From NCBI GenBank assembly GCA_020354555.1, contig CP070648.1, positions 236,604 through 274,247 of the forward strand: DNA of 37,644 nt, in the 5' to 3' direction. A model generated the notes under the pieces. It searched no databases. It saw only the letters and a program-made list of their open reading frames with translations, and was not told the origin of the DNA. The stretch is from Armatimonadota bacterium (lineage in GTDB: Bacteria; Armatimonadota; Hebobacteria; GCA-020354555; CP070648). A program made the position numbers and the translations under genes. This document shows positions 1 through 37,644 of the stretch, piece after piece (the first letter of the stretch is position 1; each line of letters begins with the position of its first letter).

Positions 1-349
1 CGGGGCTGCCGTCGAGGGCGTCGAGCCCTTCGACGACGAGACGATTGCCCGCGCGGCGCACGAGGCGCACGCGCGTCATGCCAATGGGATTCGGCCGCAT
101 TGGGCTGTGCAGGGCAAAGACACCCGTGAGCGGCCTCGACGCATCCCCGCGCGGATGCGCCTTCAACTGTCGCCGCTGCGCCGGTGACAGGTGGTGCATC
201 CAGAACAGCACCCACAGATGCTCCAGATTCTCCACGCCGTCGAGCGCCTGCTCGAACTCGGAGCGGACCTCGATCGCCTGGCATTCGCTGCCCTCGGGCG
301 CATGAACCCGGCCTATCGACCACACCGAAATGTCTTGCTCATCGTCCAT
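1..349 (-). CDS. TrmO/TsaA-family tRNA methyltransferase (C-terminus off the left edge)
   Basis: The first 116 codons of a TsaA/YaeB-fold protein, running off the window. Family members (TrmO) N6-methylate t6A37 of tRNA-Thr using S-adenosylmethionine. The family signature is visible at residues 72-90, RPLTGVFALHSPMRPNPIG, and a LEHLWVLFW segment at 42-50 matches the core strand. The ATG has a good Shine-Dalgarno sequence (GGAGGAG) about 9 bases upstream. It is the last visible gene of the mrp/nifX operon, following the FmdB-like gene by 42 bp. TsaA-domain proteins also occur beside metal-cofactor genes in anaerobes, so its role here may differ from housekeeping TrmO. The family call is secure; substrate and length are unknown because the 3' end is missing. 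Confidence 0.85.
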   Translation of the reverse strand, partial: MDDEQDISVWSIGRVHAPEGSECQAIEVRSEFEQALDGVENLEHLWVLFWMHHLSPAQRRQLKAHPRGDASRPLTGVFALHSPMRPNPIGMTRVRLVRRAGNRLVVEGLDALDGSP

Positions 350-391
350 CGCCGACGCTCCTCCAGAGACGCGTGGGGCTTTCAGTCCGAG

Positions 392-616
392 TCACCGTTC
401 GCAGCACCGCTTGGGATCGTTACAGGGGCGTTCCAGACCGCAGCAGTTGTCACCTGCGCTGGCGCTCGCCCTCCCCGCCACCGCGAACGCGGAGGGCAGG
501 CGGTTCATCACGGCGCCGCATCGCTCACACTCGCGCTCCGCGTCCGCCTCAGCGGCGCGCGCCATAACCTCGGCTCCGCCACCGCACTCAGGGCAGCGGT
601 ATTCGTAGATGGGCAC
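392..616 (-). CDS. FmdB-family zinc-ribbon protein
   Basis: A 74-residue protein opening with the FmdB signature MPIYEYRCPECG. Cys8/Cys11 and Cys30/Cys33 form the two CxxC knuckles of a zinc ribbon. The tail has a second cysteine cluster (Cys58, 59, 65, 71, 72), common in this family. FmdB was named as a putative regulator of formamidase expression, but the molecular role of the family is not established. The start is GTG with a strong GGGAGG ribosome site. It lies 18 bp downstream of the Gly-rich zinc-ribbon gene and belongs to the same operon. The cysteine richness fits a redox or metal-handling context. Confidence 0.85.
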   Translation of the reverse strand: MPIYEYRCPECGGGAEVMARAAEADAERECERCGAVMNRLPSAFAVAGRASASAGDNCCGLERPCNDPKRCCER

Positions 617-634
617 GTTTTTCCTCCCGCGTCG

Positions 635-883
635 TCAGCGCTGGCGAGTCATCGGCTGACCGCACTTCGGGCACTTGACGTTGTAGCACGGCACGCCGGC
701 TTGATGCGCCGCAGTCGCGCCGCACGCCGGGCATACGCAATTGCCGCCCGGGCCCATGGCGTAGCCACCCATGCGACCGCCGCCGGCCCCACGTCCCGCG
801 CCTTGCCCGGCGGCTCGGCCCCGACCACGGCCGGTTCCGGCTCCGCCGCCTCCCGGCGGGCCGGTTCCGTCTCCTCTCGGCAT
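635..883 (-). CDS. Gly-rich zinc-ribbon protein (DUF5320-like N-terminus)
   Basis: An 82-residue protein. It opens with MPRGDGTGP, the same opening found in the Met/Gly-rich protein at 2673-3005. A Gly/Arg-rich linker follows (about residues 10-47), then a zinc ribbon with CPACG at 51-54 and CPKCG at 71-74, plus Cys49 and Cys66. Such proteins are typical companions of NifX-like genes in anaerobes, but no function is established. ATG start with GGAGGAG six bases upstream. It sits between the IscU-like and FmdB-like genes. Metal binding is inferred from the cysteine pairs. Confidence 0.75.
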   Translation of the reverse strand: MPRGDGTGPPGGGGAGTGRGRGRAAGQGAGRGAGGGRMGGYAMGPGGNCVCPACGATAAHQAGVPCYNVKCPKCGQPMTRQR

Positions 884-898
884 CTTAAGCTCCTCCGT

Positions 899-1300
899 CT
901 ATGATGTCCGCGGATCCGGCTTGCCCCGCGCGTCTCCGCGGTAATTCCGAATGGCGGCGTGCAGTGCGCCTACCGCCAGCAGCGAGCAGTGAGCCTTCAT
1001 CTCCGACACCCCGCCCAGGGCCTCACAGACGCCGCTCTCAGATATCGCGAGCGCCTCGCCCAGGCGCTTACCCATAGCCATTTCCGTCGTAATCGCACAA
1101 GCTGCTATCGCCACCGGGCAGCCAAACACTTGGTATCTGACGTCCGCCAGGCGTCCCTCCGCCACCTTGATCTGCATCACGACGTAGTCCCCGCACGGTA
1201 TGTCGCCGTACTCACCCCGGGCATCCGCACCTTCCAGTTTCCCCCAATTGGGCGGGTCTATGAAGTAGTCTATGACTCTATCCGTGTAGCGCCGCTGCAC
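899..1300 (-). CDS. NifU/IscU N-terminal domain Fe-S scaffold
   Basis: A 133-residue NifU-like scaffold, on which Fe-S clusters are transiently assembled. The three ligand cysteines of the family are present: Cys36 in DIPCGD (with the following Asp38), Cys61 in VFGCPVAIA and Cys105 in MKAHCSLLA. The ITTEMAMGK helix start is also conserved. I chose the GTG at 1300 because GGAGGG lies 5 bases upstream and the protein then begins VQRRYTDRVIDYF, like other IscU N-termini. A longer reading to 1378 (GTG) is open but adds residues unlike the family. No cysteine desulfurase is seen in the window. Sits between the Gly-tailed NifX gene and the zinc-ribbon gene. Confidence 0.85.
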   Translation of the reverse strand: MQRRYTDRVIDYFIDPPNWGKLEGADARGEYGDIPCGDYVVMQIKVAEGRLADVRYQVFGCPVAIAACAITTEMAMGKRLGEALAISESGVCEALGGVSEMKAHCSLLAVGALHAAIRNYRGDARGKPDPRTS

Positions 1301-1520
1301 GTCGCCCTCCGCATCATCGTGTCCGGCGTGATCGCATGCCACGCCGTCCTCCCACACCGCGCAACTGGCTGTCCACACCCGTTTCGGCGATCTCCGACCG
1401 GGTTAGCCCACATCATCCACACCCGTGATGGCTCGACGCTGCCAGTCTCACATGGGCCTTGCCTGAGCGCGCAGGATCACGCATAACCCTCCGCGCGCGC
1501 AGAGCGCAGCCGTTCCTACC

Positions 1521-2282
1521 TCATGAGCAATCGGGAGGAGCCTGCTCCAGTCGCTTGATGCGCCCAGTAAGGTCATCGAGTGCCTGACGCAGGGAATCGG
1601 CTTGTCGTCTGAGCGATTCAAGGTCTCGGCCGGTCGCCTCGGTCGGTGGCGCCGGGGCCCTGGCGGGCCCAACGCCCATGCCCATGCCCGTGCCGCCGCC
1701 CCGGCCCATGCCTCGCCCGCCACCCCCGCCTCGCCCGCCACCCCCGCCTCGCCCGCCACCCCCGCCTCGTCCGCCACCCATGCCTCGTCCGCCACCCCCG
1801 CCTCGTCCGCCACCCCCGCCTCGTCCGCCACCCACGCCCATTCTGCCAGCCATGGCCGGTCCGCCGCCCATGCCCGGTCCCATCCCCGGACCCGGCGCGT
1901 CGGCCCCGTCGCCGCCACCGACGCCGAAGTGACTGGGAACCGACGGCCCGGAGACCGCCTGCACCGCGCCGCGCTTATACGCTTCCACGGCCTCGCGCAC
2001 CGTGCCGGCGATGCCAACACAGACCTTGATCCCGGCCGCCTCGAGCGTGCGATACGCGTTCGGCCCACAGTTGCCCGTGAGCACCGCCTCCGCCCCGCGC
2101 TCGGCGATCATCTGCGAGGTCTGAATGCCGGCGCCGCCGCCCGCGGCCACATTCGGGTTCTGCAGTGCTTCGAAGTCCATCGTTTCGGTGTCCACGATGA
2201 GCAGGTATTGAGCCCGGCCGAACCGCGGATCTACCTGGGCGTCCAGATCCGGCCCCGTACTGCTGACGGCTATGTTTGCCAT
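1521..2282 (-). CDS. NifX-like protein with Gly-rich linker and C-terminal coiled coil
   Basis: 253 residues in three parts. Residues 1-118 are a NifX/NafY/ORP-type fold (dinitrogenase Fe-Mo cofactor biosynthesis family), with DPRFGRAQYLLIVD and the GxGxQTxxxI and GNCGPNAYRTL motifs. Residues about 121-208 are almost only Gly, Arg and Met, encoded by an 18-bp tandem repeat. Residues about 216-250 form a predicted coiled coil (DLESLRRQADSLRQAL) resembling the end of the protein encoded at 2325-2612. NifX-family proteins bind metallocluster precursors; with no nif structural genes here, an ORP-like or Fe-S role is more likely than nitrogenase assembly. ATG start. Confidence 0.85.
   Translation of the reverse strand: MANIAVSSTGPDLDAQVDPRFGRAQYLLIVDTETMDFEALQNPNVAAGGGAGIQTSQMIAERGAEAVLTGNCGPNAYRTLEAAGIKVCVGIAGTVREAVEAYKRGAVQAVSGPSVPSHFGVGGGDGADAPGPGMGPGMGGGPAMAGRMGVGGGRGGGGGRGGGGGRGMGGGRGGGGGRGGGGGRGGGGGRGMGRGGGTGMGMGVGPARAPAPPTEATGRDLESLRRQADSLRQALDDLTGRIKRLEQAPPDCS
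1711..1836. repeat. 18-bp tandem repeat inside the NifX-like gene
   Basis: About seven tandem copies of an 18-bp unit (plus-strand form CCTCGCCCGCCACCCCCG, with C/T and CCC/CAT variants). It encodes GRGGGG or GRGMGG units on the minus strand and keeps the reading frame because 18 is a multiple of three. Copy number could vary by slippage, changing linker length only. Confidence 0.9.
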
Positions 2283-2324
2283 ATTCCTCTCCTCCCTCGG
2301 CCACCCGGCGTCACCGGCGTGCCG

Positions 2325-2612
2325 CTACGTTTCTTTTTCGAGTTCAGCGACGCGCGAGCTGATCTGATCAAGGTGAGACTTGAGCACTTCCGCCTGGCTG
2401 CGCAGCCACTGGAGTTCCTGCTCGCGGGTCATCGGCCCCGGACCGCCCTGAGCCGCATCCCATTGCGCCTGGGGCATCGGCCACTGCCCGGTCATGAGGT
2501 AACTCGCGCACGGTCCCATGCCGGTCGGACTACGCCCGACCCAACCTGGGCTGAAGCCGAACCGCATCCAGCCGGGCATGCCGGTCAGGTAGTACATGTT
2601 GCGATGTCGCAT
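2325..2612 (-). CDS. Small DUF5320-like protein with C-terminal coiled coil
   Basis: A 95-residue protein. The first half is rich in Met, Gly, Trp and Pro (MPGWMRFGFSPGWVGRSP), and the last 35 residues form a likely coiled coil (QELQWLRSQAEVLKSHLDQI) ending in ELEKET. The coiled coil resembles the C-terminus of the neighbouring NifX-like protein, so the two may pair. ATG start with AAGGAG about 9 bases upstream. Homologues of this type commonly lie beside NifX-like genes in anaerobic bacteria and archaea; function is unknown. Confidence 0.75.
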   Translation of the reverse strand: MRHRNMYYLTGMPGWMRFGFSPGWVGRSPTGMGPCASYLMTGQWPMPQAQWDAAQGGPGPMTREQELQWLRSQAEVLKSHLDQISSRVAELEKET

Positions 2613-2672
2613 CTCTGCGTCTCCTTTCTCTGGATTGTCCTGCGCTGCTTTCGCCGGAGAGCAGACGGCTCT

Positions 2673-3005
2673 TCACCAGAATTGCCGCCGTCCCATGCCT
2701 CGGCGCATACCCATGCCGCGGCGAAAGCCCATGCCGCCGCGCATACCGCGCCCCATGCCGAACCAAGGCCTGGCGTAAGGCATGAAGCCCGGAGCCGCAT
2801 ACGCGCCCGGCATCGGATAACCGAATGCGGGAGGCATCGGCGCCTGTATCGGCCCTGCCGTCGGTGCGTAGCCACCCCCCGCCCCGAAGAACCGGGCTCC
2901 GCCGGGATTCATGAACCCCGGCGTGGGGTAGCCCGCGCAGTAACCTGCGCCTCTTCCAGTCATCGGACCCATTCCCATCGGTCCCGTGCCGTCACCACCT
3001 GGCAT
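2673..3005 (-). CDS. Met/Gly-rich DUF5320-type protein
   Basis: 110 residues beginning MPGGDGTGPMGMGPMTGRG, the hallmark start of DUF5320-type proteins. The rest is low complexity in Gly, Met, Pro, Phe, Tyr and Arg, with one Cys (GAGYCAGYPTPGF) and a Met/Arg-rich end (GMGMRRGMGRRQFW). I chose the ATG at 3005 because GAGGAGGAG lies just upstream; an open frame extends further 5' but overlaps the radical SAM gene. Such genes are frequent neighbours of Mrp and NifX genes and are uncharacterised. The methionines could bind soft metals such as copper, but that is only suggestive. Confidence 0.8.
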   Translation of the reverse strand: MPGGDGTGPMGMGPMTGRGAGYCAGYPTPGFMNPGGARFFGAGGGYAPTAGPIQAPMPPAFGYPMPGAYAAPGFMPYARPWFGMGRGMRGGMGFRRGMGMRRGMGRRQFW

Positions 3006-3052
3006 CTCACTCCTCCTCTCCTCGTGTCTTCGTGCACAATGCACGTGGTCTA

Positions 3053-3835
3053 TCATTCGGGTCTGCGCCGCGCGGTCTCGCTCGCGTCGAGCGCGCGGAC
3101 CGCCGGTCGCCGCGATTCGTACACCGTCACCACATTCGTTCCGGCGAACGCCCGCGCGACCTCGGCCAGCTCCGCAGCCGGGAGCGGCGTCACCGGACAC
3201 GGTCGGAGCGGCGTGTTGATCTGGACCTCGTCCGGCTTCAGACCGCTCAGCAGCGCGGCAATGTCGCCAGCGCACTCGCGATTCTCGGGGCAGAACATGA
3301 CCTGTATCGCGAGGCGCCCCTGGTACTCTTGTCGAAAGCGACGCAGCCCGTCGAGCACCGCCTCGAAGCGCACGTCGTCCGCGGGACGGTTGATGATGTG
3401 AAACATGCCCTCGTCGGGCGCGTCCAGTTTCGCCACGACGAAGTCGGCCAGGGCAAGCTCCCCGCGCACCTGGGGATCAGTGATGAGTGACGAATTCGTA
3501 AGGACCGCCGCTGGCACGCCGATCTGATTGCCGGCCTCGACTATCGCCTCGCCAAGATTCGAGGCGAGCGTCGGCTCACCGGTGCCCGAGAAGGTGACGT
3601 AGTCAATCTTCAAACTCGGAAGCGGCGTCAGCTCCTCGAGCACCCGGGTGGTGGCGACGAACTCGCTTCGCTGCACCGTCTTCTGGCGGGTGGGGCCAAG
3701 CTGACAGTAGATGCAGTCGAAGGAACACGTCTTCGCGCGCGAGAGGAGGTCAATCCCCAGCGAGCGGCCCAGACGCCACGAGGGAACCGGCCCGTACACC
3801 ACCTTCTTCAATTCGCTCACGTCACTCGCGCTCAT
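3053..3835 (-). CDS. Radical SAM protein, COG0731-like
   Basis: A 260-residue radical SAM enzyme with the CxxxCxxC [4Fe-4S] motif at Cys37, Cys41 and Cys44 (KTCSFDCIYCQLG). TFSGTGEPTLASNLG follows, the GGE-like strand that contacts SAM. The opening VYGPVPSWRLGRSLGIDLL is typical of the COG0731 group (Fe-S oxidoreductases distantly related to the wybutosine enzyme TYW1). The substrate is not known. It starts one base after the upstream nifX-like stop, so the two are translationally linked. Membership in the operon suggests maturation of a metallocluster or a redox cofactor. Confidence 0.85.
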   Translation of the reverse strand: MSASDVSELKKVVYGPVPSWRLGRSLGIDLLSRAKTCSFDCIYCQLGPTRQKTVQRSEFVATTRVLEELTPLPSLKIDYVTFSGTGEPTLASNLGEAIVEAGNQIGVPAAVLTNSSLITDPQVRGELALADFVVAKLDAPDEGMFHIINRPADDVRFEAVLDGLRRFRQEYQGRLAIQVMFCPENRECAGDIAALLSGLKPDEVQINTPLRPCPVTPLPAAELAEVARAFAGTNVVTVYESRRPAVRALDASETARRRPE

Positions 3836-3836
3836 G

Positions 3837-4196
3837 TCAGTGTTCGCACAGGCTCTCGCCGCTTCTCAGCTCGCCTCGCAGCAGCGCCACGATCACGCCT
3901 TCGACCTTCCCCACGACGCCGACGATGGTTTCGATGCCGTGCTCGTCGAAGAGCATCTGCGCGCGCGGCCCCATCCCGCCGGCGATCATGCAGGTCACGC
4001 CGCGCTCGGCCAGATAGTTTGGTAGGAAGCCCGGCTCGTGGCCCGGGTTTGGTATCACCTGTTGTCTGCATATCGCGCCGTCCGCCAGTTCCGCGATGGT
4101 GTAGGCCTCGCAGCGCCCGAAGTGGGCGGCGACTTCGTCGCCATCCGTGGCAATCGCGACTTTCGCTGATTCAACAGGGTTGTGCTCCGCGTCCAT
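3837..4196 (-). CDS. NifX-like (dinitrogenase Fe-Mo cofactor biosynthesis family) protein
   Basis: 119 residues spanning a single NifX/ORP-type domain: KVAIATDGDEVAAHFGRC near the N-terminus, then MIAGGMGPRAQMLFDEHGI and VGKVEGVIVALLRGEL. The HFGRC motif gives a Cys (residue 29) well placed for a metal site. I chose the ATG at 4196 with GGAGGA about 8 bases upstream; upstream codons are open but do not resemble the family. It lies between the MBL-fold gene and the radical SAM gene. Unlike the second NifX-like protein of the operon, it lacks the Gly-rich tail. Confidence 0.88.
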   Translation of the reverse strand: MDAEHNPVESAKVAIATDGDEVAAHFGRCEAYTIAELADGAICRQQVIPNPGHEPGFLPNYLAERGVTCMIAGGMGPRAQMLFDEHGIETIVGVVGKVEGVIVALLRGELRSGESLCEH

Positions 4197-4210
4197 AGGC
4201 TTCCTCCTCG

Positions 4211-5053
4211 TCACTTCAGTTGGAACGTGAGCTTCAGACCCACTCCGCCCTCCGCATACCGTTCGCCGAACGCAGCCCGCAGCCGCGTCTTCGCCGTTGA
4301 TCCCGTGCAGTGGCACGGGACGACCTGTCCCACGCCCAGCTCACGCAGTGCGTTCACCGTCTTTTCGATGCGTTCATCGGCGGCGCTCGAAAGGTGTAGT
4401 CCGCCGACGACCGCGCGAACACGCTCGTCGCCCGTTACTGCCATGGCGTGACGCACGGTGTTGATCGGCCCCGCGTGAGCGCAGCCCAGCACCACCACTA
4501 ACCCATTGCCCGTGCGAACCACAAGCGCATGGTCGTCCTCCAGGTGGTCGGGCCGCCAGCCATCGGTAGTCTTGACGTAGAAGTGCGACTCAACGCGCTC
4601 GAAGGCGGTCACCCGAGGGACCGGGCCGGTGGTCACAAGGCCGCGGCTGATCTCCACGGGCTGCGACTCCAAGCGCATGATCGCGCCAGCGCGTGTCAGT
4701 GCGTCCACATCCGCCGCAACTCCGATGTAACGGTCACCATTCATCGAACGTCGCGCGTACTTGCGCGCAAAGGCGTCCGGATGGGCGATGACATCGAGGC
4801 GCCCCAGCCGCTTCAGCACAGGCACGAGACCACCGCAGTGGTCATAGTGGCCGTGGCTCAGCACCACCGCCCGCAGACCATCCAGCCGCACGCTGAGCCG
4901 CGCGGCATTGCGGAGACAGATACCGGTCTGTCCCGTATCGAACAGAACTCGATCATCTCCCGCCTCGACCAGCACGCTCAGCCCGTGTTCGGCAAGCAAG
5001 CCCTCGCCTTGGCTCACCCGATCGTCCACGAGTATCGTGATCTTCGCGCTCAC
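4211..5053 (-). CDS. MBL-fold metallo-hydrolase, COG1237-like
   Basis: A 280-residue metallo-beta-lactamase-fold protein. The metal motif SHGHYDHCGG is at residues 66-75, with further ligands suggested by GCAHAGPINT, GGLHLSS and PCHCTG. The layout matches COG1237, which includes enzymes related to dihydropterin ribofuranosylaminobenzene phosphate synthases of archaeal pterin synthesis. In bacteria next to Mrp genes the substrate is unknown. It starts with GTG overlapping the mrp stop (GTGA), indicating translational coupling. It precedes the short nifX-like gene by 14 bp. Confidence 0.85.
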   Translation of the reverse strand: MSAKITILVDDRVSQGEGLLAEHGLSVLVEAGDDRVLFDTGQTGICLRNAARLSVRLDGLRAVVLSHGHYDHCGGLVPVLKRLGRLDVIAHPDAFARKYARRSMNGDRYIGVAADVDALTRAGAIMRLESQPVEISRGLVTTGPVPRVTAFERVESHFYVKTTDGWRPDHLEDDHALVVRTGNGLVVVLGCAHAGPINTVRHAMAVTGDERVRAVVGGLHLSSAADERIEKTVNALRELGVGQVVPCHCTGSTAKTRLRAAFGERYAEGGVGLKLTFQLK

Positions 5054-5931
5054 GGCTTACCTCGTTGACCAGCAGGCGCACCATGCAGGATACTCTCCAG
5101 CGCTGCAATGTGCCCCGCGAACGGGTTGCGCGCATAGGCCTCAATCTCCCCGCGGTCCGACAACACCGACAATTCGGGATCCACCCGCAGACTTGTCAGC
5201 ACGGGGATGCCCGCCGCACGAGCCGCGTTCGGCCCACCGGGCGGGCCAAACAGGTCCACTCGCTTGCCGCAGTGCGGGCAATCGAGATGGGTCATGTTCT
5301 CGACCAATCCCAGCACCCGCACGCGGAGGTGCGCGGCCATCTTGATCGCCTTGCGCACGATCATCGCGGCCAGTTCCTGCGGCGACGAGACGATAATCAC
5401 TCCGTCGAGGGGCAGGCTCTGCATCACCGTCAAAGGCACGTCAGACGTGCCTGGCGGCAAGTCCACGAATAGCCAGTCCAGCTCCCCCCAGACCACCTCT
5501 TCCCAGAACTGCTTGACGGCACCCGCCAACAAAGGCCCGCGCCAGATGACCGGGTCATCGGGATGCTCTAGCAGCAGATTGAGGGAGATCACGCGAATGC
5601 CGCTTGCGCTGATAACAGGGGAGAGGCCCGTTTCGCTTGCATCAGGGCGACCAGTGAGCCCGACCATCTTCGGGATGCTCGAGCCGGTGACATCGGCATC
5701 CATCACGCCCACCGCGTACCCCGCTTGCCGCGCGGCGCCCGCCAGCAGCGCCGTCACGAGCGACTTCCCGACGCCGCCCTTCCCGCTCATCACGCCCACG
5801 ACGCGTTGTATCCGGCTCATCTGCTGGGCCAACGACGGCGTCGCATCTGCGGCAGCCTCTCGCGCTCCGGGAGAGGCTGCTGCGCACTCGTGATCACACG
5901 AATCCACGGTATCAGACTCCCCTTCTTTCAT
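5050..5931 (-). CDS. Mrp/NBP35-type Fe-S cluster carrier P-loop ATPase
   Basis: A 293-residue Mrp/NBP35-family ATPase. The deviant Walker A GKGGVGKS is at residues 50-57, DADVTGSS follows, LFVDLPPGTSDV gives the Walker B region, and the bridging cluster CPHC lies at Cys218/Cys221. The N-terminal 38 residues carry Cys12 and Cys16, as in variants with an extra cluster site. Family members bind and transfer Fe-S clusters as dimers. In Desulfovibrio a relative helps load the Mo-Cu cluster of the NifX-like protein ORP. This is the first gene of the operon. An operator-like site lies 20-34 bases upstream of the ATG, matching one at padR. Confidence 0.92.
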   Translation of the reverse strand: MKEGESDTVDSCDHECAAASPGAREAAADATPSLAQQMSRIQRVVGVMSGKGGVGKSLVTALLAGAARQAGYAVGVMDADVTGSSIPKMVGLTGRPDASETGLSPVISASGIRVISLNLLLEHPDDPVIWRGPLLAGAVKQFWEEVVWGELDWLFVDLPPGTSDVPLTVMQSLPLDGVIIVSSPQELAAMIVRKAIKMAAHLRVRVLGLVENMTHLDCPHCGKRVDLFGPPGGPNAARAAGIPVLTSLRVDPELSVLSDRGEIEAYARNPFAGHIAALESILHGAPAGQRGKP

Positions 5932-5950
5932 CTGCCGAGTCTCTTACTGC

Positions 5951-5965
5951 TAGATGTAAGTTGCA
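5951..5965 (-). promoter_or_regulatory. Predicted PadR operator upstream of mrp
   Basis: On the minus strand this reads TGCAACTTACATCTA and differs by one base from TGCAAGTTACATCTA upstream of padR. The core TGCAA-N-TTACA is a near palindrome. It lies 20-34 bases before the mrp ATG, a position suited to repression. I see only weak -35/-10 candidates around it. Regulation by the adjacent PadR gene is inference from the shared site. Confidence 0.65.
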
Positions 5966-6018
5966 CGTTACTCCACGCAATCAAGCCGCATTACGTCATG
6001 TAGTTGAGCTTCCTGCCG

Positions 6019-6477
6019 TCAGGACGCGGGCGCGCCCGACGGGACGGTAGCGGAGGACTCGCCTGGCCTTACTGCAACACCGTGGCGATCAGCGGCGGCG
6101 CGGCACTCCTCAGTGAGGGATTCGAGCGAGGCCGAGATGCCCTCCAGTACCTGCGCCCACTCTGCGATGTGCTGGACGCCCGATTCGGTCAGCACGTACA
6201 CCCGCCGCGCCGGCCCTGCCCCAGAGGTGTCCCACCGGGAACTGACGCGTCCCGCTCCCTCCAGCCGGCGAAGTGTGCGATAGATGATCCCACTGTCGAG
6301 GCCGGCGTGGGTCACCGCCATGCCCCCGGCTTCATGAGCGATCTGGTACCCGTGCGCCTCGCCGAGTCGCGCAATAGCAAGTAGCACGATGGGCTCCGCG
6401 AAACGATACAGATTGCCCATCTCGCAGGAGCACGGGCCTCCGGCCTGTTGACCGTGTCTGTGGCAGCGCCTAGGCAT
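6019..6477 (-). CDS. PadR-family transcriptional regulator with N-terminal cysteines
   Basis: A 152-residue PadR-type winged-helix repressor. The DNA-binding domain is clear: YRFAEPIVLLAIARLGEAHG, then LDSGIIYRTLRRLEGAGRV and SSRWDTSGAGPARRVYVLT. The family normally represses neighbouring genes and itself. The unusual part is the N-terminus, with Cys5, Cys16 and Cys18 (CSCEMG) before the domain, which could bind a metal or Fe-S cluster and act as the sensor. The gene has its own consensus promoter with an operator-like site just after the -10. It lies upstream of the mrp/nifX operon on the same strand, 87 bp before mrp. Confidence 0.9.
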   Translation of the reverse strand: MPRRCHRHGQQAGGPCSCEMGNLYRFAEPIVLLAIARLGEAHGYQIAHEAGGMAVTHAGLDSGIIYRTLRRLEGAGRVSSRWDTSGAGPARRVYVLTESGVQHIAEWAQVLEGISASLESLTEECRAAADRHGVAVRPGESSATVPSGAPAS

Positions 6478-6497
6478 TCCCTTCCACCGCGTTTAAC

Positions 6498-6512
6498 TGC
6501 AAGTTACATCTA
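6498..6512 (-). promoter_or_regulatory. Predicted PadR operator at the padR promoter
   Basis: Minus-strand TAGATGTAACTTGCA lies directly downstream of the padR -10 box. Its reverse complement TGCAAGTTACATCTA matches 14 of 15 positions of the mrp-proximal site, which has the opposite orientation. Binding here would block transcription start, consistent with autorepression. Confidence 0.7.
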
Positions 6513-6540
6513 ATTATACCACGCATTTCCGTTCTGTCAA
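6513..6540 (-). promoter_or_regulatory. Consensus sigma-70 promoter of padR
   Basis: Minus strand: -35 TTGACA (6540-6535), a 16-bp spacer, then -10 TATAAT (6518-6513). Both hexamers match the consensus exactly. Transcription would start near 6506, inside the operator-like site. Confidence 0.85.
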
Positions 6541-6600
6541 CCCTATTCCTGTGCCCTGATTCTTCCCCGTTGCGCAAGGCCGCCTATGCGCACTCATGTT

Positions 6601-6629
6601 TTGACGCACGAAGGCCTGGGGTATATAAT
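6601..6629 (+). promoter_or_regulatory. Sigma-70 promoter of the TMTC-like gene
   Basis: TTGACG at 6601-6606, a 17-bp spacer and TATAAT at 6624-6629. The predicted start near 6636 leaves a leader of about 165 nt before the ATG at 6804, in which I see no recognisable element. Confidence 0.75.
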
Positions 6630-6803
6630 TAGCTCACCGTCCTCGGAGCAAGCAGCCATGCGCCAGGTAGATCTGCCCCTTCCAATTGGAGCAGGCATGT
6701 TCGGTGCTCCCGGTAATTGCAGCCGAGAGGCGCGCGTCGACTCAACCGACGCTCGGGTGCGGCGCCGTGCGCCCAGCGGAGTGGCGCCGGCGGGAATGGT
6801 GCC

Positions 6804-8639
6804 ATGAGCGAGCGCGACCACCGGGGCAAAGGGCGTCGGCCCCGTAGGCGCCCGCGAAAGGGCGTCGTCCGACCGCTTCCTCCGATAGACCTGACGCCTG
6901 CGCCTGCGGCGGAACCCCAGGCCCAGGCCTCCGCACCGGATAAGACGGCCGAGGGCGTACCAACCTCTCCGCAGCAGACGCGCAAGCCTGAATCACCGCC
7001 CGTGAAGGACACCGCGGCGCCCGAAGCGCCGCCCCCGGGAGAGTCGGTCACGCCCGAGGCGCCGCCGTTCGCGCCCGGCCGCGACGTATGGCTCGTAATC
7101 TGCCTGTTAGTTCTGGCTGGGGCCGCCTTCCTGCCTGCTCTCAGCGGCGATTTTGTCTGGGAGGACCGCCCGCTGGTTGTTGACAGCGGCCTCATACGCA
7201 GCCCCGGCGATATCCTGGCGGTATTCAACAGGTCGTTCCTGTCGGCGCGGCCGAACAGCTATCATCCCCTCGCCACGCTCACCTACCTCACCGACTTTCA
7301 GGTCTGGCGCGTCAACCCGGTCGGCTATCACACGACCAACCTGACTTTGCACCTCATCGCCACGCTGCTCGTGTACGTCGTCGGGACGCAGTTACTCCGC
7401 CGGCGGGACATGGCCTTCGCGGCGGGCGCGCTTTTCGCGGTACATCCCGTGCACGTTCAGTCCGTGGCGTGGATCGCGGCGCGGCCGCAGCTGCTCGCGA
7501 CGTGCTTTGCGTTGTTCGCGCTACTCGCATACGGGCACTACGTGGAGTCATTCAACAACGCAACCGCCCCGCGACGGCGTACTCGCATCCGCTACTGGAT
7601 GAGCGTCGTCGCGTTTACGCTCGCGCTGTTCGCTCACGCCGCTGCGGCCGCGCTGGTGGTGCTTCTGCCACTGTACGAGGTCCTGGTTGCGCGGCGCCGC
7701 CTCGACGTGCAGAAGGGCGTGCTGGCCGTCCGGCCCTACCTCGGCTTTGCGGCCGGCATCGGCCTGTATCTGCTCGCCCGCTGGTGGGCGCTCGGCTACC
7801 ACCTCGCCGTCGGCCTCGACGTCAGCGCCTGGCCGGCATACCTGTACGCGATGCCCCTGTGGGGGATAAGGGCGATCGAACTGCTTCTGTTGCCGGTGCG
7901 GTCGCAGCCGTATCTCGCCGCGGAACTGATCAGCACTCCGCTGCGCGTCGATGTCATCATCGCGGTGGCGGCGATCGTCGTGCTCGTCGTGCTGATCGTG
8001 CGGGTCAGGAGTCAATCACCCGCGGTCGCGTTCGCCAGCTGGTGGGTCCTGCTGCCCCTCGGGCTCGTGCTTAACCCGCTTCCGCTCCCCGCGCCCCAGC
8101 TTGCCGAGCGGAGCCTCTACCTGCCGTCGGCGGGCATTGCCATCATCGTCGGGTGGGCAGTGGTGAGCGCCGCCGATGCGGCCGCGTCACGCGGGCGAGG
8201 CCGGCTGCGCACCCTTGTCATCCTCTGCTTCGCAGGCATTATCATCGCAGCCGCCTCCCTGTCGTGGAGCCGCATCGCGTGGTATCGCGAGGACATCACT
8301 CTGTTCAGCCACATGGCTCGCGCCGCGCCCACCCGCGCCCTGCCGCATTTCAACCTGGGCAACGCGTACCTGATGCGCGGCGATGCCGCCAGAGCCATCG
8401 AGGAATACCGCAGGGCAATTGCGGTCCGGCCGACGGAGAAGGCTTACCATAATCTGGGGAATGCCTATCTCGCGGCCGGGAGGTACGAGGAAGCGCAGGA
8501 TGCCTACAGGCGCGCGCTGGCGTTGAATCCCCTCGCGCGGGCCAGCGCCACGGCACTCACGCGAGCGCGAGAAGCGCAGCTCGCGGAGGAAGGTTCAGCA
8601 GAGGCAGAGGCGGCGCCCACAGGTACAGCGGCGCAGTAG
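6804..8639 (+). CDS. TMTC-like GT-C membrane glycosyltransferase with C-terminal TPRs
   Basis: 611 residues. Residues 1-90 are a basic, then Pro/Ala-rich cytoplasmic tail. The first membrane span is about 95-112, followed by the GT-C acidic motif in GDFVWEDRP (about 116-123) and the SYHPLATLTYLTDF loop, characteristic of TMTC-type mannosyltransferase-like proteins. About ten hydrophobic spans follow. Residues about 500-595 hold TPR repeats (HFNLGNAYLMRGDAARAIEE and AYHNLGNAYLAAGRYEEAQD). Such proteins are thought to use lipid-linked sugars to modify exported proteins; here donor and target are unknown. I preferred the ATG at 6804; a TTG at 6717 is in frame. Confidence 0.8.
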   Translation: MSERDHRGKGRRPRRRPRKGVVRPLPPIDLTPAPAAEPQAQASAPDKTAEGVPTSPQQTRKPESPPVKDTAAPEAPPPGESVTPEAPPFAPGRDVWLVICLLVLAGAAFLPALSGDFVWEDRPLVVDSGLIRSPGDILAVFNRSFLSARPNSYHPLATLTYLTDFQVWRVNPVGYHTTNLTLHLIATLLVYVVGTQLLRRRDMAFAAGALFAVHPVHVQSVAWIAARPQLLATCFALFALLAYGHYVESFNNATAPRRRTRIRYWMSVVAFTLALFAHAAAAALVVLLPLYEVLVARRRLDVQKGVLAVRPYLGFAAGIGLYLLARWWALGYHLAVGLDVSAWPAYLYAMPLWGIRAIELLLLPVRSQPYLAAELISTPLRVDVIIAVAAIVVLVVLIVRVRSQSPAVAFASWWVLLPLGLVLNPLPLPAPQLAERSLYLPSAGIAIIVGWAVVSAADAAASRGRGRLRTLVILCFAGIIIAAASLSWSRIAWYREDITLFSHMARAAPTRALPHFNLGNAYLMRGDAARAIEEYRRAIAVRPTEKAYHNLGNAYLAAGRYEEAQDAYRRALALNPLARASATALTRAREAQLAEEGSAEAEAAPTGTAAQ

Positions 8640-8691
8640 GCCCGTCGCGGCGACCAGCGCGGGCGCGCCCTGCGGCGGAGTCAAGGAACCG

Positions 8692-10131
8692 TCACGAAGT
8701 GGTCGTCCGGGCGCCCAGTCTGCGCAGGGCCTCGCGCGCAGCCCATTGCACGTCCCCTTGAGAGGTCTCGGCCATTTCCTGCAGCCGCGCTCGAGCGGAT
8801 GCGTCACCGATATCGCCCAAGGTCAACGCCGCCCACTTCTGAGTCCCCAGGGAACTGCTGCCGGTTGCCTGGAGCAGGCGCTGCACCGGAGGTTTGTCCA
8901 TCTTCGCGAGGGCGTCGCTCGCGAACATCCGCTGCACCGGGCGCGGATCGTCGAATAGCTTGATCAGGGGCTCTACGGCGGCCTGTCCCATGTCCGCGAG
9001 AGCGAAAACGCAGGCATCCGCCACACGCCAGTCGGCGTCGTCGAGCCCCGCAAGCAGGGGCGCGACGGCGGCGACATTGCCCGGCCAGCCCAGGGCGCGA
9101 GCCGCGGCCACGCGTACCTTCACATCGGGATCGCGAAGGGCGCCGACCAATGCGGGGACGGTCTCGGGCGAATGGATCCAGCGGAACCCCTCGGCTGCGC
9201 CACGACGGACGTACGCTGAATCGCTTCTCAGCGCCTCCGTGAGCATCGGCGCTGCGCGCTTGCCGATGCGCTGCAATGCCCACACTGCGCGGTTGTGGAA
9301 TTGCCGCTCGGGGTCACGGAGTTCCGTCAGCAGTGGGCGCACGGCCACGACGTCTCCCATCGCGCCGACAGCGGTCGCGGCATCAATGCGCAGGTCGCGA
9401 TCCTTGAGGTACGGGATGACGTCCGGCGCCGCACGCGGATCGGCGATCAGGCCCAGAGCGATGATGGCGGTCTGTCGCAGCTCCTCGTGCCGCAGGGCGT
9501 CAATGGCAGCCGACACCGCGCGGGGCTCCTTCACCTCCCCGAGCACCCTGATGGCGATCCGTCGCAGATCCTTATCCTTGCTCCGGGCTTCCTTCAGCAG
9601 GGGCTCCAAGCCGGTGCCGCCGATCTCGCCCAGGGCGATAGCTGCCTGCTCGCGGCGATCCACGTTGTCGAGCGCGTCCGTCAGCGCGGGGACCGCCGGC
9701 TCGCCGATCCGACCGAAGGCATTGACGGCGGCCTCTTTCGCCCGCGCGTCTCCCTCCTGGAGCACCGGCAGCAGATACGAAACACTCTTTTCCCCCAGCC
9801 GCCCCATGGCGCGCGAGGCGGCGTTCTGCGGCAGATCCTCGGGATCCTTGATGAGCGCGACCAATTGCTCCAACGCGGCCTCGTTGGCCACGCGGGCGAG
9901 GGCTGCGGCCGCGTGGGCGCGGCGCTCCTCAGGCTGGGCGGGCAGCGAATCCTCCAGAACGCCTCGCTGCAGCAAGGCTGCGGCAGCATGGGCCTGGACC
10001 TCGGGGTCCTTGCTGTCCAGGTCCCGGATGAGCTTCTGGGTTGCCGCGTAACGAACCCACAGCACGGCGATGAGTCCGGCGAGCACGACGCCGGCCACGA
10101 TGTACCACGTGCGACTGCGCTTCTCTTCCAT
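8692..10131 (-). CDS. Membrane-anchored HEAT-repeat protein
   Basis: 479 residues. An N-terminal membrane anchor spans about residues 10-27 (YIVAGVVLAGLIAVLWV). The remainder is a run of about a dozen HEAT or PBS-lyase-type repeats, recognisable as AVPALTDALDNVDRREQAAI, AIRVLGEVKEPRAVSAAIDA and ARALGWPGNVAAVAPLLAGL. No catalytic motif is seen, so it is probably a protein-binding scaffold on the outer face of the inner membrane. It lies convergent with the TMTC-like gene and downstream of ruvB by 177 bp, and may be transcribed with ruvCAB. The partner is unknown. Confidence 0.8.
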   Translation of the reverse strand: MEEKRSRTWYIVAGVVLAGLIAVLWVRYAATQKLIRDLDSKDPEVQAHAAAALLQRGVLEDSLPAQPEERRAHAAAALARVANEAALEQLVALIKDPEDLPQNAASRAMGRLGEKSVSYLLPVLQEGDARAKEAAVNAFGRIGEPAVPALTDALDNVDRREQAAIALGEIGGTGLEPLLKEARSKDKDLRRIAIRVLGEVKEPRAVSAAIDALRHEELRQTAIIALGLIADPRAAPDVIPYLKDRDLRIDAATAVGAMGDVVAVRPLLTELRDPERQFHNRAVWALQRIGKRAAPMLTEALRSDSAYVRRGAAEGFRWIHSPETVPALVGALRDPDVKVRVAAARALGWPGNVAAVAPLLAGLDDADWRVADACVFALADMGQAAVEPLIKLFDDPRPVQRMFASDALAKMDKPPVQRLLQATGSSSLGTQKWAALTLGDIGDASARARLQEMAETSQGDVQWAAREALRRLGARTTTS

Positions 10132-10308
10132 CGCACTCCTCTAGCCGGGATTATCCGTCATGCGCTGGCGTGCGATCCAGCGCGGCCGTGCGCGCAGCGC
10201 ACATCAGCGACGCACGCCGGCACGATCACGGTAGGGTTGTTCGACACCTGCCCCCGACCCCCCTGCTGTGGCGCCGGTCGCGTCTCTACGCCGCGCAACG
10301 CCCGGCGT

Positions 10309-11379
10309 TCAGAACAGCCGCCGCTGGGCGTCGGCGTCCTCTCCCTGCGCTTCGCCGAGATGCTCGTATGCGACAGCCGTCGCCTGCCTGCCGCGAGGGG
10401 TGCGGTTGACGAAGCCGATCTTGAGCAGGAACGGCTCGACCATCTCCTCCAGCGTGTCGGTCTGCTCGTTGAGGGTGGCGGCGATGGCCTCCACCCCCAC
10501 CGGGCCCCCGCCGTATTGCCGCACAATGATGTGCAGGAACTTGCGGTCGAGGTCGTCGAGGCCGCGCTCGTCCACCCCGAGCTTGGACAATGCTTCGTCG
10601 GCGACTTGCTTGTCAATCACGCCGTCGCGCCGCACCTGCGCATAATCGCGCACCCGCCGCAGCAGGCGATTGGCGATGCGCGGCGTGCCGCGCGCGCGCT
10701 TGGCGATCTCGTGCGCGCCGTTCTCCTCGACCGGGATGGCGAGGATCTGGGCGGAGCGCTCGACGATGCGCACCAGCGCGTCCTCGGGATAGAAGTCGAG
10801 GTGATGGAAGATGCTGAACCGCTCGCGCAGCGGCGCGGAGATGAGGCCGGTGCGCGTGGTGGCTCCGATGATACAGCACGGGCTGATGGGGATCTTTATG
10901 CTGCGGGCGTACGGCCCCTTGTCCTGCACGAAGTCAACGACGTAGTCCTCCATCGCGCCATAGAGGTATTCCTCGACGACGCGCGGCAGGCGGTGGATCT
11001 CGTCAATGAAAAGCACGCCGCGCGGCTCGAGGTTGGTGAGAATGCCGATCAGGTCGCCGGGACGTTCCAGGGCGGGCCCGGAGGTGCCGACGATGTCGGC
11101 GCCCATTTCCGCGGCGATGATCTGCGCGAGCGTAGTCTTGCCGAGGCCGGGCGGGCCGTAGAAGAGCACGTGGTCAAGCGGCTCGCCGCGGCCCTTAGCC
11201 GCCTCGATGGCGATGGCCAGGTTCTCTTTGACGTGCTCCTGGTCTATGAACTCCGCGAGCGTCGTCGGCCGCAGGCGCACCGAATACGATTCCTCGTCCG
11301 GCAACTCTTCGCCGCTGAGAATCCGCTCGCGGGTTGGCTTGTCTTTCTTCACTTCAGCACATCCATCGGCCGCTGTCAT
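10309..11379 (-). CDS. ruvB: Holliday junction branch migration ATPase RuvB
   Basis: 356 residues, full length for RuvB. Walker A GPPGLGKTT begins at residue 75, Walker B LFIDEIHR at 123-130, sensor region GATTRTGLISAPLRERF, and the C-terminal winged helix with FVNRTPRGRQATAVAYEHLG. RuvB hexamers pump DNA through the RuvA-junction complex during recombination and repair. It starts 21 bp after the ruvA stop in a ruvC-ruvA-ruvB order. The reading frame is intact. Confidence 0.97.
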   Translation of the reverse strand: MTAADGCAEVKKDKPTRERILSGEELPDEESYSVRLRPTTLAEFIDQEHVKENLAIAIEAAKGRGEPLDHVLFYGPPGLGKTTLAQIIAAEMGADIVGTSGPALERPGDLIGILTNLEPRGVLFIDEIHRLPRVVEEYLYGAMEDYVVDFVQDKGPYARSIKIPISPCCIIGATTRTGLISAPLRERFSIFHHLDFYPEDALVRIVERSAQILAIPVEENGAHEIAKRARGTPRIANRLLRRVRDYAQVRRDGVIDKQVADEALSKLGVDERGLDDLDRKFLHIIVRQYGGGPVGVEAIAATLNEQTDTLEEMVEPFLLKIGFVNRTPRGRQATAVAYEHLGEAQGEDADAQRRLF

Positions 11380-11400
11380 CCCCCGGAGCCAGCGCGTACG

Positions 11401-12018
11401 TCACGCCTGCTTGGCCCGCGTTTTGTAACTCAGGTTGAGCAGTTCCTCCACGGTTTCCACGCGCTCGCCGGTGGCCACCGCGCGATCGACCATGTCCTTG
11501 GCTTCCGCTCGTGAGTGACCGACGCGCTGGAGCAGCTCTGCTGCCTCGCCCTGGATGTCCTCCGCCTCCATCTCGCGCTCGGACTCGTCACGGATGAGAC
11601 AGAATCTGCCCGCCTTGCCCTGGAGCTTGGCCACGATCTCCTTCGCTTTGCGCGCGCCCACTCCAGGCAAGCTCATGAGCGCGCGGAGGTCGCCGTCTTC
11701 GATGGCTTGAGCGATGCGGCTGACCGGTATGGCGAGCGCCCGCACCGCCATGCGCGGCCCGATGCTCGCCACGGTGGTGAACTGCTGGAAGAAATCGCGC
11801 TCCAACTCGTTGCGGAACCCGATGAGAACGGGCGTCGCGCGGGAGTGCTCGACCTGAAGATACTCGTACGTGACCAGGTCGAGCTGCTCTCCTTCTTCCG
11901 CGGAAAGTGACTGGAGCACGCCCGTCGGGACGAGCACCTCGTAGCCGAGGCCGTTGACGCCGAGGATGACGCCCTCGGGTTTGCGTTCGAGCACGCGGCC
12001 GCTAATGCGCGAGATCAC
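11401..12018 (-). CDS. ruvA: Holliday junction DNA-binding protein RuvA
   Basis: 205 residues. The N-terminal OB fold begins ISRISGRVLERKPEGVILGV, followed by helix-hairpin-helix motifs (FTTVASIGPRMAVRALA and LMSLPGVGARKAKEIVAKL) and a C-terminal three-helix domain (AAELLQRVGHSRAEAKDMVD) that contacts RuvB. I chose the GTG at 12018 because GGAGGG lies 7 bases upstream and the product then begins as RuvA usually does. An ATG at 12048 is in frame but has no ribosome site and adds 10 atypical residues. RuvA tetramers hold the four-way junction for RuvB. Confidence 0.95.
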   Translation of the reverse strand: MISRISGRVLERKPEGVILGVNGLGYEVLVPTGVLQSLSAEEGEQLDLVTYEYLQVEHSRATPVLIGFRNELERDFFQQFTTVASIGPRMAVRALAIPVSRIAQAIEDGDLRALMSLPGVGARKAKEIVAKLQGKAGRFCLIRDESEREMEAEDIQGEAAELLQRVGHSRAEAKDMVDRAVATGERVETVEELLNLSYKTRAKQA

Positions 12019-12052
12019 CCCCGTGCCCTCCAATCGTCGGCCGGCCATACAG

Positions 12053-12565
12053 TCATCGTCGTGCTGCCGTCTCTCGCGAGCGCCCGGCGTGGCACAGCGC
12101 CAGCGCGAGCGCGTCGTACATATGCTCGTCGCGGCCGCTCGTCCTGGGCGCGTCGGACCCGCTTGAGCTGATGCCCAGCCTGCGGCACACCATCTCCCGC
12201 ACCTGGCGGGCGCTGGCCCGTCCGTTTCCCGTCAGCGCGCGGCGCACCTCCGACGCGGCGTAATGCACGATGTGCAGTTCCGCATCGCCCGCGGCAAGGC
12301 AGATCACGCCTCGCGCGTGCGCCATGAGAATAGCCGTGCGCGGGTGGCGATACTTCGACTAGACCTCTTCGATCACGAGGACCTCGGGCCGCCATTCCTC
12401 GAGAATATCGGCCACGGAGCGATGGATGTGGCACAGTCGCGCGGTGAGTTCTCGCCCGCCCGCACGGATCACGCCGGCCTCGGCGAGCGCCTCGCGCCTG
12501 CCGTTGAAGTCAACTATGCCGTAGCCACTGGCCACCAGCCCGGGATCTATGCCAAGCACGCGCAC
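12053..12565 (-). pseudogene. ruvC: ruvC Holliday junction resolvase, interrupted by an in-frame amber codon
   Basis: A frame of 170 codons, the normal RuvC length, broken only by TAG at codon 69 (12361-12359). Before it are the catalytic Asp7 (GIDPGL) and Glu66 (VIEEV). After it the family sequence resumes in the same frame: SKYRHPRTAILMAHARG, then the GNGRAS region and DEHMYDALALALCH, with His148 and Asp151 matching the His/Asp pair of Thermus RuvC. The stop replaces the aromatic residue equivalent to E. coli Phe69, which stacks on junction bases. Many relatives have Tyr there, so one base change (TAC or TAT to TAG) explains it. Neighbouring genes use TAG as a normal stop. Start is GTG. It could be a true loss, suppression, or a sequence error. 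Confidence 0.88.
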
Positions 12566-12622
12566 GGTTCAGTACCCACCGGCATGGCACCGCTCACCGA
12601 TGCAGCGCCGGTCCCGCGCCGT

Positions 12623-12651
12623 ATTATAGCAGCCCCCACGGAGAGCGTAAA
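12623..12651 (-). promoter_or_regulatory. Sigma-70 promoter of ruvCAB
   Basis: Minus strand: -35 TTTACG (12651-12646), a 17-bp spacer, and -10 TATAAT (12628-12623), a perfect -10. It lies 58 bp before the ruvC GTG, in the gap after the DHDPS-family gene, so ruvCAB has its own promoter. Confidence 0.75.
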
Positions 12652-12673
12652 GGAAACCCCGAGATCCGCCGGC

Positions 12674-13720
12674 TTACGGCAACTCGCGGCCCTCCTCGAT
12701 CGCGCTGCGGTAAGGTGCGACGCGGGAATCCACGATCCCTGCGAACTCGGCCACTAGCTCGGGTGGGGGCAGGGCGGTAGGCTCCTTGCCGTACGCGGCG
12801 ACGGCGCGGCGCTTCGCCTGATACGGCTCCATGGGATAGCCCTTGGACGCAATGTAGAGCTTACCGGCAACCGCGCCCGAGGCCTTCAGCGCGTTCAACG
12901 CCTCCAGGGTCTCATTGACGTCCTTTTGGGCGGCGCGAGCGCGATCGAGGCGTCCGGCCCTGAAGTGCTCGCCCACTGCGTAGATCATCTCGGGATGCGT
13001 GTTGCAGCCGCCGCCGATGACGCCCCTCGCGCCTTGCTCCAGCGCGTTGAGATAGAAATGCTCCGCGCCCGCGATCATGCCGAAGCTGGTGGCGGCGACC
13101 TCGCAGCAGATGGGGTCGAACACGGCATGGTCGGTGGTCGAGAGCTTCATGCCGCCGATGCGGGGGAGCGTCAGCAGCCGCTTGATGAGCGCCGGAGTCA
13201 TGCGGTACTCAGGCAGCATCCCAGGCGGCTGGTAGATGACGATAGGGATACGGATCCCGTCGTTCACCGCCTTGTAGTAGTTGAAGATCGTATCTTCGAG
13301 CGGCACGCCCGGCTCCGGCCTCAGCGCCGAGGGCAGAACGAGGACCGCTGCACTTGCCCCCCGCTCCTCGGCATACTGCGCGAGACCCGCCGCTTGCTCG
13401 GTGTACACCGCCGCGTCCGGGCGGTGTTCCGGTTTGCCGTCGAACTCGCCCGCGCACCCCGCGAGCACGCCGATCTCGCCTGCCGCTTCATCCACCACAG
13501 CGTCAATGAACTGGCGCGTCTCCTCGACGGTGAAGGCGTACATCTCCCCCACCCCCGAGCGCGCGAAGACGGAGCTCACGCAGTTGCGGCTCTTGAGCCA
13601 TTTGACCATGCTGCGCGCCCCGTCGAGGTCAAGGCGCCCGTCCTCGTGACGCGGCGTGTACATCGGGGTGATGACGCCGGTCAGGAATGCGGGCGGTGAT
13701 GGTTGCTTGTCAGCTTGCAC
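12674..13720 (-). CDS. Dihydrodipicolinate synthase/N-acetylneuraminate lyase family aldolase
   Basis: A 348-residue TIM-barrel aldolase of the DapA/NanA family. The Schiff-base Lys is Lys192 (GGMKLSTTD) and the proton-relay Tyr is Tyr163 (PIVIYQPPG). The substrate-carboxylate loop reads ARSGVGEMYAFT in place of the usual GTTGE-type loop. At 348 residues it is longer than DapA (about 290), and its substrate cannot be assigned; a sugar-acid or keto-acid lyase is more likely than lysine synthesis. It follows the ADP-ribosylglycohydrolase gene by 75 bp on the same strand, so the two may be cotranscribed. Confidence 0.85.
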   Translation of the reverse strand: MQADKQPSPPAFLTGVITPMYTPRHEDGRLDLDGARSMVKWLKSRNCVSSVFARSGVGEMYAFTVEETRQFIDAVVDEAAGEIGVLAGCAGEFDGKPEHRPDAAVYTEQAAGLAQYAEERGASAAVLVLPSALRPEPGVPLEDTIFNYYKAVNDGIRIPIVIYQPPGMLPEYRMTPALIKRLLTLPRIGGMKLSTTDHAVFDPICCEVAATSFGMIAGAEHFYLNALEQGARGVIGGGCNTHPEMIYAVGEHFRAGRLDRARAAQKDVNETLEALNALKASGAVAGKLYIASKGYPMEPYQAKRRAVAAYGKEPTALPPPELVAEFAGIVDSRVAPYRSAIEEGRELP

Positions 13721-13795
13721 GGTTCCTCCTCTCCGGATACGTGTAGTCTGGACTTGTGGGCCTATGGCCGAGATCGCGCGTCCGGTGCCCGGATC

Positions 13796-15061
13796 TCAGG
13801 ATAACTTCCGACTCAGCCCGAACGTCCAGTCCGCGACTTCGGATGTCTTGAGGTGCTCGTAGCCGACGACGAAGGTTTCGAAGTCGTCACCGATGGGGTC
13901 TTTCCACTTCGCGGGAACCCCCGAGGCGCCGAGAATCACGCCCATGATGGCCGCGGTTTGCCCCGCGGAGCAGTCCGTATCCAGGCCGCACATGGCGGTA
14001 ATGCAGGTGGAGCGCTCGAAATCGCCTTGCCCGAACAGCAGCCCGATGACAACGGCGCATATCGCGGGGAACGTGTGCACGGGATGGTAGCGGCCTGCGT
14101 GACTTGCCTCCGCCTTCTCCCACGCCTCGTGCCACGTGCGCGACTCGTCGCACCACGCAATGCTGTCGCGCACGACCTCGGTGAAACGGGAGCGCGCGGG
14201 CACGAAGCCGAGGCCGATCTCCAAGAGTCGCCGGGGGTCGGCTTCCGCAAACGCGCCCGCGATGAGGACTGCGTCGTAAAGTTCCCCGTAGGTTCCGTTG
14301 CGATCACACGAGACGATCGCATCGCGATAGGCGTACTCGACGGCGTCCGCGGGGCGGCCGGGGCAGAGCAGGCCCCATACCTCCCCTCTCATCTGGCCGC
14401 CAATCCACTCGCGATACCGATTGTCAACCAGCGCCGACTCCGGCGGCATGATCCCGCGCTTCATGTTGTCTATCGCGACCCGCTCGGCAGTGTACGATAT
14501 TGGTATGCGCTCGACCCATTCGAGGCCAATGTCGCGCGGGGTGAAGTCGCGCCCCTTCCGTTCGAGCACGTGCAGCGCCACGATTTCGTATGCCGTGTCG
14601 TCGTTCAGCGTGCTCGGCGGCTTCACGACGTAGTCCGTGATTTCGCCGTACGTGTCGGCGATGCGCTGGCGCGTCCAGCCCTCGAAGGGCCCGCCGAGGG
14701 CGCCGCCGACATTCTTCCCGAGCCACCCGCCGAGGATGCGGTCGCGGATGGCGGCCTCATCGAGGCTGACATCGGGAGCCCAAGCAGCGGCAGGCTGCTC
14801 AGCTCTGATACTCTCCAGGTCCGACGGCTCGACGTATGGCCAATCCGGCCGCATTGGGCAACGGCGCACGGCGTCGCACGCCTCCGCCGAGAGCCGCATC
14901 GAGCGGTCGGGCTCGTCGTTTACAAGCGCTTCGTCGGCCGCGCGCGCGAGCGTTTCCGCGGCACTCACATCGCGGCCCAACTCGCGCTCGGCGGCTATCG
15001 TCTCCTGGCAGTATTGCAGGAGGCGTTGCGCCTCGTCGCGGCGGGAAGGGGCCTCTGGCAT
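13796..15061 (-). CDS. ADP-ribosylglycohydrolase-family protein with N-terminal extension
   Basis: 421 residues. The hydrolase domain starts near residue 105 (RDRILGGWLGKNVGGALGGP) and carries the metal motifs LNDDTAYE (153-158) and GLDTDCSAGQTAAIMG (359-374). The family removes ADP-ribose from proteins or related N-glycosides using two Mg2+ ions. Many environmental members probably act on other nucleosides or sugars. Residues 1-100 are an extra helical region with two short Asp/Arg-rich helices, not part of the core domain. ATG start with AGAGGTGAG upstream. Paired with a DHDPS-family aldolase, so a sugar or nucleoside salvage role is possible. Confidence 0.88.
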   Translation of the reverse strand: MPEAPSRRDEAQRLLQYCQETIAAERELGRDVSAAETLARAADEALVNDEPDRSMRLSAEACDAVRRCPMRPDWPYVEPSDLESIRAEQPAAAWAPDVSLDEAAIRDRILGGWLGKNVGGALGGPFEGWTRQRIADTYGEITDYVVKPPSTLNDDTAYEIVALHVLERKGRDFTPRDIGLEWVERIPISYTAERVAIDNMKRGIMPPESALVDNRYREWIGGQMRGEVWGLLCPGRPADAVEYAYRDAIVSCDRNGTYGELYDAVLIAGAFAEADPRRLLEIGLGFVPARSRFTEVVRDSIAWCDESRTWHEAWEKAEASHAGRYHPVHTFPAICAVVIGLLFGQGDFERSTCITAMCGLDTDCSAGQTAAIMGVILGASGVPAKWKDPIGDDFETFVVGYEHLKTSEVADWTFGLSRKLS

Positions 15062-15187
15062 CGTCTCACCTCTGGCTGTGTTCCTGGCGGCTCCTGAATG
15101 CGGTGGTCTGCGGTTCGTGCTTGCACCGTCGGTGCCCCCGTGGCTTTACTTTCTGCGGCCCAGCGCGGCACCCCTGCACGCCGCGGT

Positions 15188-15216
15188 TTGACAGCGTCCT
15201 ACGCGGCGGCTAGAAT
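15188..15216 (+). promoter_or_regulatory. Sigma-70 promoter of the DUF3786/radical SAM operon
   Basis: TTGACA at 15188-15193, a 17-bp spacer and TAGAAT at 15211-15216. The -35 is perfect and the -10 has one mismatch. Transcription would start near 15223, giving a leader of about 80 nt. Confidence 0.8.
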
Positions 15217-15250
15217 GGACACGCAGGCCGTGTGACGCACGAATACGGTC

Positions 15251-15304
15251 ACAGCCGAGCCTCCCCCTTCGCGGTTCCGGCTCCGGAGCCCGAGGGGCGG
15301 CTGT
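15251..15304 (+). promoter_or_regulatory. Possible leader hairpin covering the DUF3786 ribosome site
   Basis: ACAGCCG (15251-15257) can pair with CGGCTGT (15298-15304), and CCTC (15260-15263) with GAGG (15292-15295). Inside lies the perfect palindrome GGCTCCGGAGCC (15279-15290). This fold would sequester the GAGGGG ribosome site and the GTG start at 15303. I recognise no riboswitch class, so it is a candidate only. Confidence 0.35.
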
Positions 15305-15947
15305 GCTGCGTGTAATAGCGATGACTGGGAACAGCGAAGGCCAAGTGTCGGTTCTGGCGCGCGCACAGGCGGCGCTGCGCGAGGCCGATCCCGATCAAGT
15401 CGCTGCCCTCAGCGGCGCACAGTTGGAGCGGCGCGAGGACGAGTCCGTGCTCACCGTGCGCCTGCTCGACCACATGCTCGCGATAACCCATCCCGGCCTG
15501 GAGGTCGCGCGCGCGGACGGCACGCCGTGCGCCGAGTGGCAAGGGCACCTGCTCATGTACTACCTCTCGATGGCAGATGGAACCCAGCCGGCAGGCACGT
15601 GGGTGGCGCTGCGCGACCTGCCGGACGGCATGTTCTACCAGGCGGCGTATGACGGGTACAGCGGAGGCGATCTCGTCCGCGCGTTCGCCAATGACGTCGA
15701 GCCGTTCAAACGGGCCTGCCGCGAGCTGGGGGCGGAACCGCTCAACACGGGGGATGCCGGATACCGTTTTCTCGTGCTTCCGCGGGTGTGGTTGGCGGCG
15801 ATCTATTGGCTCGGCGAGGAGATGATCCCGCCCTCCGCGCGCGTGCTCTTCGACGCCAACATCAGGCATTACCTACCGACCGATAGCTGCGCCGCGCTTG
15901 GCGGCTGGCTGAGCGACCGCATTATCGAGAAACACCGCAACGGCTGA
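15303..15947 (+). CDS. DUF3786-domain protein
   Basis: A 214-residue protein whose centre matches DUF3786: LLMYYLSMADGTQPAGTWVA, then LRDLPDGMFYQAAYDGYSGG and, near the end, ARVLFDANIRHYLPTDSCAA. The function of DUF3786 is unknown; it often occurs in anaerobes near corrinoid or radical SAM genes. I chose the GTG at 15303 with GAGGGG about 7 bases upstream; an ATG at 15321 is in frame but has no ribosome site. The stop lies 6 bp before the B12-type radical SAM gene, so the pair is an operon driven by the promoter at 15188. Confidence 0.85.
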   Translation: MLRVIAMTGNSEGQVSVLARAQAALREADPDQVAALSGAQLERREDESVLTVRLLDHMLAITHPGLEVARADGTPCAEWQGHLLMYYLSMADGTQPAGTWVALRDLPDGMFYQAAYDGYSGGDLVRAFANDVEPFKRACRELGAEPLNTGDAGYRFLVLPRVWLAAIYWLGEEMIPPSARVLFDANIRHYLPTDSCAALGGWLSDRIIEKHRNG

Positions 15948-15953
15948 CCTGGC

Positions 15954-17393
15954 ATGGCCCGCGTTCTGCTCGTCAACTCCAACCTCATGAGGCCGCCCAT
16001 CGCGCCGATCGGGCTGGACTACATCGCCGGTTATCTCGACGCGTTGGGGCATGAGGTCGATCTGCTCGATCTCTGTCTCGAACCGGACTGGCGAGCCGCG
16101 ATCACGGCGCGGCTTTCGCGCGGCCTCGAGCCGCAGATCGTCGCTCTCACCGTCCGCAACACGGACGACTGCTACTGCGCCAGCAGGCAGTCGTTCCTGC
16201 CGCAGGTGAGCGAGATCGCCAGCGCGCTTCAGGCTCACGCGGGCGAGGCGTTGATGGTCGCCGGCGGCGTGGGCTTCTCCCTGATGCCGCAGGCGATACT
16301 GGCTGGGTTACCGGGCTGCGTCGGGGTCGCCGGAGACGGGGAAGTGGCGCTTGCGGCTCTCGCGACCGCCGCCGACCGGGGCGAGGACGCGAGCCAAGTT
16401 CCCGGTCTCGTCCGCCGCACCCCGCAGGGAGCGTGGCGCACACAGCGTCCGGGGCGCGGCGAACTGCCCGCGATACCGGGCTCCCGCTCGTGGGTGGCTA
16501 ACGCGCGCTACTTTCGAGAAGGGGGACAGGGGGGCATCGAGACGAAGCGCGGCTGCGCAGGCCGGTGCATCTATTGCGCCGACCCGGTCGCGAAAGGACG
16601 GCGATATCGCCTGCGGCCGCCGACGGAAGTGGCGGACGAGGCGGAGCGTCTGCTCGCGCAGGGCGTGGACTGCCTGCACACCTGCGACAGCGAGTTCAAT
16701 CTGCCGCCGCGGCATGCGCTGGCGGTGTGCGAGGAGTTCATCCGGCGCGGGTTGGGTGACCGTCTGCGTTGGTATGCCTACTGCTCCCCGGCGCCGTTCA
16801 AGCCGGAGCTGGCGACGGCCATGCGCCGGGCCGGCTGCGTCGGCATCAACTTCGGCGCCGACAGCGGGAGCGACGTCATGCTCAAGCGCCTGCGCCGAGG
16901 CTTCACTGCGGCGGATATTCGGCGCACGCGTGAAGCATGCGGCGCCGCGGGCGTGATCTGCATGTTCGACTTGCTGCTGGGCGGGCCGGGCGAGACGCGG
17001 GAAACCGCAGACGAGACGATTCGCCTGATGAAGGCTATCGAGCCCGATGCCGTCGGAGTAGCCATCGGCCTGCGGGTATATCCCGGCACGGAACTCGGGT
17101 GCATCGTCGCCGCTCAGGGGGTGCGCGCAGATGACCCCAACCTGGTGGGGTCGGTGCGTGGCAACGACGATTTCGCCGAGCCGGTCTTCTATTTGTCCGC
17201 CGATCTCGGGGACGACTACGCGGATGTCTTGCACGAGGGGCTGCGGGGCGATCCGCGATTCTTCCTAGGCGGCAGCCGCGACGAGACGGATTACAACTAC
17301 AACGCGAATGAGATGCTCGTCCAAGCCATCGCGGGGGGCGCGCGCGGGGCGTATTGGGATATCCTGAGGCGGTTGCGGCTGGGGGCGCAGTAG
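15954..17393 (+). CDS. B12-binding-type radical SAM protein
   Basis: 479 residues. Residues 1-170 form the cobalamin-binding-like Rossmann domain (LLVNSNLMRPPIAPIGLDYI, then MVAGGVGFSLMP and GVAGDGEVAL), without a DxHxxG motif, as is usual for radical SAM B12 proteins. The radical SAM domain has Cys201, Cys205 and Cys208 (RGCAGRCIYC), followed by HTCDSEFNLPPRHA and GINFGADSGSDVMLKRL. These enzymes typically methylate unactivated carbons or build ring systems; the substrate here is unknown. Tight coupling to the DUF3786 gene upstream suggests the two act together. It ends with TAG. Confidence 0.9.
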   Translation: MARVLLVNSNLMRPPIAPIGLDYIAGYLDALGHEVDLLDLCLEPDWRAAITARLSRGLEPQIVALTVRNTDDCYCASRQSFLPQVSEIASALQAHAGEALMVAGGVGFSLMPQAILAGLPGCVGVAGDGEVALAALATAADRGEDASQVPGLVRRTPQGAWRTQRPGRGELPAIPGSRSWVANARYFREGGQGGIETKRGCAGRCIYCADPVAKGRRYRLRPPTEVADEAERLLAQGVDCLHTCDSEFNLPPRHALAVCEEFIRRGLGDRLRWYAYCSPAPFKPELATAMRRAGCVGINFGADSGSDVMLKRLRRGFTAADIRRTREACGAAGVICMFDLLLGGPGETRETADETIRLMKAIEPDAVGVAIGLRVYPGTELGCIVAAQGVRADDPNLVGSVRGNDDFAEPVFYLSADLGDDYADVLHEGLRGDPRFFLGGSRDETDYNYNANEMLVQAIAGGARGAYWDILRRLRLGAQ

Positions 17394-17436
17394 GCTGCAC
17401 CGCGCGGGCCGAGACCGCGCGCCCGGTACCCGGCGA

Positions 17437-20076
17437 TTAGAACTTCAGGCCGAGCTGCGCGCCGAAGGTTCGCGCGTGGTAGCTGTAACGGGTGTCGCTG
17501 GACTCGCTCGAGATCTGCCGCCAGTCGAGAACGAAGTTGAGCTCGCGAGTCAGGCCGATCTGCCAGCCGAGGGCGAGCGCACGGCGACGGTTGCCGCCGG
17601 GATACCCCGAGTTGCTGCTCGCCTCCCACTCGGCGAACGCTTCCTGCCGCTTGGCGACCGGGTAGCTGATGCGCGCCCGCACGCTGGAGTTCGCCGTGCC
17701 GTGGGCGGCAGAGCCCCCGTATCCGTAGGGTGAGCCGCCGGTTCCCGTTGGGGCGGCGGGCGTCCCGTACGGGATGCCGAAGCTGCCGCTCGTGGTGCCG
17801 GTCATGTGGCTGTAGTTGAGATCGAGCTTGACGCCGGGGCCGAGGGGCCCGATGGCGGCGCCGAGCGACATGATATCATTCGCCGACCGCCCGTCCGCGG
17901 CGAGGTACGTCAGATCTTGCCGGGTGTACTGGCCGATGAAGGAGAGGGCGCCTGCCGCTTGCCACCAGAACCCGGCGGTCCATGCATCGGTGTCGCTGTT
18001 GGTGCTGTATCCGCCCTGGCTCATTTGCGAGTCGTATGCGAGGTTGAGCGCTAGATTGCGCGCCGCATTGTGGCGGAGATTGAAGCTGTGGCCGCTCGTC
18101 GTGTATCCCGGGACGGTGCGCCCGTCGGCGCTGACCGTTTCGCCGGAGGAGCTGCTGCGATAGCCCAGGGTGATCGCGGTAGCGGAGGTCGGCACGTACT
18201 CGACGGCGACGCGCGAGCTGTCCGCCCGCGTCTCGCCGCCGCCGGCAAGCGACATGCCGCTCCTCGCCAGATCGCACACCACGCTGAGGCGGGTGCCCGG
18301 GCGGTACCACATGCTGAGTGCGGTGCCCTCGCCGCGGCCCGCATAGGCGGTGCCAAAGGCCTGGGGCTCGAGAGGCTGCGGCCCGTAGATCGGTGGCGTG
18401 TAGGGGGACAGCGGCGCCTCTCCCTGTCGAGCGTGAGCGTTGCTGCGGTATGTCGCCTGGACGCCGTAGGTCCGGCGCTCGTATCCGAGAGTGAGGAGCT
18501 GGCTGTCGGTGCGCTCGGCGAGGGATGCGGCGCCCTCGCCTGCGACGGCCGACCAGGAGCCGACATACGAGAGCGTCGGCCAGCCGGCGCGGTTGAAATC
18601 CAGCGTCAACTCACGGCTGCGGTCGTGCACCAGAAGACCCGATGCATCGCCGTACTGGAAGTAGGGTCTGCGGTAGTTGCGAACGGCGCCGGTGATGCGC
18701 AGCCCGGTGGCGGGTTGAAAGCCGACGGTGCAGTCGTACCCGCCGCGCATCTCCCTGCGGCCGGCGGATTCGAACGGCGCGAAAGCGGCGTCGGCGCGGT
18801 GGAGATTGGCCGCGAGGGATAGACGATCCCATTCGCCGCGCGCGCCGATCGCCAGGGCGCTGCCGGAGGAACCTCCCGCGCCGACCCCGCCCACGCTGTG
18901 TGCGAGTTCCGCGTCCAGGTTCAGATGGGCTCCCGCGGCATAGTGAGCGTCGAGGCCGACGAGCGAGCGCTGCGGACTGGACGACTGTGCCGCCCCTTCC
19001 ACTCGATAGGTCACGATGACCGACACGCCTGCCGGCACGGGTTGAAGGAACATGATGGAGCCGATCGCGTAGTCCACTTGGTAATCGCGGCCTTGGACCT
19101 GCAGGATACCGTCGAGGCGGACGCGCTCACTGCCCGGCTCGATGGGGCGAAAGGTCAGGGTGAAGGGCCCCGCCGTATTGTTGCCGAGCCAGCGGTCTTC
19201 TTTTGCCGTCGTCGTCGGCGCGGCCGCTGCGCGCCGCTCGAGGGTGAGGTAGGTGGCGCCGACGCGGAGGCCGGAGGAGATGGGGTATGCGCCGCGCAGA
19301 CCGACGAGCGTCCCCGACATTCCTCCAGGCGCATCGTACTCGTAGCTGACGGCGATGCGCGAGGCCGGCGAAATGATCAACGTCGGCGCGAATTGGATGA
19401 GTCCGATCTGGTAGTCAATGCTGTAGTCGGCCCCGCGCTGCATGCGGCGCCCGTCCACTTCGACGACTTCGGAGGCGTCAACCAAAGGGCTGGCGGCGAG
19501 GTAGTACGGCCCGGCCGAGTTGCGGCCATAGAGGACATCGGTGCGCACCGCCGGTTCGCACTCCGACGCGATCATCGTCAGCGCGCCGCGGGCGAGCCTG
19601 CTATCCACCTGGATGCCGCGCAGGCTGCGGCGGAAGCCCGCCAAGCCGCCGTCGAAGAGAACCGCGAGATCGCCCGCTTTCACCACGGCGTCGCTGCCGT
19701 CAAAGGTGAAGGTGAGGCGCTGCCGCCCGGGAGTATAGGACCCGCGGGCGATGACCGCGTCCACGCGCAGATCGGGCAGCAGGTCGCCGCGCACGACGAG
19801 GTCGGTGCGATGCTCAAAGCGGCGGGACAGCGAGTAGTTGTCCCAGTGAAAGCTGCTCCGGCTGAGTTCGCTGCCGGAGACCTCCTGGGAGCGAAAGGTG
19901 ACGGTCTCCTGGCCGACCACCGAGAGGGAAGTCGGGCCGAGCCTGAGCTCCGCGGCTCCCGCCGGTGAAGAGGCCGCCAACGCCAACATCACGCCAGCCA
20001 GTATGAGCAGCGCGGCCCGGATCGCGCCGGCGGCGCTGCGTGGCCTGTTATGGGCCCGCGTACGTGACAACAGCAT
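17437..20076 (-). CDS. Large outer-membrane beta-barrel protein with tandem SprA-like modules
   Basis: About 879 residues. A signal peptide (hydrophobic core about 20-40, ending near SPAGAA) precedes a beta-rich protein of alternating strands that ends in LGLKF; the terminal Phe is the classic BAM-recognised end of outer-membrane barrels. Two related modules at about 189-248 and 303-360 share the pattern AGPY/F, then S-E-x-V-x-x-DG, RG-x-DY-x-x-DY-x-x-G-x-I-x-F, reminiscent of repeats in SprA-type translocons. Family identity is uncertain. A GTG lies one codon before the ATG at 20076. It is the last gene of the riboswitch-led operon. Its Gly/Ser/Tyr-rich stretch near residue 775 is a likely surface loop. 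Confidence 0.7.
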   Translation of the reverse strand: MLLSRTRAHNRPRSAAGAIRAALLILAGVMLALAASSPAGAAELRLGPTSLSVVGQETVTFRSQEVSGSELSRSSFHWDNYSLSRRFEHRTDLVVRGDLLPDLRVDAVIARGSYTPGRQRLTFTFDGSDAVVKAGDLAVLFDGGLAGFRRSLRGIQVDSRLARGALTMIASECEPAVRTDVLYGRNSAGPYYLAASPLVDASEVVEVDGRRMQRGADYSIDYQIGLIQFAPTLIISPASRIAVSYEYDAPGGMSGTLVGLRGAYPISSGLRVGATYLTLERRAAAAPTTTAKEDRWLGNNTAGPFTLTFRPIEPGSERVRLDGILQVQGRDYQVDYAIGSIMFLQPVPAGVSVIVTYRVEGAAQSSSPQRSLVGLDAHYAAGAHLNLDAELAHSVGGVGAGGSSGSALAIGARGEWDRLSLAANLHRADAAFAPFESAGRREMRGGYDCTVGFQPATGLRITGAVRNYRRPYFQYGDASGLLVHDRSRELTLDFNRAGWPTLSYVGSWSAVAGEGAASLAERTDSQLLTLGYERRTYGVQATYRSNAHARQGEAPLSPYTPPIYGPQPLEPQAFGTAYAGRGEGTALSMWYRPGTRLSVVCDLARSGMSLAGGGETRADSSRVAVEYVPTSATAITLGYRSSSSGETVSADGRTVPGYTTSGHSFNLRHNAARNLALNLAYDSQMSQGGYSTNSDTDAWTAGFWWQAAGALSFIGQYTRQDLTYLAADGRSANDIMSLGAAIGPLGPGVKLDLNYSHMTGTTSGSFGIPYGTPAAPTGTGGSPYGYGGSAAHGTANSSVRARISYPVAKRQEAFAEWEASSNSGYPGGNRRRALALGWQIGLTRELNFVLDWRQISSESSDTRYSYHARTFGAQLGLKF

Positions 20077-20079
20077 CAC

Positions 20080-20484
20080 CTATTGCGGCGGCGGCGGGGG
20101 ACTGTCCACGAGCAAGATATCCGGAATGGTGGTGATGCCTGCTGTGACGGTGACGGTATCGTTGTATTCGGCGTAGCCGGTTGCTTGCACGGTTATGGCC
20201 TGAGCGCCGACGGGCAGTCCGAGGAGGCGGAAGCGGCCATCCACGTCGGTCTCAGTGCTGGCAGCGCCAACGGTAACGAACGCGCCGATCACGCCGCGAC
20301 TCGCCGCGGCGTCCCGCACGGTACCCTCAATGCCCGTGGCCGAGGCGGGCGCAGCGCCGCCGCCGCCCCCGCAGCCCGCGGCGCCGAAGAAGAGGCCCAC
20401 GGCACACGCCGTGAGCGCGAGGGCGCACAGCCTGTTGCCGATGCCGGCGCGGCCCGGGCCTGTCCTATGACGTCTGAGATCCAT
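20080..20484 (-). CDS. Small lipoprotein with a carboxypeptidase-regulatory-like domain
   Basis: 134 residues. The signal peptide ends in FFGAAGC, a lipobox-like site, followed by a Gly-rich linker. The remainder is one Ig-like CarboxypepD_reg domain: TGIEGTVRDAAASRGVIGAF, then TDVDGRFRLLGLPVGAQAIT and TVQATGYAEYNDTVTV. It ends in a Pro-rich tail (DSPPPPPQ) with TAG. Such domains are binding or spacer modules in exported proteins. It precedes the beta-barrel gene by only 3 bases and is probably coupled to it. The lipid anchor is predicted, not proved. Confidence 0.75.
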   Translation of the reverse strand: MDLRRHRTGPGRAGIGNRLCALALTACAVGLFFGAAGCGGGGGAAPASATGIEGTVRDAAASRGVIGAFVTVGAASTETDVDGRFRLLGLPVGAQAITVQATGYAEYNDTVTVTAGITTIPDILLVDSPPPPPQ

Positions 20485-20508
20485 CAGAGAGCTGAACTCC
20501 CACTCCCC

Positions 20509-22338
20509 CTACCGCGTCAACACGATAGTCCGCATGCCCTTCACCGCCTGCCCCTCCTCGGTGACCGCAGAGATCGCGCAGAGGTAGGGGCCGTTGGGCA
20601 TCATACGGCCGGAAGCATCCGTGCCGTCCCAGGTGAACAGATTCGTGCCAGCCGAAGCGGTGGCGCCGCGCGAGAGGACCTTGACGAGTTGCCCGGTAAG
20701 GCCTCGCACTTCGACATCCACCACCGCCTGGCTCGACAGGTCGTACGATATCGTCATGCCTGAAGCCCGGCCGATGATCTGCTGGATGTTGCGCACCTGG
20801 AGCCGAGCCCACGGCGTCGAGTCCACTTCGACCTGGAAGCGGCGCGCGCAGCCTTGCGCGCTGGTATTGAAGACATAGGAGTTGGTCGTGCGCATGTACT
20901 GGCGGCGCTGCGCGTCCAGGTCAACCAGCATCAACCGATAGCGATCGGGAACGTCGGACAGGTCGGGCCAGGTCAACACGACCTGGGCGTTGGCGGCGTC
21001 CGAGCGCACGACGAAATCCCACACGGCGCGGCCCGCGACGGGCGGCCTGAAGTCGGTGGCCAACTCCGCGCCGGAGCCCCGTCCGCCGGTGAAGGTCAGG
21101 TCAACGTAAGGCGACATCGGCGGCGGGCTCTGCAAGCTGCATCGGCTGTCCGCTGCCGCGGCGGCATCGGCAACGACGCCCATGTAGTTGAAGCCATCGC
21201 AGAGGTCCCCCGCCCGCGCGATGAGCTGCACGCGCCACTGCGGCTCGGGCTGCGCGCTTCTGGCCGCGGCCCCGGTCGCACTGGCTGCGGCAGCGCCAGG
21301 CGGAGCGATGAGCAGTTCGCACGTCGTGAGCGCCCTCACCCAGCATGCCTGCCACACCTGCAGCGTCCTGCGGGCGCCCGGATAGGTCGCATCGAGCAGG
21401 ACGTATTGGCGCGCCGTTGCATCGTAGACCCACGCGTAGGGTCGGATCCAGTTGTTCCGCGCCGCGGTCTCGAGCGAGACGGTCTGCCCGTTGCAGCGCA
21501 CCTGTGCCGCCGCCCATTGCACGTCGGCGCAGAACGGATTGCCGACCATGTTCCATCCCGGTCGCAGCGCCACGCCGTACGGCGCGTTTTCACTTGCGGC
21601 GGCAGCGAACTGCGTCGTCGTCAGTTGCACTGCGCTCGCCGCGCTCATCCAGAAACCGAGACCGGGCGAGAAGCCAGGGATATCCGCGTCGCGCCCCCAG
21701 TAGAGGTAAGTGCCCCCGGACTGATCCGGCATCCAGCGCGCGAGCTTGACGTTCGCGTCGCCGAACACGGCGGCGGGGCTGGGGTCGCCGAAGGTAAACG
21801 GCACGGTCATCATGTACAAGCCCGCCGGCCATGATGTCGCGTCGGGGGTCCTGAAGTCGAGGGTGGCCGTGGACGATTCGCCGCCGAGGGTAATGCCGCG
21901 AATGATCTGCGTCACGCGCCCGGACACGGTGACGTACACGTTGTACGTTGCCGCAGGCAGCCCGGTTAAGGCGTAGGTGCCGTCCTCTGCCGTGGTGGTT
22001 GTCGCCACAGCCCGCGCACTCATGCTCGCGTCCACGCGCGCGTCCGGTACCGGGGCACCGGTCTCGTCACGCACCAAGCCATTGATCGCATAGCCCTGAA
22101 GGACGGTGGTGACGGCAGCGTTGGACTCCACGACGTAGTGGCCGCTGTCGTCCTGGTAGGTGACCGTCGCGACGTTGGTGATCGTCGTGTCTGCGACCGC
22201 CACAGCGCAAGATGCGACGCCGAGGGCGACGACTGCGAGCAGCGCGAGGAGCGCGTTCGTCGCGCTCGCCGCGCCGCGCACCGTATCCGATCGTGTAAGG
22301 TTCTGCCTGATGTTCACTGTGTATCCGTAGCCAAGCAC
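20509..22338 (-). CDS. Exported multidomain protein with FlgD-Ig-like C-terminus
   Basis: 609 residues. A long N-terminal region with a hydrophobic signal (about 27-50) is followed by a short DUF11-like stretch (TTITNVATVTYQDDSGHYVV) and a CarboxypepD_reg domain (INGLVRDETGAPVPDARVDA). A Trp/Tyr-rich middle includes GWNMVGNPF, typical of secreted multidomain proteins. The C-terminus resembles a FlgD Ig domain (LSRGATASAGTNLFTWDGTD, then GRMMPNGPYLCAISA), often seen on type IX-like or surface-exported proteins. It starts with GTG, with no clear ribosome site; a GTG at 22317 is an alternative. It follows the DUF11 gene by 75 bp and is part of the riboswitch-led operon. Confidence 0.75.
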   Translation of the reverse strand: MLGYGYTVNIRQNLTRSDTVRGAASATNALLALLAVVALGVASCAVAVADTTITNVATVTYQDDSGHYVVESNAAVTTVLQGYAINGLVRDETGAPVPDARVDASMSARAVATTTTAEDGTYALTGLPAATYNVYVTVSGRVTQIIRGITLGGESSTATLDFRTPDATSWPAGLYMMTVPFTFGDPSPAAVFGDANVKLARWMPDQSGGTYLYWGRDADIPGFSPGLGFWMSAASAVQLTTTQFAAAASENAPYGVALRPGWNMVGNPFCADVQWAAAQVRCNGQTVSLETAARNNWIRPYAWVYDATARQYVLLDATYPGARRTLQVWQACWVRALTTCELLIAPPGAAAASATGAAARSAQPEPQWRVQLIARAGDLCDGFNYMGVVADAAAAADSRCSLQSPPPMSPYVDLTFTGGRGSGAELATDFRPPVAGRAVWDFVVRSDAANAQVVLTWPDLSDVPDRYRLMLVDLDAQRRQYMRTTNSYVFNTSAQGCARRFQVEVDSTPWARLQVRNIQQIIGRASGMTISYDLSSQAVVDVEVRGLTGQLVKVLSRGATASAGTNLFTWDGTDASGRMMPNGPYLCAISAVTEEGQAVKGMRTIVLTR

Positions 22339-22358
22339 GGAAGCGTGCCATCCCCCCC

Positions 22359-22383
22359 GGGGCCCTGCGAGGCGCAGGGCCCC
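22359..22383 (-). terminator. Hairpin between the DUF11 gene and the FlgD-Ig gene
   Basis: GGGGCCCTGC (22359-22368), a 5-nt loop and GCAGGGCCCC (22374-22383) give a perfect 10-bp GC stem. No U-run follows on the minus strand, so it may stabilise the upstream message or attenuate rather than stop transcription. Confidence 0.4.
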
Positions 22384-22413
22384 AGGGATGTCGCCAGGTT
22401 GTCTCGTACGGCG

Positions 22414-23319
22414 CTACTTGACTGTCGCGTCGAAGGTGATAGTGCCCGTGGCACCCGCAGCGACGGTACCGACGTTGACGGTGATGACACCGGAACTGAC
22501 GGTCACGTTGTCGCCGTCCGCAGCGTCGGTCTTGGGCGATCCGTTGACCGTGACGCTGTTGGCGACGTAGGTGACGGTCGCCGGGACCGTGTCGCGGACC
22601 ACCACGTTGATGGCCGAGGCATCGCCGGTGTTGCTGTAAGTGATGGTGTAGCGGATGGTCTCGTCAGGCGCGGCTTCCGCCTTATCCACGCTCTTGGTCA
22701 GACCCATGACGGCGGCTTTGACCGTGGTGGAGAAGACCGCGCTCGCCTTCTCGGCTGCGTCGAACTGAGAGGTCGCCGTGAATGTGGTCTGATCAACGGC
22801 TCCGGTCGCGGCGCCGCTGGGTACGGTCACCGCGATGAAGCACTTGAACGTCGCGTCGGCCGCGATACTGCCCGTGGTCGAGGCGACGTTCGTTTCGCCG
22901 GACTGATGGACGCCGTCATTGGCGGTGCCACCGCCCGCGCCGTCGTCCTTGTAGATGACAACGGTCCATGCGGGGTCGCTCGCGGAAGAGGCGGCCAGTG
23001 CCAGCGTGTCGGCTGCGTTGCCATTGTTGGTCACGGTGACGGCGTAGTACACGACCTCGCCGGTCTGCGCGTCGTCCGCGCCGGACGAGGGCGCCACCTG
23101 CACCGCTGCGATTTGGCTGACCGTGACCGCGGCCTGGTTGGATGCGACCGTGGGCTGCTGGGCTCCGCCGGAGTCTTCGTAGTCGAGGGATGCCGTGTTG
23201 TTGATCACGGTGCCCGCGGCGGTGCCTTGGGCGTAGGCGGGGACTGCGACCAACCCTACGGCGACGATTGTGCAAGCCGCGAGCACGTTGCCTCGACTCG
23301 CCACTGAGAACCAACGCAT
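22414..23319 (-). CDS. Exported DUF11-domain surface protein
   Basis: 301 residues. A signal peptide (about 10-30, ending VPAYAQG) is followed by two Ig-like beta domains. The second is a DUF11 domain: LTKSVDKAEAAPDETIRYTI, then TYSNTGDASAINVVVRDTVP and ending AAGATGTITFDATVK. The first contains VSQIAAVQVAPSSGADDAQT and VYYAVTVTNNGNAADTLALA. DUF11 domains are stalk or adhesin-like modules of surface proteins. I chose the ATG at 23319 with AGGAGG 8 bases upstream; a GTG three codons earlier falls inside the ribosome site. It is the first gene after the cyclic-di-GMP riboswitch, so c-di-GMP probably controls it directly. Confidence 0.85.
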   Translation of the reverse strand: MRWFSVASRGNVLAACTIVAVGLVAVPAYAQGTAAGTVINNTASLDYEDSGGAQQPTVASNQAAVTVSQIAAVQVAPSSGADDAQTGEVVYYAVTVTNNGNAADTLALAASSASDPAWTVVIYKDDGAGGGTANDGVHQSGETNVASTTGSIAADATFKCFIAVTVPSGAATGAVDQTTFTATSQFDAAEKASAVFSTTVKAAVMGLTKSVDKAEAAPDETIRYTITYSNTGDASAINVVVRDTVPATVTYVANSVTVNGSPKTDAADGDNVTVSSGVITVNVGTVAAGATGTITFDATVK

Positions 23320-23467
23320 TTCGTTCACCTCCTGGAATGAGGCCCCCGGTGAACAACTGCCGCCGCGCGCGCGTTCCCGTGAGCGGGGATTGCGCTGCGC
23401 GCCACCGTGCTGGCGGTGAACGAAGTGCTGCGCACGATTGCTGCTTGCGGTATGCTAAATGCAAACC

Positions 23468-23492
23468 GCCCCTGGCAGCGGCTGCCAGGGGC
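23468..23492 (-). terminator. Hairpin between the riboswitch and the DUF11 gene
   Basis: GCCCCTGGCAGC (23468-23479) and GCTGCCAGGGGC (23481-23492) flank a single base. Transcribed on the minus strand the stem is followed by GGTTTGCATTTAG. This resembles an intrinsic terminator and may be the riboswitch expression platform, though the U-run is weak and it lies about 50 nt past the aptamer. Confidence 0.5.
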
Positions 23493-23540
23493 AAGGTTAG
23501 CGAACTGCGATGAAGTGCGAACTCGCCAATCTGTGCTGTT

Positions 23541-23607
23541 TGGCAACCCGGCTGACTACGTGAGTCCCGTGGCTTTGCGTCCCCTTCTCGCGAAAGGTTT
23601 GCCTTTA
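23541..23607 (-). promoter_or_regulatory. Cyclic-di-GMP-I (GEMM-I) riboswitch aptamer
   Basis: The minus-strand RNA contains AAGGCAAACC, a hairpin CCTTTC-GCGA-GAAGGGG with a GNRA tetraloop, the core GGGACGCAAAGCC, a second hairpin GACT-CACGT-AGTC, and AGCCGGGTTGCC closing the aptamer by pairing GGCAA with TTGCC. These match the conserved blocks of GEMM-I in order and spacing. The class senses c-di-GMP. It lies about 220 nt upstream of the DUF11 gene, with a terminator-like hairpin between. I recognised it by motif only; a covariance search would settle it. Confidence 0.93.
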
Positions 23608-23629
23608 TCAACCAGCCTGAGTGGGATCA

Positions 23630-23635
23630 GTTATA
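23630..23635 (-). promoter_or_regulatory. Probable -10 box of the riboswitch operon
   Basis: Minus-strand TATAAC, preceded 18 bases upstream by TTACGG as a weak -35. The predicted start near 23623 falls just before the aptamer begins, which supports it. Confidence 0.45.
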
Positions 23636-23850
23636 CGCTATCCGGGGGAACCTCCGTAACGGCCATTTCCGGCTGTCGCGCGCAACTCTACCGATGCTGC
23701 GCACAACTCTATATTCCACATTGCACGGGGATTGTGACGAGGAACTCGGGGGGCGGTCGGAAGCCGGAATCCAGCCCGCGCAGGTGAGGACTGCAGCCGA
23801 TGCGCAGGCGGGAAACCGGGTGGGGCGCGGGCGACAGCTTGCCAAACTAC

Positions 23851-23877
23851 GCGAGCCCGGCGAAGAGCCGGGCTCGC
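23851..23877 (-). terminator. Hairpin terminator after the PEP-CTERM gene
   Basis: GCGAGCCCGGC and GCCGGGCTCGC flank a 5-nt loop, giving an 11-bp GC stem. It lies 34 bp past the PEP-CTERM stop on the minus strand and is followed by GTAGTTTGG, a weak U-run. It separates the exosortase locus from the riboswitch operon. Between it and the riboswitch promoter (23636-23850) I see no gene. Confidence 0.6.
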
Positions 23878-23911
23878 GTCAATCCGTCTCTACAAGTCAG
23901 TCGGACGTCGG

Positions 23912-24535
23912 CTACTTCTTGCGGCGCCGGATACCGGCGAGGCCGAGACCGCCCAAGCCGAGCAGAATGATCGAAGCAGGCTCCGGGATGTACGGATCCC
24001 CTACGCGCGCCCAGAAGGTCTGCCCTCCCGTATCGGAATTGGTGACGATGTGGACGAGATAGACGAAGTCCTCGCCAGCGGGCGTGTCACCGGTCCAGTG
24101 GGCCCAGAAGCTGGTGTTGTCACTCTCACCCGGGTGAACGTAGCTCGCGGGATCTGAGCCCCGCCAGCCCACAGCGCCCCAGCCGGAGGGATGGGTCTCC
24201 CAGCCGCCGTTGATGTCCCAGCCGCTGCGGTTGAGAGGATAGCCACCGAATCCGGCGTAATAGTCCGGCTGCAGCGGGTCGGTGAGCTGGTACGCGACGA
24301 GGGTCTTCACGCCGCCGTAGGTGGGATCAATGGCGCCCCACGTCGGATCGGTTGCGCCCGAGTCCACGCTCAACTGAAAAGTCCAGGTATTGCTGCCCGA
24401 GTTGAACACGGGAACGACGTCAACGTAGTCCACCGTGTACGTCTGCGCATACCAGCTGGGCCACGGATCGGCCCCCGCTCCGGTCACGGACACGGCAAGG
24501 ACGGCCGCCAGCGCGATGGTCATCCAGATTCTCAT
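23912..24535 (-). CDS. PEP-CTERM sorting-domain protein
   Basis: 207 residues. Signal peptide at about 1-22 (IWMTIALAAVLAVSVTGAG). The C-terminus is a canonical PEP-CTERM tail of 24 residues: PEPAS, a hydrophobic span IILLGLGGLGLAGI, then RRRKK. Exosortases are thought to cleave after this motif and release or anchor the protein at the envelope or exopolysaccharide. The body is a Trp/Tyr/Gly-rich beta protein without a recognised domain. I chose the ATG at 24535 with GGAGG 7 bases upstream. An exosortase gene lies 2.5 kb upstream on the same strand. Confidence 0.92.
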   Translation of the reverse strand: MRIWMTIALAAVLAVSVTGAGADPWPSWYAQTYTVDYVDVVPVFNSGSNTWTFQLSVDSGATDPTWGAIDPTYGGVKTLVAYQLTDPLQPDYYAGFGGYPLNRSGWDINGGWETHPSGWGAVGWRGSDPASYVHPGESDNTSFWAHWTGDTPAGEDFVYLVHIVTNSDTGGQTFWARVGDPYIPEPASIILLGLGGLGLAGIRRRKK

Positions 24536-24745
24536 ACTCAAGCCTCCACGGAAGGGCGATACGATCGCCGCAAGATCAATAGAGCCTGTTTTCTTATACT
24601 AGCAAGGACCGTGCCAATTCGGCGCTCATCGCGTCCCCACAGGCACTTTTTTCGTGAAAAAATCGACCATGCGCCAGATTGGCGGGTGAGAAAGCCCTCG
24701 GCGAGGCGCCCCAGTAGCGCTTCGCCCGCCAGTTACACCGTCCGC

Positions 24746-26401
24746 TCACGGACCACCGCTGGTCGCGTCCGCCCCGCTGCGCAGCATGATGAGCTCGCCG
24801 TCGCGAGCCACAGTCACCTCAAAACCGGGCGGCGCAGCGCCCTGGAGGTAGATGCGCTGCCACATGACCGCTTCCTCGGACGCAGGGTACGTCTGCAGCA
24901 AGGTCGAGAAGTAGATGGCGCGGACGTCCACTGCCTCATCCACCGCCTCGAAATCCTCCGCCCCGAGCGGGAGCCAGACGGCGGGCCGGTGCGCATACCA
25001 CGCGACCGCCCAGGGAGCGTCGGTGACGACGACCGCATTCCTGGGCAGCGCTTCCTCGAGATAGCTCAGATTACGCTTGTCGGGGCCAAATTTCGGTTCG
25101 GGCGCGGCCCACGAGACCGCCGCCGGGTACGCAGCGACGCCGACGAAGAACAGCACCGCCACCGCTTGCCAGCCACCGGGCCGTATCCACTCGCGGACGA
25201 GGACCATGAAGTAGCCCGCGCAAAGCACGAGCAGGAGTGGCACGATGACAAAGAACAGCTCGGGGGTCGGATTGTGCACGGCGCCGATGAGTATCAGGAA
25301 CAGAACCAGCGCAAGCACCGCGTTGCGCGCCAGGTTCTGCCGCGGCTGGTTCAGCGTCCGCATCGCCGAGATGACGACGAAGCCGACGACGTAGAGGCCC
25401 ACCAAGGGCGACATAGCGCGATAGGCCGAGGCGAGCCCGAGCACGATCTTTTTCAGCAGCCCGCCCAAGTTGCCGACGATGAGCGGCACGAGCCTGAGGG
25501 CCGACGCGTCGGCGGCCCGGAACAGGGTGTGCCCGGGGTGCGCGCCGGTGAACATGACGATGAGGTACCGTTCGAGGGTGAACAAGGGGTCTCGCGCGAC
25601 CAGATAATTGCGCACCCACCACGGCGTCATGACCACGATCAAGCCAGCAGCGAACCACGCTGCGTGACGCAGTCGCCGTTCCTTCTGCGCGTAGGCGCCC
25701 ACGGCGATCGCCGGGAGCACCAGCGCAAACGTCATGTACTCCGTGAGCCAGCACAGAGCGAGGACGGCACCCGCGGCAGCGCTCAGTCTCAACGAGCCCG
25801 AGTTGACGTAGATGAGGTAGACCATCAGCGTGAGCAAGAACGCCCACAGCGTCACGTGCAGACCGGATACCGCATAGGCCAATGCTTGCACGTTGAGCGC
25901 GAAAAGCGCCGCGGCGAGGGCGCCGGTCGCGCGATCGAATATCCTCGATGCGAGCACATAGACCATTATCAAGGTCGCCAGGAAGAAGACCGCAGATACG
26001 CCGGCGACAACGGCGTCACTGTGCGGGAGCGCGCCGAATGCCACCCCGAGGGTCAGGGGGTAGAGCGGCGCGTTGTAGATCTCGGGCGCGGGCACGCGCG
26101 GGAAGAGCGCGACCTCGACCGGCCGCAGGAGCGAGGTCACGAACCCCTGTCCCTCCGCCAGATGCCTGCCGAGCTGAGCGAGGTCCATCGCCTCGCTGCG
26201 GTACAGGCCCTTGAACGCGCGGGTGAACTGCAAAGCGAGGGCGATCGCGCCCGGGCCGATCCACGAGACATGCAGCAGCAGGGCGCGGCTCAATCGTTCA
26301 ACGCGATCCGGACGGCGACGAACGATCTCGTCGCCGGCAGCTTGGTCGCCGCTCGGTGCGCCCTCGGCTGTTCGCTGTGCTGATGGTTGCTCGCTCGTCA
26401 C
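24746..26401 (-). CDS. GT-C (ArnT/PMT-type) membrane glycosyltransferase
   Basis: 551 residues with about 11 membrane spans, mainly between residues 45 and 440. Near the N-terminus is RSEAMDLAQLGRHLAEGQGF, the first extracytoplasmic loop with acidic residues, as in PMT-2/ArnT-type transferases that use lipid-linked sugars. The C-terminal 110 residues form a soluble domain (LSYLEEALPRNAVVVTDAPW and PAVWLPLGAEDFEAVDEAVD). The start is GTG with AAAGGTG close upstream. It lies 39 bp after the EpsI-type gene, placing it in the exosortase locus, where it probably glycosylates exported proteins or polymers. Confidence 0.8.
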   Translation of the reverse strand: MTSEQPSAQRTAEGAPSGDQAAGDEIVRRRPDRVERLSRALLLHVSWIGPGAIALALQFTRAFKGLYRSEAMDLAQLGRHLAEGQGFVTSLLRPVEVALFPRVPAPEIYNAPLYPLTLGVAFGALPHSDAVVAGVSAVFFLATLIMVYVLASRIFDRATGALAAALFALNVQALAYAVSGLHVTLWAFLLTLMVYLIYVNSGSLRLSAAAGAVLALCWLTEYMTFALVLPAIAVGAYAQKERRLRHAAWFAAGLIVVMTPWWVRNYLVARDPLFTLERYLIVMFTGAHPGHTLFRAADASALRLVPLIVGNLGGLLKKIVLGLASAYRAMSPLVGLYVVGFVVISAMRTLNQPRQNLARNAVLALVLFLILIGAVHNPTPELFFVIVPLLLVLCAGYFMVLVREWIRPGGWQAVAVLFFVGVAAYPAAVSWAAPEPKFGPDKRNLSYLEEALPRNAVVVTDAPWAVAWYAHRPAVWLPLGAEDFEAVDEAVDVRAIYFSTLLQTYPASEEAVMWQRIYLQGAAPPGFEVTVARDGELIMLRSGADATSGGP

Positions 26402-26440
26402 ACTGGCACCTTTCGATGAAACGGTCCTTATCGAGCCGGA

Positions 26441-27076
26441 TCAGGCCCCCGTGACCTCGACGACATGCGGGTGCAGAACGCCCAGCAGGCGCATGCCGCG
26501 CCTCGCTGCGGCGTCTGTGTCCGACGCCACGGGAACGGTCAGCCTGACCAGCGCACCGACCGGTCGCTCGTGCCGCAGGCGATCCCATGCCAGATATGCC
26601 TGGTGCATGACCCAACTCGTCGTGGCGCGATCGCGCTCGACGTAGTAGTAGAGCACGACGGCGTGGTCCCCCTCGCGGGCGAGGATGAATCGGTTCACCG
26701 GTATCGCGGCGCCCGTCGTGGCGGCCTGGAACGTCAGCTGCGACTTGGAGACGATGTTCCATCCGCCGCCGAGCAGGCAGAAGCCTGGTGAATGGAACGT
26801 CGCTTTGCGGTGGCCGAGGATGACGCCGAAGTGCACCGGCAACCCATCGGCGTTCACGTACTCGCGATTGAGGTAGGCATCGGGCTTCAGCATGTCCATC
26901 GTCAAGTCATCGTACGGGCCCAGATCGCGGCCCTGCCAATCGCCGACGCGCAAAGGGATTCTCTCCACCGGCAGCTCGGCGCTCGCACCGGTCATCGGCC
27001 GGGTCGCCCAGGCGGCGACCTGCCCTGCGAGCAGCAGGACGAGCATCGCGATGCAGCGCTTATCCACCGCTCGCAT
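26441..27076 (-). CDS. EpsI/exosortase-associated (DUF3485) protein
   Basis: 211 residues. One N-terminal membrane span (about 8-25, CIAMLVLLLAGQVAAWA) is followed by the EpsI-type domain: PLRVGDWQGRDLGPYDDLTM, then FHSPGFCLLGGGWNIVSKSQ with the family HxPxxCLxGxGW motif, and DHAVVLYYYVERDRATTSWV. EpsI-type proteins accompany exosortases and extracellular polysaccharide genes; the exact role is unsettled. The ATG at 27076 has GAGGAG about 6 bases upstream and overlaps the exosortase gene by 17 bases, so it is translationally coupled to it. Confidence 0.88.
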   Translation of the reverse strand: MRAVDKRCIAMLVLLLAGQVAAWATRPMTGASAELPVERIPLRVGDWQGRDLGPYDDLTMDMLKPDAYLNREYVNADGLPVHFGVILGHRKATFHSPGFCLLGGGWNIVSKSQLTFQAATTGAAIPVNRFILAREGDHAVVLYYYVERDRATTSWVMHQAYLAWDRLRHERPVGALVRLTVPVASDTDAAARRGMRLLGVLHPHVVEVTGA

Positions 27077-27944
27077 CGGGGGCTCCTCTATCGCTGCCAC
27101 CGGCAATCCCGCGCAGTCCGAGCGCGCGGGCGACGAGGATCATGCCGGCCAGAGCGAACACGAATACGAGCATACCGGAAGCGCCGTGGAAGAACCCTTC
27201 CGCCGCACGGGCGCCGGCCAAGGTCGCGATCACGAGAATGAGCGTGACGCGGGCGACATTGGCCGCGAGCGCCACCGGCACGCCGAGGGCGAACAGGACG
27301 ACACGCCGCCACATCGGCCCGCGCGCGACGTACGCGATGAGCGCGGCCAGGGCCATCAGGGCCACCAGGGCCTTCATGCCGCTGCATGGCACCGCCACGG
27401 TGAACGAGTAATTGGCGAGATGGATGTCCACTCCGCTGCGCGAAACGGGAATGCCAAGGAGTCCCGTAATCATCGTGGCGTATTTCGCCGACAGAAGCTG
27501 CATCGGGAAGCTGATGAACTCGACCAGCAGGTCCGGCCACGGCACCATGAAGAACAGGAAGGCGTAGGGGAAACCTACCTCGCGCGCGACCCCCCAACCG
27601 CCGAAGTAGAGCATCTGCGCGCCGATCATCAGGACGAGCGACAGCGGCGCCAGGAAGTTAACCTCCATCCACCGGCCGGCGAGGTACATGAGCAAGGCCG
27701 CGGCCGCGCACGCCATGCCGGCTGCGGCGGCGCCGCCGCGGTAAGCTGCGACGATTCGCTCCCAGCGCGTCCACACCAGATACGCCGCGATCGGCGCGAC
27801 GAGGAAGCCGTGGGAGGCATGGTCGTCCGTCGCCCACGCGCGAACCATCTGGCTCAGGGCAGGCGCGTAGAGCCACGCGCCTGCAGCGACCACTGCGACC
27901 GCCAATATGGGGACCGGCCTCGGACGAGCGACTGCTACAGCCAT
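27060..27944 (-). CDS. Exosortase (PEP-CTERM cysteine protease/transpeptidase)
   Basis: About 294 residues with eight predicted membrane spans. The exosortase triad is present: Cys187 (AVPCSGMKALVAL), Arg232 (AANVARVTLILV) and His253 (FFHGASGML). DHASHGFLV near residue 41 is the conserved loop after the first span. The enzyme processes PEP-CTERM proteins at the inner membrane. I chose the ATG at 27944; the frame is open to 28163 but the added residues are basic and unlike the family. It overlaps epsI and shares the locus with its likely substrate at 23912-24535. Confidence 0.92.
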   Translation of the reverse strand: MAVAVARPRPVPILAVAVVAAGAWLYAPALSQMVRAWATDDHASHGFLVAPIAAYLVWTRWERIVAAYRGGAAAAGMACAAAALLMYLAGRWMEVNFLAPLSLVLMIGAQMLYFGGWGVAREVGFPYAFLFFMVPWPDLLVEFISFPMQLLSAKYATMITGLLGIPVSRSGVDIHLANYSFTVAVPCSGMKALVALMALAALIAYVARGPMWRRVVLFALGVPVALAANVARVTLILVIATLAGARAAEGFFHGASGMLVFVFALAGMILVARALGLRGIAGGSDRGAPDASGG

Positions 27945-28181
27945 AGAAACGCCTGTTTGCACCAACCACGCGCGTTCGACGGACGCCCTTCGCGCCCAGC
28001 GCGAAACGGGGGCGTCTATCGGCACCTGCGCAGGAACGTGCGTTGAGGATACGGAGCAAGGAACGTGCCAGCGCGTCGCGCGTTCGAATAGCGCGTCCGG
28101 CGCGGACCGCCGCAAGGGCAGGTTCTGCACCAGACGGCGAGTGCCACCCCACCAGCGATGCACGCGAACGCCATGCCGCGG

Positions 28182-29132
28182 CTAGGGTTGGTTCCGCCAG
28201 TAGTCCAGAAGGTCCCGGGCGGTCTGGTCGAACGGGATCTGCGGCTCCCATCCGGTGCGCGCGTGGAGCTTGGCGTAGTCGCCTTCGAGCACAGGGACGT
28301 CGGAGGGACGCATGCGCGACGGGTCGTGCTCGGTTTGCACCTCGACGGTCGAGAGGCTGAGCAAAGTGTCAAGGACTTCGCGGATGGTACGCGCCCGACC
28401 GGAGCACAGGTTGTAGACCTCACCGGGCTCCCCCTCCCTCACCGCGAGGCCATAGCCGCGGACGATGTCGCGGACATCGGAGAAATCGCGCCGCGCATCG
28501 AGATTGCCGACGCGAATGACCGGCTCCTGGCGTCCCTTCTCGATATCGGCGATCTGCTTGGCGAAGTTGGAGGTGACAAACACGGATCCGCGGCGAGGGC
28601 CGGTGTGGTTGAAGGCGCGAGTGCGAATGACGGGCAGGCCGTACGTCATGAAGTACTGGTAGCCGAGCAGGTCCTGCCCCACTTTGCTGACGGCGTACGG
28701 GCTGAGGGGGCGCAGGGGGTTGGTTTCCGTGATGGGCAGCTCGTTGTCATAGACCATGCCGTACTCCTCGGACGAGCCGGCAATCTGGATACGCGGGCTG
28801 GTGTCGAGTTCGCGCATCGCCTCGAGGATATGAACCTGGCCGATGATGTTGGTTTCGAGGGTCTCGGACGGAGCGCGCCAGGAGGTGGGGACGAAGCTTT
28901 GGGCGGCGAGATGGTAGATCTCGTCGGGACGAACGTCGAGAATCACCTGCTTGACGGAGGCGCTGTCGCGGATGTCGCACTCGACTAGCTCGATGCGCCC
29001 TTCGAGGTGGTCAATGTTGGACGTGCTGCTACGCCAGCGGGCGGTGCCGAAGACGTCGGCGCCCTGCGCCAGCAGGTACTCGGCGAGGTGCGAACCGACG
29101 AAACCGGTAATGCCTGTAATGAGTGAGCGCAC
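28182..29132 (-). CDS. GDP-sugar 4,6-dehydratase-like SDR enzyme
   Basis: 316 residues of the extended short-chain dehydrogenase family. The NAD(P) motif TGITGFVGSH is at residues 6-15. The catalytic region shows SSEEYGMV and the SPYAVSKV (YxxxK) motif. HLAAQSFVPTSWRAPSETLE and RDFSDVRDIVRGYGLAV match GDP-mannose 4,6-dehydratases and the related GDP-heptose dehydratases. It converts a GDP-sugar to its 4-keto-6-deoxy form. It starts with GTG and a GGGAG site 8 bases upstream, and lies 110 bp after the sugar kinase gene. Which GDP-sugar is used is inference. Confidence 0.85.
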   Translation of the reverse strand: MRSLITGITGFVGSHLAEYLLAQGADVFGTARWRSSTSNIDHLEGRIELVECDIRDSASVKQVILDVRPDEIYHLAAQSFVPTSWRAPSETLETNIIGQVHILEAMRELDTSPRIQIAGSSEEYGMVYDNELPITETNPLRPLSPYAVSKVGQDLLGYQYFMTYGLPVIRTRAFNHTGPRRGSVFVTSNFAKQIADIEKGRQEPVIRVGNLDARRDFSDVRDIVRGYGLAVREGEPGEVYNLCSGRARTIREVLDTLLSLSTVEVQTEHDPSRMRPSDVPVLEGDYAKLHARTGWEPQIPFDQTARDLLDYWRNQP

Positions 29133-29242
29133 GGCTTAACTCCCTGATGCGCAGTATTCAACCGCTCCTAAACGGCTCTCAATATGCGTGGGATCTGCGA
29201 GCGTCATGAGTGACTCAAGGTGGTTGGGGTGTTCGCCGCGCG

Positions 29243-30244
29243 TCACCTGCGCGCGAACCATGTGCGCAGGCCCTCCCAGTCGAAGCGGCACGGGAGCAGT
29301 TGGTATCCGGCGGCCTTGATCGCCTCTTCGACCTCGCGGCGCCGACTGGTTTCGCACAGCACCGTGATGCTGCCGCCGCCGCCCGCGCCATTGATCTTGA
29401 AGCCGACCGCGCCTGCCGGCCGGGCCACTTCCTCGATACGCTCGATATGCTCGGTCGTGATGTCGGGGTGCAGGGCCTTCTGCGCGTTGTTATTGAGATT
29501 CATGACCTCGGCGAAGGCGCCGAAGTCGGCCTTCCACAGCGCGGAGGCCGCGAGTTGCGGAGTGGTCTTGAGGGTGTCCATCGCCTTGCGGGTGGACGGC
29601 TTGTCCGCCTGATAGTCGGCGATGACTTTCTCATGTACTTCGCTCGACAGGTGGCGTTCACCAGTGTACACGAGAACGAGGCGGCTTTCCAACTCCCAGG
29701 CGATCTCGGGGGAGACGCGCACCGGGGAGGTCGTCGAGCGTGGGTACGGGTCAATCGTGTGATAGCCGATGCCCCCGACCGCGGCCGCAATCTGATCCTG
29801 CACGCCGCTCTGAATGCCCAACTCCTTGGTCTCGAGTTCGTGGGCGAGACGGCCGATCTGCTCCGGGCGGTGATATTCCCCTGTCAACATGCTCAGGGCG
29901 CCGATGAGCGCCACGGAGATGGCAGCGGAGGAGCCGGTGCCGCAGCCGGCGGGGACGTCAGCATAGACGTAGGCGTCGAGCTTATCTATACCCATGACGT
30001 TGACTGCGGCCTTGAGCAGGTCGTGTTTGCCGTTGTAGGGCTCGGCGCCCGGCTCGGCGATGTCAATAATCTCGCCGAAGTCCTGCGCGATGACGCTGAC
30101 TCCGGGCCGCGCGCGCGTGGCGATGATGACCTGGGCGTAGAGGCCGACCGCGAAGTTGAGGACACACCCCGAGCCGGCAAACCAGGTATCGGTCCACCCG
30201 CCGAAGTCGAGGACCCTATTGGGCGCTTGAGCCTTGACGATCAT
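29243..30244 (-). CDS. GHMP-family sugar kinase (heptose-7-phosphate kinase-like)
   Basis: 333 residues with the three GHMP motifs: N-terminal APNRVLDFGGWTD, the ATP loop PAGCGTGSSAAISVALIGAL, and the C-terminal GAGGGGSITVLCE. Length and motifs fit the HddA-like group, which phosphorylates D-glycero-D-manno-heptose 7-phosphate at C1 in the GDP-heptose route; other hexose kinases in this group look similar. I chose the ATG at 30244 (a GTG three codons earlier is in frame). It is the first gene of the run that leads through the GDP-sugar dehydratase to the exosortase. Confidence 0.82.
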   Translation of the reverse strand: MIVKAQAPNRVLDFGGWTDTWFAGSGCVLNFAVGLYAQVIIATRARPGVSVIAQDFGEIIDIAEPGAEPYNGKHDLLKAAVNVMGIDKLDAYVYADVPAGCGTGSSAAISVALIGALSMLTGEYHRPEQIGRLAHELETKELGIQSGVQDQIAAAVGGIGYHTIDPYPRSTTSPVRVSPEIAWELESRLVLVYTGERHLSSEVHEKVIADYQADKPSTRKAMDTLKTTPQLAASALWKADFGAFAEVMNLNNNAQKALHPDITTEHIERIEEVARPAGAVGFKINGAGGGGSITVLCETSRRREVEEAIKAAGYQLLPCRFDWEGLRTWFARR

Positions 30245-30435
30245 TGCACACACAAGCAGCGAAGGTAATGCGACGCCCTGCAGACTGACCCATTATTCTG
30301 GCACAGGTCGCTGTGTTCCTGCCTCTGCGCGCACGCTAGCGGTGCGGTGCGGGCAGGCCCCGGCCGCGACGCGGCGCGTCATCCGCTGTCTGTCGCGGCG
30401 TTCCGTCGAGCGGGCCGGAGTGAAGCGCGACCCGC

Positions 30436-31785
30436 TTACTTCCTCACGATGTAGGTTTGCGTGGACAGCGTGTATGGCTGGCCATCTGCCTCGAAATCCG
30501 TCTCGCCGAAGACGGCGATGTTCTTGTCCGCCGGGCGCTCCACGGTGATGCGGAACGAACCGTCGCGTTTCGTCATGGCGGTGGACTCCCACTTGTGCGG
30601 CCGGAAGTCCAGATCATCCGCTTGCACGACCCAGGCGCGGGCGTCTTTCGCCGCCGGCGCGGTGATGGTCAACACCAGGGAACTGCCGTCCTGCTTTGCC
30701 TCCCAGGATATGTTGGGCATGTCGCGCCCCGCCGCCATCGTGCGGAAGAACGCGCTGGCCGTGTTGATGACGCGCTGGATGTCGTCCAGCCCGTGCCCGC
30801 TGTTCGGAGCGTAGAGGACGTACTTCGGCCCGACCAGATCATCCCAATACAGGTTGAGGGCTCCCGTCGGCCAGTAGGGATCGTTCGAGCCCAGCAGCAG
30901 CAGCTTGGGCAAGGTCAGGTCGTGCCGAAAGGTGTACGGATCAACCGCCTTCCACACCTTCCTGCCCCGGGGATCGTTGAAGACATCCATCAGGCGCTTG
31001 TCGGTGTAGTCAGTGACTTCCTCACTGTAGTGTCCCCATAGTTCGAGGGCGTACTTGAACTGCGCGGGGAAGTTTAAGGTGTCTATGACCGCGGGCGCGA
31101 TGGCCTTCACACGCTCGGGGTCGGCGACAGCGCTGAGCCACGTCGTCCACCCACGCTTGGAGCCACCCAAGACGACGAAGCTCGTGATGTCCCGGCTCCA
31201 TTCCTGCTTGGCGTAGGCCTGAAGCGCATCCATGGCGCGCACCGCGCTCTTGGTCATCGGGAAGAGGAGCGGCCACGTCGGGTCGCCATCCCTGATGTAC
31301 TGCTGGAAGGTGAGGGAAATGATCTCGTCCTCCACCAGGCCCCCGAAGAGCGGTTGGTTGGGCACCAAGGTGAGCACGGCGACCGGAGCGCGCATCATTG
31401 CTGCGAACGAGCCGGCGAGTTGATCCCCGCCGCCCATATCCCGACCCGGCTCGGGCTCGCCGGAACCGCCGGAGACCAGCAACAGCATCCACTCGGGATA
31501 GCTGGCCTGCGCCGGGGTGAACACGCGCAGCAAATGCTGCCACTTCGCGCCATGCCACACCTGGGAAGTCAACACGATGTCGCTGATGGTCATCTCGTTG
31601 ACTTCCCGCACCGGGCCCTTTTCCCACTTGAACACGGCATCGGGCGTGCTGACATACTGGAGCAGCATCTCGTCGGCCGCAAGATCCTGCGCTGCCGCTG
31701 TGGCGCACGCCGCCGCCGTCGCGAAGAGTGCCATCGCGACCAACGCCGTGATGACCGTGTGCTGCGTCCTGAGCCTAAGTGTCAT
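30436..31785 (-). CDS. PhoPQ-activated pathogenicity-related (PqaA-type) exported hydrolase
   Basis: 449 residues. A signal peptide (TVITALVAMALFATAAACA) leads into an alpha/beta-hydrolase of the PhoPQ-related family: VWHGAKWQHLLRVFTP, then WMLLLVSGGSGEPEPG, the nucleophile region FVVLGGSKRGWTTWLSAVAD with Ser in GGSKRG, then NDPYWPTGAL and NSGHGLDD carrying the His. The C-terminal 90 residues form a beta domain ending in YIVRK. The natural substrate is unknown. ATG at 31785 with GGAG 7 bases upstream. It is preceded by about 440 bp without a gene and followed by the sugar kinase. Confidence 0.88.
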   Translation of the reverse strand: MTLRLRTQHTVITALVAMALFATAAACATAAAQDLAADEMLLQYVSTPDAVFKWEKGPVREVNEMTISDIVLTSQVWHGAKWQHLLRVFTPAQASYPEWMLLLVSGGSGEPEPGRDMGGGDQLAGSFAAMMRAPVAVLTLVPNQPLFGGLVEDEIISLTFQQYIRDGDPTWPLLFPMTKSAVRAMDALQAYAKQEWSRDITSFVVLGGSKRGWTTWLSAVADPERVKAIAPAVIDTLNFPAQFKYALELWGHYSEEVTDYTDKRLMDVFNDPRGRKVWKAVDPYTFRHDLTLPKLLLLGSNDPYWPTGALNLYWDDLVGPKYVLYAPNSGHGLDDIQRVINTASAFFRTMAAGRDMPNISWEAKQDGSSLVLTITAPAAKDARAWVVQADDLDFRPHKWESTAMTKRDGSFRITVERPADKNIAVFGETDFEADGQPYTLSTQTYIVRK

Positions 31786-32223
31786 TAGTGTCTCCTGTCC
31801 TGACTCCCAGTGTTGGAAGCCCATTATCGTGGCCCCACAGCCTACTCCTACTGACGGTCACAAACCGATTCGCGATCCGCCCACGCTCTGACCGGAGGGA
31901 GTCTCGGGACGGTGGCATCCGTCCGCCACGCACCGCGTGGAGCGAGCTTGGTTCCGCCTGCACGGAACACACGAAACCATTGCGCCCTAATTCGGCGATG
32001 AGGCCAGCGGTTCCTGGCGCCGAGCCCTCGACAAGGCGAGGAGCGCCGGAGCACCGGCCGAGGAGATCGCCTCGCGTCCGGAATGGCGATTGCCCAGGGA
32101 CGCCCGCACCCTCTCGACACTTTGCAGTCTCGGCTCCTCGAGAAGCAGACGAAGCCTTTTCGAAACGGGGGCCGCGAGCATGATTTCGCGGTCTGCGGGG
32201 CGCCCCGCGGCATATGAATCCCG
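31786..32223. other. Gene-free stretch between the hydrolase and SLH genes
   Basis: No convincing gene, RNA or promoter seen. Short open frames on either strand have Arg/Ser/Pro-rich products typical of chance frames in GC-rich DNA. A perfect palindrome lies at 32195-32208, just after the SLH gene. Confidence 0.6.
32195..32208 (-). terminator. Palindrome after the SLH gene
   Basis: The perfect palindrome GCGGGGCGCCCCGC lies 15 bases past the SLH stop on the minus strand. It can form a GC stem but has no U-run, so it may only protect or pause the message. Confidence 0.3.
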
Positions 32224-33684
32224 CTAGTAGGGTATGCCGAATGCGCGACAGAGGAAGACCGCCATCTGGTCGCGGCGACAGGGATTCGCCGGGCAGTACG
32301 TGTCGGCGCCGCAGCCGCTGGTTACCGGGGTGCCGCCCCAGGACGGCGCATCCGCGAGACGCTCGACCCAACCGTAGAAGATGTGAGTGCCGTCCGCGTC
32401 AATCCCTCCGCTGCCCCCGCCGTCCCACATGCCGTTCACACCGCGCGGCACGTCGCTGAAGCTGGCGACGCCGGGGTCAAGCCAGGTCTTGCCGTTGGCC
32501 CGACACAGGAACGCCGCCATCTGCCCGCGCGTTGTCACCGAACTGAAACAGTAGTATCCACTGCCGCAGCCGAGTGTGACGGGCACGCCTCCCCACGACG
32601 CCGGATCCGCCACTCGCTCGATGAGACCATATCCCCAGCGTGTGCCGTCAGCATCGAGGCCGCCCGAATAAGGCGGCGTCGCGTATTGGCCGTCACTGCC
32701 GCGCGGGACGTCAACGAACGTGGCGCCGCCGGAATCGTACCACGCCTGACCCGCCGCACGACAGATGAACGCCGCCATCTGGGAGCGCGTGACGCTGGCC
32801 GCGGGGCAGTACTGCAGGGGACTCGCGGCGCAACCGGTCGTGATCCCCTCGCGGTATATGGCTTCGATGTACGCGTAGGCCCAGTGATGAGCTGGGACGT
32901 CGGCGAAGGTCGTCCCCGAGTCGAGTATGTAGATGCGGAAGTCATCGGCGTCGAGCAGGTTGTTAGTCGCCCGGACGTTCGTGCGCACAGTGTCCGTCGT
33001 GTTGATAGCGTCGAAGAGCACGGGGCCACCAATTGCCTGGCCGTTATAGTAGAACCACGCGTTGCCGGTCGCGCGGTCTATCTCCATCCCGACACGGCCC
33101 CACCAGTTCCACCCACTGACCGCCAAGGGCCACGAGAAAGGCTTCCACCACGAGCCGTCGTGGAACTGAAAGACGGCGACCTCCCAGCTCAGTCCTTCGT
33201 CGTAGGAGAGCAGCATGATCTCGACATACGTCAAACCGTCCACGAAATAGGGCTGCAGCGTGTGCTCCTGCTCCGCGCCCGGCTGTGCCAATCCTTTGGC
33301 GTGCAAGAGCGTCTCGACGTAGTACCGCGCCGTCGGGGGGATGATGCCATCGACGATCTGCAGAGTCGTGCCGCGGTACTCGCACCACGACAGGTTGACC
33401 CCGGGAAGCCCGGAGTCTTCGGTGGCGGAAAGGGCGCGCGTGGTTCCGCCCCACGGAATCGCGACTGCGGTGACCCGCCAGTCCGCGTCGTAGTTGAGGC
33501 AGCCGCCACCGCTTCCGGTATAGCGCGCCCAGTCGCTGGGCATCAGGCCCAACGGCTCGGTTTCGAACATTTGCTGCACTTCAGGCGGAATGCCTGGGTT
33601 GCGCGCCGGGGGCACGGCTCGCACCGGCGAGCCCGACGCAACGATGCTAGCGAAGGCGATAGAAGCGGCGAGTGCTCGATTCAT
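32224..33684 (-). CDS. Exported protein with three cysteine-bearing SLH domains
   Basis: 486 residues. Signal peptide at about 1-23 (ALAASIAFASIVASGSP). Residues about 30-255 are a Trp-rich beta domain with a lectin-like look (SWWKPFSWPLAVSGWNWWGR, then GNAWFYYNGQAIGG). Three SLH-like modules begin near 259 (TFADVPAHHWAYAYIEAIYR), 322 and 400. Each carries GC-x-YC followed by QMA-x-F-x-CRA, so each has about three cysteines. Modules 2 and 3 have an insertion of the GLDADGT type before the helix. SLH domains bind cell-wall or envelope polymers. I chose the ATG at 33684; open codons upstream are basic and unlike the protein. Confidence 0.85.
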   Translation of the reverse strand: MNRALAASIAFASIVASGSPVRAVPPARNPGIPPEVQQMFETEPLGLMPSDWARYTGSGGGCLNYDADWRVTAVAIPWGGTTRALSATEDSGLPGVNLSWCEYRGTTLQIVDGIIPPTARYYVETLLHAKGLAQPGAEQEHTLQPYFVDGLTYVEIMLLSYDEGLSWEVAVFQFHDGSWWKPFSWPLAVSGWNWWGRVGMEIDRATGNAWFYYNGQAIGGPVLFDAINTTDTVRTNVRATNNLLDADDFRIYILDSGTTFADVPAHHWAYAYIEAIYREGITTGCAASPLQYCPAASVTRSQMAAFICRAAGQAWYDSGGATFVDVPRGSDGQYATPPYSGGLDADGTRWGYGLIERVADPASWGGVPVTLGCGSGYYCFSSVTTRGQMAAFLCRANGKTWLDPGVASFSDVPRGVNGMWDGGGSGGIDADGTHIFYGWVERLADAPSWGGTPVTSGCGADTYCPANPCRRDQMAVFLCRAFGIPY

Positions 33685-34116
33685 CTCGTCGCGACCTCGA
33701 CGCGTCCCACTGCGGCGGGAGTCGAGGTGCTCTGAGTAGATTCCCCCCCCGGCGCGCTGTTCCCTCTCTTCGCCTGACGCGCCGCGCCGACACAGAGCGG
33801 ACGACTTCCTGAGGGGGCTGATCGCCGCCGCCGACCCCTGAGCGCCTCGTCGGGTGGGGCTTGGCACAGGCGCCTTCGCGTGAGCACGAAACGAGGACAA
33901 ATCGGTTCTCCCACGCCTGCCCAAGCGTGGCACGTTTCTTGCTCCGGATTGGTCATTGGGTGCGGTCGCAGTCGGCTCTACGACGGAGCGGTGCGCACCG
34001 ATCAGCCGTGCTTCGGCGGAAGCTCGGCAAGGTACACACGCGCCTAGGGAGCGGCTGCCAGCATCAATCTGCTGGGCTGTAGGTGCGGGAAACGCCAGCA
34101 GAGGGTTGCAGAGCAG
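33685..34116. other. Gene-free stretch between divergent SLH and radical SAM genes
   Basis: This should hold the promoters of both neighbours, but I find no pair of good -35/-10 boxes, operator-like repeat, RNA motif or convincing gene. Short open frames here are chance frames. Confidence 0.55.
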
Positions 34117-35601
34117 GTGAATCCTGACGTCTTGCTAGTGCAGCCTCCCAGCCCCCCCCACATGAACGTGGGTCGTGACTGGGCGGGGGGCTTTGGCACC
34201 GCGACTTCGTCGCGACGGGAAATCTATGGGCATGACGAAGACGCGCTGGCGTGTCCCTACTTGCCGCTGCTGCGCGTGGCCGGCGCCCTCGAGCGGCAGC
34301 ATCGCACGGTTCGCGTGATTGACGCCCAGGCCGAACGCCTCAGCGATGCGCAAGTCGTCGACCGGGTCATCGAGGTGGGCGCGCGCGACGTGGTCGCCTC
34401 CCTGAGCTTGCCCTCCCTGCGTGGCGATCTCGCCCTTCTGGCCAGGATCAAGCGAGCCGACCCGGACCTGCGCCTCATCGCGATCGGCACGGTGTGCAAG
34501 GCGCTGCCCAGTGAGGTGCTTGAGACAGGGGTCGTGGATATCGCGGTGCGCGGCGACGCTGAAGCGGTCGTGCCCGAGCTGTTGGAATGGCGGTCCGGGG
34601 ATGGCCCGCCGCAGGTAGCGGGCGTTTCCTATGCCGCGAACGGCGCTGCAGTGCACGTCGGGCCGGCCAGGGCTATCGCAACGGCCGCCGACCTGCCCCC
34701 GCCAGCGTATCATCTGGCGCCGATGGATCGGTACGTGAGGCAAGTGGATGGGCGACCGATGCGTTTCGCGCCGGTGGCGACGGGCTTGGGATGCGGGTTC
34801 GCGTGCGGCTATTACTGCCCCTACCCGTTCGGATTCGGCCGCCGCATGCTGCTGCGGGAACCGCACGCGGTGGTCGAGGAAGTCGCTCGCCTGGCGACGG
34901 ATCTCGGCGTCGAATTCGTGATCTTCCGCGACCAGCTGTTCAGCGCCGAGCGGGATCATGCCGAACTGGTATGCAAAGGACTGATCGAGAGCGGCGGCCC
35001 GGTGCGCTGGCTATGCGAGACTCGCGCCGACCGCGTGGAGCCAGCGCTGCTCGATTTGATGCGGCGGGCCGGCTGCCTGGCCGTGCATTACGGATTGGAG
35101 AGCGGAGACGCGGAGATCTTCAGTCGGATCGCCAAGCCTGGGGCCACCTTGGACGATATGCGGCGGGCGGTTCGGGAGACCCACCGCGCCAGGCTGGCCG
35201 CGCACCTTCACGTCATAGTCGGCCTGCCCAATGAGACGTGGGACAGCGTACGGAAGACGCTTCACTTCGTGCGCGACGTGCGACCCGATTCGGTTCAAGT
35301 CTGCCTCGCGACGCCGTACCCGGGCACCCGTATGTACGCGGATGCCGACGAGCGAGGGCTGCTCCTGACTCGTGACTGGACCCGATACACGGCCAACGAT
35401 CCCGTGATGCGCACCGAGCACATGAGCGGCGAAGACCTCGCGCGCGCGGCACATTACCTGCGTGACAATTGGTGGAAGCAGAACCTGGCGCGGCGCGGCC
35501 TGCGGCGGGTCGCGCGCATTGTTAGATCATGGGCAACGCCGTCCGGCGCAGCGGGCCAGCGTCAGCCGCCGGGACCCAGTGGAGGAGCGTTTTCAGCTTG
35601 A
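34117..35601 (+). CDS. B12-binding-type radical SAM protein with CX3CX3C motif
   Basis: 494 residues. Residues 1-190 form the B12-binding-like domain (DVLLVQPPSPPHMNVGRDWA, then VRVIDAQAERLS and DIAVRGDAEAVVPELL). The radical SAM domain follows, but its cysteines are Cys226, Cys230 and Cys234 (GCGFACGYYCPYP), one residue wider than CX3CX2C. The rest of the domain looks intact: VEFVIFRDQLFSAERDH, then VHYGLESGDAEIFSRI and HLHVIVGLPNETWDSV. It starts with GTG, with GAGGG about 11 bases upstream. It overlaps the start of the GT2 gene (TTGA), so it may modify a glycan or lipid in that pathway. The substrate is unknown. Confidence 0.85.
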   Translation: MNPDVLLVQPPSPPHMNVGRDWAGGFGTATSSRREIYGHDEDALACPYLPLLRVAGALERQHRTVRVIDAQAERLSDAQVVDRVIEVGARDVVASLSLPSLRGDLALLARIKRADPDLRLIAIGTVCKALPSEVLETGVVDIAVRGDAEAVVPELLEWRSGDGPPQVAGVSYAANGAAVHVGPARAIATAADLPPPAYHLAPMDRYVRQVDGRPMRFAPVATGLGCGFACGYYCPYPFGFGRRMLLREPHAVVEEVARLATDLGVEFVIFRDQLFSAERDHAELVCKGLIESGGPVRWLCETRADRVEPALLDLMRRAGCLAVHYGLESGDAEIFSRIAKPGATLDDMRRAVRETHRARLAAHLHVIVGLPNETWDSVRKTLHFVRDVRPDSVQVCLATPYPGTRMYADADERGLLLTRDWTRYTANDPVMRTEHMSGEDLARAAHYLRDNWWKQNLARRGLRRVARIVRSWATPSGAAGQRQPPGPSGGAFSA

Positions 35602-36671
35602 GCACGACGAGCGTTATCATCGCTACGTACAACTACGGTCGGTTCCTTGGGGACTGTCTCCGCAGCGTGCTCGACCAGACCGCCGAGCCGCTGGAGGTCA
35701 TCGTGGTGGATGACGGGTCCACCGACGAAACGTCCGAGGTGGTGGCCTCCTTCGGCGATCGAGTGCGCTACCTCCGGCAACACAACCAGGGCCCGGGCGC
35801 CGCGCGCAATCGCGGCCTGGAACTGGCGCAGGGCGACTACATTGCATTCTGCGACGGCGACGACTGCTACCGCCCTCACAGCATCGAGCGGCGCGCCGCC
35901 GTGCTGGATCGCTATCCCGAGGTGGGTTTAGTATTCGGCGATCTAGAGCTGTTCTTCGAGCCATCCGGCGTGAGGTGGAGATCGCTGACGGCGACCGAGT
36001 TCAAGGCCGGTTTCCGGCGTCTGCCCAGGCGAGCACTCGAGGCCGACGTATCCGTGCTGGAAGGAGATGTCCTGAGCACGCTACTGGTGGACCGATTCGT
36101 CACCATGCCGACCGCGATGGTGCGCCGTTCGTGCCTGGAGCGCTGGGGGGCGTTCGACGAAGGCCTGCGCATGCAGGAGGACATTGACCTGTGGCTGCGC
36201 CTGGCCGAGCGCGAGCGGTGCGCATACATTGACCAGCAGCTCGCCGACTGCCGCCAGCACGACAGCAACTTGTCCACGCGGTCGCTGCTGCGGGCGACGA
36301 CGCAGATCCAACTCATACACAAGCTCATGACCAGCGCCGGACCAACATGGCGCTCGCGGGGGCGCCTGCTGCGGCAACAGCTCGGCATTTACCTGTTCGA
36401 CCTCGGGTACGTGCGTTTCAAGGCGGAGGAGTACGCCGCGGCCCGCCGTGCGTTTGCACAGGGCCTCGCTTGCCGGCCCCACGACTGGCGGCTCTGGGCA
36501 TACGCCGCTGCGGCGTGCTTGCCCGCGGCGGTGCGGGAAGCCGCGAAGGGCTGGAGGCGGAGGGTGCTGCGGCAGGATCGCGCCGAGGGGAGAGCAGCCA
36601 GCGGCGCCTGCGCGGTGGCGACGTCGCCGAAGAGTACGGCAAGCGCCCGTCGGGCGCGTGGGCGTCGCTGA
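35598..36671 (+). CDS. Family 2 glycosyltransferase
   Basis: 357 residues with a GT-A fold: SVIIATYNYGRFLGDCLRSV at the N-terminus, DDGSTD at 38-43, NQGPGAARNRGLELAQGDYI and the metal-binding DGDD at 86-89. The acceptor-side motif MQEDIDLWLRLAE (ED with D) is also present. The last 100 residues include a TPR-like helix pair (RFKAEEYAAARRAFAQGLAC) and a basic tail. I chose TTG at 35598 with GGAGGAG 10 bases upstream and a 4-base overlap with the previous stop. A longer frame from 35529 lacks a ribosome site. It probably builds an exported glycan passed to the flippase downstream. Confidence 0.88.
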   Translation: MSTTSVIIATYNYGRFLGDCLRSVLDQTAEPLEVIVVDDGSTDETSEVVASFGDRVRYLRQHNQGPGAARNRGLELAQGDYIAFCDGDDCYRPHSIERRAAVLDRYPEVGLVFGDLELFFEPSGVRWRSLTATEFKAGFRRLPRRALEADVSVLEGDVLSTLLVDRFVTMPTAMVRRSCLERWGAFDEGLRMQEDIDLWLRLAERERCAYIDQQLADCRQHDSNLSTRSLLRATTQIQLIHKLMTSAGPTWRSRGRLLRQQLGIYLFDLGYVRFKAEEYAAARRAFAQGLACRPHDWRLWAYAAAACLPAAVREAAKGWRRRVLRQDRAEGRAASGACAVATSPKSTASARRARGRR

Positions 36672-36686
36672 GGCGTGCCAACATCT

Positions 36687-37644
36687 ATGGAGCAGGCAGA
36701 GACAACCGGGACCGTCACCTCGACCTACGCGGAGATCGCCAAGGTCTTCCGCCACGCCATGGTGTACGGGGTCGCGAGCGTGACGAGCGGCGTGATCGGG
36801 TTCATCATGATCCCGGTGTACACGCGGTGCCTGTCGCCGGCCGAGTACGGGATCGTCGAACTGCTGCAGCTGACGTCAAACGTGCTCGGGATTGTGCTGG
36901 GAATGGGGTTCGGCACGGCGGTGCTGCGGTTCTACTTTCAGTACGACAGCGAACGCGACCGCCACGAGGTAATCAGCACCGCGCTGGCAGTCCTCGTCGC
37001 GGTCGGCACCGGGGTGACGATTCTGCTGCTGTTCGGCAGCGAGTGGCTGGGGCGGCTGGTGTTGGGGGAGTCCGGCTACGGGTTGTTCGCCGCGCTGATG
37101 CTGCTCACCAGCTTGTTCGGCCTCGTGCTCATCGTACCCCTGGCCTACGTGCGTGCTTTGGAGCGATCGGCGCTCTACGGGGGCATCGCCATCGGGCGCC
37201 TGCTGCTGGGCCTGACGCTCAATATCGTGTTCGTCGTAGTGCTGCGGATGGGCGTCCTCGGAGTGTTGCTGAGCGCCTTGGTGGTGGCGCTTGTGTCGGC
37301 GATCGGGTTGCTGGGTGGGACGCTGCGGAAGGTTCGACTGGCCGTGTCGCGCGTCAAGCTCCGGCAGATGGCGACGTACGGAGGGCCGTTGGTGCCGGCC
37401 AGCCTCTCGATGTTTGTCCTTCACTTCGCCGACCGTTTCTTCCTCGAGCGCGCGGCGAGCCTGGAGCAGGTGGGTCTTTATGCGCTGGGCTACAAGTTCG
37501 CAATGATGCTTCCCATGCTGGTGATGGAGCCCTTCGGATTGGTGTGGGGGGCAGCGATGTTCGCCGTCGCCAAGCGGGACGACGCGCGCGACATCTACGG
37601 CAAGGTGTGCACGTACTTCTTCTGCGTCGCCACCTTCTTCGCTC
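36687..37644 (+). CDS. Lipid-linked glycan flippase (Wzx/MurJ-like), cut by the right edge
   Basis: The first 319 residues of a multi-span polysaccharide transporter. After a short soluble start (MEQAETTGTVTSTYAEIAKV) come VYGVASVTSGVIGFIMIPVY and TRCLSPAEYGIVELLQLTSN, the hallmark N-terminus of oligosaccharide flippases of the MOP superfamily. Membrane spans continue to the edge, including LVPASLSMFVLHFADRFFLE, which matches the start of the second half. It follows the GT2 gene by 15 bp. It would move undecaprenyl-linked glycan units across the inner membrane. Confidence 0.88.
   Translation, partial: MEQAETTGTVTSTYAEIAKVFRHAMVYGVASVTSGVIGFIMIPVYTRCLSPAEYGIVELLQLTSNVLGIVLGMGFGTAVLRFYFQYDSERDRHEVISTALAVLVAVGTGVTILLLFGSEWLGRLVLGESGYGLFAALMLLTSLFGLVLIVPLAYVRALERSALYGGIAIGRLLLGLTLNIVFVVVLRMGVLGVLLSALVVALVSAIGLLGGTLRKVRLAVSRVKLRQMATYGGPLVPASLSMFVLHFADRFFLERAASLEQVGLYALGYKFAMMLPMLVMEPFGLVWGAAMFAVAKRDDARDIYGKVCTYFFCVATFFA

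Follow-up and report, generated by a model that had tools for sequence, protein, structure and literature searches.

The type example of the class I c-di-GMP riboswitches (RF01051) is Vc2 of Vibrio cholerae. The cGAMP-type GEMM-Ib riboswitches carry an A at position 20, and the pilM riboswitch of Geobacter metallireducens likewise has an adenine at the G20 position. The ligand contacts of the c-di-GMP aptamer are G20, A47 and C92 (PMC4744006), of which A47 stacks between the two guanines of c-di-GMP (PMC4744006, PMC9049102, PMC3764141). The pilM riboswitch of G. metallireducens responds to cGAMP with an ON output, and Cd1, a class I riboswitch of Clostridioides difficile, is a proven c-di-GMP OFF switch (PMC9262584). 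The C. difficile class I switches are OFF switches, including one located before a putative adhesin (PMC6200980). Literature searches on c-di-GMP riboswitch control in Armatimonadota found none, and the locus described here, within a 37.6 kb stretch of an Armatimonadota genome (the window), would extend such control to this poorly studied phylum. The initial annotation had proposed that a c-di-GMP class I riboswitch leads a surface-protein operon. This core proposal is borne out by the ligand contacts shared with Vc2, the gene order kept in a second genus, the pilus-linked sister aptamers and the diguanylate cyclase domains of the genome. Our preferred reading, to which we assign a probability of about 0.6, is that a four-gene surface operon carries at its 5' end an ordinary c-di-GMP class I riboswitch, which turns the operon OFF by termination, and that the operon belongs to a pilus regulon.

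The aptamer and its ligand pocket

An Rfam-wide covariance search of the window returned a single match, on the minus strand, to RF03167 (c-di-GMP-I-GGC), with 72 bits (E 2.5e-15) against a gathering score of 59 bits. The match spans the full length of the model (1-80 of 80), and the same match was obtained when the search was repeated on a short stretch. RF01051 scored 68.8 bits at this site (E 4.0e-13; gathering score 35 bits), and none of the 14 control genomes had a match to the aptamer family. The aptamer and its landmarks, the latter read directly from the sequence, are as follows.

23538-23612, minus strand: c-di-GMP class I (GEMM-I) aptamer
23603-23596, minus strand: sequence block GGCAAACC
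23583-23571, minus strand: sequence block GGGACGCAAAGCC
23549-23542, minus strand: sequence block GGGTTGCC
23588-23591, minus strand: GNRA tetraloop GCGA in P2 (positions 32-35)

A GEMM-I aptamer with three sequence blocks and a GNRA tetraloop hairpin had been annotated initially, and all of these elements were found on the minus strand. The assignment to RF01051 held in that its score is well above the cut-off, but the best Rfam model is RF03167. The GCGA loop, present as in the RF01051 class, is predicted to dock on P3. The element is a full-length class I c-di-GMP aptamer, and the switch is well supported but of an ordinary, known kind, a textbook c-di-GMP sensor. We give almost no credence to the idea that it is a decayed, non-functional aptamer, given its full-length, high-scoring match; in G192, a genome of the same family but of a different (sister) genus, 68 of the 75 aptamer bases are the same while the flanks diverge, and nothing was found in favour of decay.

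The best model names a variant subfamily, whose consensus has G at position 47. The pocket positions in Vc2 numbering are as follows.

23603, minus strand: G20 equivalent, ligand contact (unbroken length match to Vc2 numbering)
23576, minus strand: A47 equivalent, the ligand-stacking adenine (RF03167 alignment; model consensus G here)
23543, minus strand: C92 equivalent, ligand contact (direct sequence)

Every ligand-contact nucleotide tested is the same as in Vc2. In the alignment the RF03167 consensus reads GGGACGCGAA and the window aptamer reads GGGACGCAAA; since P2 has the same length as in Vc2, the differing base is position 47. The aptamer also has the G14-C93 pair, A95 and the G21-C46 pair, and those conserved positions of PMC3764141 that could be mapped are present (G14, C22, A23, A25, G32, A35, G42, C44, G45, A48, A49, C93 and A95). 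Among the 32 Armatimonadota aptamers recoverable by pattern match, G20 and A47 occur in 32/32.

We read the name GGC as G20/G47/C92. With A47 beside G20 and C92 in the window and G47 in the RF03167 consensus, the RF03167 label misleads on the pocket: by score the aptamer belongs to the subfamily, and by the base at 23576 it does not. The variant ligand that the label suggests was rejected, given A47. It is very improbable that the aptamer senses another ligand, whether as a true GGC-type variant, as its best label would have it, or as a sensor of 3',3'-cGAMP. Position 23603 is G rather than the A20 of cGAMP-type switches, the G21-C46 pair is of the c-di-GMP type, and the sampled relatives agree. 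Judged by these residues, the pocket is of the ordinary c-di-GMP type. None of the sampled RF03167 matches in Armatimonadota has the model-consensus G47, suggesting that for this subfamily the best-model label may be an unreliable guide to the ligand. The GGC-subfamily matches here carry ordinary c-di-GMP residues, which shows that the pocket implied by the best Rfam model can be the wrong one.

In other Armatimonadota the aptamer lies before exported CarboxypepD_reg and subtilase genes, ParA/ParB-type genes and, in one relative, a GGDEF gene; the aptamer-led GGDEF gene counts in favour of the preferred reading. Two Armatimonadota MAGs found via PilM (Armatimonadetes and Candidatus Hebobacteria) had no aptamer in the stretch examined.

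The leader and the direction of control

The leader runs for ~220 nt from the aptamer to ATG 23319, the first start codon, and contains a terminator-like hairpin, part of which can pair with the aptamer itself.

23712-23721, minus strand: conserved promoter-like element ATGTGGAATA, ~100 nt upstream of the aptamer
23541-23548, minus strand: aptamer 3' strand GGTTGCCA, proposed 5' half of an antiterminator (8 pairs with 23480-23487)
23480-23487, minus strand: TGGCAGCC, proposed antiterminator partner in the terminator 5' arm and loop, from folding of growing transcripts
23466-23494, minus strand: terminator-like hairpin, 13 pairs, tail TTTGCATTTA, the best terminator-like site of the region

A probable promoter had been annotated just upstream of the aptamer. 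No sigma-70-type promoter was found near the window aptamer, and this claim gives way to the conserved ATGTGGAATA, which is likely a promoter element, judging from its distribution. The pattern ATRTGGAATA has 15 exact sites in the 4.88 Mb genome, and the reversed pattern has 0. All four aptamers of the genome have a copy about 30-110 nt upstream, exact save for one with a single change, and the element with small changes precedes the G192 aptamers and several other aptamers in the class. Further ATRTGGAATA sites precede a response regulator and a pilin-like gene, among others, and the motif may represent an alternative class of promoter.

In both genera no shuffle was as stable as the hairpin at 23494-23466 (z -3.8; z -5.9 in G192), whose pairing is kept in G192 via compensatory changes. 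Its tail is T-rich but broken, so that the T tract is weak in the window and in G192 (TTTCATAG). When growing transcripts were folded without ligand, GGTTGCCA:TGGCAGCC pairing came out best for folded-leader lengths of 143-151, with an advantage of 4-7 kcal/mol over the intact aptamer. Once the hairpin 3' arm is made, the hairpin outcompetes this pairing. Equilibrium folding favours the hairpin with or without ligand, and switching must therefore be kinetic. The energy of the antiterminator duplex was not above that of duplexes with shuffled downstream sequence (window leader, p 0.26), and the equivalent pairing in G192 at best roughly matches the intact aptamer. The best antiterminator pairing sites cluster 35-65 nt after several aptamers, and the pilM leaders of both genera have the same aptamer/hairpin arrangement with a longer pairing. 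Masking of the aptamer by GGTTTGC just 3' of the hairpin, seen in the full-length MFE, was rejected since it is not kept in G192.

The hairpin can form while the aptamer is intact, and the alternative to the hairpin uses the aptamer 3' strand. This is the layout of Cd1 and not of Geobacter pilM, and with the OFF-switch topology of Cd1, c-di-GMP probably shuts the operon down; we hold this direction, which the initial annotation did not give, with moderate confidence. On our preferred mechanism, c-di-GMP would bind the G20/A47/C92 pocket, as the conserved contacts suggest, and lock the three-helix aptamer. GGTTGCCA would then be unable to invade the downstream hairpin, which would form and stop RNA polymerase before gene 1, so that high c-di-GMP means operon OFF. 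Without ligand, GGTTGCCA would pair with TGGCAGCC in the hairpin 5' arm as RNA polymerase passes, allowing read-through.

The same riboswitch and ligand could instead act as an ON or translational switch, with the hairpin as a structural or stability element. The weak T tract is in keeping with this, as are the ON output of the GEMM-family pilM switch of Geobacter and the genome's own single-pilin leader (L055 9974-10083, minus strand; L053 2069-2143), where 35 nt separate the aptamer from the start codon and the aptamer 3' strand could mask the ribosome site. In the window, the start codon is far from the aptamer with the hairpin in between, and the aptamer and hairpin are compatible rather than mutually exclusive as in Geobacter pilM (PMC9262584). 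We consider this possibility unlikely, though not negligible, and retain termination with OFF control as the preferred reading.

For the single-pilin leader itself, the proximity of the start codon and the maskable ribosome site suggest translational control, with a sign that may be opposite to that in the pilM leader. In the pilX leader (L054; aptamer C1:3158471-3158559), a textbook terminator, ACCCGCTGTC..GACAGCGGGTTTTTT, separates the aptamer from the pilX-type operon; it has a clean T run and is conserved in G192.

The surface-protein operon and the pilus-linked aptamers

Downstream of the leader, the annotated run of four minus-strand genes for exported proteins was recovered in full (DUF11, FlgD_ig, lipoprotein and barrel).

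22414-23319, minus strand: gene 1, secreted DUF11 protein (PF01345, E 2.4e-14; 73% identical in G192)
22351-22391, minus strand: conserved intercistronic hairpin after gene 1 (z -4.9; G192 z -4.0, L050 6179-6211)
20509-22338, minus strand: gene 2, CarboxypepD_reg and C-terminal FlgD_ig protein (domain search; 60-61% identical in G192)
20080-20484, minus strand: gene 3, small putative lipoprotein of 134 aa with CarboxypepD_reg and lipobox-like FGAAGC
17437-20079, minus strand: gene 4, large predicted outer-membrane beta-barrel of 880 aa with a SprA-like repeat (60% identical in G192)

Gene 1 most likely starts at ATG 23319 and not at the GTG inside the ribosome site; the site, AGGAGG at 23333-23328, lies 8 nt before this ATG, and both are kept in G192. 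The intergenic gaps are short and the four-gene order is conserved in G192, consistent with the genes being co-transcribed. The hairpin after gene 1 (-39.5 kcal/mol) lies ~20 nt after the DUF11 stop, is also present in G192, and may stabilise the mRNA or partly end the transcript there. As a possible mRNA stabiliser, it could lead to an excess of DUF11 protein. Its strength and conservation also leave some room for the switch to govern mainly the DUF11 gene, with most transcripts ending at or processed to this hairpin and genes 2-4 expressed at low levels or from another promoter. We regard this as doubtful, as the hairpin has no T tract, and the short gaps and conserved order speak for control of all four genes, as in the preferred reading.

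AlphaFold models the barrel with moderate confidence as an all-beta meander (mean pLDDT 76, pTM 0.53), and a PDB fold search with this model retrieved generic outer-membrane barrels only (TM 0.46 or less). Identity with the SprA/Sov type 9 translocon was rejected: the match to SprA is 45.5 bits, one shared repeat of ~100 aa, compared to an NCBIfam cut-off of 200 bits and a protein of about 2300 aa. That the predicted barrel might serve as an exporter or anchor is a guess. Ten barrel loci from other families had no c-di-GMP aptamer, suggesting that the barrel family is wider than c-di-GMP control. Directly upstream (window 23912-28163, minus strand) lie genes for an exosortase (PF09721), EpsI (DUF3485), a glycosyltransferase and a PEP-CTERM protein, and the cluster closes with a strong hairpin near 23885-23845. 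G192 keeps the whole succession without interruption: exosortase, EpsI, glycosyltransferase, PEP-CTERM gene, aptamer, DUF11, FlgD-Ig, lipoprotein, barrel.

The genome, a single contig, contains four aptamers, and the other three all lead type IV pilus genes.

Sister aptamer 1: leads DUF4388-PilM-PilN-PilO-T2SSC-secretin, then a PilB-type ATPase
Sister aptamer 2: leads a pilin/pilin/PilX set
Sister aptamer 3: leads a single pilin

This context, with one copy in the 5' leader of a surface operon and sister copies before pilus genes, is that of RF01051-type switches, which lead genes for environment, membrane or motility. All four aptamer-operon pairs are kept in G192, as established by protein match for the barrel, pilM and pilX operons and by leader alignment for the single pilin. 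These observations suggest that the surface operon is part of a small c-di-GMP RNA regulon otherwise made up of type IV pilus operons. The genome encodes 7 GGDEF (diguanylate cyclase) domains; no EAL domains were detected in it, and c-di-GMP may be degraded by enzymes of a different family, for example HD-GYP. An MshEN domain (PF05157), a c-di-GMP-binding fold (PMC11731258), is present in the PilB-type ATPase that follows the riboswitch-led pilM operon (L056 7794-9509), so that c-di-GMP might influence the pilus through RNA as well as through protein. More speculatively, the four class I riboswitches, with their shared promoter type, might switch type IV pili and the DUF11/FlgD-Ig/lipoprotein/SprA-repeat barrel assembly together, the assembly being a new pilus-linked surface or secretion apparatus; we put this forward tentatively. 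The interest of the finding lies in the linked pilus regulon and in the uncharacterised surface operon, which gains a testable signal and a tie to type IV pili.

Comparison with known riboswitches

RF03167 resembles the window aptamer in overall sequence and structure, and differs from it at position 47. Vc2 shares with it the three-helix aptamer, the GNRA loop, the three contact bases, and surface and motility targets. Compared to Vc2 and RF01051, the window aptamer has a short P3, a slightly higher RF03167 score, an Armatimonadota host and a target operon of which no description was found in the literature searched. The pilM riboswitch of G. metallireducens (GEMM-Ib) is alike in having a GEMM-fold aptamer before a pilM operon, an arrangement also seen in one of the sister leaders here, and unlike in that the window has G20, a c-di-GMP pocket and OFF-type topology. 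Cd1 has the same arrangement of an aptamer and a separate, coexisting terminator, and there too an antiterminator competes for the aptamer (PMC9262584). The targets of Cd1 are flagellar genes and measurements of its behaviour exist, whereas switching in the window is predicted and the T tract is weak.
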